Source: Comamonas sp. Y33R10-2 (lineage in GTDB: Bacteria > Pseudomonadota > Gammaproteobacteria > Burkholderiales > Burkholderiaceae_C). Taken from it: a stretch of 64,000 nucleotides of DNA. Below the pieces are notes generated by a model. It did no database searches, was not told the origin of the DNA, and saw only the letters and a program-made list of their open reading frames with translations. The DNA is taken from positions 3,534,001 through 3,598,000 of the forward strand of contig NZ_CP079925.1 of the NCBI RefSeq assembly GCF_019355935.1, read 5' to 3'. The position numbers were made by a program, and so were the translations under genes. This document shows positions 1-64,000 of this stretch, one piece after another (the first letter of the stretch is position 1; each line of letters begins with the position of its first letter).

Positions 1-1
1 A

Positions 2-1129
2 ACCATCCAGCTCAGCCGCGTGCAACAACGCGCTGTGACCATTTTGCGTGAAGCATGGGCCAAGCCTGCGCTACTGATGGTGGATGAGCCCACGGCGGAC
101 TTGGATGGCTACGAGGCTTTTTTGCTGCTGGATGTGCTCAAACAGATTGGTCTGCACAGCAGCGTGCTGCTTGTCACGCACCAGCAGCAGCATGCTCAAG
201 CGGCAGCGCAGCACATGCTGCTGCTCGCTGGTGGCTGCATTCAAGAGGCAGGCAGCATGGCCGACTTTATGCATCGCCCCAGCAGCGCAGCGGGCCTGCA
301 ATTTTTGCGCAGCGGCAGTTGCGCCGTACCCATGCCGGGAACGCCTTTGCAAGAACTGGCTGACGATGTTTTTCCGCCACCTCCTTTGCCTGCGGCGGCG
401 TTGGCTGCCATTGCTGAGTTTGCGCAGCAGCCGGTTGCCGCAGTGACTGAGCTTGTTGCGTTGGCTGATGCCGTGCTCGAATCAGAGTCCGAGCGCGAAG
501 CTGAGCCTGTGCTCACGAAGCCGGCGCAGCCTGAATTACCTGTTGCAAAAGTTGCAGTTGCAGCATCAGCTGCCGCCTATCAGCCGCGCCCGATCAACTC
601 CGCCGTGCTAATGGAGATGCAGCCGCTGGTCGCTGCTCAAAATGCGGTTGCAGCCAGTCGTGGGCCCAATGGTTTTGCTTGGCTAGTACCGGGTCGCTTG
701 GCTGGCACGCCATGGCCGGGCGTGGTGCATGACATGGACGCCGACCTTAAAGCGCTAAGCCGCTGCGGGGTCACCATGCTCATCACGTTGACGGAAAAAG
801 ACTTTCCGCAAGAGCCTTTGGTGCGTCATGGGCTTAAGAATTTTCACTTACCGGTCTATGACCATGAGCCGCCAACTGTCGCTCAGATACAGATGCTGCT
901 GGCACGAATGTCAGCGGCTATGCGCCGCGGTGAAGTGTTGGCCGTGCACTGCCTGGCAGGCCTTGGACGTACCGGAACCGTGCTGGCAGCATGGCTGGTG
1001 CGCGAAGGCTTAACCGGCGAAGAGGCGCTGCGCCGAGTGCGCTTGATTGACGGGAAATACGTTCAGTCACAGGCGCAGGAAGCGCTGCTTTATGAATACG
1101 AAAATGCATTGCTGCTGAAGATGGGCTGA
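2..1129 (+). CDS. ABC-type ATPase fused to dual-specificity-type phosphatase (5' partial)
   Basis: The reading frame is open from the first complete codon, so the N-terminus with Walker A lies outside the window. The visible N-terminal part is the end of an ABC ATPase: a degenerate signature (LSRVQQ), Walker B with the catalytic Glu (LLMVDEPTADLDG), and an H-loop (LLVTH). An Ala/Pro/Glu-rich linker follows. The C-terminal ~150 residues look like a dual-specificity/cyclin-inhibitor-type phosphatase: a VPGRLAGTPWPG entry and a CX5R P-loop (HCLAGLGRTG; Cys codon at 950, Arg codon at 968), with a plausible general-acid Asp in the VYDHEP segment. The ATPase half resembles importer subunits such as PstB, but no permease is visible. 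Whether the ATPase works in transport is unknown. The domain calls are firm; the biological role is not. Confidence 0.75.
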   Translation, partial: TIQLSRVQQRAVTILREAWAKPALLMVDEPTADLDGYEAFLLLDVLKQIGLHSSVLLVTHQQQHAQAAAQHMLLLAGGCIQEAGSMADFMHRPSSAAGLQFLRSGSCAVPMPGTPLQELADDVFPPPPLPAAALAAIAEFAQQPVAAVTELVALADAVLESESEREAEPVLTKPAQPELPVAKVAVAASAAAYQPRPINSAVLMEMQPLVAAQNAVAASRGPNGFAWLVPGRLAGTPWPGVVHDMDADLKALSRCGVTMLITLTEKDFPQEPLVRHGLKNFHLPVYDHEPPTVAQIQMLLARMSAAMRRGEVLAVHCLAGLGRTGTVLAAWLVREGLTGEEALRRVRLIDGKYVQSQAQEALLYEYENALLLKMG

Positions 1130-1318
1130 TGCTCTAAGTGCCGCGAACAACCCCCTTGAGATGTCGTTGCTACGCCTTGTCGTATGCATGTACTGCCTGC
1201 GACTTAACGCCTCGTCTCAAACGCAAACCTTTGGTTGGCTGGGCGGTGTTAGCGGCTCTAAGCGCTTTGGCGTAGCTTACTTTGGCGTTGTTAAATTGAA
1301 ATGAAAGAAGTGAGAAAA

Positions 1319-1723
1319 ATGAGTTTGGATGCTGTTTTGGCGCAGGCCGTGGCCTCTGTTCCTGAATGTTTGGCTGCGGGCTATGTGGATGCTGCCTCGG
1401 GCATGCTGCTGTCGATTCGTACCGTGGATTCCCACCCACGTGAAGTGATTGATCTGGTGGCGGCTGCCACAGGTGATTTGTTCAATGGTCCCAACGTGTC
1501 CCTGATCGAATCCATGTTCAAGCGCTCGCGCGGCATTAGTGATGATGGCCACCACTACTTTCAAGAAATCATCATCAACAGTGACAACCTGATTCACGTC
1601 TTTTTGCGCAGCAAGAATGTGAGCGACTATGTGGCAGTGTTTGTTTGCCGTCGCACGGCTAATCTGGGTATGGCGCTGACCAAGGCGCGCATGGCCATGC
1701 CTGCGATTGAGGCTGCTGTATAA
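1319..1723 (+). CDS. Roadblock/LC7-like protein
   Basis: A 134-residue soluble protein with the alternating helix/strand pattern of small Roadblock/LC7 proteins, which in bacteria often act with small GTPases or as dimeric scaffolds. ATG 1319 is preferred over ATG 1301 because a purine-rich AAGAAGTGAG stretch lies just upstream of it, while 1301 has no ribosome-binding site. No signal peptide or membrane segment is visible. It lies about 190 bases after the ATPase-phosphatase gene and is followed by a terminator-like hairpin, so it is probably transcribed separately from the two-component genes. The family call rests on overall resemblance, so it is moderately certain; no function is proposed. 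Confidence 0.55.
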   Translation: MSLDAVLAQAVASVPECLAAGYVDAASGMLLSIRTVDSHPREVIDLVAAATGDLFNGPNVSLIESMFKRSRGISDDGHHYFQEIIINSDNLIHVFLRSKNVSDYVAVFVCRRTANLGMALTKARMAMPAIEAAV

Positions 1724-1775
1724 CTGCAGTCTCCCCCTGAGGCACTTGCTGTCTTGCTTGCTGTCTCTTGGCTTG

Positions 1776-1812
1776 AGGGCACGTCAGTTTTTACTGCGTG
1801 CCCTTTGTTTTT
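1776..1812 (+). terminator. Rho-independent terminator
   Basis: An inverted repeat AGGGCACG (1776-1783) / CGTGCCCT (1797-1804), with three further inner pairs (CAG/CTG), is followed by a T-rich run (1805-1812). It lies between the Roadblock gene and the response regulator. Confidence 0.7.
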
Positions 1813-1854
1813 GCTTGATTGCATTTGGCTCTGTCGCGACGCTATCCTTGCACC

Positions 1855-2514
1855 ATGCGTTTACTGCTTGTTGAAGATGACTCCATGATTGGTCAAGCCG
1901 TGTTTAGCTTGCTGCGCGGTGATGGCTATGTGGTGGACTGGGTGCAAGATGGCGCTCAGGCGGATACCGCCTTGCGTGATCACCAATACGATTTGGTGCT
2001 GCTCGATCTTGGTTTGCCCAAGATGGATGGCTTGCAGGTTCTGCGTCAACTGCGTGCTCGCAAAGATGCAACGCCGGTACTGGTGGCGACGGCTCGTGAT
2101 GCTGTGCGCGATCGGATTGCCGGCCTAGATGCAGGAGCCGATGATTACGTCATCAAACCTTATGACATGGACGAGCTGTTGGCCCGCATTCGAGCGCTGA
2201 CGCGCCGCGCTGCGGGTTACTTAGATGCTGTCTATGAGCACGCAGGTGTCATGCTCAATCCCAATACCCGCGAGTCCAGTGTGAGTGCTCAGGCTGTCAC
2301 GCTTTCGGGGCGGGAATGGGCGGTGTTGCAGGCTTTGCTGGCAAGGCCGGGCAGCACCTTGTCGCGTCAACAGCTGGAGGACAAACTCTACGGCTGGGGC
2401 GATGAAGTCAGCAGCAATGCGGTCGAGGTTTACATCCACGGCCTGCGAAAAAAACTGGGGGCAGCCGCCGTGTTGAATGTGCGCGGCCTTGGCTATATGG
2501 TGCCAAAGCCATGA
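1855..2514 (+). CDS. OmpR-family response regulator (QseB/TctD/PmrA-like)
   Basis: 219 residues. An N-terminal receiver domain shows the acidic pocket (E7, D8, D9), phospho-acceptor D51 in LLDLGLPKMDG and conserved K101. A C-terminal winged-helix DNA-binding domain follows (about 125-219, ending NVRGLGYMVPKP). ATG 1855 starts the protein exactly at the canonical MRLLLVEDD; an upstream ATG at 1819 would add 12 unrelated residues. The sensor kinase gene begins 6 bases after the stop codon, so the two form an operon and a cognate pair. The regulon and signal cannot be read from the sequence. Related pairs control tricarboxylate uptake, motility or polymyxin response. Confidence 0.92.
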   Translation: MRLLLVEDDSMIGQAVFSLLRGDGYVVDWVQDGAQADTALRDHQYDLVLLDLGLPKMDGLQVLRQLRARKDATPVLVATARDAVRDRIAGLDAGADDYVIKPYDMDELLARIRALTRRAAGYLDAVYEHAGVMLNPNTRESSVSAQAVTLSGREWAVLQALLARPGSTLSRQQLEDKLYGWGDEVSSNAVEVYIHGLRKKLGAAAVLNVRGLGYMVPKP

Positions 2515-2520
2515 AAAATT

Positions 2521-3894
2521 ATGAGTAAAAGCATCTCAAAATCTCAATGGAGCTTGCCCAGCTCTTTGGGCGCCAGGCTGTTGCTTTTCATTGGCATTGC
2601 CATTGCACTCGTGGCGGTGCTGCAGGGCACGCTGGCCTATCGCAATGCGCTGGAGCAGACCGATACGCTGTTCGACTATCAGATGCAGCAAACCGCTTTT
2701 GCCCTGCGCGCTGGCTTGCCGGTCGATGCGAAGGGGCGTGCGCAAGGCACGCCGCCTGAAGATGAAAACAACGAATTCATTGTGCAGGTCTGGACCAATG
2801 AGGGTTTGAGAATTTTTGAATCCGCGCTGGGTGATGCGCTGCCGCAGATGGCGGTGCTGGGCTTTGCCGACGTACCGGCTCGGGATACGACTTATAGAGT
2901 GTTTTCACTGCAAACGCGCTCACAAGTGATTCAGATTGCGCAGGATATGCGTGTGCGCCAGCTGTTAGCGCGTGATGCTGCTTGGCGTAGCTTGTTGCCG
3001 GTGGTGTTGCTTTTGCCCCTGCTGGCGCTGGCTGTGTGGTGGGTTATTCGCCAGTCGCTAGCACCCGTGCAGCGTGTGCGCCATGAACTGGCTGGACGCA
3101 AGCCTCATGATTTGGCCCCTGTTGCCATGCACGGCTTGCCCGATGAAATGCAGCCGTTGGTGCAAGAATTCAATAACTTGCTGCAACGTGCGCAGCAGGC
3201 GCTTGAGGCGCAGCAGAACTTTGTGGCGGATGCCGCTCATGAGTTGCGCTCGCCTTTGGCGGCTTTGCAGTTGCAACTTCAAGCACTGCAAAAAGCGCCT
3301 GATGAAGCTGGGCGAGAGAGTGCTCAAGCGCAGCTGGCAGCAGGTATTGAGCGTGCCAAGCGATTGGTGGAGCAATTACTGGCGCTGGCCAGGCAAGAGG
3401 CAGCTCAGTCATCTTCTGCAGATGGCGCTGAGTTGGCTAATTTGCAAGCGCTGGTTGCGCAGGCGTTAGCCGATGCCGCGCCCGCAGCGCAAGCCAAAGG
3501 TTTAGATATGGGCTTGAGCGAAGACCCGTTGCTGCAAGCCGCATTTAGCGTATCTGCGGATTCACAGGCATTGGCTGTGCTGCTGCGCAATCTGCTAGAT
3601 AACGCCATTAAATACGTACCTAAAGGCGGTAGGGTCGATGTGGGCTGGTTGCAGGATAGCAGTGGCCGCGCACTGGTGGTTGAAGACTCGGGGCCTGGTA
3701 TACCTGTTGCCGAGCGTCAGCGTGTGTTGCAGCGTTTTGTGCGGGGAGTGGATGCAGGCGGTATGGCGGGTGGCAGCGGGCTGGGCCTAGCTATTGCTCA
3801 AAGTATTGCGCAGGGCTGCGGAGCGCAAATTTTGCTGGATGAATCCCCTGTATTGGGAGGGTTGCGCGTCAAAATTTGTTGGACTACGGCCTAG
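2521..3894 (+). CDS. Two-component sensor histidine kinase (QseC/TctE-like)
   Basis: 457 residues. Two transmembrane segments (about 18-40 and 158-178) flank a periplasmic sensor of ~115 residues. A linker precedes the dimerisation/phosphotransfer helix with phospho-acceptor H240 (DAAHELRSPL). The ATPase domain has an N box (LRNLLDNAIKY, about 357), a G1 motif (VEDSGPGIP) and a G2 motif (GGSGLGLAIA). All catalytic motifs look intact. It is cotranscribed with the response regulator immediately upstream (6-base gap). The ligand is unknown. Confidence 0.92.
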   Translation: MSKSISKSQWSLPSSLGARLLLFIGIAIALVAVLQGTLAYRNALEQTDTLFDYQMQQTAFALRAGLPVDAKGRAQGTPPEDENNEFIVQVWTNEGLRIFESALGDALPQMAVLGFADVPARDTTYRVFSLQTRSQVIQIAQDMRVRQLLARDAAWRSLLPVVLLLPLLALAVWWVIRQSLAPVQRVRHELAGRKPHDLAPVAMHGLPDEMQPLVQEFNNLLQRAQQALEAQQNFVADAAHELRSPLAALQLQLQALQKAPDEAGRESAQAQLAAGIERAKRLVEQLLALARQEAAQSSSADGAELANLQALVAQALADAAPAAQAKGLDMGLSEDPLLQAAFSVSADSQALAVLLRNLLDNAIKYVPKGGRVDVGWLQDSSGRALVVEDSGPGIPVAERQRVLQRFVRGVDAGGMAGGSGLGLAIAQSIAQGCGAQILLDESPVLGGLRVKICWTTA

Positions 3895-4026
3895 TCCGAC
3901 AAGCGAATGTATGAAATTGAAAGATATTACATCTTGAGATGAAATGCCTCGTGGTGGGTCCGCTCAAGCAAGTTCATCCATTTCTACATCACCTATTTTG
4001 ATTCTGACTGTATTAGAGGTCGTACG

Positions 4027-5046
4027 ATGACATCGATTGTTCAGCGTCTTTCCCAAACCGTGACAGTTGCGCAGACTCTTTCTGAATTCACGCGGCCGCT
4101 GCTTGAGATCATTATCGACGTCACGGATCTAGAGTCGGCTTACCTCACCACCGTGGATGAGGCACGAGGAGTGCAAAGTGTTCTGTACTCCCTCAACAGC
4201 GCAGCAATGAACATCCCAGAAGGGCTGGACGTTCCTTGGTCAGACACCTTGTGCAAGCGCGCTTTGGAAGAGGGGCGCATCTTTACCGAGAATGTGCCCG
4301 AGTGCTGGAATGATTCTGAGGCTGCGCGAGCGTTGAACATAAAGACCTATGCGAGCACGCCAGTGCGCTTTGCCAATGGCAAACTCTATGGCACGTTGTG
4401 CGCTACGAGTAGCAAATCTCAGTCGATAAGTGACGAGGCTGCAGATGTGTTGCAGCTATTTTCAAAAATCATTGCTGGCTTTGTCGAGCGTGAGCAGTTG
4501 GTCAAATCGCTGCAGCGTGCCAATGAGGAGTTGGCATCGCTGGCCATGCTGGATGCTTTGACGGGCCTGCCCAATCGACGTTGCGTGACTGAAGAACTTA
4601 ACCGGGTCATCTCTCACTGCCGGCGCACGCGTGAGTGGGTGCTGGTGGGTTTTATCGATCTTGATGACTTTAAGCAGATCAATGACCAGTTTGGCCATGA
4701 AGCCGGTGATGCGCTGATGCGTATTTTGGCGGAGCAACTGAGCAAAACCTTGCGCGGCCGTGACATGCTGGCGCGCTTTGGCGGAGATGAGTTCGTCATG
4801 GTTGGCGCGGGTCCCCTTTTGCAAGAAGATGGCGACCCCGTGCTTACAGATTTGCAAAACCGTCTCTCGCTCGCCTCGGTTGCGAGCGTCGTGTTGGCTG
4901 ACGGTCGCAAGATTGACTACGCCGGCGCGAGTGTCGGCATGGTCTGCCTGATGCCGGACGAAACGGACGTGGGCGACGCTTTGCAAAAAGCTGATGCGGC
5001 TATGTACAAGGTCAAGGCTTCACGCAAACCGCAGGAAGTGGCCTAG
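4027..5046 (+). CDS. GAF-GGDEF diguanylate cyclase
   Basis: 339 residues, cytosolic, with no membrane segment. The N-terminal ~155 residues form a GAF-type sensor (for example the APVR/LYGTLCATSS-like core near 110-130). The C-terminal half is a GGDEF domain (DALTGLPNRR at 176-185; active-site GGDEF at 252-256). An RxxD inhibitory I-site (R243-D246) sits five residues before GGDEF, so product inhibition by c-di-GMP is expected. The active site is canonical, so the protein is predicted to make c-di-GMP from two GTP. It is preceded by a 132-base gap after the sensor kinase and followed by the poly-G tract. Confidence 0.93.
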   Translation: MTSIVQRLSQTVTVAQTLSEFTRPLLEIIIDVTDLESAYLTTVDEARGVQSVLYSLNSAAMNIPEGLDVPWSDTLCKRALEEGRIFTENVPECWNDSEAARALNIKTYASTPVRFANGKLYGTLCATSSKSQSISDEAADVLQLFSKIIAGFVEREQLVKSLQRANEELASLAMLDALTGLPNRRCVTEELNRVISHCRRTREWVLVGFIDLDDFKQINDQFGHEAGDALMRILAEQLSKTLRGRDMLARFGGDEFVMVGAGPLLQEDGDPVLTDLQNRLSLASVASVVLADGRKIDYAGASVGMVCLMPDETDVGDALQKADAAMYKVKASRKPQEVA

Positions 5047-5064
5047 ACATGAAGTTCTCCTTCT

Positions 5065-5100
<36 letters not shown>

Positions 5101-5175
5101 GAGAATGGATCGAACATCACGTTGTGACAACCCATTGCCTTCAAGAAAATCTCAATAACCTCTAATCCAGGCAAT

Positions 5176-5204
5176 AAAAAAGCACCTTAAAAGGTGCTTT
5201 TTTA
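5176..5204. terminator. Bidirectional Rho-independent terminator
   Basis: A perfect 8-bp stem AGCACCTT/AAGGTGCT (5181-5188 / 5191-5198) is flanked by an A run on the left and a T run on the right, so it can terminate on both strands. It sits directly 3' of tRNA-Arg on the minus strand and also downstream of the diguanylate cyclase. Confidence 0.85.
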
Positions 5205-5205
5205 T

Positions 5206-5280
5206 TGGTATCCCGAAGTGGAATCGAACCACTATTTATTTCTTAGGAGGAAATTGTTCTATCCATTGAACTACCGGGAC
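5206..5280 (-). tRNA. tRNA-Arg (anticodon CCU)
   Basis: The reverse complement folds into a 75-nt cloverleaf: a 7-bp acceptor stem (GTCCCGG with TCGGGAT, containing two G-U pairs), D stem GTTC/GAAC, anticodon stem ATTTC/GAAAT with loop CTCCTAA (anticodon CCT), T stem AGTGG/CCACT with loop TTCGATT, discriminator A and an encoded CCA. It reads rare AGG arginine codons. A terminator follows at 5176-5204. Confidence 0.95.
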
Positions 5281-5493
5281 ATCTATTAGTACCTGTAAGC
5301 ACCGTTAGGGCTGCAAACAGAGTGCAATCTAGCCTGAATTCTACCCTGCGTTGCAGTGCTTCTGGATGCTTGGCAAAGCACAGCTCGATCAGGTCACCAC
5401 TCCAGCGGTACTAGCCCGTAATGTGTGGCGATAGATGTATTAAAAATGATAGCTTTAAGTCTTTATAGATCAATGGCTATAGGCTAATTTGGC
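5281..5493. other. Intergenic region between tRNA-Arg and tamB
   Basis: Holds the promoter and leader of tRNA-Arg (reading leftward) and the 3' flank of tamB. No convincing -35/-10 pair, open reading frame or direct repeat of the tRNA end (attachment site) was found by eye. Confidence 0.4.
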
Positions 5494-8400
5494 TTAATCT
5501 TTGCGTAGGGTGTAGACGATATCCATCGCGCTGGTCATGCCCGTCTGGGCTCGCAGGGTGACGCTGCGCGACAGGTCGTAGAAGATATAGATGATGCCCA
5601 TGGCCCCTGACAGGCTCTGCTCATAGGTCAGGTACAGCTTGTCTGACAGGCGCTTGCCCATGGTCAGCGCAGCGCCTGATGCATTGCTGCCATCGCCGCC
5701 GCCTTTGAAGCCGACTTCATCAAGTCCTAGATTGCCAGCAATCTTGCTGCTGGAACTATTGCCACCGGCCAGCAAAGCCATAGCGGCTTGTTGCAGCAGG
5801 GCGCTGCTGGCACCACCAGTGGCAGGATCGCGGCCCATGACGACCCAAGAGAGTTTTTCTGCATCGGGCAAATCAGGGTCTGAGTACAGCAGCACGCGGG
5901 GCGCGCTGGCGGTGCCCAGCACCTGTACACCGGCCTTGACGGCGATGTTGGGGCGCAGGGCCAGAATGTCCAGCGATGGGTTGTTGTAGGGGCCGTTGAA
6001 GCGGATCAGTCCATTTTCTACATTCAGGGACTGGCCCCATGCACGGTAGCGGCCTTGTTCAGTGCGAATTTCTCCGGTCACGCTTGGCGGGCCACCCACA
6101 TAGCTAGCGCCTTTAACCTCCAACTCACCGCGCAGACGGGTGCTGATGCCAAAGCCCTGCAGCGCAAAGTCGCGCCCCATGTTGAGCTTGACGAGTATGT
6201 CCGGCACTTTGCGCGGTGTGGCACGGGCCTGTTCTTTGCGGGCTTCGCGCTCGCTGCGCAAACGTTCTTCCTCTTCGGCTTTGCGCGATGCGGCGGAGCG
6301 CACGACTACGTCTTTATCGAGCGAGGGCGCAGACTCCTCGGGCAAGATGATGGAGGCGCGATCAACCGTGAGATCGCCGCGCAGCGTGAACTGGCCTTGC
6401 TCCAACTTGGCTAGTAAATCTCCAGAGACACTTACTTGTCGGTCTGCGCGCACCAGCACTTGCAGCTTGCTGGCCTTGGCCTGCAAGTTCATGCTCAAAC
6501 CCGATTCGCTGTTTTTCCCGGCCGGCGTGAACTCGGCGTAGCCTGTACCCACTAACGTGCCGCCATCTTCAGGGGCGCTGGTCAGATTGCCGCTGTAGCC
6601 CAAAATGCGAGATTGGCTGCCCTTGCCGCCTTTGAAGCGCAGATCGCTAATGTCAAAGCGCGTGCCTTGCAGCTTGGCATGCATCAGGCCGTCGCGCAGA
6701 TCGATCCCATCGAGCAATGACTGAATGCTCAAGGTATCGGCTTTGATATTGCCTTGCCACTGCGGATCTTGCACAGTGCCGCTGATAGTGGCATCCGCCG
6801 CCAGCGTGCCCTGAATGCGCCAGCCTGGCGGTGCAAACAAGGCCAAGATGCCAATGTCCGGCATGTTGGCGCGCAACTGACCGGTAAGAGCTGACGTGCC
6901 GGGCAACGCCCAGCCGCCTTGCTGGTAGCTGAGTTGGGTGCGTAAATCGGCATTGATGGTGCCTGCGCGTTCGCTGTCCCACAGTAGCTTGGCAGTGACT
7001 TGACTGCCTTGCGCCTGCACATTGAGGCTCACGTCTTTGATGCGCGCGCGCATGCCCGCGCCGCTGATCTTGCGGGTGCGTGTGCTGCCCGCACGAGTAG
7101 CGGTGGGGCCGGTGGTCTGAACGACAGTGGTGCCAGATCCATCGTCCACTGCCAGCCTCAGATCGCCTGCGGCGCGCTCTACCGTGATGTCGGCTTTGAG
7201 GTTTTTACCTAATGTGTCCAGATTCCAGCGTCCGTTAAAACTCAGGTCGCCAGACAAGCCAGCGGCTTCAAGTGGCGGATCATCGTCACCCATGCTGAAC
7301 GCGTCTACCCAGGCTAAGGGAATGCCAAGCGCTCGACCTGCACTGCGCACACCCCATGCGCCGCTTGCGGTGCGAGTGATGGAGCTTTCGTCCCATGCCA
7401 GTTGCGCAGGGCTTAATGCTTCGGTGCTGGTGCGGCGCATCTCCAGCTTGGGCGGTGTAATTTGCAGCTTGCCAGCGCTGAACTGGTAGACGGTATTGAG
7501 TACGGTGTTGCCACTGGTGCGCTGCGTGATTTGCACTGGCGCGCCGGGTTGCAGTTGCACGGCCCACGGGCCGGGCTTGGCGCTGCCGGGTTTGAGCTGT
7601 GCTTGCAGCGTTTGAAGGCTGGCTTGCCAGTCCAGCGGGGCCATATCTTTGCCCGTTGCTAGGCCGGCTTGCACAGCGGTGTTGATCTGCACGCTTTTGC
7701 CTGCTTGTTGCGCTTGCGCAATGAGGTCAATTTTTGCGTTCTCAGGGCTACCGTTAAGAGCCAGTTGAAGGGCAGGAATAACAAGGGCCTGATCGGCGGC
7801 AGTGCCGGCTGCTTGGTAGCGAATTTTGTCGCCTTGCAGCTTTGCCTGCACTTGCAAGCCGCTGGCTACGATTGGACTGCCATGGGCGGCATTGAGGCGA
7901 TTGAGCAGGTTTTGCCAGCCGCCTTGCAGCGCCAATTGCAGCTGGGCAGAACCGTCGAGTTTTGCACCCGCCAGCGGGTCTTTGATACCCGGCAGTTTGC
8001 GCAGCCACTGCGATACGCTGGACAAAGATGACAGCTGCAGCTGGCTTTGCACCTTGCCGCTGGTGGGCGCCATCTGCCCATCCAAACTCAGTTGTGCACC
8101 GGGGATAGATGCTTTGAGCTGCGCTTTTGCTTGCTGAGATTCGGTGTTGAACTCAATGCTCTGAGCATTCACCTTGGCCTGTAGCGCATCTAGTTCTAGT
8201 GTTTTCAACTGCAGCAGGGGGGCTTGCCACTGGCCGTTGGCGGCCAGAGTCTGAATGCGAAGTGCTTTGCCTGTCGGCTTGCCTGCGGCATGCAGGTCCA
8301 TGGAGAAAGCAACGGCTGGTGCGGCTTGCGTTGCCTCTTGATCAGCGGGGTTGAGGGGGACTGGCAGCGTCAATGTCTCGGCTTGCAGCGAGCCGTTGAG

Positions 8401-9726
8401 CGGTGCGGCTTCTAGGTTGCTGAGGATGTCTGCGGGGTTGAGCTGGGTGACTTGCAGCTTGCCGTCGAACATTTGGCCCACAGGTATGTAGCGACCTGTC
8501 AGGTTGACTTGACCTTTGCCAATGCCGATCTGACCTTCATCAACGAGCCACTGACCACCGTCAAAGTTCAGCTTGGCCTGCAATTGCTGAAGTGGCAGGC
8601 GCTGTTTGTCCCAAGGGCCGGGCAGGGCGTTGGTAATTGCAGTGCTCAGAACCCAGGTCTGCTGGGTGTGATCGCTGCGCTGTGGCAGCTGATTTGCCGC
8701 ACTGGCAGAGTCTGCCGTCAGTACCGGGCCGGGGCCTGCCGTCAGCTCGCCTGATAGCGAAGTGCGCGGGCCTTGAGGCAAGAAGGCGGCAATGTCTAGA
8801 TTCTTGAGAAATGCCTTGGCAGACATAATAGGCTGTGTCTTCCACGGCGCAATACTGGCTTCAATATCGGCCAGCATGGCTTGCGCCTCAAGCGCTGGCT
8901 GCTCCTGTTTTTTAACCTCTGCCTCAGCGTGAGCGGTGATTTTGAGCTTTGCGGCTTCAGTCGCCAGCGTGCCATCAATCTGTGCATTGGCCAGCACATC
9001 GATCAGCGATGGGGCAGCGCTGCCTTGCTTGGCTTCAAGCGGGTTAGGCGTTTGAAGTTTTCCTTGCAACTCAATTTTGGTTTGCATGGGCGCCGCACCT
9101 TGAATGCGCGCCAGCATTTGGTAGTGGCCATCAGCCACTTGCAGCGTGTCAATTTTCAGCTCGTGGTGGCTGCCGGTGTATTGATAGTTGCCGCTCAGGT
9201 TCTGAACGATGGTCTCTGGCGGTCCTTGCCAGATGATGTTGTCGACCTTGAACGGCAGCTCAATCTTGACTGGCAGCGTCAGCGATTGCAGGGGCTCGCT
9301 GGGCTTTTTCTCGGGATCAGGCGTGCTGGCAATGCGCAGCTGGGCGATATGCACTTCGCCCAACTTCAGTGAGCGCGAAAAAATCAGTGGCCTGAACTGC
9401 CAGCCGATTTTGGCGTCATTCACTTCGACCTTCATGGTTGGGCTTTGCCATTGCAGCCAGCCGATATGCCCACCATTTTTGACGCTACCCGTGACCTCTT
9501 TGGCGACCAGTGTCTGGTTGGCCGGCAACCAACCTGCCACGCGCTGCAAAGTGTGGTGAAGGGAGTCGTCTTTGCCAATCCACCACAGCAGGCTGCCTAT
9601 CGCCAAAATCACGGTGAGCAGTGCTGCTGCAAATGTCCAGCCTAAGGCGCGTAGCCAGCGGCGTCGCTTGGCAGGAGCCGGCGTGGCGGGGGCTTGGGTA
9701 GGAGGGGAGTTGTCTTGTTCTGCCAT
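5494..9726 (-). CDS. tamB: Translocation and assembly module inner-membrane protein TamB
   Basis: 1410 residues. An N-terminal basic stretch and a single membrane anchor (about 22-45) are followed by a very long beta-rich periplasmic region and the conserved DUF490/TamB C-terminus (about 1060-1410, with YEQSLSGAMGIIYIFYDLS near the end). TamB bridges the inner and outer membranes and works with TamA in outer-membrane protein insertion and anterograde phospholipid transport (family knowledge). ATG 9726 is chosen because the tamA stop codon ends at 9729; an upstream start at 9786 would overlap tamA by 58 bases. The near-zero spacing shows translational coupling with tamA. Confidence 0.93.
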   Translation of the reverse strand: MAEQDNSPPTQAPATPAPAKRRRWLRALGWTFAAALLTVILAIGSLLWWIGKDDSLHHTLQRVAGWLPANQTLVAKEVTGSVKNGGHIGWLQWQSPTMKVEVNDAKIGWQFRPLIFSRSLKLGEVHIAQLRIASTPDPEKKPSEPLQSLTLPVKIELPFKVDNIIWQGPPETIVQNLSGNYQYTGSHHELKIDTLQVADGHYQMLARIQGAAPMQTKIELQGKLQTPNPLEAKQGSAAPSLIDVLANAQIDGTLATEAAKLKITAHAEAEVKKQEQPALEAQAMLADIEASIAPWKTQPIMSAKAFLKNLDIAAFLPQGPRTSLSGELTAGPGPVLTADSASAANQLPQRSDHTQQTWVLSTAITNALPGPWDKQRLPLQQLQAKLNFDGGQWLVDEGQIGIGKGQVNLTGRYIPVGQMFDGKLQVTQLNPADILSNLEAAPLNGSLQAETLTLPVPLNPADQEATQAAPAVAFSMDLHAAGKPTGKALRIQTLAANGQWQAPLLQLKTLELDALQAKVNAQSIEFNTESQQAKAQLKASIPGAQLSLDGQMAPTSGKVQSQLQLSSLSSVSQWLRKLPGIKDPLAGAKLDGSAQLQLALQGGWQNLLNRLNAAHGSPIVASGLQVQAKLQGDKIRYQAAGTAADQALVIPALQLALNGSPENAKIDLIAQAQQAGKSVQINTAVQAGLATGKDMAPLDWQASLQTLQAQLKPGSAKPGPWAVQLQPGAPVQITQRTSGNTVLNTVYQFSAGKLQITPPKLEMRRTSTEALSPAQLAWDESSITRTASGAWGVRSAGRALGIPLAWVDAFSMGDDDPPLEAAGLSGDLSFNGRWNLDTLGKNLKADITVERAAGDLRLAVDDGSGTTVVQTTGPTATRAGSTRTRKISGAGMRARIKDVSLNVQAQGSQVTAKLLWDSERAGTINADLRTQLSYQQGGWALPGTSALTGQLRANMPDIGILALFAPPGWRIQGTLAADATISGTVQDPQWQGNIKADTLSIQSLLDGIDLRDGLMHAKLQGTRFDISDLRFKGGKGSQSRILGYSGNLTSAPEDGGTLVGTGYAEFTPAGKNSESGLSMNLQAKASKLQVLVRADRQVSVSGDLLAKLEQGQFTLRGDLTVDRASIILPEESAPSLDKDVVVRSAASRKAEEEERLRSEREARKEQARATPRKVPDILVKLNMGRDFALQGFGISTRLRGELEVKGASYVGGPPSVTGEIRTEQGRYRAWGQSLNVENGLIRFNGPYNNPSLDILALRPNIAVKAGVQVLGTASAPRVLLYSDPDLPDAEKLSWVVMGRDPATGGASSALLQQAAMALLAGGNSSSSKIAGNLGLDEVGFKGGGDGSNASGAALTMGKRLSDKLYLTYEQSLSGAMGIIYIFYDLSRSVTLRAQTGMTSAMDIVYTLRKD

Positions 9727-9728
9727 GC

Positions 9729-11636
9729 TTAAAACGTGAAGCCAAGGCGCAGGTGTAGGCGCAATTGTTGTGTCTGGGCGCCCCAAGCGATATCTGCTTG
9801 AATAGGGCCGACTGGACTTTTCCAGCGCATGCCGGTGCCCACGCCTACGCGTGTGTAGAGGCGGTTAATTTCATCGCCCACAGTACCTGCATCAATGAAG
9901 ACCGTGTGTTCAAAATCTTGCGTGTTGCCTTTGATGGTGATGGGGCGCTGCCACTCCACACTGCCCATGGCCATATAGCGCCCTGCAATGACGCGGCTGT
10001 TATCGGTGCGCGCGCCAATGGATTGATAGCCGTAGCCGCGCACCGTGTTGTCGCCGCCGGTCAAAAACATGATGGTGGTGGGCAAGTCCACGTCGCTCTT
10101 GGCCAGCACGGCGCCCACGCCCGCCTTGAGTTGCAGGCGGCTGCGGCGACGCGTTTCCTCATCGCGCTCGCCCATCGGTATCAGGCTGAGCCAGCGCCCA
10201 GTGATGCGGCCAAAAGGCGAGCGTTGCGGGGTCAGCGTAGTGCCGGCTCCTAGCTCTGTGGCCAGCCCAAAGCCCGATGTGGGCAGCAAGTTGTTGTCAA
10301 AGTAGCGCGCCGTCCAGCCAAAGTTGGCCAGCAAAGATGAAGCGCCCGGCGGTGCGCCATCGCCCATTGTTTTGGCGTAGTCGTACTGCAGGTAAAGATT
10401 GCGTTCAATGCGGTCTTCTGCCTTGTTGCGGCCAAAGCGCAGTTGCGCGCTGTTGGTGTTGAAGTCACCCGCAGGTGCGCGCTCGAGCTTGCCGCTGGCA
10501 AACCAGCGCCACAGGTCTTCACCTGGCAAACCCATCAGCTGGGTTGAGATTAGAGGATTTTTTTTGTCGATCTGCAGCTTGCTCACGGCACGCCAGTCCA
10601 GATAGGGCACCTTGTTGTAAATGTGATCGATAGACAGGCGCGGCCCGGTGTCAGTGCTGACGCCCACACCAAACACCCATTTTTGTAGCTTGGCCTCGCG
10701 CACTTTGGCAATCACGGGTGAGGTGATATCTGCACTTTGCTGCTTGCGCTGCTCGTCGCTCTGCGCTGGTGTGGCGCTTGGCTTTGGAGAGTCCGCAAGG
10801 CTGAGAAAGACAGAGTCGTAGTAGCCGCTGCTCACTAGTCGCTGCTGCGCATCAATCATGCTTTGTTGGTTGTATTCCTCGCCCTCAGGCAGGCGCGCAA
10901 TGCGGGCGGTGCGCACAGGGTCGTAGCGCTGGGAGCCTTCAATTTGCAGCGGCCCAAAAGTATAAGCAGGGCCGGGGTCGTAGGTGACGTTGACTTGCGC
11001 CTTGCTGGTGTCGGCATCCACGTCGGCCAAGCTGCTGTCTATGCGCGCCAGCGGGTAGCGGCGTTTTTGCAGCTCTTTAAGGCCGCCACTCTTAGCGCTA
11101 CTCCAGGCGGATTGCGAGAACTGCTCGCCTGCTTGCAGCGGCCAAGTTTCTTCAATTTGCAGGCGCTGTGAGCGGCCCATATCGTCACTGGCGTTCATGC
11201 CAGTAAAGCGCACTTCAGACTTTTCAATCACGGTGGGCGGACCGGGCTCTACCTTGACCAGTACTTTGCGCGGTGTTTCTTCATCTGGGGTGTCGCTGAG
11301 CTCCACGGTGACGGTGGGGCTGAAATAGCCCAGCGTACCAATGAGCTCGCGCACATTGGCATCGGTTGAACCGAGCAAGCGCGTCAGCTCGCGGCGCTGC
11401 AGATCGGGCTGATGGCGAAAGCGCTTAAGTTCGAGGTGCTGCTCTAACAGGGCGCGAACTTCTTTAGGGGCATCGACTTCTAAGGAGAACGCAGGCGGGC
11501 CACTGGTGTCTATGCCCATGGCTTCTATTTCTGAGTCTTTGGAGGGCAGTAGGCTGCAGCCGCTGAGTATTAAGGCGGCTCCCAAAAGCAAAGCCGGCTT
11601 CAGGGCCGGCTTTTTGTTAAGCAATGTCTGGAGCAT
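9729..11636 (-). CDS. tamA: Outer-membrane assembly protein TamA (Omp85 family)
   Basis: 635 residues. N-terminal signal sequence, POTRA-like region (about 45-270) and a C-terminal Omp85 beta-barrel that ends in phenylalanine. The barrel carries the family loop motif VRGY (TVRGYGYQSIGA). Its partner TamB starts 2 bases after the stop codon. Unusually, the signal sequence ends in a lipobox-like ILSGC with Cys27, suggesting signal peptidase II processing and lipidation, which is not typical for TamA. At 635 residues it is somewhat longer than the E. coli protein. A stable hairpin lies within its first 16 codons (separate entry). Confidence 0.92.
   Translation of the reverse strand: MLQTLLNKKPALKPALLLGAALILSGCSLLPSKDSEIEAMGIDTSGPPAFSLEVDAPKEVRALLEQHLELKRFRHQPDLQRRELTRLLGSTDANVRELIGTLGYFSPTVTVELSDTPDEETPRKVLVKVEPGPPTVIEKSEVRFTGMNASDDMGRSQRLQIEETWPLQAGEQFSQSAWSSAKSGGLKELQKRRYPLARIDSSLADVDADTSKAQVNVTYDPGPAYTFGPLQIEGSQRYDPVRTARIARLPEGEEYNQQSMIDAQQRLVSSGYYDSVFLSLADSPKPSATPAQSDEQRKQQSADITSPVIAKVREAKLQKWVFGVGVSTDTGPRLSIDHIYNKVPYLDWRAVSKLQIDKKNPLISTQLMGLPGEDLWRWFASGKLERAPAGDFNTNSAQLRFGRNKAEDRIERNLYLQYDYAKTMGDGAPPGASSLLANFGWTARYFDNNLLPTSGFGLATELGAGTTLTPQRSPFGRITGRWLSLIPMGERDEETRRRSRLQLKAGVGAVLAKSDVDLPTTIMFLTGGDNTVRGYGYQSIGARTDNSRVIAGRYMAMGSVEWQRPITIKGNTQDFEHTVFIDAGTVGDEINRLYTRVGVGTGMRWKSPVGPIQADIAWGAQTQQLRLHLRLGFTF
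11590..11615 (+). other. Terminator-like hairpin inside the start of tamA
   Basis: Perfect 9-bp stem AAAGCCGGC/GCCGGCTTT (11590-11598 / 11605-11613) with loop TTCAGG and a T run on the + strand. It covers codons 8-16 of tamA on the minus strand. It could be a coding coincidence (the repeat encodes KPALKPA), or it could stop antisense transcription or modulate tamA translation. Confidence 0.45.
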
Positions 11637-11639
11637 TAC

Positions 11640-12827
11640 TTATTTTGACAGCATACGCATGGCATCTTCGAGGCCCTTGAGTGACAAAGGGTACATACGG
11701 TCACCCATGAGTTGCTGAATGATGCTGATGCTTTGGCGGTATTGCCAAACGCCTTGTGGCTCGGGGTTGATCCATGCAAAGTGCGGGAAGGCATTGGTCA
11801 GGCGCTGCAGCCATTCGGCACCGGCTTCCTCATTCATGTACTCAACGGATCCGCCCGGTTGCAGGATTTCGTACGGGCTCATGGTCGCATCGCCTACAAA
11901 GATGAGTTTGTAGTCCTTGTTGTATTTGCGGATGATGTCCCACGTTGCAAACTTCTCGGCAAAACGGCGATGGTTGTTTTTCCACATGTAGTCATAGACG
12001 CAGTTGTGGAAGTAATAAAACTCAAGGTGCTTGAGTTCGCCTTTGACGGCAGAGAACAGCTCTTCAACCTTTTGTACATGCTCATCCATGGTGCCGCCCA
12101 CATCCATGAGCAGCAGCACTTTCACATTGTTATGCCGCTCGGGAATCATCTTGATATCCAGATACCCCGCATTGGCCGCAGTGGCACGAATGGTGTCTGG
12201 CAAGTCCAGCTCCAACTCACTGCCTTGACGCGCGAATTTGCGCAGGCGGCGCAGCGCTACTTTGATGTTGCGTGTGCCCAGTTCCTGCGTATCGTCATAG
12301 TCGCGGTAAGCGCGCTGCTCCCATACTTTGACGGCGCTCTTGTTGCGACCCGGCCCACCAATGCGTATGCCTGCGGGGTTGTAGCCGCCATGGCCAAAGG
12401 GGCTGGTGCCGCCCGTGCCAATCCATTTGTTGCCGCCTTCGTGGCGCTCTTTTTGTTCTTCAAGGCGCTTTTTCAGCGTCTCCATCAGCTCGTCCCAGCC
12501 CATTGCCTCAATCTTGGCTTTGTCCTCGGGGCTGAGTTCACGCTCCAGCAGTTTTTGCAGCCAGTCCTGCGGGATTTCTTTAGTCAAATCGGCCAGCATT
12601 TCCACGCCCTTGAAATAGGCGGAAAATGCACGGTCGTACTTGTCGAAATGCTTTTCGTCCTTGACCAAAATGGTGCGGCCAAGGTGATAGAAATCATCCA
12701 GACTCCAGCGGTCTTCGCTCTTGGGTCCGATGATGCCGGCATCCAGTGCTTCGAGCAGCGCCAGAAATTCTTTGACTGAGACTGGCAGCTTGGCGGTGCG
12801 CAGGGTGTAAAAAAAATCGATCAGCAT
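11640..12827 (-). CDS. VWA domain protein (CoxE-like)
   Basis: 395 residues. The N-terminal region resembles the CoxE-like VWA proteins that pair with MoxR ATPases. The VWA domain has a MIDAS-type motif LLMDVGGTM (D242-x-G-x-T246, a variant of DxSxS). A Gly-rich segment (GTGGTSPFGHGGYNPAG, about 137-153) precedes the domain. MoxR-VWA pairs typically act as chaperones or metal-insertion factors for protein complexes (family knowledge). It is encoded in the same operon as the MoxR ATPase upstream and tamAB downstream, and its stop codon ends 4 bases before the tamA start. The substrate is unknown. Confidence 0.85.
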   Translation of the reverse strand: MLIDFFYTLRTAKLPVSVKEFLALLEALDAGIIGPKSEDRWSLDDFYHLGRTILVKDEKHFDKYDRAFSAYFKGVEMLADLTKEIPQDWLQKLLERELSPEDKAKIEAMGWDELMETLKKRLEEQKERHEGGNKWIGTGGTSPFGHGGYNPAGIRIGGPGRNKSAVKVWEQRAYRDYDDTQELGTRNIKVALRRLRKFARQGSELELDLPDTIRATAANAGYLDIKMIPERHNNVKVLLLMDVGGTMDEHVQKVEELFSAVKGELKHLEFYYFHNCVYDYMWKNNHRRFAEKFATWDIIRKYNKDYKLIFVGDATMSPYEILQPGGSVEYMNEEAGAEWLQRLTNAFPHFAWINPEPQGVWQYRQSISIIQQLMGDRMYPLSLKGLEDAMRMLSK

Positions 12828-12845
12828 GAAATATGCCTCAAGTCC

Positions 12846-13448
12846 TTATTCTGTCTTGACATGTTGCTCTAAAAGATAGAGCAACTGTGTGCGCACTTCT
12901 GGCCATTCGCCGCTGCGCAAGCTGTACATCACGGTGTCGCGAATCGTGCCATCGCGGCGCAGCGCGTGGCCGCGAATCACGCCATCTTTTTTAGCGCCTA
13001 GGCGCTCAATAGCGCGCTGGCTGGCGAAGTTGAAATTGTCCGTGCGCCAGCCCACGACATGGCAGGCTAGCGTGCCAAAGGCATGGGCCAGCAGCAATAG
13101 CTTGGCCGAGGTGTTGACGTGGGTTCGCTGCACGCTTTTGGCGTACCAGGTATAGCCAATTTCTACGCGGCCAATGGCGGGAACGATGTCGTGGTAACTG
13201 GTGGTGCCTAGTACTTTGCCGGTGGCATCATCAAGCACAGCAAAAGCAAAACGGTGACCTTGCTCGCGGCCCTGCAGCGCAGCTTCAATGTAGCTGCGCA
13301 CCTCTTGCGGCTCGGGTACGGAGGTCACTCGAATCTTCCACAACTCGCCGTCTGTGGCTGCGGCGATCAGGCCTGCCTCATGGCTCAAAGCCAGTGGCTC
13401 TAGCCGAACGCCACGGTCGCGTAGGGTGACGGGTTCAACAAAGCTCAT
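12846..13448 (-). CDS. GNAT-family N-acetyltransferase (RimJ/RimL type)
   Basis: 200 residues, GNAT fold of the RimJ/RimL kind: an N-terminal LRDRGVRLEPL strand, central VGYTWYAKSVQRTHVNTSAK acetyl-CoA region and C-terminal AIERLGAKKDGVIRGHALRRDGT. The start at 13448 (MSFVEP) is chosen because a longer start at 13499 would overlap the small gene upstream and add a lysine/glutamine-rich tail. It acetylates an unidentified amine substrate. Located between the small membrane protein and the VWA gene in the same operon. Confidence 0.85.
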   Translation of the reverse strand: MSFVEPVTLRDRGVRLEPLALSHEAGLIAAATDGELWKIRVTSVPEPQEVRSYIEAALQGREQGHRFAFAVLDDATGKVLGTTSYHDIVPAIGRVEIGYTWYAKSVQRTHVNTSAKLLLLAHAFGTLACHVVGWRTDNFNFASQRAIERLGAKKDGVIRGHALRRDGTIRDTVMYSLRSGEWPEVRTQLLYLLEQHVKTE

Positions 13449-13459
13449 GATTGGCTCGC

Positions 13460-13693
13460 TCAAACAGTTTTGCTTTTGGGTTCGCGTTTGTTGCGCCATA
13501 GTCGGGCCAGTTTCAGGCCCAGCCCGCCGCCCAGACCAACGAGGACAATTGCCACAATGCTGCCCGCCCCGTAGCCAGTGGCAAACAAATCAAGGCCGAG
13601 CACATGCCCAACGCCCCAGCCCAGCAAAGCGCCGCCGACAAAACCGATGGCGTCAGAGCTGCCTTCTATTAAGAGTTTTTGGGGTGTGCTCAT
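13460..13693 (-). CDS. Small Gly-rich membrane protein, hypothetical
   Basis: 77 residues with two Gly-rich hydrophobic segments (about 13-33 and 41-62) and a basic C-terminal tail (RLWRNKREPKSK). Good ribosome-binding site (GGAGACA) before ATG 13693. I do not recognise a family. It lies between the MoxR ATPase and the GNAT gene, with short gaps on both sides, so it belongs to the same transcript. Confidence 0.65.
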   Translation of the reverse strand: MSTPQKLLIEGSSDAIGFVGGALLGWGVGHVLGLDLFATGYGAGSIVAIVLVGLGGGLGLKLARLWRNKREPKSKTV

Positions 13694-13729
13694 GATCTGT
13701 CTCCTTGATTTTTTGTAGGTTCAGTCTGT

Positions 13730-14584
13730 TTAGCGATTGCGCTGATTCATAAAGACCAGCTTCTCGAACAAGCTCATGTCTTGTTCATTTTTCAGCAGCG
13801 CCCCCACCATGGGCGGAACGCTCACCTTACCGTCTGCGGTCTGCAAAGCGGAAGCGGGAATCTCCTCAGCCACCAACAGCTTGAGCCAGTCGATCAACTC
13901 AGAGGTAGAGGGCTTCTTCTTCAGTCCGGGCAGATTGCGCACGTCGTAGAAAACCTTCATCGCAGCTGCCAGCAACTCGCCTTGCAACTTGGGGAAGTGA
14001 ACGTCCACGATCTGGCGCATGGTGTCCGCATCTGGGAACTTGATGTAGTGAAAGAAGCAGCGGCGCAAGAAGGCATCTGGCAGCTCTTTTTCGTTGTTCG
14101 AGGTGATGAACACCAAAGGCCTGTGCTTGGCACGAATCATCTCGCGCGTTTCGTAGCAATAAAACTCCATGCGGTCGATTTCACGCAGCAAGTCGTTGGG
14201 GAACTCGATATCGGCTTTGTCGATTTCATCAATCAGCAGCACCACAGGTTCATCGGCGGTGAAGGCTTGCCACAGCACGCCTTTGACGATGTAGTTGTGA
14301 ATGTTTTTGACGCGCTCGCCGCCTTCGATATCGGCCAGCTGACTATCGCGCAGGCGGCTGACGGCATCGTATTCATACAGTCCTTGCTGGGCCTTGGTAG
14401 TGGACTTGATGTGCCACTGCAGCAGCGGCATTTTTAGCGCCTCGGCCACTTCTTCAGCCAGCATGGTCTTGCCAGTGCCTGGCTCCCCCTTGATGAGCAG
14501 CGGGCGCTGCAAAGTTGCAGCGGCGTTGACGGCCAGCATCAGATCTTGTGTGGCAACGTATTTGTCGGAACCTTGAAACTTCAT
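13730..14584 (-). CDS. MoxR-family AAA+ ATPase
   Basis: 284 residues. Walker A GEPGTGKT (33-40), Walker B LLIDEID (catalytic DE at 119-120), sensor 1 (FITSNNEKELPDAF) and arginine-finger region (RRCFFHY). MoxR ATPases remodel or activate partner complexes, usually together with a VWA protein, and that protein is encoded three genes downstream. ATG 14584 starts at the conserved MKFQGSDKYV; the frame is open further upstream to 14761, but that part has no family resemblance. First gene of the operon that runs to tamB; diverges from the cytochrome c gene. Confidence 0.92.
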   Translation of the reverse strand: MKFQGSDKYVATQDLMLAVNAAATLQRPLLIKGEPGTGKTMLAEEVAEALKMPLLQWHIKSTTKAQQGLYEYDAVSRLRDSQLADIEGGERVKNIHNYIVKGVLWQAFTADEPVVLLIDEIDKADIEFPNDLLREIDRMEFYCYETREMIRAKHRPLVFITSNNEKELPDAFLRRCFFHYIKFPDADTMRQIVDVHFPKLQGELLAAAMKVFYDVRNLPGLKKKPSTSELIDWLKLLVAEEIPASALQTADGKVSVPPMVGALLKNEQDMSLFEKLVFMNQRNR

Positions 14585-14700
14585 GGGCGGTATCAGCGTA
14601 AGTATTGATAAGCGTGGCAAATTCTCACTGCCATAATCGTTTGCACTGCAGCAAGGCTTTTGAGCACCCGTCTGAACTCTTGAAGGATTGTGCGCGAAAA

Positions 14701-15363
14701 ATGATAAAAAATTGGACCACGGTAATGGCCGTCGTTGTCGCCTCAGTGACCGGCATGGCAAATGCAGAGGCTGTTAAAGGTGACGCCAAGGCCGGCGAAG
14801 GCAAGATCGCCATGTGCATCGGCTGCCACGGTATTTCCGGCTATCAGGCGAGCTTTCCTGAGGTGTACAAAGTTCCCATGATTGGTGGGCAAAACGAGGC
14901 ATACATCGTCTCGGCCCTGAACGCTTATAAAAAAGGCGAGCGCAAGCATCCGAGCATGCGCGGCATTGCAGACCCGTTAACTGATCAAGATATTGCTGAT
15001 GTGGCGGCTTTCTATGCGGGACACGGTAAAGCCAAAGAAGGCAAACCTAAAGAAGCCAATGCCGCAGTGACTGCGTTGCTGCAAAAAGGCGCATGCTTTT
15101 CTTGTCACGGTGATGGCTTTGCTAAGCCCATTGACCCCAGCTACCCCAAAGTGGCGGGTCAGTATGCGGACTATGTCTTTCGCGCCCTGCAGTCGTACAA
15201 AGTTGAAAACAACCCACATATAGGCCGCAGCAATGGGGTGATGGCAGGTATTACCAAGCAATTCAAAAACGATGAGTTGCAGCAGCTGGCCAAATACATT
15301 GGCAGCTTAGATAGTGAGCTGCAGGTGGTGACGCAGCCGCACTTCCGTTTTGGGCAGAAGTAA
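14701..15363 (+). CDS. Diheme cytochrome c (c4-like)
   Basis: 220 residues: signal peptide (about 1-21, cleaved near NAEA), then two class I cytochrome c domains with CIGCH and CFSCH heme-binding motifs; methionine axial-ligand candidates are visible in the HPSMRGIA and NGVMAGI segments. Cytochrome c4 proteins carry electrons in the periplasm towards terminal oxidases. ATG 14701 gives a clean signal peptide; the earlier start at 14605 would prepend an unrelated sequence. Divergent from the MoxR gene (116-base gap) and terminated by a hairpin at 15382-15404. Confidence 0.92.
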   Translation: MIKNWTTVMAVVVASVTGMANAEAVKGDAKAGEGKIAMCIGCHGISGYQASFPEVYKVPMIGGQNEAYIVSALNAYKKGERKHPSMRGIADPLTDQDIADVAAFYAGHGKAKEGKPKEANAAVTALLQKGACFSCHGDGFAKPIDPSYPKVAGQYADYVFRALQSYKVENNPHIGRSNGVMAGITKQFKNDELQQLAKYIGSLDSELQVVTQPHFRFGQK

Positions 15364-15381
15364 ATTTTTCTTCTGCATAGA

Positions 15382-15409
15382 AAAAGCCCGTGAAAACGGG
15401 CTTTTGTTT
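15382..15409. terminator. Bidirectional terminator
   Basis: AAAAGCCCGT (15382-15391) and ACGGGCTTTT (15395-15404) form a perfect 10-bp stem with tetraloop GAAA. It lies between the convergent cytochrome c and DUF1841 genes and can serve both. Confidence 0.85.
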
Positions 15410-15426
15410 TTGGTGAAAGCGACGGC

Positions 15427-15879
15427 TTAGTTGGCGCTCTTGAAACTGCCGTCAGTAGTGGCTAGGCGCTGCACGCCAGCCACATAGGCTTCGCCGTCGG
15501 GCTGGCGGCCTGAGCGCTGGCTTTCCCAAAGCATTTGGCCTAGGCATTCCATGGTCGCATGGTGGGCGTCATGCAAATCACGCTTGCGCGTTAGCAGCTC
15601 TACAGCCTGTCGAATTCCACGCGGTGAATCCACGCTGCACTGCTCGCTGATGGATAGGTGCATGGACAGGTGCAAAAACGGGTTGGTGCGCTCGGGCTCG
15701 GCGTCGTAGTTGCGCGCAAGGGCTGCATCTACGTCGGAGAGTTCGTCGAAGTATTCAGGATGCTCGGCAATCCACAGGCTGGCCAGCGTCTCTATGGCCT
15801 CCATAGGGCCACCGTTGATCATCTTGGCGCGGACACCGCAAAAAAATCGCCGTACGTCGGCTTGACTGGGGTTGAACAT
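15427..15879 (-). CDS. DUF1841 family protein
   Basis: 150 residues matching the DUF1841 pattern: MFNPSQADVRRFF start, HPEY and a central NPFLHLSMHLSISEQ block, with a C-terminal HDAHHATMECLGQMLWE segment rich in His. No signal peptide. Function unknown; family members are soluble proteins of beta- and gammaproteobacteria. ATG 15879 is preferred to the frame's upstream start at 16101, which lacks family resemblance and overlaps the divergent lysE promoter region. Confidence 0.85.
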   Translation of the reverse strand: MFNPSQADVRRFFCGVRAKMINGGPMEAIETLASLWIAEHPEYFDELSDVDAALARNYDAEPERTNPFLHLSMHLSISEQCSVDSPRGIRQAVELLTRKRDLHDAHHATMECLGQMLWESQRSGRQPDGEAYVAGVQRLATTDGSFKSAN

Positions 15880-16018
15880 GATGGCGCGCAGCGTATCACG
15901 GCTGCTTCGAGCTGGCAGGGCTGTGGTTTTGCTTATTTCGATCAATGAAGGGTGAGTCTGAAAATGCACAGCGCAGCTTTTAAGATAGCGCCTTTGCAGC
16001 TTGGTATTTGGGACGGGT

Positions 16019-16654
16019 ATGGATTTGCACACGTGGTTCGCGTTTTTTGTGGCGGCTTGGATCATTGCCGTGTCGCCGGGTTCGGGGGCGGTGCTGTCCA
16101 TGAGTCATGGCCTGTCTTACGGTGTGCGCAAGACCAGCGCCACCATCATGGGGCTGCAACTGGGCTTGCTGCTCATCATGTTGATAGCAGGGGCGGGCGT
16201 GGGCTCGCTGCTGATGGCGTCTGAATGGGCATTCAATGCCGTCAAGGTTGTGGGCGCTTGCTACCTGATTTATCTGGGTATCAGCCAGTGGCGATCGAGC
16301 GGATCGCCATTGGCAGCGCAAGACGCCATGCCTGAGGTCAGCTTCAAAAAGCGCGTGCTGACGGGCTTTTTTACCAATGCCACCAACCCCAAGGGCATCA
16401 TCTTTATGGTGGCGGTGCTGCCCCAGTTCATGACCACCAGCCGCCCCTTGGCGCCGCAACTAGCTATTTTGGCCGTCACCATGCTGGCCGTCGATAGCAT
16501 CGTCATGCATAGCTACGCATTGGGTGCCAGTACCTTGCGCGGCTTGATGCGCAGCGCGCGAGCTATGCGTAACCAAAATCGCATTTTTGGCGGCTTGTTG
16601 ATGGCCGTGGGCGCAGGCTTGTTTTTTGTGCAGCGCTCTAACGAAGCGGGGTGA
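16019..16654 (+). CDS. LysE/RhtB-family amino acid exporter
   Basis: 211 residues, six predicted membrane helices. Shows the LysE family entry AVSPGSGAVLSMSHGLSYGVRK and the FFTNATNPKGIIFMVAVLPQF motif. Such proteins export amino acids or small metabolites by proton exchange. ATG 16019 gives the conserved hydrophobic N-terminus; ATG 16001 is possible. Divergently oriented to the DUF1841 gene with 139 bases between the starts, which must hold both promoters. Confidence 0.88.
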   Translation: MDLHTWFAFFVAAWIIAVSPGSGAVLSMSHGLSYGVRKTSATIMGLQLGLLLIMLIAGAGVGSLLMASEWAFNAVKVVGACYLIYLGISQWRSSGSPLAAQDAMPEVSFKKRVLTGFFTNATNPKGIIFMVAVLPQFMTTSRPLAPQLAILAVTMLAVDSIVMHSYALGASTLRGLMRSARAMRNQNRIFGGLLMAVGAGLFFVQRSNEAG

Positions 16655-16795
16655 TCGAAGCTCGATTGCTTCTAAAACAATAGCTGAAAGTCATTGTGAA
16701 AATTGGACTTGAGGCGGTTTTTGCTTTAACTTCAGGGTAAGCCCCTTGTCCCGCGCCAGACATGGCACAGGGCAGGGGGCTTCTACATTGAGGGT

Positions 16796-17260
16796 ATGAA
16801 AACCTTTCGCTCCTACTCCGAAGTGCTGGCCTGTATTGGGCAAGAAGTCGCTGTTAGCGACTGGATCACCATCAGCCAAGCGCAGATTCAAATGTTTGCC
16901 GATGCTACGGGCGATCAGCAATGGATTCACACCGACCCAGAGCGTGCAGTCCAAGGCCCATTTGGTGGGCCTATAGCGCATGGTTTTCTCACCCTGTCGC
17001 TGCTGCCGCAGTTTTTTGAGGGAACGTTCGAGATTGAAGGCTCAAAAATGGGGGTGAACTACGGCTTGAACCGGGTGCGCTTTATGGCTCCTGTACCCGT
17101 CAACAGTCGCTTGCGTGCACGCATGACGCTGCAAGCCGCTGAGCGAATTGAGCCCGGTGGCATTCAAATGACTTGGCTGGTTACCGTCGAGCGCGAGGGT
17201 GGCGACAAGCCAGTATGCGTCGCCGAGTCGCTGGCACGCAGCTTTGGTGCAGCGGCGTGA
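16796..17260 (+). CDS. MaoC-like dehydratase/(R)-specific enoyl-CoA hydratase
   Basis: 154 residues, single hot-dog domain with the hydratase-2 motif GDQQWIHTD followed by AHG (catalytic Asp and His of the family). It hydrates enoyl-CoA or related thioesters; the closest resemblance is to NodN/MaoC proteins. Monocistronic, with a terminator at 17291-17322. Substrate unknown. Confidence 0.88.
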   Translation: MKTFRSYSEVLACIGQEVAVSDWITISQAQIQMFADATGDQQWIHTDPERAVQGPFGGPIAHGFLTLSLLPQFFEGTFEIEGSKMGVNYGLNRVRFMAPVPVNSRLRARMTLQAAERIEPGGIQMTWLVTVEREGGDKPVCVAESLARSFGAAA

Positions 17261-17287
17261 CCGCTTTTATCAAGACCGTCTCATCAA

Positions 17288-17326
17288 CAAAAAAGCCCCT
17301 AGGAAGTTGCCTTGGGGCTTTTGTTT
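17288..17326. terminator. Bidirectional terminator
   Basis: AAAAGCCCCTAGG (17291-17303) pairs with CCTTGGGGCTTTT (17310-17322, one mismatch). Poly-A on the left and T-rich on the right; it lies between convergent maoC-like and trmL genes. Confidence 0.8.
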
Positions 17327-17341
17327 CGATGCAGTCTTTAA

Positions 17342-17836
17342 TCAGGGCGCAGGGATAGGCTCGGCCAGTGCTGCGCCGCCAAAGCCTTGTTGGCGCCAAG
17401 CTTCAAACACCGTCACCGCCACGGCGTTAGACAAGTTCAGGCTGCGCTGCGATGCCAGCATGGGCAGGCGCAGGCGCTGCTCGTTAGGGAACTGGGCGCG
17501 CACATCGGCAGGCAAGCCCTTGCTTTCAGAGCCAAAGACAAACCAGTCGCTAGCTTTGAAATTCATAGCGTGAGCGGGGCTGCTGCTATGAGTAGTCATG
17601 GCAAACATGCGCTCGCGCTGGGGCTGGCAGGTCGCGATGAACGCCTCCCAGTTGGCATGGCGGGCCAGATTGGCGTACTCGTGATAGTCCAGACCGGCAC
17701 GGCGCATGTGGCGGTCTTCCATGGTAAAGCCCAGCGGCTCAATCAAATGCAGGCTGCAGCCCGTATTGGCAGCCAAGCGGATGATGTTGCCCGTATTGGG
17801 GGGAATCTCGGGCGCCACAAGAACGATATGAAACAT
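17342..17836 (-). CDS. trmL: tRNA (cytidine(34)-2'-O)-methyltransferase TrmL
   Basis: 164 residues, a single SPOUT-fold (trefoil-knot) methyltransferase of the TrmL subfamily: MFHIVLVAPEIPPNTGNIIR start, FVFGSESKGLP knot loop and RSLNLSNAVAVTVFEAW C-terminal motif. It methylates the wobble nucleotide of tRNA-Leu isoacceptors. Length is typical. Followed after a gap by comF upstream on the same strand (about 90 bases), so cotranscription is possible. Confidence 0.93.
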   Translation of the reverse strand: MFHIVLVAPEIPPNTGNIIRLAANTGCSLHLIEPLGFTMEDRHMRRAGLDYHEYANLARHANWEAFIATCQPQRERMFAMTTHSSSPAHAMNFKASDWFVFGSESKGLPADVRAQFPNEQRLRLPMLASQRSLNLSNAVAVTVFEAWRQQGFGGAALAEPIPAP

Positions 17837-17923
17837 GGGGCGCTATTGTGCAGGGGAGGCTTTACCCGTGCTGCCTGCCCCGGTAGTTTTTGAAATATCT
17901 CGTAAAGCGGCTTTTAGCGTGCA

Positions 17924-18733
17924 TTACGGCGTGCGGGCCAGCACGGCGGCGCAGACAGATGCCGCTCCTGCCGCCAGCAGGCAACTGGCCAGCGCATCCA
18001 GCGTAGCGCCTGTGGTCATCACATCGTCAATCAGCAAGATATGGCGGTTTGCAACTTGCTTTACCTGCGCTGGCTCTATGCTGAATACGCCGCGCAGTTG
18101 GCGCAGGCGCTGCTCTCGCTTGGATGCATGCTGTGCTAACTCCAGATGTTTGCGCTGCACTACGTTGGTTAGCACGGGGCGTTTGATGCTCGTTTGCTTG
18201 GCCAGCGCGCGCGCCAGCAGCAAGCTATGGTCAAAGCCGCGCTCCTGTATGCGCTGGCTGCTGGTGGGTACTGGCAGCAGCGCATCGCAGGCCAGCAACT
18301 GCTCTGTGACCTCAGGGTGGCTGGCCAGCAAGCGCCCCAAACTGCGCGCCAGTCCTAAATCGGCCTGAAACTTGTAGTGGGTGATGAGGTCTTGCCAAGG
18401 GTAGGCATAGCTTAGCACAGAAGTGCAGCGCTGGAGCTTGGGCGGCTGCTTAAGACAAGCTCCACAGGTGCAGATCAAAGCCGGCAGTGGTATGGCGCAG
18501 GTCTGGCAGCGGTGCATGGGTGTGGCCCAACGCAAGCGGCAGTCACTGCAGATGCGTGGCCCCGGCCAGCGCCCACAGACGGCGCATTGGCTGGGCAAAG
18601 CGTCCAGCCAATTTTGTGGATGAAGACGTAGGTGAAGGCGAAGGCGTGAAAGCCATGACGCATGAAGGCCGGGCATGGAATCAATATACTCGCGCCGCAA
18701 TGATTCCCTTTCAGGCTGAAGTTGAGACTCCAT
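17924..18733 (-). CDS. comF: ComF family phosphoribosyltransferase-like protein
   Basis: 269 residues. The N-terminal part has Cys pairs for zinc (CAVCGRW, CSDC, CQTC, CTCGAC) and the C-terminal part is a type I PRTase fold with PRPP loop ILLIDDVMTTGATL. ComF proteins of Gram-negatives are linked to DNA uptake or its processing. The true start may be ATG 18676 (MPGLHAS), just before the conserved region, or ATG 18733; the longer form is given. Divergent from the BioC-like gene with only 31 bases between starts. Confidence 0.85.
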   Translation of the reverse strand: MESQLQPERESLRREYIDSMPGLHASWLSRLRLHLRLHPQNWLDALPSQCAVCGRWPGPRICSDCRLRWATPMHRCQTCAIPLPALICTCGACLKQPPKLQRCTSVLSYAYPWQDLITHYKFQADLGLARSLGRLLASHPEVTEQLLACDALLPVPTSSQRIQERGFDHSLLLARALAKQTSIKRPVLTNVVQRKHLELAQHASKREQRLRQLRGVFSIEPAQVKQVANRHILLIDDVMTTGATLDALASCLLAAGAASVCAAVLARTP

Positions 18734-18764
18734 TTCGCTCTACTTCTGCCAGCTTTGACTGCTC

Positions 18765-19673
18765 ATGTCCCACGCTCTGCCTCCCACTATTGATTTTGTA
18801 GCTGCAAACCATTGGCATTCGGCCGCTCCAGCCGAGTCGCCTTGGTTGCATGAGGAGGTGGCTAGCCGCATGCAGCAGCGGTTGGACTGGATTGTGAAGC
18901 CACCCGAGCAGTGGTGCCACTGGGAGCCGGTGCGCGGCGGCATGGCATCGCACCACTTGCTGCGCGAGCGCTATCCACAGGCCGAATGCACGATTTATGA
19001 GCCTGTGGCCCAGCGTCAGGCCATTGCGCAAGAAAAACTCACCAGCCGCTGGTGGCAACTCTCGCGCTGGAAGGGGGCTGCTGCGCAGGTGGCTGAGCCT
19101 GCGCAAGCGAGCTTAGACATGCTGTGGGCCAATATGGTGCTGCACACCGCAGCAGACCCGCAGACCTTGATTGAGCGCTGGCACAAAGCGCTCAAAGTCG
19201 ATGGCTATGTGATGTTCTCGGGTCTGGGGCCAGATACGGTGCAGCAATTGCACCGCCTGTATGCCCAACTGGGCTTGGGTCCAGCAGGTCACGCCTTTAC
19301 CGATATGCATGACTGGGGCGACATGCTGGTGCATTCCGGTTTTGCCGAGCCGGTGATGGATATGGAACGCATCACGTTGACCTTTGCTACGCCAGAGCGT
19401 TTGCTGCAAGAGTTGCGCGAGTTGGGGCGCAATCTGCACCCAGCTCGTTTTGCCGGTCTGCGCGGCAAGCGCTGGAAGGCGGACTTGCTGCAAAAAATGG
19501 CCGAGCACTGGCCCGAAAAGCAGGCTGATGGCCAGTTGTCGCTGACCTTTGAAATCGTCTATGGCCATGCCTATAAACCTCAGCCCAAGCTGCGCTTGGA
19601 GGCCAATAGCGCCGTCTCGCTGGAAGACATGAAAGCTATGCTCAAGCAGCCGCGCAACACGGGTTTGCGATAG
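18765..19673 (+). CDS. BioC-like SAM-dependent methyltransferase
   Basis: 302 residues. The central part (DMLWANMVLHTAADP, then a DGYVMFSGLGPDTVQQL segment) matches malonyl-ACP O-methyltransferase BioC, which masks malonyl-ACP to start pimelate synthesis for biotin. The usual glycine-rich SAM motif I is replaced by a WEPVRGG segment (about residues 53-59), so SAM binding and activity are uncertain. No other biotin gene is in the window. The C-terminal extension (about 230-302) is typical of the beta-proteobacterial form. Confidence 0.65.
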   Translation: MSHALPPTIDFVAANHWHSAAPAESPWLHEEVASRMQQRLDWIVKPPEQWCHWEPVRGGMASHHLLRERYPQAECTIYEPVAQRQAIAQEKLTSRWWQLSRWKGAAAQVAEPAQASLDMLWANMVLHTAADPQTLIERWHKALKVDGYVMFSGLGPDTVQQLHRLYAQLGLGPAGHAFTDMHDWGDMLVHSGFAEPVMDMERITLTFATPERLLQELRELGRNLHPARFAGLRGKRWKADLLQKMAEHWPEKQADGQLSLTFEIVYGHAYKPQPKLRLEANSAVSLEDMKAMLKQPRNTGLR

Positions 19674-20262
19674 TTCAAGTGTCGTTTTCTGGTCAGTGTT
19701 TTTGCCTCAATGCTGCCTACAATTTCCCCAAGTTATTTACTAAATAGCAGTCATCTTTCGGGCGCCTCTCCAGCCTGAAAGAAACAAAACAGTGCGGCTT
19801 GAGTCGCCGGGGGAGTGTCGGGTGTTTCGCTTTGCCAAGGGGAATGGCCAGCGGTTTTTTGAGCGGCCAGATCTCGTAGTTCATCGTCACCAAAAGCCAG
19901 TATTTCGCTGCGCTTGCGCATTCATGTGCTCTGCTTTTGCTGCAGCGTATGCGCGCACTTCTTTGCTTTGTTTTGTGGTGGCTGCCATGCCAGTTTTTGC
20001 CATGCCCGGTATATGCCGCGGCATGCCTTGTTCGTTGTGGTTTTGAGCTGGATAAGCGCTGCGAAGTGAGGGTGGGTTGGCACGGCTTTGCGGCACATGC
20101 ATTAGTGAATGCGCGCAGACGGTGCTATCAAATTTTGGGGCATGCTGAGGTGTAGTTCGTAAGAATTGTGTGAGTGCACAGCCTTGCGACGCATGCAGCG
20201 AATGCGTTGTGCAAGCAGTCTGAGCAAGTGGACAAACTAAGGCTTAGAGGTAAGTGAAAACG
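19674..20262 (+). other. Long non-coding leader region upstream of coxB
   Basis: 589 bases without a convincing gene. Two open frames (about 19792-20046 and 19949-20155) are present, but they lack family resemblance and ribosome-binding sites. The coxB promoter must lie here. A T/G-rich stretch (about 19930-20050) and several GCATGC-like palindromes (19986-20025) are notable. No clear terminator for the bioC-like gene was seen. Confidence 0.4.
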
Positions 20263-21840
20263 ATGAAAAACATTTCCACCAAGCTGGTTGCCCGGAGTTT
20301 GGCCTTGGCAGCGTGGGGTAGTTCCATGGCTTACGCCGCGCAGGATTTGCCGGGAGGCCCTGCCGTCAATCAGCTCAACCTGCACCCGCCTGTTACGCGT
20401 ATTGCCGTAGAGCAGCACTGGTTGCACTGGATGATGCTCATCATCTGCACGGTGATCTTCTTGGGCGTGTTTGGTGTGATGTTCTATTCCATCTGGAAGC
20501 ATCGCAAATCAAAGGGTGCCAAGGCTGCGAACTTTCATGAATCCGTCAATGTAGAAATTGCGTGGACGGTGGCTCCATTTCTCATCGTCATAGCAATTGC
20601 GCTGCCTGCCACCAAGGTGTTGGTCGCGCAAAAAGATACGACCAATGCAGACCTCACCATCAAGGCCACGGGTTATCAGTGGAAATGGGGCTATGACTAC
20701 CTCAACGGTGAAGGCGAAGGGCTGGCTTTTATCTCCACGCTGGATACGGCGCACCGCCAAATGTCCAACAGCGGCGATGTGAGCAATGCGCCTAGCGACT
20801 ATCTGCTCAAGGTAGACAATCCGCTGGTGGTGCCTGTCAACAAAAAAGTGCGCATCATCACCACGGCCAACGACGTGATTCACTCCTTCATGGTGCCTGC
20901 CTTCGGTATCAAGCAAGATGCGATTCCCGGCTTTGTGCGGGACACATGGTTTAAGGCTGAGAAGGTCGGTGACTACTATGGCCAGTGTGTTGAGCTGTGC
21001 GGCAAAGAGCATGCCTACATGCCCATCCATGTGAAGGTGCTGTCTGCCGAAAACTACAGCGCTTGGGTGGCGGCTGAGCAGAAAAAACTGGCAGCCAAGG
21101 CCGATGATCCGAATAAGGTTTGGGTGCTGGCGGATTTAATTGCCCGTGGCGAAAAGGTTTACGCTGCTAACTGCGCAGCCTGTCACCAAGCCAGCGGCAA
21201 GGGCGCTGGTGCGATCAAACCACTAGACGGCAGTGCGGTCGTTCTGGGCCCCATGGCTGACATGATGCATGCCGTGCTGGAGGGACGAGCTAACGGCGCT
21301 ATGCCCGCTTGGAAACAGTTGAGCGACACTGATTTGGCTGCAGTCGCTACCTTTACCAAGAACCACTGGAGCAACCAAACCGGCCAGTTAGTGCAGCCTG
21401 CACAGTTTTTGGCAGCGCGCGGCGGCAAGTTCCCTGAAGGTGGTGGTGCAGCACCTGCAGCAGTTTCTCCCCAGGCGCCTGCAATCGCTCCAGCCGAAAA
21501 CGCGCCCGCAGCAGCTAGCGCTGCAACCCCCTATCAAGTCTTTTTCGAAACCGGCAAGAGCACGCTGGATGACGCGGCTGTAGTTGCTGTGAAAAAGGCT
21601 GCTGAATACGGTGCTGCGCACAAGGACAGCAAGATTGCGCTGTCTGGTTTTGTGGATGCAACCGGCAACGCCGACAAGAATGCGGAGCTGGCTAAGGATC
21701 GCGCCAAGGCTGTTGCCAAATTATTGAGCGAGAGCGGTATTGCCGCTGACCGTATCGAGATGCGCAAGCCCGAGACCATTACCGCCGCCGCAGGTGCAGA
21801 CCAGCAGGCACGCCGTGTTGACATTACGGTCGCCCCGTAA
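20263..21840 (+). CDS. coxB: Cytochrome c oxidase subunit II with cytochrome c and OmpA-like domains
   Basis: 525 residues. Signal peptide (about 1-26), two membrane helices (about 48-70 and 102-122), a cupredoxin domain with the CuA motif CVELCGKEHAYM (about 242-253), and a class I cytochrome c domain (CAACH, about 304-308). An OmpA/MotB-like domain follows (about 424-525) with GFVDATG and NAELAKDRAKAV; the Asp and Arg that bind diaminopimelate in OmpA are kept. The subunit accepts electrons for the oxidase. ATG 20263 is preferred to GTG 20254 because the AGAGG at 20246-20250 is too close to the GTG. The OmpA part is joined by an Ala/Pro-rich linker. Confidence 0.93.
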   Translation: MKNISTKLVARSLALAAWGSSMAYAAQDLPGGPAVNQLNLHPPVTRIAVEQHWLHWMMLIICTVIFLGVFGVMFYSIWKHRKSKGAKAANFHESVNVEIAWTVAPFLIVIAIALPATKVLVAQKDTTNADLTIKATGYQWKWGYDYLNGEGEGLAFISTLDTAHRQMSNSGDVSNAPSDYLLKVDNPLVVPVNKKVRIITTANDVIHSFMVPAFGIKQDAIPGFVRDTWFKAEKVGDYYGQCVELCGKEHAYMPIHVKVLSAENYSAWVAAEQKKLAAKADDPNKVWVLADLIARGEKVYAANCAACHQASGKGAGAIKPLDGSAVVLGPMADMMHAVLEGRANGAMPAWKQLSDTDLAAVATFTKNHWSNQTGQLVQPAQFLAARGGKFPEGGGAAPAAVSPQAPAIAPAENAPAAASAATPYQVFFETGKSTLDDAAVVAVKKAAEYGAAHKDSKIALSGFVDATGNADKNAELAKDRAKAVAKLLSESGIAADRIEMRKPETITAAAGADQQARRVDITVAP

Positions 21841-21874
21841 GAGCCGGGTATAGAGACAGATTGGAGAAAAGAAT

Positions 21875-23533
21875 ATGAGTGCCGTAGTTCCTCCCGTCCA
21901 CACCCATGACCACAGTCATGAGAGCCATGGTCACGATGACCATGGGCATGACGACCATCATCACGCCATGCCCACGGGCTGGCGCCGCTGGCTGTTTGCG
22001 ACCAATCACAAAGACATCGGCACGATGTATCTGTTGTTCTCCTTCACCATGCTGATGGTGGGGGGCGCTCTGGCTATGCTGATTCGTGCTGAGTTGTTCC
22101 AGCCGGGCTTACAGATCGTCAACCCTGAGCTGTTCAATCAGCTCACCACCATGCATGGCCTGATCATGGTGTTTGGCGCCATCATGCCGGCCTTTGTGGG
22201 CTTTGCTAACTGGATGCTGCCGCTGCAAATTGGCGCATCCGACATGGCTTTTGCGCGTATGAATAACTTCAGCTTCTGGCTGTTGATTCCTGCGGGTTTG
22301 ATGCTGGTGGGCTCGTTCTTCATGCCCGGCGGCGCACCCGCGGCAGGCTGGACGCTGTACGCGCCACTGACGCTGCAAATGGGCCCCTCCATGGACACCA
22401 GCATCTTTGCGATGCACGTCATGGGTGCCAGCTCCATCATGGGTGCGATCAACATCATCGTGACCATTTTGAACATGCGCGCACCCGGCATGACGCTGAT
22501 GAAGATGCCCTTGTTCTCCTGGACTTGGCTGATCACCGCATATCTGCTGATTGCCGTCATGCCCGTGCTGGCAGGTGCCATCACCATGACGCTGACAGAT
22601 CGCCACTTTGGCACCAGCTTCTTTAACCCCGCAGGCGGGGGCGACCCGGTGATGTACCAGCACATCTTCTGGTTCTTCGGCCACCCCGAGGTCTACATCA
22701 TGATCTTGCCGGCCTTCGGTATCGTCAGCCAGATCGTGCCCGCCTTCAGCCGCAAAAAGCTCTTTGGCTACACTTCCATGGTCTATGCCGTGGCGGCCAT
22801 TGCCATCTTGTCTTTTATCGTGTGGGCGCACCACATGTTCACCACAGGCATGCCGGTCACAGGTCAGCTGTTCTTTATGTACGCGACCATGCTGATCTCC
22901 GTGCCCACAGCGGTCAAAGTGTTCAACTGGACGGCCACGATGTGGCGCGGCTCCATGACGTTTGAGACCCCCATGCTGTTTGCCGTGGGCTTTATCTTCG
23001 TATTCACCATGGGCGGTTTTACAGGGCTGATTCTGTCCATGGCGCCTATCGACATTCAGCTGCAAGACACCTACTACGTGGTGGCGCATTTCCACTATGT
23101 GCTGGTGGCCGGATCGCTCTTCTCGATGTTCGCCGGCTACTACTACTGGTCGCCGAAATGGACGGGCGTGATGTACTCCGAAAGACGCGGCCAAATTCAC
23201 TTTTGGGGCTCACTGATTTTCTTCAACATCACGTTCTTCCCCATGCACTTCCTGGGCCTGGCTGGCATGCCGCGTCGCTATGCCGACTACCCCATGCAGT
23301 TTGCCGACTTCAATATGGTCGCGTCGATTGGCGGTTTGGGCTTTGGATTGATGCAGGTGTACTTCTTTGTCTTCGTGGTGTGGCCTGCCATGCGCGGTCG
23401 TGGCGAAAAAGCGCCGCAAAAGCCTTGGGAAGCCGCAGAGGGTTTGGAGTGGGAAGTGCCTTCACCCGCACCATTCCACACCTTTGAGACACCGCCTAAG
23501 CTCGATGAAACCGCCACCAAGGTGATTGGCTAA
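21875..23533 (+). CDS. coxA: Cytochrome c oxidase subunit I
   Basis: 552 residues, about 12 membrane helices. Heme and copper ligands are visible: MHG (heme a His), GHPEVYIM (CuB His and cross-linked Tyr), HHMF (CuB His pair) and AHFHYVL (heme a3 and a His). It carries the catalytic heme a3-CuB site where O2 is reduced. The N-terminus (about residues 8-30) has 11 histidines interspersed with Asp, absent from most homologues. Starts 34 bases after coxB. Confidence 0.96.
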
Positions 23534-23543
23534 AAAGACGCAT

Positions 23544-23666
23544 ATGACAACGCAAACTAGACTGCAAGAGCAGCGCAAGGCAAACCGCAGGCTGGGGCTG
23601 ATTCTGGCCTCCACCGCTGCCGTGTTCTTTATCGGTTTTATCGTGAAGATGGCCTTGCTGCACTGA
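23544..23666 (+). CDS. Cytochrome oxidase small assembly protein
   Basis: 40 residues with a basic N-terminus and one membrane helix (about 17-38): MTTQTRLQEQRKANRRLG followed by a hydrophobic stretch ending in KMALLH. Starts at ATG 23544, 10 bases after the coxA stop. Its size and position, between coxA and cox11, match the small assembly protein of Burkholderiales oxidase clusters. Function in assembly is inferred from this context. Confidence 0.82.
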   Translation: MTTQTRLQEQRKANRRLGLILASTAAVFFIGFIVKMALLH

Positions 23667-23703
23667 TGCGGCAGGCCTGTGCAGCGGATGCAAGGAGCGT
23701 GAA

Positions 23704-24348
23704 GTGAGCGTAGCCAAGGAAAACGCAAAAATGGTGGGCAAACTGGCGATTGTCGCGCTGGGCATGTTCGCGTTTGGCTACCTGCTCATCCCCATCTACA
23801 AACACATCTGCGAGATGACGGGCATCAATATTTTGTCGCTGTCTGAAAAGCAGGTGCCCGGTGCGGGAGTGGCCGGGCGCGATGTGAAGCTGCCCAGCAA
23901 TAGCCAAATCGACACCACCCGCACGATCACCGTAGAGTTTGATGCCAACGCGCGTGGCCCTTGGGACTTCAAGCCCGCCAAGCGCACGGTACAAGTTCAC
24001 CCCGGTGAGTTGGCGACTGTGATGTATGAGTTTCAGAACGTGCAAAACCGCCGCATGGCCGCGCAAGCCATTCCCAGTTATGCACCGCGTCAGGCCACCG
24101 CTTTCTTTAACAAGATGGAGTGTTTTTGCTTTTCGCAATACACGCTGGAGCCGGGTGAAAAGCGCGAGTGGCCGGTGGCCTTTGTGATTGATCCGCGCAT
24201 CTCCAAAGATGTGAAGACCATCACCTTGTCGTACACGTTTTTTGAGGTGGGTGGCAAGGTGCCTGCCGCACCTGTTTCACCTGCTTCGCCAGTGGATAGC
24301 ACGGCAGCCACCGATCTGGGTGTGGCTGCCTCGGGGAGCCACCTTTGA
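23704..24348 (+). CDS. ctaG: Cytochrome c oxidase assembly protein Cox11/CtaG
   Basis: 214 residues. One N-terminal membrane anchor (about 12-30) and a periplasmic Ig-like domain with the copper-binding CFCF motif (KMECFCFSQYTLEPGE). Cox11 delivers copper to the CuB site of subunit I. The GTG start at 23704 has a good ribosome-binding site (AAGGAG, 23692-23697) and matches the short N-terminus expected. The C-terminus has a Ser/Pro/Ala-rich extension. Confidence 0.94.
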   Translation: MSVAKENAKMVGKLAIVALGMFAFGYLLIPIYKHICEMTGINILSLSEKQVPGAGVAGRDVKLPSNSQIDTTRTITVEFDANARGPWDFKPAKRTVQVHPGELATVMYEFQNVQNRRMAAQAIPSYAPRQATAFFNKMECFCFSQYTLEPGEKREWPVAFVIDPRISKDVKTITLSYTFFEVGGKVPAAPVSPASPVDSTAATDLGVAASGSHL

Positions 24349-24542
24349 CGGATGAGGGCAAAAAGTCTGGCTTTTGGCGCAGCATCGTTGCCGTGGCTTG
24401 GGCCATGCTGGGTGTGCGCAAGGGCAAGGAGTATGAAAAAGATTTTGCCAGCATCACCCCGCTGCACGTGATTGCAGTGGGGCTGGTGGCCATTTTTGTT
24501 TTGGTATTAGCGTTGATATGGATCGTTAACTTGGTCGTTTAG
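24345..24542 (+). CDS. DUF2970 domain membrane protein
   Basis: 65 residues, two hydrophobic segments. N-terminal FWRSIVAVAWAMLGVRKGKEYEKDF followed by a long C-terminal membrane helix (about 40-64) is the DUF2970 pattern. TTG start at 24345, overlapping the cox11 stop codon by 4 bases (TTGA), with GGGGAG upstream. Always found in this position between cox11 and coxC in related clusters; a role in oxidase biogenesis is inferred only. Confidence 0.83.
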   Translation: MTDEGKKSGFWRSIVAVAWAMLGVRKGKEYEKDFASITPLHVIAVGLVAIFVLVLALIWIVNLVV

Positions 24543-24645
24543 CTTAGGCTGAGGACGGTTGAGATGAGTGAGATCCACGTCATAAAGAGCAAGTGATAGT
24601 AGAGCGTCGGTAAAAACAACGATCAACAGCGTCAGGAGCCGAGTG

Positions 24646-25527
24646 ATGAGTGCAACCCATAAGGGCGCGACCCCTTACTACTATGTGCCAGCCGAATCCA
24701 GTCATCCGGTGATGGCGGCCATCGGTCTGTTTTTCATGATTTTGGGTGCAGGCACCTGGATCAATGGCCACGAATGGGGAATGTATTCCCTGTACTTTGG
24801 GCTGATCTGGTGGCTGTCGATACTGTTTTTCTGGTTCCGCGATGCCGCGCGCGAAAGCGAAGCCGGGCTCTATAGCCGCAAGATTGATCTGTCTTACCGC
24901 TGGAGTATGAGCTGGTTCATCTTCTCTGAGGTAATGTTCTTCGGCGCCTTCTTTACCGCCCTGTGGTGGGCACGCTCGCACTCGGTGCCTACGCTGGGCA
25001 GCTTATCCCATGAGCTGTTGTGGCCTAACTTTCAGGCCGTGTGGCCTAGCGTGGCAGCCGGTGCCACGGCATCGCCTGGCAATATTGTTGAGCCCTTCAA
25101 GACGGTGGGCCCGTTTTGGCTGCCCACCATCAACACTGCGCTGCTGCTGACATCGGGCGTGACGCTGACCATTGCTCACCACGCGCTACAAGCCAACAAC
25201 CGTGCCCGCTGCATTCGCTTTATGTGGATGACGGTGATTTTGGGTTGCATCTTCTTGGGCGTTCAGGCTTACGAGTACTACCACCTGTATACCGCGTACA
25301 ACCTCAAGCTCAACTCGGGCGTGTTTGGCTCCACCTTCTACATGCTTACCGGCTTTCACGGCTTTCACGTGCTGGTGGGTATGTTGATGCTGTTCTTCAT
25401 CACCATTCGCTTGATGAAGGGTGACTTCACCGACAAGCACCACTTCGGCTTTGAAGGCGCGGCTTGGTACTGGCACTTTGTGGATGTGGTTTGGGTCTTC
25501 CTCTACATCCTTGTGTACTGGATGTAA
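24646..25527 (+). CDS. coxC: Cytochrome c oxidase subunit III
   Basis: 293 residues with seven membrane helices, characteristic ESSHPVMAAIGLFFMILGAG start, WGMYSLYFGLIWWLS, SEVMFFGAFFTALWW and the C-terminal FHGFHVLVGMLML ... DKHHFGFEGAAWYWHFVDVVW motifs. Subunit III stabilises the oxidase and its proton uptake. ATG 24646 follows a GGAG (24635-24638); a GTG three bases upstream is also possible. Separated from the DUF2970 gene by about 100 bases. Followed by a long hairpin. Confidence 0.95.
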   Translation: MSATHKGATPYYYVPAESSHPVMAAIGLFFMILGAGTWINGHEWGMYSLYFGLIWWLSILFFWFRDAARESEAGLYSRKIDLSYRWSMSWFIFSEVMFFGAFFTALWWARSHSVPTLGSLSHELLWPNFQAVWPSVAAGATASPGNIVEPFKTVGPFWLPTINTALLLTSGVTLTIAHHALQANNRARCIRFMWMTVILGCIFLGVQAYEYYHLYTAYNLKLNSGVFGSTFYMLTGFHGFHVLVGMLMLFFITIRLMKGDFTDKHHFGFEGAAWYWHFVDVVWVFLYILVYWM

Positions 25528-25540
25528 GCCGCAGCGCGGC

Positions 25541-25619
25541 AAAGCGCATTGCGTTTGATTCATGGAAGTTTCAGCCAAAAACTGGCTGAAGTCCATGCCA
25601 ATCAAACGCAAGGCGCTTT
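25541..25619. terminator. Long imperfect hairpin / bidirectional terminator
   Basis: Left arm 25541-25577 and right arm 25583-25619 are nearly complementary over 37 bases: AAAGCGC/GCGCTTT, TTGCGTTTGATT/AATCAAACGCAA, CATGGA/TCCATG and TTTCAGCCA/TGGCTGAA, with only short bulges, and a 5-base loop. It lies between convergent coxC and DUF2909 genes. Much longer than a typical terminator. Confidence 0.75.
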
Positions 25620-25634
25620 AATTTTTGATGGTGA

Positions 25635-25877
25635 TTATTGCCCTGGTTGCCAGCCTGTAGGTTGAATCCAACCCATCTTGGCGCTGAGCAAAATGCAGAC
25701 AAAAAGCACAATAGAAATCGCCACGCGAATAGCCAGAGCGCGAAACATCTTTCGGCTGCGTTCGGCATCATCCGCGGCCGTATTGGCGCTGCCATCGCCT
25801 TTGCGCATCATGAAGAACAGGGCGCTGCCCAAGCTCGCCAAAATGGCGAGAAAAGCGAGAATGATGACGAATTTCAT
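25635..25877 (-). CDS. DUF2909 twin-transmembrane protein
   Basis: 80 residues with two membrane helices (about 1-22 and 48-68) joined by a polar loop rich in Asp/Arg. The pattern matches the DUF2909 family of small membrane proteins found beside oxidase clusters. Divergent from SURF1 with its start codon 2 bases away, so both must share a compact promoter that overlaps the coding ends. Function unknown. Confidence 0.82.
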   Translation of the reverse strand: MKFVIILAFLAILASLGSALFFMMRKGDGSANTAADDAERSRKMFRALAIRVAISIVLFVCILLSAKMGWIQPTGWQPGQ

Positions 25878-25879
25878 GA

Positions 25880-26740
25880 ATGGATTATCTGGTGTCTAGC
25901 TTTCGAACTCCAGACCTCTGGCGGTTTTTACTGATCTCTTTTGCTGCCTTGATCTGCACAGGCATCACAGCGTCACTGGGTTTTTGGCAATTGGGCCGTG
26001 CAGCGCAAAAGCAAGAGATTTTTGATGCCATGGAGCGCCAGCAGGCACTAGCACCTTGGGGCAATGCAGAGCTTGCGTTGCAGGTTCCGGCAGTCACTCA
26101 AATCCTGACTGATTCAAAGCGCAAAGAGCTGTTGCACAGGCCCGCGCAACTGCAAGGTCAGTGGCTTGCTGAGCAAACGGTGTTTTTGGAAAACCGGCAA
26201 ATGCAGGGCAAAGTCGGTTTTTACGTGCTCACGCCGTTTCGCCTTGCTGCGCCACATGAGGGCGCGATCATCATCGTGCAGCGCGGCTGGGCGCTGCGTA
26301 ACTTCATGGATCGAACGGTTTTACCGGATGTGAAGACGCCTGCTGGCACCGTTACGATTGAAGGAAGGCTGCAAGCTCCGCCCTCAAAACTGATGGAGCT
26401 TGAGGGCCTGAAAAGCGGCAGTGGGGTGGCCGACTCCGGGGCAGACCCTGATGGGCAAAAGTCGCTCATCCGACAAAATGTAGACATTGCCCAGTGGGCG
26501 CAGCAAAGCCGCTTGCCGCTGCTGGCGCTGAGCTTGGTAGAGACCAGCGATAACGCAGCTAGTCAAGGCTTGCTGCGCGACTGGCCGCAAATCAATGCCG
26601 GTGTGCAAAAGCACTACGGCTATGCTTTTCAGTGGTTCGGACTCAGTGTTTTGGTGGTGCTGCTTTATGTCTGGTTTCAACTCGTCCGACGCTTTTACTC
26701 CCCCCTGCGCAAGGAGCAGTTCGAAGCACCTCAGCCATGA
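25880..26740 (+). CDS. SURF1 family cytochrome oxidase biogenesis protein
   Basis: 286 residues. Two membrane helices (about 13-32 and 246-266) flank a periplasmic domain; conserved FWQLGRAAQKQ after the first helix, FLENRQMQGKVGFYVLTPF and VQRGWALRN are family motifs. SURF1 proteins aid heme a insertion into subunit I. Starts 2 bases from the divergent DUF2909 start. Followed by a SCO-like gene, possibly overlapping. Confidence 0.93.
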   Translation: MDYLVSSFRTPDLWRFLLISFAALICTGITASLGFWQLGRAAQKQEIFDAMERQQALAPWGNAELALQVPAVTQILTDSKRKELLHRPAQLQGQWLAEQTVFLENRQMQGKVGFYVLTPFRLAAPHEGAIIIVQRGWALRNFMDRTVLPDVKTPAGTVTIEGRLQAPPSKLMELEGLKSGSGVADSGADPDGQKSLIRQNVDIAQWAQQSRLPLLALSLVETSDNAASQGLLRDWPQINAGVQKHYGYAFQWFGLSVLVVLLYVWFQLVRRFYSPLRKEQFEAPQP

Positions 26741-27455
26741 TGGTGATGAGCCACTGAGCTTTGCCGTTCACAGCTTGCCCGACCCCGCGCAAAGCCAGCT
26801 CCATCAGGTAGCCCCGGCTGGGCAGGCGCGCAGCGGTCGATGGAAAATGCTGGCGGTGCTGCTCATGTGTGCAGCTCCCGTCGTTGCCTCTTACTTCACC
26901 TATTACGTGCTGCGGCCCACGCAGCAGCGCAGCTATGGCGAGCTGATTGCCAGCCAGCCCAGCCTGCCTGATGTGCAGGTGCAAAAGCTCGATGGCTCCA
27001 GCGTGAATTTGCGCAGCTTGCAAGGGCAATGGTTGCTGCTCAGCACCAGTAGCGGAGCTTGCGAAGAACGCTGCCAGGATCATCTGTATTTGCAGCGCCA
27101 ACTGCGTGAAACGCTGGGGCGAGAGAAGGATCGGCTGGATTGGGTTTGGCTCATCAACGATCAGCAGCCTGTGAGCGAAAAAATTCTTTCTGCGGCAGAG
27201 CAAGCGACTGCGCTGCGCATGCCGACTGCCGCTATTCAAGCTTGGTTGCAGCCTGAGGCCGGCCACACGCTGGACGAGCACCTGTATGTTGTGGACCCAC
27301 AAGGACACTGGATGATGCGCTTTCCTGCGAATCTAGACAAAGCCTCGGCTGGCAAGGCCAAGCGTGATTTAGAGCGGCTGCTGCGCGCTTCTTCCTCATG
27401 GGATGAGGCCGGGCGTGGGGCAGGGCGTGGTGCAGCAGAAATAGCCGATAAATAA
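26667..27455 (+). CDS. SCO-like thioredoxin-fold protein of the oxidase cluster
   Basis: About 262 residues in a frame different from SURF1. A single membrane anchor (starting near the in-frame ATG at 26847: MLAVLLMCAAPVVASYF) is followed by a thioredoxin-like domain. It keeps a CxxxC pair (SGACEERCQDHL) and a later His (DEHLYVVDPQG), the copper-binding pattern of SCO proteins. The start is uncertain: ATG 26667 overlaps SURF1 by 74 bases; TTG 26775 or ATG 26847 are alternatives. The sequence before the anchor (LSFAVHSLPDPAQ) looks conserved, favouring a start upstream of 26775. It is separate from the classic SCO gene at 28474. Confidence 0.72.
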   Translation: MSGFNSSDAFTPPCARSSSKHLSHDGDEPLSFAVHSLPDPAQSQLHQVAPAGQARSGRWKMLAVLLMCAAPVVASYFTYYVLRPTQQRSYGELIASQPSLPDVQVQKLDGSSVNLRSLQGQWLLLSTSSGACEERCQDHLYLQRQLRETLGREKDRLDWVWLINDQQPVSEKILSAAEQATALRMPTAAIQAWLQPEAGHTLDEHLYVVDPQGHWMMRFPANLDKASAGKAKRDLERLLRASSSWDEAGRGAGRGAAEIADK

Positions 27456-27530
27456 GCATTAAATACGCTTGTGGTCTATATAGATAAATGACTGCTAGCT
27501 ATATAAATCATAGTTGTTGAGGTGGCTGGT

Positions 27531-28463
27531 ATGCAGGCTGAAGTCATGAATGCGCAGGACACTGCTCAACCCGCAGCAGAGACTGCGCAGCCCTCATCGC
27601 GTTGGGCGCAGTACTACGCGCTGACCAAGCCGCGGGTGGTGCAGCTCATTGTTTTTTGCGCCTTTATTGGCATGGTGTTGGCGGTCCCCGGCGTGCCGAC
27701 TTGGGCAGACTGGACTCGCATGCTGATAGCTAGCGCAGGCATTTGGCTCGTCGCGGCAGCGGCAGCGGCTTTTAACTGTTTGGTAGAGCACGCGATTGAT
27801 GCGCGCATGAAGCGTACTGCTTGGCGGCCTACTGCGCGTGGTGAGTTATCGCACTCTCAGGCCTTGGTGTTTTCGGCCCTGCTGTGCGCAGCAGGCGCTG
27901 CCGTCTTGTTGGTAGCGGTGAATGCCCTGACGCTGTGGCTGACGCTTGCAACCTTTGTGGGCTATGCCGTCATTTACACCTTGATTTTGAAGCCACTGAC
28001 GCCGCAGAATATCGTCATTGGCGGCGCATCGGGTGCCATGCCCCCTGTGCTGGGCTGGGCGGCCATGACGGGGCAGGTCGGGCATGAGGCATGGCTTCTG
28101 TTTCTCATCATCTTTTTGTGGACCCCCCCGCACTTTTGGGCACTGGCGCTGTACCGCGTTGAAGACTATCGCCGTGCAGGCCTGCCCATGCTGCCAGTCA
28201 CGCATGGCAATGCCTTTACGCGGCTGCAAGTGTTTCTCTACACGGTGGTGTTGTTTGCGGGCTGCTTGCTGCCGTTTGTGGTGGGCATGAGTGGCTATCT
28301 TTACCTCTTTGCCGCAGTGATTTTGGGGTTGGGCTTTTGCGGTTATGGTTGGGCATTGCTGCGCAACTACTCTGATGCGCTGGCACGTAAAACCTTCCGT
28401 TTTTCCCTGATTCACCTGAGCATGTTGTTCGCCGCCTTGCTGGTGGATCACTACCTGACTTGA
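27531..28463 (+). CDS. ctaB: Heme o synthase (protoheme IX farnesyltransferase)
   Basis: 310 residues, UbiA-type prenyltransferase with about nine helices. The substrate-binding motif is [19 protein letters not shown], where the usual first Asp of the NxxxDxxxDxxM pattern is Glu. It farnesylates heme b to heme o. ATG 27531 follows GAGGTG (27519-27524). The heme A synthase gene (ctaA/COX15) that commonly precedes ctaB in related clusters is absent from the 75-base gap. Confidence 0.94.
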
Positions 28464-28473
28464 CTGCCCCATA

Positions 28474-29079
28474 ATGGATAAACGAGCTGTACTGCGCACT
28501 TTGGGCGCTGCCACATTAGCCGGTATGGCTGCATTCACTTTGAGCGCCTGCAAGGGCGAAAAAAAGCCTGCGTTTCAAGGCGTGGATGTGACCGGTGCTG
28601 AATACGCCAAAGACATTCCGCTGACCGATGTGAACGGTCAAAAGCGCAGTCTTAAAGACTTCTCTGGCAAGGTCGTTGCCGTCTTCTTTGGCTACACCCA
28701 ATGCCCTGATGTTTGCCCGACCACGATGCAGGAGCTGAAAGAAGTCAAAGAAGCTTTGGGATCTGTCGGCGCCAAGCTGCAAGCCATCTTTATCTCGCTC
28801 GACCCTGAGCGTGACACGCCCGAAGTGCTCAAGGCCTATATGGCGAACTTTGACGAAAGCTTTGTGGGCTTGACCGGCACGCCTGACGAAATCGCTGCCG
28901 TGGCCAAGGACTTCAAGATTTACTTCAAGAAGGTACCCGGCAAGGCCGCAGGCACGTACACGCTGGACCATTCAGCAGGTACCTATCTTTATGACACTCA
29001 GGGCCGTTTGCGTGTCTATGAGCGCTATGGGGCGGGCCCGCAGGTGCTGACCCAGGATGTGAAGTCCCTACTCCTCTGA
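28474..29079 (+). CDS. SCO family copper chaperone, lipoprotein
   Basis: 201 residues. The N-terminus ends in a lipobox (TLSAC, Cys near 26), so the protein is probably lipid-anchored. The thioredoxin-like domain keeps the copper ligands CPDVCP (about 76-81) and a His in TLDHSAGTYLYD. SCO1 delivers copper to the CuA site of subunit II. Starts 10 bases after ctaB; last gene of the cluster. Confidence 0.94.
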   Translation: MDKRAVLRTLGAATLAGMAAFTLSACKGEKKPAFQGVDVTGAEYAKDIPLTDVNGQKRSLKDFSGKVVAVFFGYTQCPDVCPTTMQELKEVKEALGSVGAKLQAIFISLDPERDTPEVLKAYMANFDESFVGLTGTPDEIAAVAKDFKIYFKKVPGKAAGTYTLDHSAGTYLYDTQGRLRVYERYGAGPQVLTQDVKSLLL

Positions 29080-29299
29080 CATTGAATCTGCGCTGAACTG
29101 CGTTGCTTGCTGCTGAGGCGGGCATCGCGCATTTTGCGCAACTGCGGGTCTTTTAAATCCGCTTCAGCATCAACGATTCATAGAGTAGGTTTTGTTGCAT
29201 TTTGTAAATTTGACTGGTAGAACTGCAGTTAGTTAATACGCCCTTTGCGCAGCTCCGGCACCAGGCTTGGGCTGGCGAGTGGGATGTAGGAGTCTGCAT

Positions 29300-31066
29300 A
29301 TGGCGCAATCCCAGTCTGCTTCTTGCAAGAACCCTATGGCCGAGGCCATCACGGAGAGGGGCATGCCCGCCGGCCCTGCTCAACCGCCTGCGTTGATGAG
29401 GATGGACACCTTGCTGACTCGGCGTGAGCGCGATGCGCTGGATGCGGCCCCGGATGGGTTGTTGCTGGTGGACCGCGAGGGGCGCATCGTGGTGGCCAAT
29501 GCGGCGATGGAGGCGATTTCCGGCTTTGAGCGTCAAGAGTTGGAGGGGCATCTGATAGACAGATTGCTGCCCGCCGATATGCACGTCAAGCACCGCAGCT
29601 ATATGCAAAGCTATTTCGCGCGGCCATCGCGCAGGGCCATGGGCTTGGGCGGTGTGCTGTGGATGCCCCGCAAACAGGGTGGTTCGGTGCCGGTGGATAT
29701 CGCTTTGGGCTATTTTGGGGATGCGCAAGCGGGCATTGCCGTGGCCTTTGTACGCGATGTGACCGAGATCAATCAGATGCAGCAGCGCCTGAAGTTTCAG
29801 GCTACCCGCGACACCCTGACCGGGCTGAACAATCGCTGGCAGTTTGGGCAGGAACTGGCCGAGCAAATCCGGCTGGCACAAAGCAGTGGCGAGAGTCTGG
29901 CTTTGCTGCAACTGGATCTGGATAACTTCAAGGCCATCAATGACGGCTATGGACACGATGCTGGAGACCAGTTGCTCAAGGAAGTAGCCAACCGCCTCAA
30001 GGAACAGTTGCGCAACGATGGACTGCTGGCCCGCCAGGGAGGCGATGAGTTCATCGTGCTGCTGGTGGGTGAATGCGCGCAGCGTGCCCGCTTTTGGAGC
30101 ACGCAAATATTGGCCGCACTGGCGACACCTTTTGAGTTGGAAGGCCTGGCCCTGGATTTTGGTGCCAGCATCGGCATTGCCCTGTACCCGGAGAACGCGC
30201 AGACGGGCGATGATCTGCTGCGCTTTGCCGACATTGCCATGTACTGCGCCAAGGCGCAGGGCCGTGGTCATGCCTTGTTCTATGAGCCAAGCATGGGCAA
30301 GGAAATGGCCGAGCGCGTGCTGCTGGCCGATCGTCTGCGAATTGCCCTGAGCTATGGCGGGCTGCAATTGCACTATCAGCCCCAGGTTGATGTGCGAAGC
30401 GGTGGCATTGTGGGGGCCGAGGCCTTGCTGCGCTGGAATGACCCGATGCTTGGCAACATCAGTCCGGCGCGTTTTATTCCGGTGGCCGAGGCATCGGGCC
30501 AGATTGTGGCGTTGGGCAACTATGTGCTGGATGCCGCATGCCAGCAGATTGCTCTGTGGCTGGCGGAGGGGACGCCTTTGCGCGTGGCGGTGAGTCTTTC
30601 GGCCTATCAGCTGCGCCAGTCCAATCTGGTGGAGCTGGTGCATTCCTGCCTGCTGCGCCATGCTGTGCCCGCCCACTGGCTGGAGCTGGAGGTCACTGAA
30701 TCCCAGGCCATGCAGGATTGTGAACACGCCAAGGAGGTGCTGGGCCAGCTATCGCGCCTTGGGGTGACGATTGCACTGGATGACTTCGGCACCGGCCATT
30801 CTTCGTTGGCCTATCTGCAATACCTGCCCGTGCAAAGAGTCAAACTGGGGCGTGAGTTCCTCTTTCCATCTCGCCATCGCACGCACTTGGTGGGGGGGAT
30901 TTTGCGCATGGTCCATAGCCTGGAATTGGAAGTGGTGGCAGAAGGGGTGGAGACCCAAGATCAGCTGGAGTTGCTGCAGTCGCTGGAGTGCAATTTCTTT
31001 CAAGGATGGTTGCATTCCCGCGCCATGCCGGCGGATCAGATGCAGGACTGCTTGAAAGCGGCGTGA
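29300..31066 (+). CDS. PAS-GGDEF-EAL protein
   Basis: 588 residues, no membrane segment. PAS domain (about 45-150), GGDEF domain with an intact GGDEF at 247-251 but no RxxD I-site, then an EAL domain. EAL (374-376), LELEVTES, DDFGTGHSSL (494-495), Lys 515 and EGVE (548) are kept. Two positions deviate: the metal-ligand Asn of the usual NLS block is Ser 432 (AVSLSA), and the usual Asp of KID is Gly 517 (KLGREF). The cyclase half should be active; the phosphodiesterase may be weak or a c-di-GMP receptor. ATG 29300 has an AGGAG eight bases upstream. Confidence 0.92.
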   Translation: MAQSQSASCKNPMAEAITERGMPAGPAQPPALMRMDTLLTRRERDALDAAPDGLLLVDREGRIVVANAAMEAISGFERQELEGHLIDRLLPADMHVKHRSYMQSYFARPSRRAMGLGGVLWMPRKQGGSVPVDIALGYFGDAQAGIAVAFVRDVTEINQMQQRLKFQATRDTLTGLNNRWQFGQELAEQIRLAQSSGESLALLQLDLDNFKAINDGYGHDAGDQLLKEVANRLKEQLRNDGLLARQGGDEFIVLLVGECAQRARFWSTQILAALATPFELEGLALDFGASIGIALYPENAQTGDDLLRFADIAMYCAKAQGRGHALFYEPSMGKEMAERVLLADRLRIALSYGGLQLHYQPQVDVRSGGIVGAEALLRWNDPMLGNISPARFIPVAEASGQIVALGNYVLDAACQQIALWLAEGTPLRVAVSLSAYQLRQSNLVELVHSCLLRHAVPAHWLELEVTESQAMQDCEHAKEVLGQLSRLGVTIALDDFGTGHSSLAYLQYLPVQRVKLGREFLFPSRHRTHLVGGILRMVHSLELEVVAEGVETQDQLELLQSLECNFFQGWLHSRAMPADQMQDCLKAA

Positions 31067-31105
31067 GGCAGGACGGGATCCGCAAGATGTGTAGCACGCA
31101 AGGCG

Positions 31106-31497
31106 CTAGGGATGCTGCTTCCAGTCGGGTTTAGGAAAGTGCTCATTGGAGGCCGTAGCAATCAAATCGAGCTCTGGCGCACCCGATGCACCGAAGTGCA
31201 CGCCAAGCCCCCAGCGCATTTGCTGGCGCTGGCCTGAAAACCAGAATAGCTTGCGCTCCCAACTACCCGGTGGGGTGGTTTGCGTGTGCTTTCTTCCAAG
31301 TGTTGCTGAATGCGGACCAAGCCTGGTGCCAAGTGCCAAGGGGCGAGCTGCCGCAGCACATGGTGAAGCTCTTGCGTCCATACAAGGTTGACAGGAAAAA
31401 AGCGCATAAAAGACTGGCCGGCGGCCAGTTTGCGCACGTGTTCACTGAGTTGAACCCCATAAAGTTTACAGGCTGAACTGATTTGGCCCTGCTGCAT
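31106..31497 (-). pseudogene. Frameshifted small gene, hypothetical
   Basis: Two minus-strand frames together make a coherent protein of about 130 residues. Frame 1 (31497 to about 31293) reads MQQGQISSACKLYGVQLSE ... LVRIQQHLEE; frame 2 (about 31290 to 31106) continues KHTQTTPPGSWERKLFWF ... NEHFPKPDWKQHP. Both halves look protein-like while the continuation of frame 1 does not. A one-base change near 31285-31298, beside the TTCTTCC stretch, would explain it. Its ATG overlaps the stop of the upstream gene (TGATG), so it was translationally coupled. It could be a true mutation or a sequencing error. Family not recognised. Confidence 0.5.
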
Positions 31498-32111
31498 CAA
31501 ACGGCGGGCTTTAGCTTGCTGTGCGTCAATGCCGGGCGCTTGCGCGTAGCAGGGCCATAGGCTGCCAGAATGATCGTAGTGCGCGGTGCCAGCCGTCCGC
31601 GTGCATCGCGTGGCCAGAAGGAGGCAAGGCGTGTGCCATCCAGCCGTGCAAGATCCTGTTTGAGTTGTTCCAGTACCTGCGGTGCATCGGGCAGCTTTTC
31701 CAGCAGATTGAGTTCTACACGATACTCAATCGCATCAAAAATGCCTTCTGTCAGCAGTTTGTCTGGATTGTCTGCTATGGTTTTGAGAGTTGTAGTCGCT
31801 GGCGCAGGTTCAGGGGGCATGTGCCATTCGTCCAGAAATGCTGCCAAGCGTTCGGGGCTGCAAGTGATCTCGTGGTGAACCAGCTCGCTTGCCGCATTGC
31901 GCACGTTGATCCAAGCATGCAGGCGCTGATTCGTATCCAGCAGCATGCCTTCTTCATAGCGCGTTGCCGAGAACGCTCCGTGATGGGTGAACATCACGAT
32001 TTCGATGTCACCGTCCACTGCACTGTGGGTGATGCGTGTGGTAGCTGCATCCTGGGGCTCAATCAGGCAACCCGGCAGTTGCCGCCATTGCTGCGCGAAC
32101 GGGTCAAGCAA
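31497..32111 (-). CDS. Hypothetical protein in immunity-like operon
   Basis: 204 residues, soluble, no signal peptide. I do not recognise the family. The middle is rich in acidic residues and Trp (LHAWINVRNAASEL, FLDEWHMPPEPAP); the C-terminus is basic (GPATRKRPALTHSKLKPAV). It begins 17 bases after the Imm22-like gene stop, and its own stop overlaps the start of the frameshifted gene. Operon position suggests a role related to its neighbours. Confidence 0.6.
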   Translation of the reverse strand: MLDPFAQQWRQLPGCLIEPQDAATTRITHSAVDGDIEIVMFTHHGAFSATRYEEGMLLDTNQRLHAWINVRNAASELVHHEITCSPERLAAFLDEWHMPPEPAPATTTLKTIADNPDKLLTEGIFDAIEYRVELNLLEKLPDAPQVLEQLKQDLARLDGTRLASFWPRDARGRLAPRTTIILAAYGPATRKRPALTHSKLKPAV

Positions 32112-32128
32112 GTCCCGCGCGGCGGGCT

Positions 32129-32719
32129 TCAGTCGTCAAAAAGACCGAGATAGGAAAGACCGTTGTAGCGCTTGTCTGGCGCGGTGATGAGCTGGGTGGG
32201 GTCGGCATAGACGAACATGGCATTGGCCTGATGCAGGCCCTGTGATGCGCAGGCCTGGATGATCTGCGCGAGGGACTCTTCACTGGCCAGGGTGCTGTGG
32301 CCCACGATCTCTGCAATGGAGACAGCTTGCGGCAGCCAGATGACCAGCAGCAAGTCTTCGTCATACAGGTAGGGGCTGCATATGTCCTGGCAAAAGCCGC
32401 AGCCGGTGACATCGTGGCTAGCGCTTTCAATGTCTTCGACTTCCAGCGCCCAGTAATCGTCTGAGTATGCAAAGTACTGGCCAAACGCTTCTTCATTGAG
32501 CGTGGTGTTGCCGATCCAGAAGTGCAGGGCGGAGAAAGGCGCTGGCGGTGGAGTGGGTCCTAATTCATCCACCCAGCCAAACAAAGTGCCGGGCTTGAGC
32601 TGGTGTCGCTTTTCCAGTTCAGGAAAGCCGCCGGTGGGCGTGCGGTTCAAAGCCTCATCGACTAGCGCCTTGCGAAAGGCCAGCGAATAAGTTTGGGCTG
32701 TTTTGGGGTCAGACTTCAT
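32129..32719 (-). CDS. Imm22-like immunity protein with N-terminal helix-turn-helix-like segment
   Basis: About 196 residues from ATG 32719 (ATG 32743 is also possible). Residues about 10-48 (YSLAFRKALVDEALNR ... KPGTLFGWVDELG) resemble the helix-turn-helix of IS3-type transposase orfA proteins. The rest resembles the immunity 22 family: LHFWIGNTTLNEEAFGQYF, an acidic patch (YWALEVEDIES), CGFCQDICSPYLYDEDLLL and a C-terminal YADPTQLI. Imm22 proteins neutralise toxins in polymorphic-toxin systems. No toxin gene is in the window. The family assignment is by pattern only. Confidence 0.5.
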   Translation of the reverse strand: MKSDPKTAQTYSLAFRKALVDEALNRTPTGGFPELEKRHQLKPGTLFGWVDELGPTPPPAPFSALHFWIGNTTLNEEAFGQYFAYSDDYWALEVEDIESASHDVTGCGFCQDICSPYLYDEDLLLVIWLPQAVSIAEIVGHSTLASEESLAQIIQACASQGLHQANAMFVYADPTQLITAPDKRYNGLSYLGLFDD

Positions 32720-33356
32720 CGCGCAGTCCATAGTGCTGGACAACCAGTTTGTCCAGCCGTTCCGGGTAGTCCCAGAAGGCTTCTTCCAGCTTCTGAAGCC
32801 GCTCGTGTTCGTCCTCTGTCAGCAACATCGGCAAGTCTGACAGGGCAATATCCCCGGGCGCTTCTTCCAAGCGTTGCACGCTGGCATACATGTTCTGCAA
32901 GCCAGCGCGGGTCGCGGTCGACCCTATGGCTTGCAGCGCTTGCAAGGCCATTTGATAGTTCTCAAACCCCCAGTTGCCGAGAAACTGCACAAAGCCGCCG
33001 TTGTTCACATCGGCTTCCATGCGCCACAGCGCGACCAGCTCATATTGCGTGGTTGAAATCTGCCGGATGTCCCAGCCCACAGATTGCAGCGCGTCCATCG
33101 CCTGGCGGTAGAGCTGGTCTTGCTCCATAGCCCAGACGCTGACCATGCCCTCTGGCGCGGGTGGCCACAGTGCGGGCCAGTTCAGTCCGTGGTCATCGTC
33201 GGTCAGTACCCATTGCAGGCGCTGCGCGGGCGTGGCTTTTTCTACGCGAATATGGCGCTGGATAGGTTCGGCCAGCTCACGCCCATCGCTCAGAGTAAGC
33301 CAGATGGTGTGCTCGTCAATACGAACATGGGTGATGCGCTTGCTTTGCGGGTCCAT
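32709..33356 (-). CDS. DUF2442-DUF4375 (DMP19-like) fusion protein
   Basis: 215 residues in two parts. The N-terminal ~65 residues (RITHVRIDEHTIWLTLSDGRE ... RLQWVLTDDDHGLNWPAL) match DUF2442. The C-terminal part (LWRMEADVNNGGFVQFLGNWG ... LQALQAIGSTATRAGL) matches DUF4375, a DMP19-like acidic domain found among immunity-type proteins. It starts 3 bases after the stop of the unknown lipid-operon gene and overlaps the Imm22-like gene, so it links both groups of genes on one transcript. Possible roles: immunity or DNA-mimic regulator. Confidence 0.65.
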   Translation of the reverse strand: MDPQSKRITHVRIDEHTIWLTLSDGRELAEPIQRHIRVEKATPAQRLQWVLTDDDHGLNWPALWPPAPEGMVSVWAMEQDQLYRQAMDALQSVGWDIRQISTTQYELVALWRMEADVNNGGFVQFLGNWGFENYQMALQALQAIGSTATRAGLQNMYASVQRLEEAPGDIALSDLPMLLTEDEHERLQKLEEAFWDYPERLDKLVVQHYGLRDEV

Positions 33357-33359
33357 GGA

Positions 33360-34298
33360 TCAGCTTTGCGCTTCGTTGTGCTCCATCACGGTGTCGGCGG
33401 CTTTGTGCATTTTGGCCAGCTCACGTGCAGGAATGGGCAACTCGCCGTTGGCCATGCGCGCTAGCAGCGAATGCAGCATCTCTGTGGACAGACCATGCAA
33501 TACCAGTCTGTAAGCTGCATACAGCGTGGATTCCGGCACCATCGGGTGCTTGTTGTTGAGCAAGACGAGGTGCTCAGGCGAGGCCAAAATTTTGGCGCAG
33601 TAAATGCCGAGGGTTTCATCGAGCTGCAGCGAGTTGCTGGCACGCCAAAAGTCGTTATCGGTCAGTAGCAGCTGGTAGATGGGCGTGTACAGCTCAATCG
33701 CGCTTTGCAGATCAATGACGTTGAAGCGCCCGCGCGGCATGTCTTCGAGCTTGAGGGCGGGCTCGTGAATCATCGAAAAATCAGGCTCGGCCACGGGCAC
33801 CAGCTCTTGCCCGTTTTCGCGCAGGGCCTTGTTGAGGCGGATCACAAAGTTGAAAAGGTTTAGGTCGTGTTTGAGGAAGAGTTCTTCCTTCACATCATCA
33901 ATCTCCATGGGCATTAAGGGCGAGGTGCTTACCTTGGTGGGCGAGTTAGCCGCCACAAATTGCAGCACCTGAGAGCCCAGATGAAAGTGCCGCATGATGA
34001 GCCAGTTGGCTTCTGGTGAGAGAAACTTCTTCATGCCAAACGCCAGCATGCGGTGCAGCAAAATCGAGTGCGACCAGCGCTTGGGCAGAAAGATTTTCAG
34101 CGCCTGAATGAGGATCATCGACAGACGCGCCATGGGCCGCATCGCAGGCAAAAAGAACTGGCGCGAGCTGCTGCTGCAGTCGCGCAGCCAAGCGGCTTTT
34201 ACATCATCTGGCAGCGGTGTGCTTTGGTCTAGATAAAGCGCCAGCCAAGGGCTGGGGTCGCGCTCGTCCCAGACATGGTCGTTGAATTCGTTCTTCAT
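33360..34298 (-). CDS. Conserved-looking protein of unknown function, last gene of lipid-type operon
   Basis: 312 residues without signal peptide. The N-terminal half has an amphipathic, partly hydrophobic stretch with several His (about 60-110: LLHRMLAFGMKKFLSPEANWLIMRHFHLGS), which might associate with the membrane. The C-terminal half is helical and acidic. I recognise no family. Good ribosome-binding site (GGGAGA) before ATG 34298. It lies 24 bases after the KAS III fusion gene and 3 bases before the DUF2442 gene, so it is part of the same transcript. Confidence 0.65.
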   Translation of the reverse strand: MKNEFNDHVWDERDPSPWLALYLDQSTPLPDDVKAAWLRDCSSSSRQFFLPAMRPMARLSMILIQALKIFLPKRWSHSILLHRMLAFGMKKFLSPEANWLIMRHFHLGSQVLQFVAANSPTKVSTSPLMPMEIDDVKEELFLKHDLNLFNFVIRLNKALRENGQELVPVAEPDFSMIHEPALKLEDMPRGRFNVIDLQSAIELYTPIYQLLLTDNDFWRASNSLQLDETLGIYCAKILASPEHLVLLNNKHPMVPESTLYAAYRLVLHGLSTEMLHSLLARMANGELPIPARELAKMHKAADTVMEHNEAQS

Positions 34299-34322
34299 CA
34301 GGCCGTCTTCTCCCTAGATTTT

Positions 34323-36254
34323 TTATTCAGGCAGCACATGCTGAAACTGCATCAAATACATGGCCGCAGTGTGGCGCGCCGTTTGCAGTATGGCTTGCTG
34401 GGCTGTGCCTTCTGTGTCCAAGTCCAGCGCCAATTGCACGGCCATCAACCAGCGCTCCAGGTGGTGCTCATCATTGGCGCCGTGGTATTCCAAGAATCGA
34501 AATGCCTCGGGCGGCAAGGGCAGGGCGGCGCGCAGCAGCGGCAGCAAGCTGGGCACAATGCGCTGACCCGTGCCTTCAATGATGTAGATGGCACCCAGCA
34601 GGCCGATGGGGTTAGGCGTTGCGGCCAAGCCGTGCAGATAGGCGTTGAGCGCTTCACCGCCGGGGTTGCGGCGCAGGCGGGTGATGTCAGTTTCAGTGCC
34701 GCCAGCAGTCAAATAATCCTTGTGCAGAATCTTGAAGTCATGCTGCTCATCATCGGCGTGCAGATCGATCAAGCCGGCCAGCGCTGCATAGTCGCCTGTC
34801 AGCGATGCAGCGCCTTCGCGCATCCACAAACTACCCTCGCGCACTTGCGGAATCCAGTGGCTCATCCAGCGCACATAGTCGGCGCTTTGCAGCTCGCGGG
34901 TGCGAATGCGGCGCAGCAGCGGTGTGCGCCAGACATTGCTGCGGTAGTCCTGCCAGATGCTGGCCAGCTCGGTAAGTAGCGGGGCCAGTTGCTGCGGTGC
35001 GGCAGCTGGGTCGTGAGGAGCCGCGATGGTGGAGACATCGGGCAGAGCATCGTTAGCGATGATTTCAGTGCTTGCCGTTTTGTGAGGGAAATTGGCCTGC
35101 AGTGCTTGTTGGACGGGCGTATCCAGCTCTACTTCCCATAGCATGTAGCCTGCAGTGAAGCGGCCAGATTCTGGGATGAAGCAAAGCACGGTGTCGCCCG
35201 CTTTCAGGCGCTTGCCTTCTTTTTGCAAAAACTCCGACATCATGATGAAGATCGACGCTGCGCCGGTGTTGCCGCGCCATGCCAGATTGCTCCACCAGCG
35301 GTCTCGCGGGATGCTCAACTGGGCTTTTCCCAGCAAGTCATCGACCACGGGGATGAAGCGCTCTGACGAGTAGTGGCACAAAAAGTGGTCAATGCCGCGC
35401 TCGGGCACCCAGCCCTTGTGGGCAAGGTCGGCATACTCGTGAATGCAGACATCAAACAGGTGGGGTAGCAAGCGGATGTCTTGGCGCAAAGACAGCGCGC
35501 CAGCGGCTTCTGCATCGCCCCATGCGGGGAAGTCCAGGTGGCTTTTGCTGCGGTCTGGAGTCAGGCCCAGTTGCATGCAGACTGGGTAGTCACCTGCAAA
35601 ACTGCGTTGATGAGTCCATTTGAGTTTGAGGCGCAGGCCGTTGGCTTGCGGCAAGGCCTTGGGGCCGCCTAGCAGCACGGCGCCTGCGCCATCGGACAGC
35701 ATCCAGCGCAGAAAGTGGGCGTCAAAGTCGGTGTTGTAATCCTGCGCGGCAAAACGCGAGCGTTTGAACAGGCGCGACGGCATCTCGCTGGCCACAGACA
35801 GTGCCAGTGAATGCGCGCCGCTTTCCACCGCCATGGCGGCGGCCTGCATGGCGCCTACGCTGGCTGCGCACACGCCGTGTACAGACAAGGTTTCCATGGG
35901 TGGCGCAGCCATCTCGCCTTGAATCATGCTGGCAAAGCCGGGCATCAGCGCATCGCCGCCCGACGAGCCGCTGGAGAGATAGCCCACATCAGCGAGCGTT
36001 TTGCCAGCCAGCGCCAGTGTTTCTGTAATGGCACCTGCCGCCATTTGCGTGTTACTGAAGACTGTCTGGCCAGCGCCATCAATGGCGTAGTAGCGCTGCT
36101 GGATGCCGTTTTCCGCCAGGATGCGTTGCTTGATGCGCCCGGAGATGCGGTTCAGCGGTGCCACATAGGCATCCATGCCTGCGTTATCCACCGGAGAGCC
36201 GGGCAGGAACATGCCGGCAGATTGAAGATAGACGTTTGAATAGGCAACAGGCAT
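34323..36254 (-). CDS. KAS III (FabH-like) fused to heme-oxygenase-like diiron domain
   Basis: 643 residues. Residues 1-385 are a thiolase-fold ketoacyl-ACP synthase III-like enzyme with its catalytic triad: Cys129 (VHGVCAAS), His294 (LCHYSSERF) and Asn329 (RGNTGAAS). Residues about 420-643 form a helical heme-oxygenase-like domain with candidate metal ligands: His499/Glu503/His505 (LHADDEQHDF), Glu560 (IYIIEGTG) and the HxxxDxxH motif His591-Asp595-His598. This is the pattern of UndA-like non-heme diiron oxidases/oxygenases, which decarboxylate or oxidise fatty acids and amino acids. A single polypeptide thus could make an acyl-thioester and then oxidise it. Product unknown. Confidence 0.82.
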   Translation of the reverse strand: MPVAYSNVYLQSAGMFLPGSPVDNAGMDAYVAPLNRISGRIKQRILAENGIQQRYYAIDGAGQTVFSNTQMAAGAITETLALAGKTLADVGYLSSGSSGGDALMPGFASMIQGEMAAPPMETLSVHGVCAASVGAMQAAAMAVESGAHSLALSVASEMPSRLFKRSRFAAQDYNTDFDAHFLRWMLSDGAGAVLLGGPKALPQANGLRLKLKWTHQRSFAGDYPVCMQLGLTPDRSKSHLDFPAWGDAEAAGALSLRQDIRLLPHLFDVCIHEYADLAHKGWVPERGIDHFLCHYSSERFIPVVDDLLGKAQLSIPRDRWWSNLAWRGNTGAASIFIMMSEFLQKEGKRLKAGDTVLCFIPESGRFTAGYMLWEVELDTPVQQALQANFPHKTASTEIIANDALPDVSTIAAPHDPAAAPQQLAPLLTELASIWQDYRSNVWRTPLLRRIRTRELQSADYVRWMSHWIPQVREGSLWMREGAASLTGDYAALAGLIDLHADDEQHDFKILHKDYLTAGGTETDITRLRRNPGGEALNAYLHGLAATPNPIGLLGAIYIIEGTGQRIVPSLLPLLRAALPLPPEAFRFLEYHGANDEHHLERWLMAVQLALDLDTEGTAQQAILQTARHTAAMYLMQFQHVLPE

Positions 36255-36359
36255 AAATCCTCGACAGGTTTTTACGGCTTACGCAAACAAGGATGCACCA
36301 AGGACTGCTGCCTTTGGGGCGAAGCGCTTGTCTGAACCTGATTTGCGTAAGTCATGGTT

Positions 36360-37292
36360 TTATTCCACAGCGTCTGCTGGCATTTGCGGCTGGGTTCTTG
36401 CCGCGGGCCAGACTAGACCCAATACAAACACGCGACCCATATAGGGCAGCAGGCCACCCTCGTTCAATGCGGGTGTAACTCGCTGGCGGTAAATGCGCTC
36501 ATGCAGCGTGGTCAGGTCAGACCAGTGGGCATGCGGGCATTCATGGTGCGCGGTGTGCAGGCCAATATTAAAAAGCAGGGGGTTGACCAGCCCCTCAAAG
36601 TTGCGCGCGTAGTTCAACTCGATACCGGGAGTAGCGCGCTGCGCTCTGGAAAGTGGCCTGCCATCGGCATGGGCGTGCTGCAGATAGTTGGTGGCCAGCA
36701 GCCAGTGCAGGCCGTGCAGTTGGGGGACGATGATGAAGATCAGCGCTTTTTGCCAGTCAAGCCACAGAAAGAATCCCCAGCTACCCAGCCACAGTGCGTA
36801 CTGCCCCATGCAGTAGCGGAATGCGCCGGGCCAGCGAAGGCGCAGATTGTTCACCCAGCGAATAAACAGCGGGTACAGCACCAGCCCGGCTTGAATAGGG
36901 TGGATGAGGTAGCCCCAGAGGTGGTTGGTGTCACCGCCCCATTCGGGCCGGTAGGTGCGGGCCATATCAGGCGGGCCATGGCGAAAGCGGTGATGGTTGG
37001 CGACATGGGCTGGCCAGAACACAAAAGTGGGGTGGCCTTGCAGCATGGTGAGCCAGTAGTCAGTAGCGCGGTTCGTCCACCGGCCCCACCACATGCGCAC
37101 ATGGGTGTGGTTGTGGTGAATGACGCCGATGCCTAGCGTCAAAAAAAGCTCAATGCCGTAGAGGATGAAGTTGAAGCCATGCACCCATTGCCACCAGACA
37201 ATCAGCGGCAGTATCAACATATAGAACACGGACTGCCAGTCGCGCCAGTGGCGCAAAGTGGGCAGCATGCGCTGGCTGGGGTGTTGGCTCAT
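36360..37292 (-). CDS. Membrane fatty acid desaturase
   Basis: 310 residues, about four membrane helices. Three His clusters of the desaturase superfamily are visible: HHNHTH (about 59-64), HVANHH (about 96-101) and HTAHH (about 245-249), expected to bind the diiron centre. It would desaturate or hydroxylate an acyl chain or related lipid. ATG 37292 overlaps the stop codon of the upstream sterol-desaturase-like gene by 4 bases (ATGA), showing translational coupling. The KAS III fusion follows after 105 bases. Confidence 0.88.
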   Translation of the reverse strand: MSQHPSQRMLPTLRHWRDWQSVFYMLILPLIVWWQWVHGFNFILYGIELFLTLGIGVIHHNHTHVRMWWGRWTNRATDYWLTMLQGHPTFVFWPAHVANHHRFRHGPPDMARTYRPEWGGDTNHLWGYLIHPIQAGLVLYPLFIRWVNNLRLRWPGAFRYCMGQYALWLGSWGFFLWLDWQKALIFIIVPQLHGLHWLLATNYLQHAHADGRPLSRAQRATPGIELNYARNFEGLVNPLLFNIGLHTAHHECPHAHWSDLTTLHERIYRQRVTPALNEGGLLPYMGRVFVLGLVWPAARTQPQMPADAVE

Positions 37293-38035
37293 TCAGCGGC
37301 AGGTGCGCGGGTGTAGGCGGTCTTGACCTTGGTGCCCATGATCTGATCCATGAAGGGCAGCGCAAATCCATAGTTGCCCGCAGGGCGTGCGTGGTGAAGA
37401 TGATGGCGGCGGCTTGCGGCAAGCGGGTGCGTGTCAGACACCTTGGGGAAAAAGTCGTAGTTGGCGTGGCCGATCAGGTTGAGGATGAGGCTCAAGACTG
37501 GCACAGAGGCCAGAGACCAGAAATAGAAGTCATGCACCAGCATGGGCAGCAAAATGATGTTGCCCAGCATCATTGCCTCAATGGGGTGAAAGCTGTAGGT
37601 GGACCAGGGTGTTGTCACCACAGAGCGATGGTGGTCACCGTGAAAGCGCACGAGGCTGCGGGTGTGGAGCAGGCGGTGGTTGATCCAGAAGTGCACATCA
37701 TTCCAGATCAGCAAAATGATGATTTCTAGCGCTATACGGCCTGCGCTGGAGCTGGGATCCAAGTGTGCCCAGTCTAGTTGCAAAAAGCCCCAGGGCACGA
37801 TCATGCCTATGCCAAATACCAAAATTGAATGAAAAGACTGACGCCATTCGCGGCGCAACTGATCGGGCTTGAGAGGGCGTGTGTCCAGCACTTGGCCAAT
37901 CCCAAGTCGAGCAAGCGTGGAAGTGAGCGTGCCCATGATCAGGCCGCCCAGTAGATAAATGCCGCCGAAAAAAACCAGCCCCAACACCATGACTTGCCAA
38001 GCGTTGAGTTGCGTGAACCAGGTACCAGCGTCCAT
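37289..38035 (-). CDS. Sterol desaturase/fatty acid hydroxylase family protein
   Basis: 248 residues with about four membrane helices. His clusters of the FA_hydroxylase superfamily: NHRLLH (about 119-124), HGDHH (132-136) and HHLHH (211-215), plus His115 and His190. Family members hydroxylate or desaturate lipids using diiron and O2. First gene of the lipid-type operon, translationally coupled to the desaturase gene. Upstream region 38036-38292 must hold the promoter, but I see no clear one. Confidence 0.88.
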   Translation of the reverse strand: MDAGTWFTQLNAWQVMVLGLVFFGGIYLLGGLIMGTLTSTLARLGIGQVLDTRPLKPDQLRREWRQSFHSILVFGIGMIVPWGFLQLDWAHLDPSSSAGRIALEIIILLIWNDVHFWINHRLLHTRSLVRFHGDHHRSVVTTPWSTYSFHPIEAMMLGNIILLPMLVHDFYFWSLASVPVLSLILNLIGHANYDFFPKVSDTHPLAASRRHHLHHARPAGNYGFALPFMDQIMGTKVKTAYTRAPAAE

Positions 38036-38292
38036 GAGGGCTCCGTAAACTGCGGGGCCGCTTATTAAAAAATGTGCCCGATGGGATAGTGTAAATGCAT
38101 GCCTGTCGAACGCATGATATAGAACAGCTGGTATGGCTCAGAGCGTAATCTATGTGCGGTCTATGTAAGCCAATACCATTAATGCTGGCATGAATTCACA
38201 AAGAGGCAGCAAGCAAGAGCACTCCCACAGCGAGGCTATCGGCCCCCTTCAGAAGACAGAAGAGGAGGCGCGATTTGCCTCAGTGGGGTCGA
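38036..38292. other. Intergenic region upstream of the lipid-type operon
   Basis: 257 bases between the Bug receptor stop and the start of the sterol-desaturase-like gene; both genes read leftward. A-rich/T-rich stretches occur at about 38060-38075 and 38170-38200. No convincing sigma-70 pair at correct spacing, riboswitch or terminator was recognised. Confidence 0.35.
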
Positions 38293-39282
38293 TTATTGGG
38301 CGGATATGCTTTGATCGCGAATGATGGTGCCCAGCGCCTTCACATCCTGCTGAATGCGGTTTTTCAAACCTTCGGGCGAGCTGCCCACGGCTTGCCAGCC
38401 TTGCATGGAGAGTTTTTGGCGCATTTCAGGCGTGCGCACAATGTCGCTAACTGCAGCAGCAAGCTTTTCGACATGAGCCTTAGCCATGGATTTGGGTGCG
38501 GCTACGGCATTCCAGATTTCCAGATCAAAGTTGCCTACGCCCAGCTCTTTCATGCTTGGCAGGCCGGGCGCCAGTGGGCTGCGTGCCTCAGAAGTCACGC
38601 CAATGCCGCGCAGTTTGCCCGCTTGAATCTGTGCCATGGCCAATGCGGGGGGCAGCATGGACAGCTTCAAGTCGCCGCCCTGAATGGCGTTGAAAACTTG
38701 CGGGTAGCCGGTGTAGGGAACATGCACGGCTTTAATAGCTGAGCGGCTCTTAAGCAACTCCATACCCAAATGGCCCACGGTTCCAACGCCCGGCGAGCCA
38801 TAGCTCCATTGGTCGCCAGCTTTAGCGGCTGCTTCAAAGAAAGCCTTGCCTTGAGGGGCAGATGTAGGAGCTACCAGCACTAGCGGAGCTACGCCAATCA
38901 GGCTGACGGGTTGCAAGTCTTTGATGGGGTCATAGCGCACACTGGGGTTGAGCATTTTGGCAATGGTCATGTTGCCGTTGATCATTACGCTGAAGGTGTA
39001 GCCGTCGGCCTTGGCCACATACTCACCGGCAATGTTGCCGCCAGCGCCCACGCGGTTTTCCACGACGATGGTTTGCCCCAGTTTCTTCTCAAGCGGCTCG
39101 GCTAGTGCGCGAGCTGTTAAGTCGGGTGAAGAGCCTGCCGGGAAGCCAACAATCAGGCGTAAGGGCTTGTCGGGCCAGTTGTCTGCGGCCATCGCGGCTG
39201 GCGTGAATGCACTAGTCATCAAAGCAGTGCCTGCGGCAATCAAGCTGTGGCGAGACAGATGTTTCAAAGTGCGTTTGTGCAT
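38293..39282 (-). CDS. Bug family tripartite tricarboxylate transporter substrate-binding protein
   Basis: 329 residues. Signal peptide (about 1-31, ending PAAMAAD), then the Bug/TctC fold with WPDKPLRLIVGFPAGSSPDLTAR, VENRVGAGGNIAGEYVAKA and YGSPGVGTVGHL motifs. Bug proteins bind carboxylates or other small metabolites in the periplasm; the cognate membrane subunits are absent here, as is common for orphan Bug genes of Comamonadaceae. ATG 39282 gives a proper signal peptide; the upstream start at 39345 does not. Confidence 0.92.
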   Translation of the reverse strand: MHKRTLKHLSRHSLIAAGTALMTSAFTPAAMAADNWPDKPLRLIVGFPAGSSPDLTARALAEPLEKKLGQTIVVENRVGAGGNIAGEYVAKADGYTFSVMINGNMTIAKMLNPSVRYDPIKDLQPVSLIGVAPLVLVAPTSAPQGKAFFEAAAKAGDQWSYGSPGVGTVGHLGMELLKSRSAIKAVHVPYTGYPQVFNAIQGGDLKLSMLPPALAMAQIQAGKLRGIGVTSEARSPLAPGLPSMKELGVGNFDLEIWNAVAAPKSMAKAHVEKLAAAVSDIVRTPEMRQKLSMQGWQAVGSSPEGLKNRIQQDVKALGTIIRDQSISAQ

Positions 39283-39350
39283 GGCAGGTCTCTTTTGTTT
39301 TGTTGGAGTGACAGTCCGCGTTGATGATTGTGAGGACAACGCCAAAAATG

Positions 39351-39379
39351 AAAAAACCCGGAAATTATCCGGGTTTTGT
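39351..39379 (-). terminator. Terminator of rpoH
   Basis: AAAACCCGGA (39353-39362) and TCCGGGTTTT (39368-39377) form a perfect 10-bp stem with a 5-base loop (AATTA); the A run on the left is a T run on the minus strand. Lies 46 bases after the rpoH stop. Confidence 0.85.
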
Positions 39380-39424
39380 CTTCAGCATTTCAGCCTTTTC
39401 AAAGCCGTTGGCGCAAGTTGGTGA

Positions 39425-40369
39425 TTACGCAAACTCAGCCAACGCTTTTTTCATCTTTTTCATAGCAGCCACTTCAATCTGGCGAATGCGCTCGGCGCTA
39501 ACGCCATACTCGGCAGCAAGATCGTGGAGCGTCATGCCGCCAGAGCCGTCATCGTTGACTTGCAACCAGCGCTGCTCCACGATGCGGCGGCTGCGGTCAT
39601 CCAGACCTTCAAGCGCCAGTGCCAAGCCATCCGTTGCCAGATGGTCACGCTGGCGTGACTCGATCATGGCGGTAGGCTCATGGTTGGCATCAGCCAAGTA
39701 GGCGATAGGGCCGTAAGCCTGCTCTCCATCATCGCTGGGCGAAGGGTCTAAAAGAACGTCGCCACCCGACAGGCGGGTTTCCATCTCCATGACTTCTTCG
39801 CGCTTGACGTTGAGCTTGGCAGCCACAGCGTCAATTTCTTTTGGAGTGAGGGTCTCCCGCATAACGGGTTCGCCGTCAGCCATCGCAGCATCTGACTTGA
39901 GCTCGTTTTTCATCGAGCGCAGGTTGAAGAACAGCTTGCGCTGGGCCTTGGTCGTCGCGACCTTGACCATGCGCCAGTTTTTTAGGATGTATTCGTGGAT
40001 CTCAGCCTTGATCCAGTGCATGGCGTAGCTGACCAGACGCACACCCTGATCGGGGTCGAAACGTTTGACAGCCTTCATTAGGCCCACGTTGCCCTCTTGA
40101 ATCAGGTCGCCGTGGGGCAGGCCGTAGCCCAAGTATTGGCGTGAAATGGACACAACCAAACGCAGGTGAGACATCACCAGACGCCCAGCGGCATCTAGAT
40201 CGTTGTTATCTTTAAGCTTACGCGCATATGCCTGCTCTTCCTCAAGGGTGAGCATGGGCAGACGGTTGGCGGCCGAGATATAGGCATCCAGGTTGCCCAG
40301 CGGAGGTACCATCGCCCAAGGGTTAGAGGGTGCCAAGGCTGTAGCAATGGAGCCGGAGGCGATTGTCAT
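39425..40369 (-). CDS. rpoH: RNA polymerase sigma-32 factor RpoH
   Basis: 314 residues. Region 2 (DLIQEGNVGLMKAVKRFDP, VRLVSYAMHWIKAEIHEY), the RpoH box after region 2.4 (KAQRKLFFNLR, the hallmark of heat-shock sigma factors) and region 4 (LHDLAAEYGVSAERIRQIE) are all intact. It directs transcription of heat-shock genes. ATG 40369 is preferred over the upstream ATG 40399 because the protein then starts MTIASGS. Upstream lies a CIRCE operator and a sigma-E-like promoter. It is followed by a terminator. Confidence 0.95.
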   Translation of the reverse strand: MTIASGSIATALAPSNPWAMVPPLGNLDAYISAANRLPMLTLEEEQAYARKLKDNNDLDAAGRLVMSHLRLVVSISRQYLGYGLPHGDLIQEGNVGLMKAVKRFDPDQGVRLVSYAMHWIKAEIHEYILKNWRMVKVATTKAQRKLFFNLRSMKNELKSDAAMADGEPVMRETLTPKEIDAVAAKLNVKREEVMEMETRLSGGDVLLDPSPSDDGEQAYGPIAYLADANHEPTAMIESRQRDHLATDGLALALEGLDDRSRRIVEQRWLQVNDDGSGGMTLHDLAAEYGVSAERIRQIEVAAMKKMKKALAEFA

Positions 40370-40400
40370 TGCGGGTTTCCTTTCTTCCAAGAATCTCATG

Positions 40401-40427
40401 TTAGCACTCTGTTTGAGGGAGTGCTAA
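40401..40427 (-). promoter_or_regulatory. CIRCE operator (HrcA-binding site) upstream of rpoH
   Basis: TTAGCACTC (40401-40409), 9-base spacer, GAGTGCTAA (40419-40427): an exact match to the CIRCE consensus. It lies 32-58 bases upstream of the rpoH start codon. HrcA binding here would repress rpoH until heat shock. Confidence 0.93.
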
Positions 40428-40439
40428 GGAGAAAGTTCC
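40412..40439 (-). promoter_or_regulatory. Candidate sigma-E-type promoter of rpoH
   Basis: On the minus strand GGAACTT (40433-40439) is followed after 16 bases by TCAAA (40412-40416), matching the general sigma-E consensus (GGAACTT, 15-16 bases, TCAAA/TCTRA). The -10 element lies in the CIRCE spacer, so HrcA would directly block it. No experimental support. Confidence 0.55.
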
Positions 40440-40772
40440 CGGCCTTTTGTAGGTTCAGAGAATTGACCGCAGTTGTCGATTCTTCTTGAGTTTTGTACTT
40501 TTGTTGGTTTTGACTGCGTTTTTCGTTGATCGGCACTCAGTTTCGAACTAATGGCACTTAGTTCTGAACACTTGATACATCTCTCAATGTGGATCTAGCT
40601 AGGCGTTGTTGCAAAAAAGGAGTTCGTCTCAAATGAGATCTGTGCTGCAGAGCCACGCTAACTAGAAAGGCCACTCGGCTTGACGTCTAAACGCGGTAAT
40701 GCCTGACGCCTGCGTATTCACTTGCTTGGACAATTGCACGACCAATCATCATGGATGCTCTCGCATTTATTC
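40440..40772. other. Intergenic region between rpoH and the DNA-repair cluster
   Basis: About 330 bases between divergent genes. T-rich and low in structure at 40480-40530; it should also contain the promoter of the exonuclease gene. Imperfect repeats of GGCACT-TAGTT/CAGTT occur (GGCACTCAGTT near 40532, GGCACTTAGTT near 40554). No gene recognised. Confidence 0.4.
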
Positions 40773-41813
40773 ATGCCAGATCTCATAACGCTGACGGATC
40801 GTGGCCTGTTTTGCCAAGCTGGAAACTTCTATATTGACGCTTGGAAGCCTGTACACAGAACCTTTGTCACCCATGGTCACGCAGACCATGCGCATACCGG
40901 CATGGATGAGTATTGGTGCGTACAAGAATGCGCCCCCATCTTGCAATGGCGACTGGGCGCCCAAAATTATCATTTCCTGCAATATGGTGAGCAAAGGAAG
41001 TTCGGCGATGTGACAGTGTCGCTGCACCCAGCTGGGCACATTCTGGGATCGGCCCAGGTGAGGGTGGAGCATCAGGGCGAAGTATGGGTATTTACAGGCG
41101 ACTTCAAACGCGACCCCGACCCTACTTGTGCGCCTTACGAGGTCGTGCCTTGTGATGTGTTTATTTGCGAGGCAACCTTTGCCTTCCCTATTTACGCTTG
41201 GCCCAACATATACCTAGAAATAGATCGTTTGGTGCAATGGGTCGATATGTGCGCGCAAGATGGGAAAGTAGCACTGCTGTATGCCTACAGCTTAGGTAAA
41301 GCCCAGCGCGTGTTGGCCCATCTCACAGGCAGGCTAGCTCAACCCGTGCTGCTTCACGGCAGTATGGTGCGCGGTGTGCAGGTATACCGTGATGCAGGTG
41401 TTTCCATGGCGTCCAGCCAGCCGCTGCTGGAGTTGCCAGAGGACACCAACTTGGCAGGTCGCTTGGTAATAGCGCCGCCATCTGCGCAGAATTCCGCATG
41501 GGTCAAACGCCTCAAAGCCTATGAGCATGCTATGGCATCAGGCTGGATGCAGGTACGTGGCAATCGACGTCGGCGCAATGTCCACCGAGGCTTTGTGATT
41601 TCTGACCATGTGGATTGGCGCACCTTGATTTCCACCATCCAAGCCACCGGTGCACGGCGTGTGCTGGCCACACACGGAAATACTGATTTATTGATCCCTT
41701 ATTTGCGGGACAACTTGGGGCTCCATGCCGAGCGCCTGCTCACCGTTTATGGTGATGAAGAAGGGCAAGAGCTGGCTGAGTCAAATGTAGTCGTTGAGGC
41801 GCCTGCCCCATGA
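40773..41813 (+). CDS. Ligase-associated DNA exonuclease (metallo-beta-lactamase fold)
   Basis: 346 residues. Metallo-beta-lactamase/beta-CASP-like nuclease with THGHADHA metal motif and further His/Asp (LHPAGHILGSAQV, FTGDFKRDPDP). It is the exonuclease member of the widespread ligase-helicase-nuclease repair cluster. ATG 40773 starts the conserved MPDLITLTDRGL; upstream starts at 40722 (TTG) and 40755 (ATG) are possible. Ends with a 4-base overlap (ATGA) into the ligase gene. Confidence 0.88.
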   Translation: MPDLITLTDRGLFCQAGNFYIDAWKPVHRTFVTHGHADHAHTGMDEYWCVQECAPILQWRLGAQNYHFLQYGEQRKFGDVTVSLHPAGHILGSAQVRVEHQGEVWVFTGDFKRDPDPTCAPYEVVPCDVFICEATFAFPIYAWPNIYLEIDRLVQWVDMCAQDGKVALLYAYSLGKAQRVLAHLTGRLAQPVLLHGSMVRGVQVYRDAGVSMASSQPLLELPEDTNLAGRLVIAPPSAQNSAWVKRLKAYEHAMASGWMQVRGNRRRRNVHRGFVISDHVDWRTLISTIQATGARRVLATHGNTDLLIPYLRDNLGLHAERLLTVYGDEEGQELAESNVVVEAPAP

Positions 41814-43474
41814 ATCAGTTCGCGTTGCTATACCAATCGCTTGATCAAGCCATTGGCACCAAAGCGCGCGAACATGCGCTCCAGCGCTATTTTTCTGAGG
41901 TAAGTAGCGCCGAAGCGAGCTGGGCTATTTTTGTGATTTCGGGCGGCAAAACCAATACTGGCCGCAATCGCATTGCGAACACCACGCAGTTGCGCGCTTG
42001 GCTTGGTGAGCTGGTGAAACTGCCGCATTGGATGGTGGATGATTGCTACCGGCAAGTCGGTGATTTGGGCGAGACCTTGGCGCTGCTGGTTGAAGCTCAA
42101 AGAGAGCAAGTGCAGATGGAGTGCGTGCAATTTCAGGGACAGGCAAATTGGCAGGTTCCGCACAATGACAGCACTTTGTTGCAATGGATTGAAGGCTTCT
42201 TGCTGCCTTTGGTGCACGAGCCCGAAACCGTTCGTAAGCAAGCTATTCAGTCGGCATGGCTGCAACTGGATGCTTGGCCACGGTTTGTGCTCAACAAGTT
42301 GCTCACCGGCTCCCTGCGCGTGGGGGTGTCTAAACGCATGTTGCAAACCAGCTTGGCGCCCTTGGCAGGCATAAGTTCTGCAGATATGGCGCATCGCCTG
42401 ATTGGCGAGTGGATGCCTACACCTGCCGCTTATGACGCATTGATGCATCCTGACACTAGTGCCTTGGTGCTGAACAAACCCTATCCGTTTTATTTGGCTT
42501 CGCCCCTTCAAGATGACTTAAGCAGCTTGGGCCTTGAGTCCGAATGGCAAGCTGAGTGGAAATGGGACGGCATCCGAGTTCAGCTCGTGCGCCGTGAAGG
42601 AGTGCCTGCGTATTTATGGTCACGTGGGGAAGAACGTTTGGATGGGCGCTTTCCTGAGCTGGAAATGCAAGCGCTTCATCTGCCTGTCGGGGTGGTGCTT
42701 GATGGTGAGTTGCTGGCATGGGATGCAGAAAACGCCACACCACGACCTTTTGTGGCATTGCAAAAGCGCATTCAAAAACGAAGCCCCAGCCCTAAGCTGC
42801 AAAAACAAGTTCCAGTACACATCTTGTTTTATGACCTCTTGGAGTTAGATGGCATTGACTGGCGAAATCGACCCTTGCAAATGCGCAGGCAAGCATTGGT
42901 AGATCTGCTTTCAAGCATGTCCACTCCGCAGCTAAAAATCTCTCCAGAGGTGGAGTTTGAAAGATGGGAGGAGTTGCATGGACTGCGAGAACTATCGGGC
43001 TCACGTAATGCTGAAGGCTTGATGCTTAAGCAGCGCTGCGCTCCCTACTTAGAAGGGCGTAGGCGTGGAGCATGGTGGAAATGGAAGGTCGACCCGTACT
43101 CCATAGACGCTGTGCTTATCTATGCGCAAAGCGGAAGTGGCCGAAGAAGCACCTTGCACTCTGACTACACCTTCGCGGTATGGAACGACACAGGTGCTTT
43201 GGTCCCCATCGCCAAAGCATATTCGGGATTGACCGATGCAGAGCTCAAATCCATGGACAAATGGATTCGCAGCCACACCATAGAGCGTTTTGGACCTGTG
43301 CGCTCGGTACAGCCCGAGAAAGTGTTTGAAATCGCCTTTGAAGCTGTGAACCGATCTAGCCGCCACAAGTCCGGTGTTGCGGTGCGTTTTCCGCGCATTG
43401 TGCGTATGCGTGATGACAAAACTGCTGCCCAGGCCGATCACTTGAGCGCGTTGCTGGCACTGTGCAAAGACTAA
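41810..43474 (+). CDS. ATP-dependent DNA ligase of the ligase-associated repair cluster
   Basis: 554 residues. Adenylation domain with the nucleotidyl Lys in KWDG (EWKWDGIRVQLV, Lys near 251), motif III (DGELLAWD), motif IV-like EGLMLK and motif V (WWKWKVD). N-terminal helical domain precedes it. Seals DNA breaks using ATP and is encoded next to its partner exonuclease and helicase. Translation coupled to the exonuclease by a 4-base overlap. Confidence 0.93.
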   Translation: MNQFALLYQSLDQAIGTKAREHALQRYFSEVSSAEASWAIFVISGGKTNTGRNRIANTTQLRAWLGELVKLPHWMVDDCYRQVGDLGETLALLVEAQREQVQMECVQFQGQANWQVPHNDSTLLQWIEGFLLPLVHEPETVRKQAIQSAWLQLDAWPRFVLNKLLTGSLRVGVSKRMLQTSLAPLAGISSADMAHRLIGEWMPTPAAYDALMHPDTSALVLNKPYPFYLASPLQDDLSSLGLESEWQAEWKWDGIRVQLVRREGVPAYLWSRGEERLDGRFPELEMQALHLPVGVVLDGELLAWDAENATPRPFVALQKRIQKRSPSPKLQKQVPVHILFYDLLELDGIDWRNRPLQMRRQALVDLLSSMSTPQLKISPEVEFERWEELHGLRELSGSRNAEGLMLKQRCAPYLEGRRRGAWWKWKVDPYSIDAVLIYAQSGSGRRSTLHSDYTFAVWNDTGALVPIAKAYSGLTDAELKSMDKWIRSHTIERFGPVRSVQPEKVFEIAFEAVNRSSRHKSGVAVRFPRIVRMRDDKTAAQADHLSALLALCKD

Positions 43475-43483
43475 GCACCTTCG

Positions 43484-46015
43484 ATGCAGCAGCCCAACCC
43501 AAAAACTTCCATCGCGAAAAAAGCTTGGGCACAAGCTCGGTCTCGCTGGCTGGAATGGCTTAAAGCCCAAGGCATTGCTCCTGCGCGATTTCAGCAGCAA
43601 GCGTGGCAAGCCTATGCGGATGGTCAAAGCGGTTTGATCAGCGCTCCCACCGGAAGCGGCAAAACGTTGGCGGCCATCGGCGGCCCCCTCATTGAAGCGT
43701 TAGCGCTTCATTCATCAAACGATTCAGGTCCGCAACGGGGCGTGCGCATTTTGTGGATCACCCCGCTGAGGGCGCTTGCTAGCGACACCACAAAAAATTT
43801 GCTTCACCCTTTAGAAGCCCTACTACCTCAATGGCGCACCGCAATGCGCACGGGCGATGCGAGCGCCAAAGACCGTAATGCTGCAAAAAAAGGGCAAGTG
43901 CAATTGCTGGTGACGACGCCAGAGTCGCTGGCCATTTTGCTCACTAGCGAAGCGGGCAGTGACAGCTTTCGCACGCTGCAGTGCGTGGTGGTAGATGAAT
44001 GGCACGAGTTGCTGCCCAGTAAACGTGGCGTCTTGCTGCAACTGAACTTAGCGCGTCTGCGGCGTTTGGCTCCTCAGATGCAGGTATGGGGGCTGTCAGC
44101 GACCATTGGCAATCTGGAGCAAGCCATGGATGTGCTGGTGCGAGAGCGTCGCGCCGAGGACCTGCACATCGTCCAAGACTCTCGCGTCAAAAAGTTTGAT
44201 TTTCGAACGCTTATCCCGCCGCAATCCGTGCGCATACCGTGGGCCGGTCACCTGGGGTTATCGAATATCGGCGAAGTGCTCAAGCTGGTACTTGCCAAGA
44301 CAAGCAGCATCATTTTTACCAACACTCGCGCTCAGGCTGAGCTGTGGTTCACAGCACTATCATCCGTGTGGCCGTTGGAAGAAAAAATGCTTGCGATTCA
44401 CCATGGCTCACTCGATCAATCCATGCGCCTTGAAGTGGAAAATGCTCTGCGTCAGCAAAGCCTACGTTGCGTGATCGCCACCAGTAGTTTGGATTTAGGT
44501 GTAGATTTTCCCGCCGTCGACTTGGTCATACAAATTGGCGGCGCGCATTCCGTTTCTCGCACTGTGCAACGGGCAGGACGCGCCAAACACCGCCCCGGCC
44601 TACCGGTGCAAATCACCACCGTGGCCACTCAGGCGATGGATATGTGTGAATTTGCCGCCACGCGTGATTTAGCCCAAGCCCAGAAATTTGAACGAAGTAC
44701 GCCTTTGCAGTTGTGCATGGATGTCTTGAGTCAGCACACCATGTCCATGGCATTGGTGGGTGGCTTTGATCGTGACGAATTGCTGGGCGAAGTGCGCACC
44801 ACCGCGTCTTATGCGCAACTGAGCGACTCCCAGTGGCAACAGGTGCTGGATTTTTTGGTCTATGGCGGCCAAGCCCTAGATGCCTATCCGCAGTATCGTC
44901 GCTTGGTGCGTGGCGAAGACAAGCGTTACTACCCCGCTGACGAAAAAGTCGCGCGCCGGCAGCGCATGGCCATTGGTACGATTGCCGAGCAAAGCATGGT
45001 CAAAGTGCAGTTTTTGCGCGGTGCTCGGCTGGGCAGCGTAGAAGAAGGATTTATCAGCAAACTGTCACCCGGAGATGTCTTTAACTTTGCGGGACGCAGC
45101 TTAGAGCTATTCCGGGTAGAAAACCTCACCGCTTGGGTTCGCAAATCGTCCAAAGCGGGCACGGTGACACCGTCTTGGACGGGAGGCTTTTTACCGTTTT
45201 CCACCCAAGTGGGGCAGCGTATGAAAGCGTTACTGGCCCAATCGACCAGCAGCGTGTCTAAGCAAAGCTCGCCGGAGATGCTGTATTTGCAGCCCTTGCT
45301 GCAATTACAAGCTGGTCGCAGCCATGTCCCCTCTGAGCATGAACTTCTGATTGAAGTCATCGCCACAGGCCCTGCGCGTAGACGCCAGGCTGGCACTGCA
45401 TCTTTAGGTCAGGCTTGGTTTATCTACCCATTCGCTGGCCGTGTGCTGCATGAAGGGTTAGCGCTGTTACTGGCTCAGCGGCTTTCAGTGCAACAAAAAA
45501 ACACCTTTGCGTGGGCATGCAATCACATGGGGTTAATGCTGGTGCCAAGCGTCAAAATCGATGTGCAGACACTGGACTGGAGTGCAATATTGAGCACGGA
45601 CAAACTAGAGGAAGACTTGGCTTTGGCGGTGAATTTTAGTGAGATCTCCAGAAGGCGATTTCGCGAAATTGCGCAGATTGCGGGGCTGCTTAACGCACGT
45701 ATTCCCGGCATGAGCTTCAATACAAGGCAGTTGCAGGTCTCCGCAGGTTTGCTGTTTGATGTGCTTAGCAAATATGACCCCAAGCACCTGCTACTTGTAG
45801 CGGCCCAATCAGAAGCGATAGAGCGCGATCTTCACCTTGGCGAATTGCAGCAGTGTTTGCAAAACTTGAGGCGCCAGAACATCGTTATCACCCATCCACC
45901 CAAGCACACACCGTTTTCTTTTTCTCTTTGGGCAGAGTCAATGCGCGGCCAATTGAGCAATGAAAGTTGGGCAGAGCGAATACGTCGAGCCGCCCAGAAA
46001 TTGGGCGAAACCTAG
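43484..46015 (+). CDS. Ligase-associated Lhr-type DEXH-box helicase
   Basis: 843 residues. Superfamily 2 helicase: Walker A SAPTGSGKT (about 54-62), DEWH box (VVDEWHEL), SAT motif (GLSATIG) and motif VI (QRAGRAKHRPG). C-terminal domains of the Lhr-core type. Acts with the exonuclease, ligase and PdeM in DNA repair (family knowledge). Starts 10 bases after the ligase stop; ends with a 1-base overlap with the pdeM start. Confidence 0.93.
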   Translation: MQQPNPKTSIAKKAWAQARSRWLEWLKAQGIAPARFQQQAWQAYADGQSGLISAPTGSGKTLAAIGGPLIEALALHSSNDSGPQRGVRILWITPLRALASDTTKNLLHPLEALLPQWRTAMRTGDASAKDRNAAKKGQVQLLVTTPESLAILLTSEAGSDSFRTLQCVVVDEWHELLPSKRGVLLQLNLARLRRLAPQMQVWGLSATIGNLEQAMDVLVRERRAEDLHIVQDSRVKKFDFRTLIPPQSVRIPWAGHLGLSNIGEVLKLVLAKTSSIIFTNTRAQAELWFTALSSVWPLEEKMLAIHHGSLDQSMRLEVENALRQQSLRCVIATSSLDLGVDFPAVDLVIQIGGAHSVSRTVQRAGRAKHRPGLPVQITTVATQAMDMCEFAATRDLAQAQKFERSTPLQLCMDVLSQHTMSMALVGGFDRDELLGEVRTTASYAQLSDSQWQQVLDFLVYGGQALDAYPQYRRLVRGEDKRYYPADEKVARRQRMAIGTIAEQSMVKVQFLRGARLGSVEEGFISKLSPGDVFNFAGRSLELFRVENLTAWVRKSSKAGTVTPSWTGGFLPFSTQVGQRMKALLAQSTSSVSKQSSPEMLYLQPLLQLQAGRSHVPSEHELLIEVIATGPARRRQAGTASLGQAWFIYPFAGRVLHEGLALLLAQRLSVQQKNTFAWACNHMGLMLVPSVKIDVQTLDWSAILSTDKLEEDLALAVNFSEISRRRFREIAQIAGLLNARIPGMSFNTRQLQVSAGLLFDVLSKYDPKHLLLVAAQSEAIERDLHLGELQQCLQNLRRQNIVITHPPKHTPFSFSLWAESMRGQLSNESWAERIRRAAQKLGET

Positions 46016-46662
46016 TGCTGGACATTTCCCTTTGCGGCCACCGTTTTATTGCCCATTCGCAGCGGGCGCTGTACTGGCCGGCACAGTCAATGCTGTTGAT
46101 CGCCGACGTGCATTTGGGCAAAGCCGATACATTTCGCCAATTTGGCATTGGCGTACCCCAGCGCGTGCAGGAAAGCGACTTGGTAAGGCTAGAACACCTG
46201 CTGCAATACTTTCAACCTCAACGCTGTGTGGTCCTCGGCGATCTGGTGCATGGCCGGATATTGGGGCCAGGCACGGTACAGACTTGGAATGACTTAGTTC
46301 AGAGCCACCCCGGCACTGTCTTTGAGTTGATTTTGGGCAACCATGACCGAAACCTTCAACCTGTAGATCTGACACTTCAGTATGTGCATAAGAATCTGCA
46401 AATTGATGGCGTTTACCTAAGTCACGAGCCATTGACAACGCCAGAGCTATCTACGCACAACAGCCTTAACATTCATGGTCATATCCATTGCGCGGCGCGT
46501 GTGGACGGCAGTAGCAAGAAGTTACCTGCTTTGGCGTATTCGCCTCCCCATCTAAGCATGCCGGCGTTTTCAGAATTTACTGCGGGGATACAAGCGTCTG
46601 CAGGTTGCAAAAAAATCTGGGTATTTGCACCTGAAGATGATCTGGTTTGCCAGATTCGTTGA
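46015..46662 (+). CDS. pdeM: Ligase-associated endonuclease PdeM (metallophosphoesterase)
   Basis: 215 residues. Calcineurin-like fold: metal motifs ADVHLGKADTF, VVLGDLVHG, LGNHD and a C-terminal HGHIHCA. Annotated as a DNA-damage nuclease in this gene cluster. GTG 46015, overlapping the helicase stop by one base (TAG/GTG), is chosen; a TTG at 45967 would add 16 residues overlapping the helicase. Confidence 0.88.
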   Translation: MLDISLCGHRFIAHSQRALYWPAQSMLLIADVHLGKADTFRQFGIGVPQRVQESDLVRLEHLLQYFQPQRCVVLGDLVHGRILGPGTVQTWNDLVQSHPGTVFELILGNHDRNLQPVDLTLQYVHKNLQIDGVYLSHEPLTTPELSTHNSLNIHGHIHCAARVDGSSKKLPALAYSPPHLSMPAFSEFTAGIQASAGCKKIWVFAPEDDLVCQIR

Positions 46663-46823
46663 ATAGCGCAAGAGTTTTGAGCGTTTGAGCGTTAACTCAA
46701 TATGCTGCACATCCGGGTTTTTATCTTGAATCTATTTGCAGAACTGGACGTATTCGGGCTGCTCGGGTTTTGGGTAGCTCACCTCAAAATGGATTTGTGT
46801 AAGAGCGCCCGATGAAAGTTAAT

Positions 46824-46866
46824 CCCTCAAACCCATTTTTAGCTTGGCTATAAACGGATTTGAGGG
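46824..46866 (-). terminator. Possible porin terminator
   Basis: CCCTCAAA (46824-46831) pairs with TTTGAGGG (46859-46866), with additional partial pairing inside (27-base loop). The minus-strand tail is only weakly T-rich, so it is a candidate only. Confidence 0.4.
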
Positions 46867-46880
46867 TATTCATTTAATAA

Positions 46881-47816
46881 TTAAAACGAATGCGCAATAC
46901 CTACATCAAATCCAGTTTTGTTGGTTTTGAAAGCACGGTCATGGGCGAGGTTGGTATAAATTCTCGTGCGCTTGGACAGCATGTAGTGATAGCCCACAGA
47001 AAATTTGTCTTGAACTGTGGTGTCCAAATCCTGATTATTCATTCGCGAATAGGATGCCATCAGCATGCCATGGGCCACCTTGCCTGAAGCGCCGACGGAA
47101 TAGGAGCGAATGCTTTGATTGTCTTTGTTGCGGCCAAATCCGTAGAAGCTAAACACTTTCAGTGAATCATCACCCCAGCGTGCAGTCAGACTGTTCCATA
47201 CATCATGCTGAGTGCCTTGATTTTCATGGCCGGCAGCCATGTAAAGTTTGCCGGTGGTATAGCTCGCTGCAGTGCTGTATGCGTTTTGAGTGCCTGTCAC
47301 ACCTTCACTGGGTGCGAAGGTCACGCCAAAACGGAAACCACCGCTTTTCACGTTGTAGTTAATGCCGTTATCAAAGCGGTAGGGGCTGGTGGCCTTACCC
47401 GTCATTGTTGTAATGCTGCTGCTAGCCCATGAATGCATGAATGGGTCTGCTGGGAGCATGGCGTACTCGTACGAAGGCGTGAACATGCGGCCCAGGCGAA
47501 TTTGTCCGTAACGGCTTTCTAATCCCACCCAAGAGTCAGCATGCCAGTACTTCGCAGGGTTTGAGGATGCGCCTGTGTCTGCATTGAAGCGGTGTTGCAG
47601 GTGAAAAGAGGCTTTCCAGCCGCCACCCAGGTCTTCTTGACCTTTGAAGCCGACTCGGCTGGCAAGACCTTGCAGAACGCCGTAGTTGTCAGAGTTCACT
47701 GCGCGGCCCACGCCCAAGTCGACCATGCCATAAGCCGTCACATTCGATTGTGAATATGCGGTTTGAGCGAATGACAGCGCACTGGCCATAGCCAATGGAA
47801 AAATGATTTTCTTCAT
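46881..47816 (-). CDS. Gram-negative porin
   Basis: 311 residues. Signal peptide (about 1-22) followed by a 16-stranded barrel typical of Comamonadaceae/Burkholderiales porins: SNVTAYGMVDLGV first strand, SRVGFKGQEDLGGG turn, WVGLESRYGQIRLGRMF strand, C-terminal Phe (VGIAHSF). Forms trimeric diffusion channels in the outer membrane. Slightly short for the family. Monocistronic. Confidence 0.93.
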   Translation of the reverse strand: MKKIIFPLAMASALSFAQTAYSQSNVTAYGMVDLGVGRAVNSDNYGVLQGLASRVGFKGQEDLGGGWKASFHLQHRFNADTGASSNPAKYWHADSWVGLESRYGQIRLGRMFTPSYEYAMLPADPFMHSWASSSITTMTGKATSPYRFDNGINYNVKSGGFRFGVTFAPSEGVTGTQNAYSTAASYTTGKLYMAAGHENQGTQHDVWNSLTARWGDDSLKVFSFYGFGRNKDNQSIRSYSVGASGKVAHGMLMASYSRMNNQDLDTTVQDKFSVGYHYMLSKRTRIYTNLAHDRAFKTNKTGFDVGIAHSF

Positions 47817-48002
47817 GTGAATGATTTAGAGATGTGTGGAGACTGGGTTTTGAATGCGTTTGAACATTCAAAAAATTGGGTGTTGATATAAGAAATTTTT
47901 CTTATATATGGCGATTTATTGGCGCTACAGATGGGAAGTGAAGTGCAGCCGCATTCACTTTTCATTTCTGTGATCTGCTGAAGGCCTGCATCAGTAACCA
48001 AG

Positions 48003-48031
48003 AAAAAGGGTGGCGTAATGGCCACCCTTTT
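48003..48031 (-). terminator. Terminator of the PQQ dehydrogenase gene
   Basis: AAAGGGTGGC (48005-48014) and GCCACCCTTT (48021-48030) form a perfect 10-bp stem, 19 bases after the stop codon on the minus strand; the A run on the left gives its T tail. Confidence 0.85.
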
Positions 48032-48048
48032 ATTGGAATGTGTTGGCC

Positions 48049-50448
48049 TTATTTCTTGGGCAACGCATAGGCGATCACGTAATCGCCCTTGTGCTTGGTC
48101 TGACGGGCACCGCCAGCAGAGATCACCACAAACTGGCGACCTGATTCAGGCGACAGGTAGGTGATAGGTGCAGCTTGCGCGCCCACAGGCATGCGCTGCT
48201 TCCACACTTCCTTACCGGTAGCGCTTTCGTAAGCACGGATGTAGTAATCCTGCGTACCAGCGTGGAACACCAGACCACCAGCGGTGGAGATTGGTGCGCC
48301 CAGTGCTGGCAGACCCAGAGGCACTGGCAGGCCGGTGCGGACACCAAACATTTCGCTGTCTTCCACCGTAGCGGTGGGAGTGCGCCATGCCACCTTCTGG
48401 GTGTTCAGGTCGATACCGACCATATTGCCCCACGAAGGTTGCTGGCAAGGCAGGCCCAGCACAGACATGAACGATGCACGCAGTGCAGCGTAAGGCACGC
48501 CGTTTTGCTGTGCGTTCTTCCAGCCGGCCTTAGGACCGTCTTGCTTCTTGAACTCTTCCAGCTTGGCCTTGGCAGTTTCGCCAGGCTCCAGCCACACCAG
48601 TTGAGGCATGTGGATGTCGTTGGTCACCAGCATGTTGGTGCGTGGGTCATACGTCATGCCACCCCAGTTGAAACCACCGTAGTAGCCGGGATAGACCAGA
48701 GTCAGCTTTTGCGATTCCAGCTTGGTGTAAGGACCTGCGTAGTTCAATTGCTTGAACTTGATGCGGCACAGCATCTGGTCGAACATGGTGGCACCCCACA
48801 TGTCCGATTCCTTCATGTCCATCTGGCCCAGCTGGGGCATGGTGGACCAAGGCTGTGTCGGTGCAGCAGGCGCATCACCTTCTTGCACGTGCAGGTTAGG
48901 CACGGCGCGTTCTTCCACTGGCACCACGGGCTTGCCGGTGGCACGGTCCAGCACAAACAGCTGGTGGGTCTTAGTGGCCAAGATCACGGAAGGAGTCTTG
49001 CCACCCTTGCCGTCAGGCATGTCCACAAACATGGGGGGCGAACCATTGTCGTAGTCCCATGTGTCCATGTGCACGGCTTGGAAGTGCCAGGCTTCCTTGC
49101 CGGTCTTCACGTTCAGAGCCACCACCGATGTGGCGTACTTGTTCATTTCAGGCGTGCGGTGTGCACCCCAGAAGTCAGGTGTGGCGTTGCCCAGAGGGAT
49201 GTAGACCAGACCCAGCTTGGCGTCATAGGCTGCATGCGACCAGAAGTTAGGCGTGCCCTTGGAGTAGGTTTCGCCCTTGGGAGGCATCATGCTGATATCG
49301 GGGTTACCCAGATCCCAGGCCCAGGCCAGCTCGCCAGTCTTGGCGTGGTAGCCGCGGATCACGCCCGAAGGCTCGTCCGTCTGAATGCCGTCAAACACCC
49401 AGCCGCCCAGCACGATGAAGTCGCCCGCCACCATAGGCTGCGAGTTGTTCATGTACCAGAAGTCAGGCAGGTTCTCGCCCAAGCCAGCGCTCAGGTCGGT
49501 GTAGCCCTTGCCGGTGTTGCCAAAGTTTTGGCAGACTTCACCCGTCTTGGCATCCAGTGCCCACAGGCGCGAGACCTTGTCGGTAGTGATGATGCGGGCA
49601 TCGCACTTGCCATCGGCAGACTTTTGCTCAGCAGGCACTTCGTAGTAGCCCACGCCGCGGCAGCGGTTCCAATGGGGGCTCAGCTTGCCCTTGGAATCAA
49701 ACGTCCACTTTTCCTTGCCGGTTTCAGCGTCCAGTGCAATCACCTTGTTCTGTGGAGTGCACAGATACAGGGAGTCGCCAATCTGGATAGGCGTGTTCTG
49801 GTCTTCGTTCGGGCCGCCGATATCGGCACCCGTACGGTAAGTCCATGCCACTTCCAGCTTGTTGACGTTGTCAGGCTTGATCTGGTCGAAAGGACCAAAG
49901 CGGTCACCACCGTCGTTGCGACCAAATTGGGTCCAGCGGTTTTCCACGCTGTTGGCATCGGTCACCACAGGCACTTGGTTAACCGACTCCGTACCCAGCT
50001 TGGCTGTGTTTTCCACGGTGTTCTGAGGCGTGAAGATCGACGCAGCACCCGCAGCCAGCACTACAGCTTGCACGGCAGCAGCGGGAATCGCCAGTTTTTT
50101 GGCAGAGGGGCACAGCGAACGCAGCGCCAGAGCCGCCACGAAGCCCAAGACAAGCACAGGGGCCAGACGTGGAACCAGAGCCCAGAAATTGGTGCCCGAT
50201 TCAGCCAGCGACCACAGCACGGTGGCAATGACCACCACAAAGTACAGCAAGGCACCTTGTGCTTTGGCGCGCACCAGCAAAGCGCCGGCTACCAGCGTTG
50301 CGGCACCTGCCAGCAAGTAATACCAGGAGCCACCTAGCGAAGCCAGGCGAACACCACCTACCAGCAGAGCCAGGCCAACCAAGGCCAGGATCACGCCGTA
50401 AATTCGTGGCCACATTGCTGTGGACACGGAAACGTTCGTATTAGACAT
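48049..50448 (-). CDS. Membrane-bound PQQ-dependent dehydrogenase (glucose/quinate/shikimate family)
   Basis: 799 residues. Five N-terminal membrane helices (about 12-140), then an eight-bladed PQQ propeller with W-motif repeats (WRWALDAKTGEV, WHFQAVHMDTWDYDNG), ending GDYVIAYALPKK. Oxidises an aldose or cyclic polyol in the periplasm and passes electrons to ubiquinone; the substrate (glucose, quinate or other) is not determined by sequence reading. ATG 50448 is preferred over GTG 50457. No PQQ biosynthesis gene is in the window. Confidence 0.93.
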   Translation of the reverse strand: MSNTNVSVSTAMWPRIYGVILALVGLALLVGGVRLASLGGSWYYLLAGAATLVAGALLVRAKAQGALLYFVVVIATVLWSLAESGTNFWALVPRLAPVLVLGFVAALALRSLCPSAKKLAIPAAAVQAVVLAAGAASIFTPQNTVENTAKLGTESVNQVPVVTDANSVENRWTQFGRNDGGDRFGPFDQIKPDNVNKLEVAWTYRTGADIGGPNEDQNTPIQIGDSLYLCTPQNKVIALDAETGKEKWTFDSKGKLSPHWNRCRGVGYYEVPAEQKSADGKCDARIITTDKVSRLWALDAKTGEVCQNFGNTGKGYTDLSAGLGENLPDFWYMNNSQPMVAGDFIVLGGWVFDGIQTDEPSGVIRGYHAKTGELAWAWDLGNPDISMMPPKGETYSKGTPNFWSHAAYDAKLGLVYIPLGNATPDFWGAHRTPEMNKYATSVVALNVKTGKEAWHFQAVHMDTWDYDNGSPPMFVDMPDGKGGKTPSVILATKTHQLFVLDRATGKPVVPVEERAVPNLHVQEGDAPAAPTQPWSTMPQLGQMDMKESDMWGATMFDQMLCRIKFKQLNYAGPYTKLESQKLTLVYPGYYGGFNWGGMTYDPRTNMLVTNDIHMPQLVWLEPGETAKAKLEEFKKQDGPKAGWKNAQQNGVPYAALRASFMSVLGLPCQQPSWGNMVGIDLNTQKVAWRTPTATVEDSEMFGVRTGLPVPLGLPALGAPISTAGGLVFHAGTQDYYIRAYESATGKEVWKQRMPVGAQAAPITYLSPESGRQFVVISAGGARQTKHKGDYVIAYALPKK

Positions 50449-50769
50449 ATCAGTCACATTCGGTTTGAAGTGGGCCGAATTCTAGGTGTTAACCCCAGAT
50501 CCTGCAGACCAGTCTTTTATAAGAGTTGAACTAGCCAGCCCGACTTGGGGTGATCATCATCCTGATATGTAATGGTTACATTTAAATCATTTGTAAGTTG
50601 TTGTTGGATAACGATTTATTTGTTTTCAGTAATTACTGAAATACTCATAAATCTTGTAAAACCTTGCGCCCTTATCACCTTTGTGAGTGCTCGCTCCTGC
50701 GCGCAATGCGAGCTTGAAACGCTGTACCGAAAGCAAAAGGGGTGATGCCCGCACCCGCTATACAAGCCG

Positions 50770-50890
50770 CACTTTGAGCCTGTGATCTACGCAAAACGTA
50801 ACAAATCCGCTCTGAAAGCGCGTGGTTCGCTGGCCATTGCGCTGCCCGCGAGCAAGGCTTGGTTGGAGTGCTTCGGTTGGAGGCCAATTC
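50770..50890 (+). pseudogene. Possible IS5-family transposase remnant
   Basis: Short degenerate fragment: YAKRNKSALKARGSLAIAL followed by LPASKAW, resembling the conserved N-terminal segment (ALKARGSLTIWF) of IS5-type transposases. The rest is lost. Low confidence, without terminal repeats. Confidence 0.3.
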
Positions 50891-50988
50891 CGTCCATCTT
50901 TGGCGCTTCTACATGATTAAGGTAGCGCGCAAACGTGGCCGCGACCGCAATCCATGAGCAGGGTCTACGCTGCTGAGTAGCAGCCCGG

Positions 50989-51014
50989 TATGTGGGCCTA
51001 ATATGTGGGCCTAA
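50989..51014. repeat. 13-base perfect tandem repeat
   Basis: TATGTGGGCCTAA occurs twice back to back (50989-51001 and 51002-51014), in the intergenic region beside the putative transposase remnant. Confidence 0.9.
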
Positions 51015-51242
51015 AAGGCTGCGGTGCAGGGTTACGTCAGCGGTGTGTTTGCTATTTTAAATATAGCTATATGTCTATGACTATCATAGGCTTTGGCATG
51101 ATTTTTCAATTTTTGAGGTGAGCTGCCGCTACCTGCAAGCGGATGCACCTGCAACTCATGGTGGGGCCAAGGCAAGTTGCGGTTTGTATGCTTGTTTTTG
51201 GGCTTGATACCGGTCAGGCTTGCCTCTAACAAGGAGACCACG

Positions 51243-51710
51243 ATGACAACTCTTGATATCAACGGACAGCGCAAGTCGGTGGACACGGTGCAGGAGACGC
51301 CACTGCTCTGGGTCTTGCGCGACGAGCTGGGCATGTGCGGCACCAAGTTTGGTTGCGGCATGGCTTTGTGCGGGGCCTGCACAGTCCACATGGATGGGCA
51401 GCCCATTCGCTCCTGCATCACCCCCATCTCGGCGCTTGAGGGCAAGAAGATTTCTACCATCGAAAGTATGGAGTCTGACCGCGTGGGCAAGGTGGTGCAG
51501 GCGGCTTGGGTGGAGCTGGGCGTGGCGCAGTGCGGCTACTGCCAAGGCGGCCAGATCATGACGGCGGTAGGCTTGCTCAAGACCAATGGCAAGCCCACGG
51601 ATAAACAGATTGATGAAGCGATGAGCGGCAACATTTGCCGCTGCGGCACGTACCCGCGCATTCGTGCAGCGATCAAGCTGGCAGCGCAGCGCCTGCAGGG
51701 AGCCAAGTAA
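51243..51710 (+). CDS. 2Fe-2S subunit of molybdenum hydroxylase (IorA-like)
   Basis: 155 residues. Plant-type [2Fe-2S] cluster (FGCGMALCGACTV with Cys 38, 43, 46 and Cys 58) and a second C-terminal cluster (CGYCQGGQ, NICRCGTY). Small subunit of xanthine-oxidase-family enzymes such as isoquinoline 1-oxidoreductase. ATG 51243 has an AAGGAG ribosome-binding site (51230-51235). Its stop overlaps the start of the large subunit by one base. Confidence 0.92.
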   Translation: MTTLDINGQRKSVDTVQETPLLWVLRDELGMCGTKFGCGMALCGACTVHMDGQPIRSCITPISALEGKKISTIESMESDRVGKVVQAAWVELGVAQCGYCQGGQIMTAVGLLKTNGKPTDKQIDEAMSGNICRCGTYPRIRAAIKLAAQRLQGAK

Positions 51711-54016
51711 TGCAAGAAATCTCAACATTGCCTGAAGTTTCACGCCGCGCCTTGTTGCAAGGCAGCGCCGGTTTAGTTTTTAGTTTGGCGGTAACTGCAC
51801 AGGGCGTGGTGCTTGCGCAAGAGGCCAAGGCTGAGGCTAAAAAATACGGCGCAGACTCCATGCCCGGCGGCACGGTGGATGACCCGCTGGTCTTTGTCAG
51901 CATTGCGGCTGATGGCACGGTGACCATTGTTGCGCACCGCGCTGAGATGGGCACTGGCGTGCGCACCAGCTTGCCCATGGTGGTGGCCGATGAGCTAGAA
52001 GCGCGCTGGGACAAGGTCAGCGTGATTCAAGCGCCGGGCAATGAAGCCAAATACGGCAACCAAAACGTAGATGGCTCGCGCAGCGTGCGCCACTTCTTTG
52101 CGCCCATGCGCCGCGTAGGTGCGGCTGCGCGCCAAATGCTAGAAGCTGCTGCGGCTGCGCGCTGGGGCGTGCCGGTGGATCAAGTCAAGGCGGTACAGCA
52201 TGAGGTAATTCACACCGCCACAGGCAAGCGCCTTGGCTATGGCGAGCTGGCGGCGGATGCTGCCAAGCAGCCTGTGCCCAAGGGCGATGCGCTGCGACTC
52301 AAAACGCCTGCGCAGTTTCGCTACATCGGCAAGGGCAAGCTGGGGGTGGTGGATTTGGCCAACATAGGTCAGGGCAAGGCCGTCTATGGGCAAGACAAGC
52401 ATCTGCCGGGCATGGTGTTTGCCGTGGTGGCCCGCCCTGCGGTGCTGGGCGCCAAGCTGCGCAGCTATCAAAAAGACAAGGCACTGGCCGTGCCCGGCGT
52501 GAAGTCGCTGGTGGAAATTCCGGCCTACAAGGGTGCTCCTGCATTCCAGCCTTTAGGTGGTGTGGCCGTGGTGGCGCGCAATACCTGGGCCGCCATGAAG
52601 GGGCGCGAGGCGCTGGCGATCGAGTGGGATGAGGGCGCTCACGCCAGCTATGACTCGGTTGAATACCGCAAAGAGTTGGAGAAAGCGGCCAACAGCCCGG
52701 GCAAGGTGTTGCGCAGCAACGGCGATTTGGACTCAGCGGTAAAAAAGGCGGGCGATAAAGCGCTGGTGAAGGCTGATTACTACGTACCGCACTTGGCTCA
52801 CGCATCTATGGAGCCGCCTACGGCGACGGTGCTGCTGGCGGCCGACAAAAGCCGTTGCGAAGTTTGGACTTCGGTGCAAGCGCCAGAAGCGGCGCGGGGG
52901 CTGGTTGCCGCCGCGCTGGGTTTGAAAGCTGAGCAAGTCACCATCAATGTGCTGCTGCTGGGCGGCGCTTTTGGCCGCAAGTCCAAACCAGATTTTGCGG
53001 TGGAGGCTGCGCTGATTGCCCAAACCATGCCGGGCACCCCCGTCAAAGTGGTTTGGACGCGTGATGATGACATTCAGCACGACTTCTATCACGCTGTAGC
53101 TGCAGACCATTTGGAGGCTACGTTGGGCACGAATGGTTTGCCCCAGACTTGGCTGCATCGATCGGCAGCGCCCACGATTGCCTCGCTGTTTCAAGAAGGT
53201 GCCAAGGGACAAAGCAGCATGGAGATGGGGATGGGGGCGATCAATATGCCCTATGACATTCCGAATGTGCGCATTGAGACTGGCGAGGTGCAGGCCCATA
53301 CCCGTATCGGCTGGTTCCGCGCGGTCTACAACATTCCCCATGCGTTTGCGGCGCAAAGCTTTATTGCCGAGCTAGCCCACCGCGCAGGCAAAGACCACAA
53401 GCAATATGCGCTGGAGCTGATTGGCCCGCCGCGCAAGCTCAACCCCGAAAAGGATTTGGGCGATGGCTGGAACTACACCGAATCGCCCACGCTGTACCCC
53501 TATGACACTGGGCGTTTGCGTGACGTGATTGAAGCCGCGACACGCGGCGCGCGCTGGGGCAGAAAATTGCCCAAAGGTCATGGACTGGGGCTGGCTTTTT
53601 GCTATAGCTTTATGAGCTACTCGGCCGTGGTGGTTGAAGCAGCGGTGGATGACAAAGGCCATGTGAAAGTCATTGCTGTGGATACGGCGCTGGACTGCGG
53701 CCCGCAGATCAACCCCGAGCGTATTCGCTCACAGCTCGAAGGCGGCGTCATCATGGGGATGAGTCTGGCCATGAGCAGCGAAATTACCTTTGCCAAGGGG
53801 CGCGTGCAGCAAAGCAACTTCCACGACTTTGAAGTGCTGCGCTATGCCGATCAGCCGCAGACCATTCGCACGCATTTGGTGGGTGGCGGCATTGATGTGC
53901 CGATTGGCGGTGTGGGTGAGCCGCCGCTGCCGGCTGTGGCCCCTGCATTGGCCAACGCTATTTTTGCGGCCACGGGCAAGCGCTTGAGGGCGCTGCCGAT
54001 TCGTCAAGTCAGCTAA
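51710..54016 (+). CDS. Molybdopterin-binding subunit of molybdenum hydroxylase (IorB-like)
   Basis: 768 residues. N-terminal Tat-like signal (SRRALLQGSAGLVFSL), then the aldehyde oxidase/xanthine dehydrogenase large-subunit fold with GGAFGRKSKPDFAVEAA, AHASMEPPTATVLL and the C-terminal DVPIGGVGEPPLPAVAPALANAI motif. Binds the molybdenum cofactor and hydroxylates an N-heterocycle or aldehyde, with electrons passing to the 2Fe-2S subunit. Resembles IorB, which uses a cytochrome or other acceptor rather than FAD. Substrate unknown. Confidence 0.92.
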   Translation: MQEISTLPEVSRRALLQGSAGLVFSLAVTAQGVVLAQEAKAEAKKYGADSMPGGTVDDPLVFVSIAADGTVTIVAHRAEMGTGVRTSLPMVVADELEARWDKVSVIQAPGNEAKYGNQNVDGSRSVRHFFAPMRRVGAAARQMLEAAAAARWGVPVDQVKAVQHEVIHTATGKRLGYGELAADAAKQPVPKGDALRLKTPAQFRYIGKGKLGVVDLANIGQGKAVYGQDKHLPGMVFAVVARPAVLGAKLRSYQKDKALAVPGVKSLVEIPAYKGAPAFQPLGGVAVVARNTWAAMKGREALAIEWDEGAHASYDSVEYRKELEKAANSPGKVLRSNGDLDSAVKKAGDKALVKADYYVPHLAHASMEPPTATVLLAADKSRCEVWTSVQAPEAARGLVAAALGLKAEQVTINVLLLGGAFGRKSKPDFAVEAALIAQTMPGTPVKVVWTRDDDIQHDFYHAVAADHLEATLGTNGLPQTWLHRSAAPTIASLFQEGAKGQSSMEMGMGAINMPYDIPNVRIETGEVQAHTRIGWFRAVYNIPHAFAAQSFIAELAHRAGKDHKQYALELIGPPRKLNPEKDLGDGWNYTESPTLYPYDTGRLRDVIEAATRGARWGRKLPKGHGLGLAFCYSFMSYSAVVVEAAVDDKGHVKVIAVDTALDCGPQINPERIRSQLEGGVIMGMSLAMSSEITFAKGRVQQSNFHDFEVLRYADQPQTIRTHLVGGGIDVPIGGVGEPPLPAVAPALANAIFAATGKRLRALPIRQVS

Positions 54017-54032
54017 AAGCCTGCGGACTATG

Positions 54033-54066
54033 AAAGCCGGTGGCCTTGAGTGCTGCCGGCTTTTTT
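54033..54066 (+). terminator. Terminator of the molybdenum hydroxylase operon
   Basis: AAGCCGG (54034-54040) and CCGGCTT (54056-54062) form a 7-bp stem with a 15-base loop, followed by TTTTTT (54061-54066). Confidence 0.75.
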
Positions 54067-54109
54067 CATGGGTAAAAAAATGGATTGGGTTGCGGACTAG
54101 ACTGAATGA

Positions 54110-54493
54110 ATGAGCACCTTAACTAGCCCGACGGCATCTTTACTAGGCAGTCACTCCGACAGCCACACCTCTAGCCAATGGGTCACGCTCTGCGTGGTCT
54201 CCACCACGATGGGTGATGCAGCAGAGGCCGAAGACATGGCGCGTGCATTGGTCGCAGCGAAGGCGGCAGCTTGTGTGCAGACAGAGCGCATTACCTCGTA
54301 TTACGAATGGGACGGCGTTCTGCAGTCATCACCAGAGTGGCGCTTGCTCTGCAAGACCCTGCCCGAGGTCTTGCCTCGCCTGACGCAGCTGATGCGGGAC
54401 AAACACAGCTACAAGGTGCCGCAAATCACCATGCGTACCGAGCTTTGTTTAAGCGATTACGGCCAATGGCTCAAGCTGCAGGTAAAGGGCTGA
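54110..54493 (+). CDS. cutA: Divalent-cation tolerance protein CutA
   Basis: 127 residues. CutA1 fold with LCVVSTTMGDAAEAEDMARALVAAKAAACVQ, SYYEWDGVLQSSPEWRLLCKT and HSYKVPQI motifs. Trimeric cytosolic protein linked to copper tolerance in E. coli, function not well defined. The N-terminal 20 residues are an extension rich in Ser/Thr. Monocistronic with a terminator at 54521-54550. Confidence 0.93.
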   Translation: MSTLTSPTASLLGSHSDSHTSSQWVTLCVVSTTMGDAAEAEDMARALVAAKAAACVQTERITSYYEWDGVLQSSPEWRLLCKTLPEVLPRLTQLMRDKHSYKVPQITMRTELCLSDYGQWLKLQVKG

Positions 54494-54520
54494 ATGCATT
54501 GACTGAATGCCGGCTGAATG

Positions 54521-54550
54521 AAAAAGGAGCGCCTTGTGCGCTCCTTTTTT
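54521..54550. terminator. Bidirectional terminator
   Basis: AAAAAGGAGCGC (54521-54532) and GCGCTCCTTTTTT (54538-54550) form a stem of 12 base pairs with the loop CTTGT. Lies between convergent cutA and ftsY. Confidence 0.88.
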
Positions 54551-54636
54551 GATGGGTTAATAGATAAATTGGCTTTAAGTCCATATCCAGTATGGACTAG
54601 TAGCTATCAAATTTGATGTGGCCTAGGATGAATACT

Positions 54637-55800
54637 TCAGGACAGCAGAGCCTGCGAGAACTCGCGGGCGCTGAATGTCTCCAAGTCTTCAATCTTCTCA
54701 CCCACACCGATGAAGTAGACGGGAATAGGGCGCTCCTGCGCAATCGCGGCCAGTACGCCGCCCTTGGCGGTGCCGTCTAGCTTGGTCACGATCAAGCCGG
54801 TCAGCTGCAGCGCATCATCAAAGGCGCGCACTTGGGCCAAAGCGTTCTGGCCCGTGTTGCCGTCAATGACCAGCAGCACCTCATGCGGGGCCGTGCCGTC
54901 GGCCTTGTTGACGACGCGCTTGATTTTTTTCAGCTCTTCCATCAAGTGCAGCTGGGTCGGCAGGCGACCGGCGGTATCAACCAGCACCACATCTTTTTTG
55001 CGTGCCTTGCCGGCAGAAACTGCATCAAAGCTCACAGCAGCGGGGTCGCCGCCTTCTTGGCTGATGATTTCTACGGTGTTGCGGTTGGCCCAAACGCCTA
55101 ACTGCTCACGCGCTGCTGCGCGGAAGGTGTCGGCGGCGGCCAGCAGCACGGTCTGGTCGCTGTCTGCCAAGTGCTTGGTCAGCTTGCCAATCGACGTGGT
55201 CTTGCCTGCGCCGTTAACGCCAGCGACCATCACCACGGTGGGCTGGTGCTCGCCAATACTCAATTGCTTTTCCAGCGGCTTGAGCAAATCGGTCAGGGCA
55301 TCGGCCAGCAGCGCTTTGACGGCGGCAGGCTCGGTGGTCTTAGTCTCTTTAACGCGGCGCTTTAAGTCATCCAGCAGGTGCTGGGTGGCTTTGACGCCGG
55401 TATCCGCCATCAGCAGCGCGTCTTCAAGCTCTTCATAAAGAGCATCGTTGATTTGCGTGCCGGTAAAGACGGTGGCGATGCTAGAGCCGGTCTTGCGCAG
55501 GCCGGCCTTTAAGCGCTCAGTCCAGCTTTGGCGAGAATTTTCCGCCTGCGGCTTTGCTGTAGGCTCGGGGGCTGCTACAAAATCTGCAGTGGCTGGCGCT
55601 GCTTCGGATTGTTTGTCGGCTCCGCCGCCAAAGGGCTTGCGCCACCATGAGCTGCTTGGGCTCTCGGTGGGTGCCGCAGGCGTATCCTGTGGGATGGGCT
55701 TGGACTCGATAACAGGAGCGGGCGCAGCAGCTGCCGAGGCAGCTGGCGTGGGCTCCACCGCATTGGGCGGGCTGGGCTTTTTCTTGAAAAAACTGAACAT
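54637..55800 (-). CDS. ftsY: Signal recognition particle receptor FtsY
   Basis: 387 residues. An Ala/Pro-rich N-terminal region (about 1-90, less acidic than in E. coli FtsY), then the SRP GTPase NG domain: G1 GVNGAGKTTSIGKL, G3 DTAGRLPTQ, G4 TKLDGTAKGG, closing GVGEKIEDLETF. Receives SRP-bound ribosomes at the inner membrane. Divergent from the M16 peptidase gene by 28 bases. Confidence 0.95.
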   Translation of the reverse strand: MFSFFKKKPSPPNAVEPTPAASAAAAPAPVIESKPIPQDTPAAPTESPSSSWWRKPFGGGADKQSEAAPATADFVAAPEPTAKPQAENSRQSWTERLKAGLRKTGSSIATVFTGTQINDALYEELEDALLMADTGVKATQHLLDDLKRRVKETKTTEPAAVKALLADALTDLLKPLEKQLSIGEHQPTVVMVAGVNGAGKTTSIGKLTKHLADSDQTVLLAAADTFRAAAREQLGVWANRNTVEIISQEGGDPAAVSFDAVSAGKARKKDVVLVDTAGRLPTQLHLMEELKKIKRVVNKADGTAPHEVLLVIDGNTGQNALAQVRAFDDALQLTGLIVTKLDGTAKGGVLAAIAQERPIPVYFIGVGEKIEDLETFSAREFSQALLS

Positions 55801-55828
55801 TGGCTGGTTTTTAGAATCACATCATTCT

Positions 55829-57298
55829 ATGAAACATGTACTCGCACTCCCTGCATTGGGCTTAATGGCCTGTTTAAGCGCTGGGGCAGTCTTGGCTGCA
55901 CCGGGCGCTTCGTTAAAACCCGTGCCTGCGGCGGCGGCAGAAGCTGCGCCGCTGGTGCAGCAATTTACGTTGAAAAATGGCATGCAGCTGATTGTGCAGC
56001 CAGACCGACGCGCCCCCACTGCGGTGCATATGGTTTGGGTGCGCGTGGGTTCTGTCGATGAGGTCGATGGCACCACTGGTGTGGCCCATGCGCTGGAGCA
56101 CATGATGTTCAAGGGCTCCAAAACCGTCAAGCCGGGTGACTTTTCCCGCCGCGTGGCGGCTCTGGGCGGTCAGGAAAACGCTTTTACTTCGCGTGATTAC
56201 ACGGGCTACTACCAGCAAATCCCTGCAAACCGCCTTGAAGATGTGATGAAGCTGGAGTCCGACCGCTTTGCCAACAACCAGTGGGCAGATTCAGAGTTTA
56301 AGAAAGAAATTGAGGTCATCAAGGAAGAGCGCCGCATGCGCACTGATGACCAGCCCCGTGCCATGCTGATGGAGCAGTTGATGGCGGCGACTTTTATGGC
56401 GTCTCCTAACCGCCGCCCTGTGGTGGGCTGGATGAGCGATCTGCACTCCATGACGGCTGATGATGCGCGAGCGTTTTACAAGCGCTGGTATGTGCCGGCC
56501 AATGCCGCCGTAGTCATCGTGGGCGATGTGAATGTCAATCAGGTGCGCGCTTGGGCTGAGAAATATTACGGCAGCACCCCGACCCGCGCCGTGCCCGAGC
56601 GCAAGCCGCAAACCGAGCCCGCACAGATCGGCGTGCGCCGCATTGAGGTCAAGCAGCCCGCAGAGCAAGCCTATATCGCCATGGCTTACCGCGCTCCCAG
56701 CTTGAAGAATGTGGAAAAAATGCAGGCCGAGGATAAAGAAGCGCTGGCGCTGCTGGTGTTGTCTGCCGTGCTCGATGGTTATGACGGTGCCCGTTTAGAG
56801 CGGGCCTTGGTGCAGGGCGAAGGTCAGGCCAATGGCCGTGTGGCTGATAGCGCTGGTAGCTCGGCCAGCATCATGGGCCGCGGCCCCAGCCTGTTCATGC
56901 TGACTGGCGTGCCCGCCAAGGGCAAGACCGTGGCCGATGTGGAAGCCGCCTTGCGCGCCCAGATCAAGAAAGTGGCTGACGAAGGCATTCAAGAAGACGA
57001 GCTCAAGCGCGTCAAGATTCAGTGGATGGCCTCTAACGTGTATGGGCGTGACTCCGTCATGGGTCAGGCGCAAAGCTTGGGCAGCTATTGGATTCAGGGC
57101 ATGCCTCTGGATGCTGAGGACAAGCTGCTGGCGCAGTTGCAAAATGTGACTTCGGATGAGGTCAAAGCCGTAGCAGCCAAATACTTTGGCGACGATCAGC
57201 TCACCATCGGTACCTTGAATCCCCAGCCTCTACCGGCTGGCGGTAAGCCCCAGCGCCCTATGTCGGGCAAGGCTGATGCAGGCACTTCATTGCACTAA
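55829..57298 (+). CDS. M16 family zinc metallopeptidase
   Basis: 489 residues. Signal peptide (about 1-23), then two M16-type domains. The first carries the inverted zinc motif HALEH (VAHALEHMMFKGSKT) with the downstream Glu (NAFTSRDYTGYY region). It degrades peptides in the periplasm. ATG 55829 is chosen because the upstream extension to 55448 runs antisense to ftsY. Paired with the next gene, 17 bases on, which has lost its zinc motif. Confidence 0.93.
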   Translation: MKHVLALPALGLMACLSAGAVLAAPGASLKPVPAAAAEAAPLVQQFTLKNGMQLIVQPDRRAPTAVHMVWVRVGSVDEVDGTTGVAHALEHMMFKGSKTVKPGDFSRRVAALGGQENAFTSRDYTGYYQQIPANRLEDVMKLESDRFANNQWADSEFKKEIEVIKEERRMRTDDQPRAMLMEQLMAATFMASPNRRPVVGWMSDLHSMTADDARAFYKRWYVPANAAVVIVGDVNVNQVRAWAEKYYGSTPTRAVPERKPQTEPAQIGVRRIEVKQPAEQAYIAMAYRAPSLKNVEKMQAEDKEALALLVLSAVLDGYDGARLERALVQGEGQANGRVADSAGSSASIMGRGPSLFMLTGVPAKGKTVADVEAALRAQIKKVADEGIQEDELKRVKIQWMASNVYGRDSVMGQAQSLGSYWIQGMPLDAEDKLLAQLQNVTSDEVKAVAAKYFGDDQLTIGTLNPQPLPAGGKPQRPMSGKADAGTSLH

Positions 57299-57315
57299 GC
57301 ACAGCGGAGAAACAC

Positions 57316-58668
57316 ATGAAAACTATGAAAAAGATAGCTGCTAGTGCTTTTGTTGTAAGCGCTGGAATGGGTTTTTTAACCCAATCGGCTTGGGCGCTGC
57401 TGCCTATTGAACACTGGACACAGCCCAGCGGCGCGCAGGTGTGGCTGGTGCAAAGCCCCGGCATCCCTATGGTGGATGTGCAAATGGACTTTGACGCCGG
57501 CAGCCGCCGCAATCCTGAAGGTCAAGCCGGACTTGCTGCCGCCGTGGCCATGATGACCTCCAAGGGCATCAAGGCCGCGGGCGATGCGCCTGCGCTGGAT
57601 GAGAATGCACTGGGTCAGGCTTGGGCCGATCTGGGGGCGAGCTTTGGCGCGAATGCAGGTCGCGACAGCTTTACCTTTGGACTGCGTACCTTGACGGTGC
57701 CTGATTTGCAGCAAAAAGCGGTATCTTTGGCTGCGCGCCAAATAGCTGCCCCTGGCTGGCCCGATGCCGTGTGGCAGCGTGACCGCGAGCGCTGGAGCGC
57801 ATCCATCAAAGAATCTGATACCCGCCCCGGCACGCAGGCCTCCAAGGCCTTGCGCAAAGGCGTGTTTGGCAACTCTCCCTATGGTTATCAAACCACGGTG
57901 GATAGTTTGGCCAAGATTGATATCTCGGCCATGCAAGCCTTTCACTCGACGCTGATTAAGGCATGCCGCGCCAAAGTGAGCGTGGTGGGGGCAGTCAGCC
58001 GCGAGCAAGCCGATGCAATGGTCAAGCAGTTGCTAGGCCCGTTGCAGGCCACAAACGGCAATGACTGCGCGCCCTTGCCAGAAGTCGCCAAGGTGCCGGA
58101 TTTGACCGAGGCCAAGGTGGAGAACATTGCGTTTGAGTCGGCTCAGGCCCAGGTGCTCATCGGCCAGCCCGGCATTGCCCGCAGCAGCCCAGACTTTTTG
58201 GCCGTGATGGTGGGTAACCATATCTTGGGTGGCGGTGGTTTTACCTCACGCTTGATGGAAGAAGTGCGTGAAAAGCGCGGCCTGACCTATGGCGTTAGCA
58301 GCGATTACTCTCCCGGTCTCGATCGCGGCGCGTTCACGATCAGCCTGAAAACGCGTCCTGATCAAGCCGCTGAGGCGCTGAAAGTCTCGCAAGATGTGCT
58401 GCGCAAGTTCATCACAGAAGGCCCGACAGACAAAGAGTTGAAGGCAGCCAAGGATAATCTGGTCGGCGGCTTCGCGCTGCGCATAGACAGCAACCGCAAG
58501 CTGTTGGGCAATGTCTCCAACATTGCCTGGAACGGCTTGCCACTTGATTACCTTGAGCACTGGACGGATCGCGTTCAGGCGCTCACCACCAAAGACGTGA
58601 AGGAAGCCATGCAGCGCATGGTGCAACCTGATCGCATGGTGACTATTACCCTCGGAGCTAAGCCATGA
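57316..58668 (+). CDS. M16 family protein lacking the zinc motif
   Basis: 450 residues. Signal peptide (about 1-27) and M16-type repeats (SRRNPEGQAGLAAAVAMMTSKG), where the HxxEH metal motif has become AAAVAMM, so this protein is probably catalytically inactive. Retains the M16 C-terminal features (GGGGFTSRLMEEVREKRGLTYGVSSDY). Such pairs act as heterodimers with an active subunit; the active partner is the preceding gene. Overlaps the start of rsmD by 4 bases. Confidence 0.92.
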   Translation: MKTMKKIAASAFVVSAGMGFLTQSAWALLPIEHWTQPSGAQVWLVQSPGIPMVDVQMDFDAGSRRNPEGQAGLAAAVAMMTSKGIKAAGDAPALDENALGQAWADLGASFGANAGRDSFTFGLRTLTVPDLQQKAVSLAARQIAAPGWPDAVWQRDRERWSASIKESDTRPGTQASKALRKGVFGNSPYGYQTTVDSLAKIDISAMQAFHSTLIKACRAKVSVVGAVSREQADAMVKQLLGPLQATNGNDCAPLPEVAKVPDLTEAKVENIAFESAQAQVLIGQPGIARSSPDFLAVMVGNHILGGGGFTSRLMEEVREKRGLTYGVSSDYSPGLDRGAFTISLKTRPDQAAEALKVSQDVLRKFITEGPTDKELKAAKDNLVGGFALRIDSNRKLLGNVSNIAWNGLPLDYLEHWTDRVQALTTKDVKEAMQRMVQPDRMVTITLGAKP

Positions 58669-59369
58669 GCCGCAGCGCCATCAAACTACACACCCCCGCA
58701 GGCCGCAAGGCACTAGACAAGATGATTACCGAGGCCGAACGCAAGGCCCAAGAACTGGCCGCGACCAAACCCGGTCGTCCCGGTGCAGCCAAAGGCGCTT
58801 CAGCGACGGGCAAAAGCACGGGCGCGGGCGAAATTCGCATCGTTGGCGGCCAGTGGCGCCGCACGCGCCTGGCTGTGGCGCAAAAGCCCGGTCTGCGCCC
58901 CACGCCTGATCGCGTGCGCGAGACCTTGTTCAATTGGCTGGGCCAAGACCTGACAAACTGGAAATGTCTGGATGCCTTTGCCGGCACCGGCGCTTTGGGC
59001 TTTGAAGCCGCATCGCGCGGCGCCACCAGCGTCATCATGAATGAGCAAGACCCGGCGCTGGTGCAACAGTTGCAGCGCCTGCAGCAAAAGCTCGATGCCA
59101 AGATGGTACGCGTGCAGCGTGGCGATGGCCTTAGCTGCCTGAAGACGGCTGCCGGGCAAGATCTGATCTTGTTGGACCCGCCATTTGAGAGCCCTGATCT
59201 GTTTGAGCCTTCGGTGGCGGCTGCCGCTGCTGCGCTCAATGATGGCGGCTTCATCTACCTCGAAGCGCCAGAGGCTTGGTCTGAAGAGCGTTTGCTGGAG
59301 ATGGGGCTTGAGCGTTACCGATATCTGAAGGCTGGCGCGGTGCACGCCCATTTGTTGAAAAAGCAATAA
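58665..59369 (+). CDS. rsmD: 16S rRNA (guanine(966)-N(2))-methyltransferase RsmD
   Basis: 234 residues. Motifs: VGGQWRRTRLAV at the start of the family domain, DAFAGTGALGFEAASRGA SAM-binding loop and LLDPPFES catalytic motif (N/D-PPF). N-terminal ~45 residues are a basic extension (rich in Lys/Ala). Methylates guanine 966 of 16S rRNA. Its ATG overlaps the stop of the M16 gene (ATGA). Confidence 0.95.
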   Translation: MSRSAIKLHTPAGRKALDKMITEAERKAQELAATKPGRPGAAKGASATGKSTGAGEIRIVGGQWRRTRLAVAQKPGLRPTPDRVRETLFNWLGQDLTNWKCLDAFAGTGALGFEAASRGATSVIMNEQDPALVQQLQRLQQKLDAKMVRVQRGDGLSCLKTAAGQDLILLDPPFESPDLFEPSVAAAAAALNDGGFIYLEAPEAWSEERLLEMGLERYRYLKAGAVHAHLLKKQ

Positions 59370-59399
59370 GCATTCAAACATTAATTTGCTATTGATATA

Positions 59400-59443
59400 A
59401 GAGCTGCTAGCGCTGATTAATAAAGCGCTAGCAGCTCTTTTTT
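59400..59443 (+). terminator. Terminator after rsmD
   Basis: AGAGCTGCTAGCGCT (59400-59414) and AGCGCTAGCAGCTCT (59424-59438) form a perfect 15-bp stem with a 9-base loop, followed by a T run. Confidence 0.9.
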
Positions 59444-59542
59444 ATGAAAAAACAGCTTGCTTTGAGGCTGGATGCATAATGCTTTTGTGCTGCATTGCAG
59501 CAGCTTCGAATTCCACCAAAAGCCGCAAAAGAGAGATAAACC

Positions 59543-60037
59543 ATGAGCCAGAACGTGATTGCCGTTTACCCCGGCACCTTCGACCCGATTACGCTGGGCC
59601 ATGAAGATGTGGTGCGCCGGGCCACGCAGCTGTTCGGCAAGGTCATCGTGGCAGTGGCTGCCGGTCATCACAAAAAGACGCTATTTACGCTGGATGAGCG
59701 CATTGCCATGGTGCGCGAGGCTTGCTCAAAGTATCCGCAAGTTGAGGTAGAAAGCTTTGACGGCCTGCTGGCGCACTTTGTGTTGGCGCGCGGTGCCAAA
59801 GCCATGGTACGTGGCCTGCGTGCTGTGACGGACTTTGACTATGAATTTCAGCTCGCCGGCATGAACCGCACACTGATGCCTGAGGTGGAAACCGTGTTCC
59901 TCACCCCCAGCGACCGCTACCAGTTCATCAGCTCCACCTTTGTGCGCGAAATTGCCACTTTGGACGGTCAAGTGGACAAGTTTGTCTCCAAGGGCGTGCA
60001 TGACAAGCTGATGGCCAAGGTTGGCCGTAGCGTCTAG
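59543..60037 (+). CDS. coaD: Pantetheine-phosphate adenylyltransferase CoaD
   Basis: 164 residues. Nucleotidyltransferase fold with YPGTFDPITLGHEDV (TxGH motif), RGLRAVTDFDYEFQ and SSTFVREIA motifs. Catalyses the penultimate step of coenzyme A synthesis. Starts at ATG 59543 after GAGAGATAAACC. Length typical of the family. Confidence 0.96.
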   Translation: MSQNVIAVYPGTFDPITLGHEDVVRRATQLFGKVIVAVAAGHHKKTLFTLDERIAMVREACSKYPQVEVESFDGLLAHFVLARGAKAMVRGLRAVTDFDYEFQLAGMNRTLMPEVETVFLTPSDRYQFISSTFVREIATLDGQVDKFVSKGVHDKLMAKVGRSV

Positions 60038-60047
60038 GGCTCAAAAA

Positions 60048-61103
60048 TTAAGGTACAAGCACGCCTGACTTCTGGCTGTAGTCAGTGATCAAGTCATGCA
60101 CAAAGCGTAGCTTGCTCCACGCCATGGCTGAAATTGAAAATGGGTAGGCATCTTCAAGCCCCAAACTGCGGTTGAGGCTGTTATGCAGCAACGTAAGCGG
60201 CACCCACTGCGCCTGCATTACGGAAAATTTCACTGGCATAGGGCCTAGCGGGTTGCCTATCATTTGTTGGCCAGGGCTAGGAATGGCGGGCACGGTAATA
60301 CAAGTGTTGTAGCTGGCCGCCGTCTCCATCAAGTCCACCATGTGCAGGTAATGTGCCCAAGTTTCGGCCCAATCCTCCCACGGGTGAGCCGTGGCATAGG
60401 CACTAATACTGCTGAAGCCCCAGCTGGTGTCCAGCGGGTCTTTGTTGTAGTGGTACTGCAGTGCCTGCGCATAGTCCTGCCTTTCATCACCAAATAGCGC
60501 TCTGAAACGCTCCAGCCAAGCGCTGTTTGCTATCAATTGATCCCAATAAAAATGTCCAGATTCATGGCGTAAATGGCCGATGAGGGTGCGCAAGGGCTCG
60601 CGCAGGGCCAAGCGCCTTCTGGCGCGTTCGTCATCATCGGCTTCGACAACATTCAGGGTAATCATGCCGTTGGCGTGACCTGTCATGATGAGGTCTGAGC
60701 CTGGAATATCAGCCAGTAATGCAAAACGAGGCTCTGGCAAGCGGTGCTCATGCGTGTCAATCAAGCCTAGCTTGGCTAAGGTGTAGAACAGGCGGCGTTT
60801 GGCGACTTCAATCTTGGCCCAGCGCAACTCATTGTCCGGATTGCTGGAGTCGGGCAGCCATGCCGTTTGACGGCAGGAGACGCACAGCGTGTTCGGATCA
60901 GAAACCTCAATCGCAAAATTGCACAAACTGATGTTGTACCGGTGCGCACAAGGGCGGTAACGGGGGGCTTTTTCATTAGCGGGCGGGAGAACACCTACCC
61001 TTTGCTGATCGGGCAAAAACGCCTGATTTGCGCCGCAATAAACACATTGCAGACTGTCAAAGTAGATGAGGTGGCCGCAGACCTCGCAGTTAAAAACTTG
61101 CAT
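60048..61103 (-). CDS. Zinc-ribbon protein with putative metallopeptidase domain
   Basis: 351 residues. N-terminal zinc ribbon with Cys pairs (FNCEVCGHLIYFDSLQCVYCGA) and a further CVSC, then a domain with the HExxH motif HESGH (about 185) and downstream WAETWAHYLH with possible third ligand Glu/His. Matches the family of zinc-ribbon putative zinc metallopeptidases. Cytosolic, function unknown. Convergent with coaD (10-base gap). Confidence 0.85.
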   Translation of the reverse strand: MQVFNCEVCGHLIYFDSLQCVYCGANQAFLPDQQRVGVLPPANEKAPRYRPCAHRYNISLCNFAIEVSDPNTLCVSCRQTAWLPDSSNPDNELRWAKIEVAKRRLFYTLAKLGLIDTHEHRLPEPRFALLADIPGSDLIMTGHANGMITLNVVEADDDERARRRLALREPLRTLIGHLRHESGHFYWDQLIANSAWLERFRALFGDERQDYAQALQYHYNKDPLDTSWGFSSISAYATAHPWEDWAETWAHYLHMVDLMETAASYNTCITVPAIPSPGQQMIGNPLGPMPVKFSVMQAQWVPLTLLHNSLNRSLGLEDAYPFSISAMAWSKLRFVHDLITDYSQKSGVLVP

Positions 61104-61144
61104 GAACTCACTTTAACTGCGATGTGTCACATCGTGATGTGGGG

Positions 61145-61180
61145 AAAAAAACAAAAGCCAGCTTCAAGCTGGCTTTTGTT
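61145..61180. terminator. Bidirectional terminator
   Basis: ACAAAAGCCAGCTT (61151-61164) and AAGCTGGCTTTTGT (61166-61179), a near-perfect inverted repeat, flanked by an A run and a T run. Terminates the BON gene on the minus strand. Confidence 0.85.
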
Positions 61181-61229
61181 TGAGAGAAAGCCGACGCGTA
61201 GGCCGCACTTTCTGCAGGAGCTTATGAGC

Positions 61230-61550
61230 TTAAGGCTTAACGACAATGCTGTTACGCACTTCACGCACATTCTTGGTCGAGCGTGCAATTTCAGCAGCAC
61301 GTGCTTTTTCAGCATCAGACTTGGCAAAACCAGACAGTTGCACAACACCTTTCAGTGTCTCCACGCTGATAGACGTTGCTGACACGCTCTTATCTTCAGC
61401 CATCTTTGCCTTCACAGCTGTCGTGATACCAGCATCATCAACATAAGATCCAACAGATTGCTGGTCGCGAGCAACCGAGCAAGCAGTAGTGCCCAGAACG
61501 GCAGTCACGGCAACGAGGCTGAAAGCCAAAGCACGAGTCATGTTTTTCAT
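61230..61550 (-). CDS. BON domain lipoprotein
   Basis: 106 residues. Signal sequence with lipobox (LGTTAC, Cys near 24), then a BON domain (about 40-106): GITTAVKAKMAEDKS, VSVETLKGVVQLSGFAKS and VREVRNSIVVKP. BON domains bind phospholipids; such proteins (OsmY/DolP-like) protect the envelope under stress. One BON copy here. The next gene upstream, of the YqjD type, is 77 bases away. Confidence 0.92.
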   Translation of the reverse strand: MKNMTRALAFSLVAVTAVLGTTACSVARDQQSVGSYVDDAGITTAVKAKMAEDKSVSATSISVETLKGVVQLSGFAKSDAEKARAAEIARSTKNVREVRNSIVVKP

Positions 61551-61626
61551 AGGTTTCTCCTTAGATGTTAAAAATGCCGCCAGAAAATTGGCTAACGGCA
61601 GTTGCTGAAGACGCGTAGAAAACTTA

Positions 61627-62112
61627 TTACTTGCGCGAGCGGCCTAAAAAGAAGGCTGCAGCCAGCGCTGCACCAGTGGCTGCAGCAATCAACACAGACT
61701 TGCCGGGCTGCTCGCTCACATACTTGGTCGTTGCGTCTGTTGCCGTATGAATTTGGCGTCGGGCGCGGTGAGAGTTATCAGCCCAGAAGTTGATGCTGCG
61801 CTCAGCCAAGTCCTGCGCACGGTCGGCCAGCTTGTCGATCAGCGGGTTAACTTCATCATCCGCAGTGCGAAGGTGGCGGCCTGTGGAATCGATGGCTTCA
61901 GAAGCCGTGCGCCTAGCGCTGCGCATTGTGTCTTTGGCTTTATCAGCAATGTCATCAGCCATCTCCTCGGTCGCATCGGCAACCTTGTGCGCGGTGCTCT
62001 TTGCGGAGCTCACTGCATCATTCACGACAGTTTTTGCATCGCCTGCCATATCTTTGGCCGTATTTTTCAGGTCTTCCACCGTGTCTTTAACGTCTTTTGC
62101 AGCTTGGTTCAT
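61627..62112 (-). CDS. YqjD/ElaB/DUF883-like membrane-anchored protein
   Basis: 161 residues, alpha-helical with Ala/Asp/Lys-rich coiled-coil-like repeats (KDTVEDLKNTAKDM, ADATEEMADDIADKAKD), and a C-terminal membrane anchor preceded by the Tyr-Val-Ser-Glu-Gln-Pro segment (YVSEQPGKSVLIAAATGAA), ending in Arg-Lys. Inner-membrane stress proteins of this family can bind ribosomes in stationary phase. Part of the stress-gene group with the BON and DUF1328 genes. Confidence 0.8.
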   Translation of the reverse strand: MNQAAKDVKDTVEDLKNTAKDMAGDAKTVVNDAVSSAKSTAHKVADATEEMADDIADKAKDTMRSARRTASEAIDSTGRHLRTADDEVNPLIDKLADRAQDLAERSINFWADNSHRARRQIHTATDATTKYVSEQPGKSVLIAAATGAALAAAFFLGRSRK

Positions 62113-62275
62113 AGTTTTAAACTCCCAAAAATTTAAGCATTATTACGAAGGCGTGCGCTCATATGACTTATGAACATTGCTACTTCTGAAGCGTGAAGCT
62201 TAGAGAGATGATGGCCAATAGTCATGGATTGCGCAATGCATAAAAACAAAGTTCTACACATTGGACCAGCGCAGC

Positions 62276-62437
62276 TTATTTTTTCATGAGTCCAACCAAG
62301 AAGGTTATGACGGCCATCGCGAGGAAAACGAAGAACAGTATTTTGGCGATACCCACAGCGCTGGCTGCGATGCCTCCAAAGCCGAAGACAGCGGCAATTA
62401 AGGCAATAACGATGAAGACAATAGCGTAGTGCAGCAT
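62276..62437 (-). CDS. DUF1328 small membrane protein (YtjA-like)
   Basis: 53 residues: [20 protein letters not shown] followed by a Gly/Ala-rich turn and a second hydrophobic helix ending GLMKK. Two membrane helices. AGGAGA ribosome-binding site before ATG 62437. The pattern is that of DUF1328. Such proteins are commonly stress-induced; function unknown. Confidence 0.85.
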
Positions 62438-62594
62438 GGTTTTCTCCTAGCAAGTGCAGGCTTAGAGGCAGTTGCCCAAAGCCATGTACTTACTGTAGAG
62501 GCGCTGTGCAAAGGGTTCTGACAGGCAAGAGCCTTTAACGAGCGTATGGCTGCCTTAGAGGAGCGTAGGACAAGCTTCTGCAGTGCGCTTCGTT

Positions 62595-63944
62595 TTATGC
62601 ATTGGACGCTGCAAGTGGAATGACCGCAGAAATAGTCGTTCCCTTAGTGGGTTGTGAAGCCACAGTGAGGCGCCCGCCTACGGCTTCTACTCTGTGTTTC
62701 ATGCCTGTTAGCCCGTGAGAGTTAGGGCGCATGCTGGCTAGCTCAAACCCTTGACCATCATCCTGAATCTGCACAGCTACATAGGTGGGGTAGTTGTGAA
62801 CGCTGACCATGACATGGCTGGCTTTTGCATATTTGCCAATATTGGTCAGTGATTCTTGAACGATACGGTAAACCGTCAATTGGGTGGACTCTGACAAATC
62901 AACTGACTCTAAGCTGCATTCCACATCAATGTTGCTGCGCTCACCGAACTCACGGGTCAAGATTTCCAACGAGGTGGTTAGGCCTAGATTGGACAGAGAG
63001 GAGGGGCGCAGATCCTCAATAATTCGGCGTTTGAGTGCAATTCCGCTGTTGAGTGTTTCGACAAGATGAACAACGCGCTCCGAAACTTCAGGCGCTGACA
63101 GGTCAATCTTGGACTTCAGCCTTGCCACATCCAGCTTAGCTGCGGTTAGAAGAGAGCCCAGTTCATCATGCAGCTCTCGCGCTAAGTGAGCCCGTTCATC
63201 TTCGCGTACTTGCTGCAAGTGGGTGGCAAGTTCGGCGAGCGTTGCTGTACGTTCGTTGACCACTTCTTCAAGTCGATTGCGTTCTTCAAGTTGAATTTCT
63301 TGCTCGCGCTGATGAGAGTGCTGCAGGGCATTGGCTTGGCGCAAATACATGAAGAAGCCAAGAATGCCTAGTGCTGTGACCGTAGCAATTCCGATACGCG
63401 ATAGGCTGAGTGTTTCTTCGATATCAGCGAGGTTGGCTTTGGCGTTCTGGTCAATGTTGCTGCGCAAAGTTGTGACGTGAGTGCGGATCGCCTCCATGTT
63501 TTCTATACCAACATCGGTAAACATCACAAAACGCCAAGCCTCATGGTTGCCTTGGCGATATAGGCGCAAGCTCAACTCCATCTCGCTGGTTTTACGCTCC
63601 ACTTGCCTAGCCAGTGGCGTGAAGGTCGCCAGCTCCTTGGGGTCCATGAGGAAAGTGCGTCGCAGCTCATCCATGCTGGCACCAATACCTACGTTGGCTG
63701 AGTTGTATGGCTGCAGATAGCGTTCTTCCCCTGTAAGAAGGTAGCCACGTAAGCCGGTTTCTGCATCCAGTATTTGTTGCATTAACAAATTAAGCTTGGA
63801 TCTCGTGCTTTGTGTTTTAGTCAGCGTATCTAGGGCTTGCAAAGACTTTTTATAGCCAGCTTCATTAATACTGACCATTAAGACGGCCGCAATGATCGCT
63901 ATCGTCAGGCTGACTGCAATTTTGCGGATATGGGTCCTGCGCAT
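62595..63944 (-). CDS. CHASE3-type sensor histidine kinase (HisKA_3)
   Basis: 449 residues. Two membrane helices (about 9-27 and 184-202) flank a periplasmic CHASE3-like domain (about 30-180, with AETGLRGYLLTGEERYLQPY). A coiled coil follows, then a HisKA_3 domain with phospho-acceptor His259 (ARELHDELGSLL) and an HATPase with DDGQGFELASMRPNSHGLTGMKHR. Kinase of the NarX/DegS type. The partner regulator is not in the window; it may lie upstream of 64000 or downstream elsewhere. Confidence 0.93.
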   Translation of the reverse strand: MRRTHIRKIAVSLTIAIIAAVLMVSINEAGYKKSLQALDTLTKTQSTRSKLNLLMQQILDAETGLRGYLLTGEERYLQPYNSANVGIGASMDELRRTFLMDPKELATFTPLARQVERKTSEMELSLRLYRQGNHEAWRFVMFTDVGIENMEAIRTHVTTLRSNIDQNAKANLADIEETLSLSRIGIATVTALGILGFFMYLRQANALQHSHQREQEIQLEERNRLEEVVNERTATLAELATHLQQVREDERAHLARELHDELGSLLTAAKLDVARLKSKIDLSAPEVSERVVHLVETLNSGIALKRRIIEDLRPSSLSNLGLTTSLEILTREFGERSNIDVECSLESVDLSESTQLTVYRIVQESLTNIGKYAKASHVMVSVHNYPTYVAVQIQDDGQGFELASMRPNSHGLTGMKHRVEAVGGRLTVASQPTKGTTISAVIPLAASNA

Positions 63945-64000
63945 CTACATCCTCTCACCTACAAGGCAATTACCTGATATTCTGCATAATCCTATCGTCA

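Follow-up and report, generated by a model that had tools for sequence, protein, structure and literature searches.

Introduction

StlD/DarB ketosynthases make 2,5-dialkylcyclohexane-1,3-diones, and UndA carries out the oxidative decarboxylation of fatty acids. StlD/DarB ketosynthases belong to the dialkylresorcinol, isopropylstilbene, and flexirubin pathways. In the portions of the cited papers used here, darA adjoins darB in published clusters (PMC3949708, PMC3992019), the reported product of DarB bears a carboxylate on ring C4 (PMC5515871), and the dialkylresorcinol/cyclohexanedione class includes radical scavengers and bacterial signals (PMC3949708, PMC4578411). The heme-oxygenase-like dimetal oxidases (HDOs) include UndA, BesC, SznF, AetD, MboA, and CADD. 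According to parts of two papers (PMC11611611, PMC13108848), described HDOs have E/D-x2-H in helix 1, Glu in helix 2, and H-x3-[D/E]-x2-H in helix 3, and in CADD and SznF a loop separates the two helix-1 ligands.

Here, we analyzed an operon in which a ketosynthase (KAS) is fused to an HDO domain and followed by a DUF6999 protein. On the basis of its sequences, we predict that the operon is a DarA-less sister branch of the StlD/DarB pathways with an HDO-DUF6999 pair. A first-pass annotation had called the operon undescribed; consistent with this, no paper on a KAS-HDO-DUF6999 operon was found in the open-access literature searched, and the word "ketosynthase" is absent from the main text of a 2026 HDO review (PMC13108848). 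If the prediction is true, it provides the first function for DUF6999, extends HDO chemistry to ketosynthase products, perhaps with a new ligand set, and adds a DarA-independent branch to dialkylresorcinol/cyclohexanedione biosynthesis.

Gene organization of the operon

The window, that is, the whole stretch of DNA analyzed, is 64 kb in length and belongs to a genome of 3.84 Mb. The operon is on the minus strand and runs from 38035 to 33360 in the order FAH, FAD, KAS·HDO fusion, and DUF6999, with the following features:

37289..38035, minus strand: FAH, membrane fatty acid hydroxylase/sterol-desaturase-like (248 aa; Pfam PF04116, E=3.8e-21)
36360..37292, minus strand: FAD, membrane fatty acid desaturase-like (310 aa; Pfam PF00487, E=4.7e-16)
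34323..36254, minus strand: KAS·HDO fusion (643 aa; Pfam ACP_syn_III_C and PF14518)
35127..36254, minus strand: ketosynthase domain of the fusion, residues 1-376 (catalytic triad C129, H294, N329)
35040..35126, minus strand: flexible linker of the fusion, about residues 377-405 (pLDDT <50 at 381-405 in the model)
34323..35039, minus strand: HDO (heme-oxygenase-like) domain of the fusion, residues 406-643 (Pfam PF14518, E=1.7e-9)
33360..34298, minus strand: DUF6999 protein (312 aa; Pfam PF22523, E=1.4e-126)

The four genes were thus found at the coordinates given in the first-pass annotation, and the Pfam matches agree with its sterol-desaturase-like and fatty acid desaturase-like enzymes. The residues Cys129-His294-Asn329 and H591-xxx-D595-xx-H598 were also located as it had claimed. 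Its description of the genes as tightly packed is correct for most of the operon, with the reading frames of FAH and FAD sharing 4 bp, but not for the 105-bp gap between FAD and the fusion, which holds an extra element. No gene for an ACP was present among the four genes.

The element in this gap is approximately 89 bp long (window 36264-36353) and has imperfect inverted arms of 15 nt. It is missing from both of the related Comamonas loci aligned, where the gap is only 16-18 bp. The genome has another copy, with 85% identity over 73 bp, that lies between two ORFs which we take to resemble PhoH and YbeY. Judging from these features, the element looks like a miniature insertion element.

Conservation and split versions of the module

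Among the database matches listed for the fusion (best 120 of 6094), which covered the protein at 70-100% identity, 119 had both Pfam domains and one was partial; the closest named relatives in this list were from Comamonas. Named genomes were then scanned with a DUF6999 alignment, by which 317 relatives were confirmed, and the best 80 were kept. DUF6999 was present in all 80 of these loci, FAH, KAS, and HDO in 78 each, and FAD in 76. The order FAH-FAD-KAS-HDO-DUF6999 on one strand was observed in 76 of the 80 (best 80 of 317); together with the listed matches to the fusion, this recurrence goes far beyond chance. The search for the fusion in other genomes and the listing of its neighbors, which the first-pass annotation had proposed, recovered the same four genes. 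FAH and FAD were absent from L072 and L131, the latter being a contig of 3.3 kb. Two Variovorax loci, L109 and L118, were without FAD and KAS·HDO; these genomes hold FAD-KAS·HDO elsewhere, and the operon therefore broke with every part kept. Loci with the operon came from Comamonas, Delftia, Variovorax, Achromobacter, Bordetella, and Pararobbsia, which places it in several families of Burkholderiales; these bacteria may thus produce a widespread lipid or signal that has gone unnoticed.

DUF6999 occurred in 42 of 100 genomes related to the window genome, and comparison of the lists by eye placed the fusion in the same 42; only the KAS part matched in two further genomes. In three distant genomes, KAS, HDO, and DUF6999 each had a gene of its own, the three genes being adjacent; G077 and G717 belong to the class of the window genome and G483 belongs to another class. 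Neither FAH nor FAD was found in the approximately 19-20-kb stretches around these split modules, nor within the 19 kb fetched around the fusion of G019, and in G668 (locus L160) FAD was found and FAH was not. Because both membrane enzymes were missing from the stretches fetched around the split modules and the G019 fusion, the core looks like KAS-HDO-DUF6999, with FAH and FAD as accessory additions. The third partner that most constantly accompanies KAS-HDO is DUF6999 rather than FAH or FAD. The natural interpretation of the fusion, as in the first-pass annotation, is that a condensation and then an oxidation take place on a single chain, and the split genes confirm that the enzymes belong together.

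In G483 (L142, 4697-9280), a protein with MFS, acyltransferase, and AMP-binding parts is encoded on the same strand next to DUF6999, approximately 20 bases beyond it. We presume this protein to be Aas-like, and its presence there may point to a step in which fatty acids are activated for the pathway.

Relationship of the ketosynthase to StlD/DarB

The best solved relative of the KAS domain was StlD (E=4.9e-59), followed by AbyA1, with OleA and PqsD as the next structural neighbors. C129, H294, and N329 aligned with the Cys-His-Asn triad common to StlD and the stand-alone clade, and H294 corresponded to the residue mutated to Ala in the StlD structure 5gk2 (H302A). Against NF005293 (StlD/DarB family beta-ketosynthase), the window KAS scored 307 bits, less than the curated NCBI cut-off of 450, and was therefore filed as a sister group rather than a member of the family. 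The five HDO-linked KAS tested gave 307-414 bits, and the six stand-alone KAS tested gave 544-602 bits.

A tree of 34 KAS rows was constructed, including 16 fused, 3 split, and 14 StlD/DarB-type KAS without HDO. A branch with a support of 94/100 separated all 19 HDO-linked KAS from the 14 StlD/DarB-type KAS. The 16 fused KAS formed a single clade (100/100) and the three split KAS branched outside it; the fusion apparently arose once, as far as this tree indicates. L142 formed a long branch, and its exact place is therefore unsure.

The first-pass annotation had described the domain as a KAS III making a fatty acyl chain. A condensing enzyme with the triad is indeed present, but an ordinary FabH or plain fatty-acid condensing enzyme was rejected, as the profile, the structure match, and the tree all indicated a sister of StlD/DarB. 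Owing to this kinship, it is a better guess that two acyl chains are condensed with formation of a ring.

Residue differences bear on the product. Position 107 was His in 13 of the 14 stand-alone rows, Phe in all 16 fused rows, and F/F/L in the split rows; position 120 was Cys in 13 of the 14 stand-alone rows, Met in all 16 fused rows, and V/M/I in the split rows. D28, Q228, R257, and S322 likewise deviate from the stand-alone clade. The condensation may therefore differ, and the identity of the product is uncertain. One consequence would be a non-cyclizing condensation, giving for example a beta-keto acid, whose linear product the HDO would decarboxylate or oxidize to an alkene, ketone, or volatile, a reading near that of the first-pass annotation. 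The replacement of His and Cys by F107 and M120, together with the proximity of OleA and PqsD, is in line with such a linear product, whereas StlD is clearly the best match, many residues are common to the StlD/DarB-type clade, and the HDO occupies the place of the DarA-like protein in the sister clade. We consider a linear product unlikely.

Mutual exclusion with the DarA-like protein

A protein of approximately 305 aa adjoined the stand-alone KAS in 12 of the 13 loci fetched, and the 13th locus was at a contig end. Because it is located beside a DarB-like KAS as darA is beside darB, we call it DarA-like. This label is by position; NCBIfam and Pfam gave no name for the four such proteins tested. 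In one stand-alone cluster (L150), DarG and DarH were also beside the KAS.

Of 274 genomes sampled from the class, 19 gave a KAS match at E <= 1e-20; an HDO was absent from the fetched stretch in 15 of these and present in it in 4. The DarA-like protein was present in 15 of the 274 genomes, exactly those with the stand-alone KAS, and in none of the 4 with the HDO-linked KAS. Similarly, among 12 selected genomes, it was found in 0 of 9 module genomes and 3 of 3 stand-alone genomes. Since the DarA-like protein and the HDO-linked KAS were mutually exclusive in the genomes sampled, HDO and DUF6999 appear to replace the DarA-like protein there.

The operon thus resembles the StlD/DarB pathways in the ketosynthase fold, the triad, many residues, and the tandem genes that pair the KAS with a further protein. 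It differs from them in having HDO and DUF6999 instead of the DarA-like protein, in the fusion of KAS to HDO, in a KAS that scores below the family cut-off and has other residues where the stand-alone clade has His107 and Cys120, and in the gene set without ACP.

The HDO domain and its candidate ligands

The HDO domain passed the PF14518 cut-off (38.2 versus 28.9 bits), as did its three split homologs. Eight candidate ligands, E473, H499, E503, D506, E560, H591, D595, and H598, were invariant in all 79 aligned rows and were kept in the three split homologs. The second-helix Glu and the third-helix H-x3-D-x2-H are canonical and invariant, as in UndA, BesC, SznF, AetD, MboA, and CADD. Unlike UndA, AetD, and other HDOs, the window family has H-x3-E-x2-D in helix 1 (6/6 rows), in which Asp takes the His position and a His lies four residues before the Glu. 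An added Glu, E473, is located earlier in the chain than the helix-1 ligands, and its position varies in the controls. As controls, 299 genomes of the phylum were searched for PF14518, the 30 best-scoring matches were taken, and 5 mis-framed rows were dropped; all 25 correctly framed rows had E..H in helix 1, although they represent only 4 sequence groups, with 20 rows in one. By composition, the domain would have three His, one of them displaced, together with four or five carboxylates, making it a candidate diiron site. The fusion to a ketosynthase also distinguishes it from the six HDOs named above.

The term "UndA-like" used in the first-pass annotation is justified only as far as the shared Pfam family. 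In a PDB profile search with a four-row HDO profile up to E=1, only 3dde (E=2.1e-13) and, weakly, MboA (E=0.22) were retrieved, and the first-helix pair is altered.

The altered ligands also allow a reading without aromatization, in which the KAS makes a cyclohexane-1,3-dione and the HDO hydroxylates, cleaves, or desaturates the ring or chain, giving a new oxidized ring lipid for additional modification by FAH and FAD. The same KAS phylogeny and DarA exclusion would be expected under this reading, and a changed ligand set could accompany a different reaction. HDOs perform many reactions besides oxidative decarboxylation according to parts of a review (PMC13108848), and E473 may match the extra auxiliary-helix carboxylate of the 3H/4C HDOs described in part of the literature, such as the N-oxygenase SznF. 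In the genomes sampled, HDO and DUF6999 take the place of the DarA-like protein exactly, which suggests instead that the same step is served, and we regard a pathway without aromatization as rather doubtful.

DUF6999

The protein that the first-pass annotation had assigned to an unknown family matches DUF6999, with 421.6 bits against a PF22523 cut-off of 27, which the distant members in L141, L157, and L142 also pass. Matches to both PF22523 and PF14518 were likewise obtained in the model organism Caulobacter vibrioides. Its residues H104, H144, D145, D196, D227, H268, and E273 are among those invariant in 81 of 81 rows, and many of its His, Asp, and Glu residues were also invariant in an alignment with distant members. 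The predicted model was all-helical (pLDDT 85.6, pTM 0.82), and a fold search with it gave no matching fold. Our guess is a metal-binding or helper protein.

HDO and DUF6999 might also be regulatory, protective, or carrier proteins with no catalysis on the KAS product. The HDO DtpC of Acinetobacter, for example, is tied in the portion of its report cited here to oxidative-stress protection on drying and not to biosynthesis (PMC13232832), and DUF6999 has no matched fold. All eight HDO candidate ligands are, however, invariant, and a pathway step is favored by the fusion, by the joint occurrence with DUF6999, and by the way in which the pair seems to have replaced a biosynthetic protein, so we consider non-catalytic roles highly improbable.

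The membrane enzymes FAH and FAD

Complete histidine boxes, as in membrane fatty acid desaturases and the fatty acid hydroxylase/sterol desaturase superfamily, were found in both enzymes. Those of FAH (H120-x3-H124, H132-x2-H135-H136, and H211-x2-H214-H215) were invariant in 79/79 rows, and those of FAD (H60-x3-H64, H96-x3-H100-H101, and H246-x2-H249-H250) in 77/77 rows. No NCBIfam model reached its cut-off for FAH or FAD.

Proposed pathway

We tentatively favor the possibility that KAS·HDO and DUF6999 form a trio that joins two fatty-acyl thioesters into a ring-shaped lipid and then oxidizes it, apparently in place of DarA. C129 of the KAS would be loaded with an acyl group, and a 3-oxoacyl and a 2-enoyl thioester would be condensed to a 4-carboxy-2,5-dialkylcyclohexane-1,3-dione, the reaction reported for DarB. 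This product would be passed along the short linker to the HDO, which has a predicted dimetal O2-activating site and would remove the ring C5 hydrogen together with the C4 carboxylate in an UndA-type oxidative decarboxylation, giving the resorcinol directly; plain ring oxidation would be the fallback. DUF6999 may act as a partner enzyme or as a cofactor or redox helper, and in Burkholderiales FAH would hydroxylate and FAD would desaturate the alkyl chains in the membrane. As the one-step loss of the C5 hydrogen and the carboxylate would yield the missing double bond, the HDO is a chemically sensible substitute for DarA, which would explain its tether to the KAS.

In its full form, the proposal is an oxygen-driven second way to dialkylresorcinols or their oxidized kin, with a one-chain synthase, a rewired HDO diiron site aromatizing by oxidative decarboxylation, and DUF6999 as a helical, possibly metal-binding partner, yielding a widespread and overlooked Burkholderiales lipid. 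This whole combination is somewhat doubtful.

Genes flanking the operon

The region directly upstream of the operon (window 38293-40399) holds a TctC-type receptor gene that stands alone and rpoH, which encodes the heat-shock sigma factor. Both genes precede the operon in many loci of Comamonas and Delftia and not in the Achromobacter or Variovorax loci. From their translations, the three plus-strand genes at window 40722-46015 presumably form a cassette of ligase-associated exonuclease, ATP-dependent DNA ligase, and DEXH helicase. Downstream, window 32129-33356 holds two genes. A DUF2442-DMP19 gene lies 3 bp after DUF6999, and DMP19 trails the operon in some Comamonas only. The other is an Imm22-type (DUF4284) immunity-like gene, the N-terminal part of which resembles, by eye, a transposase-type helix-turn-helix.
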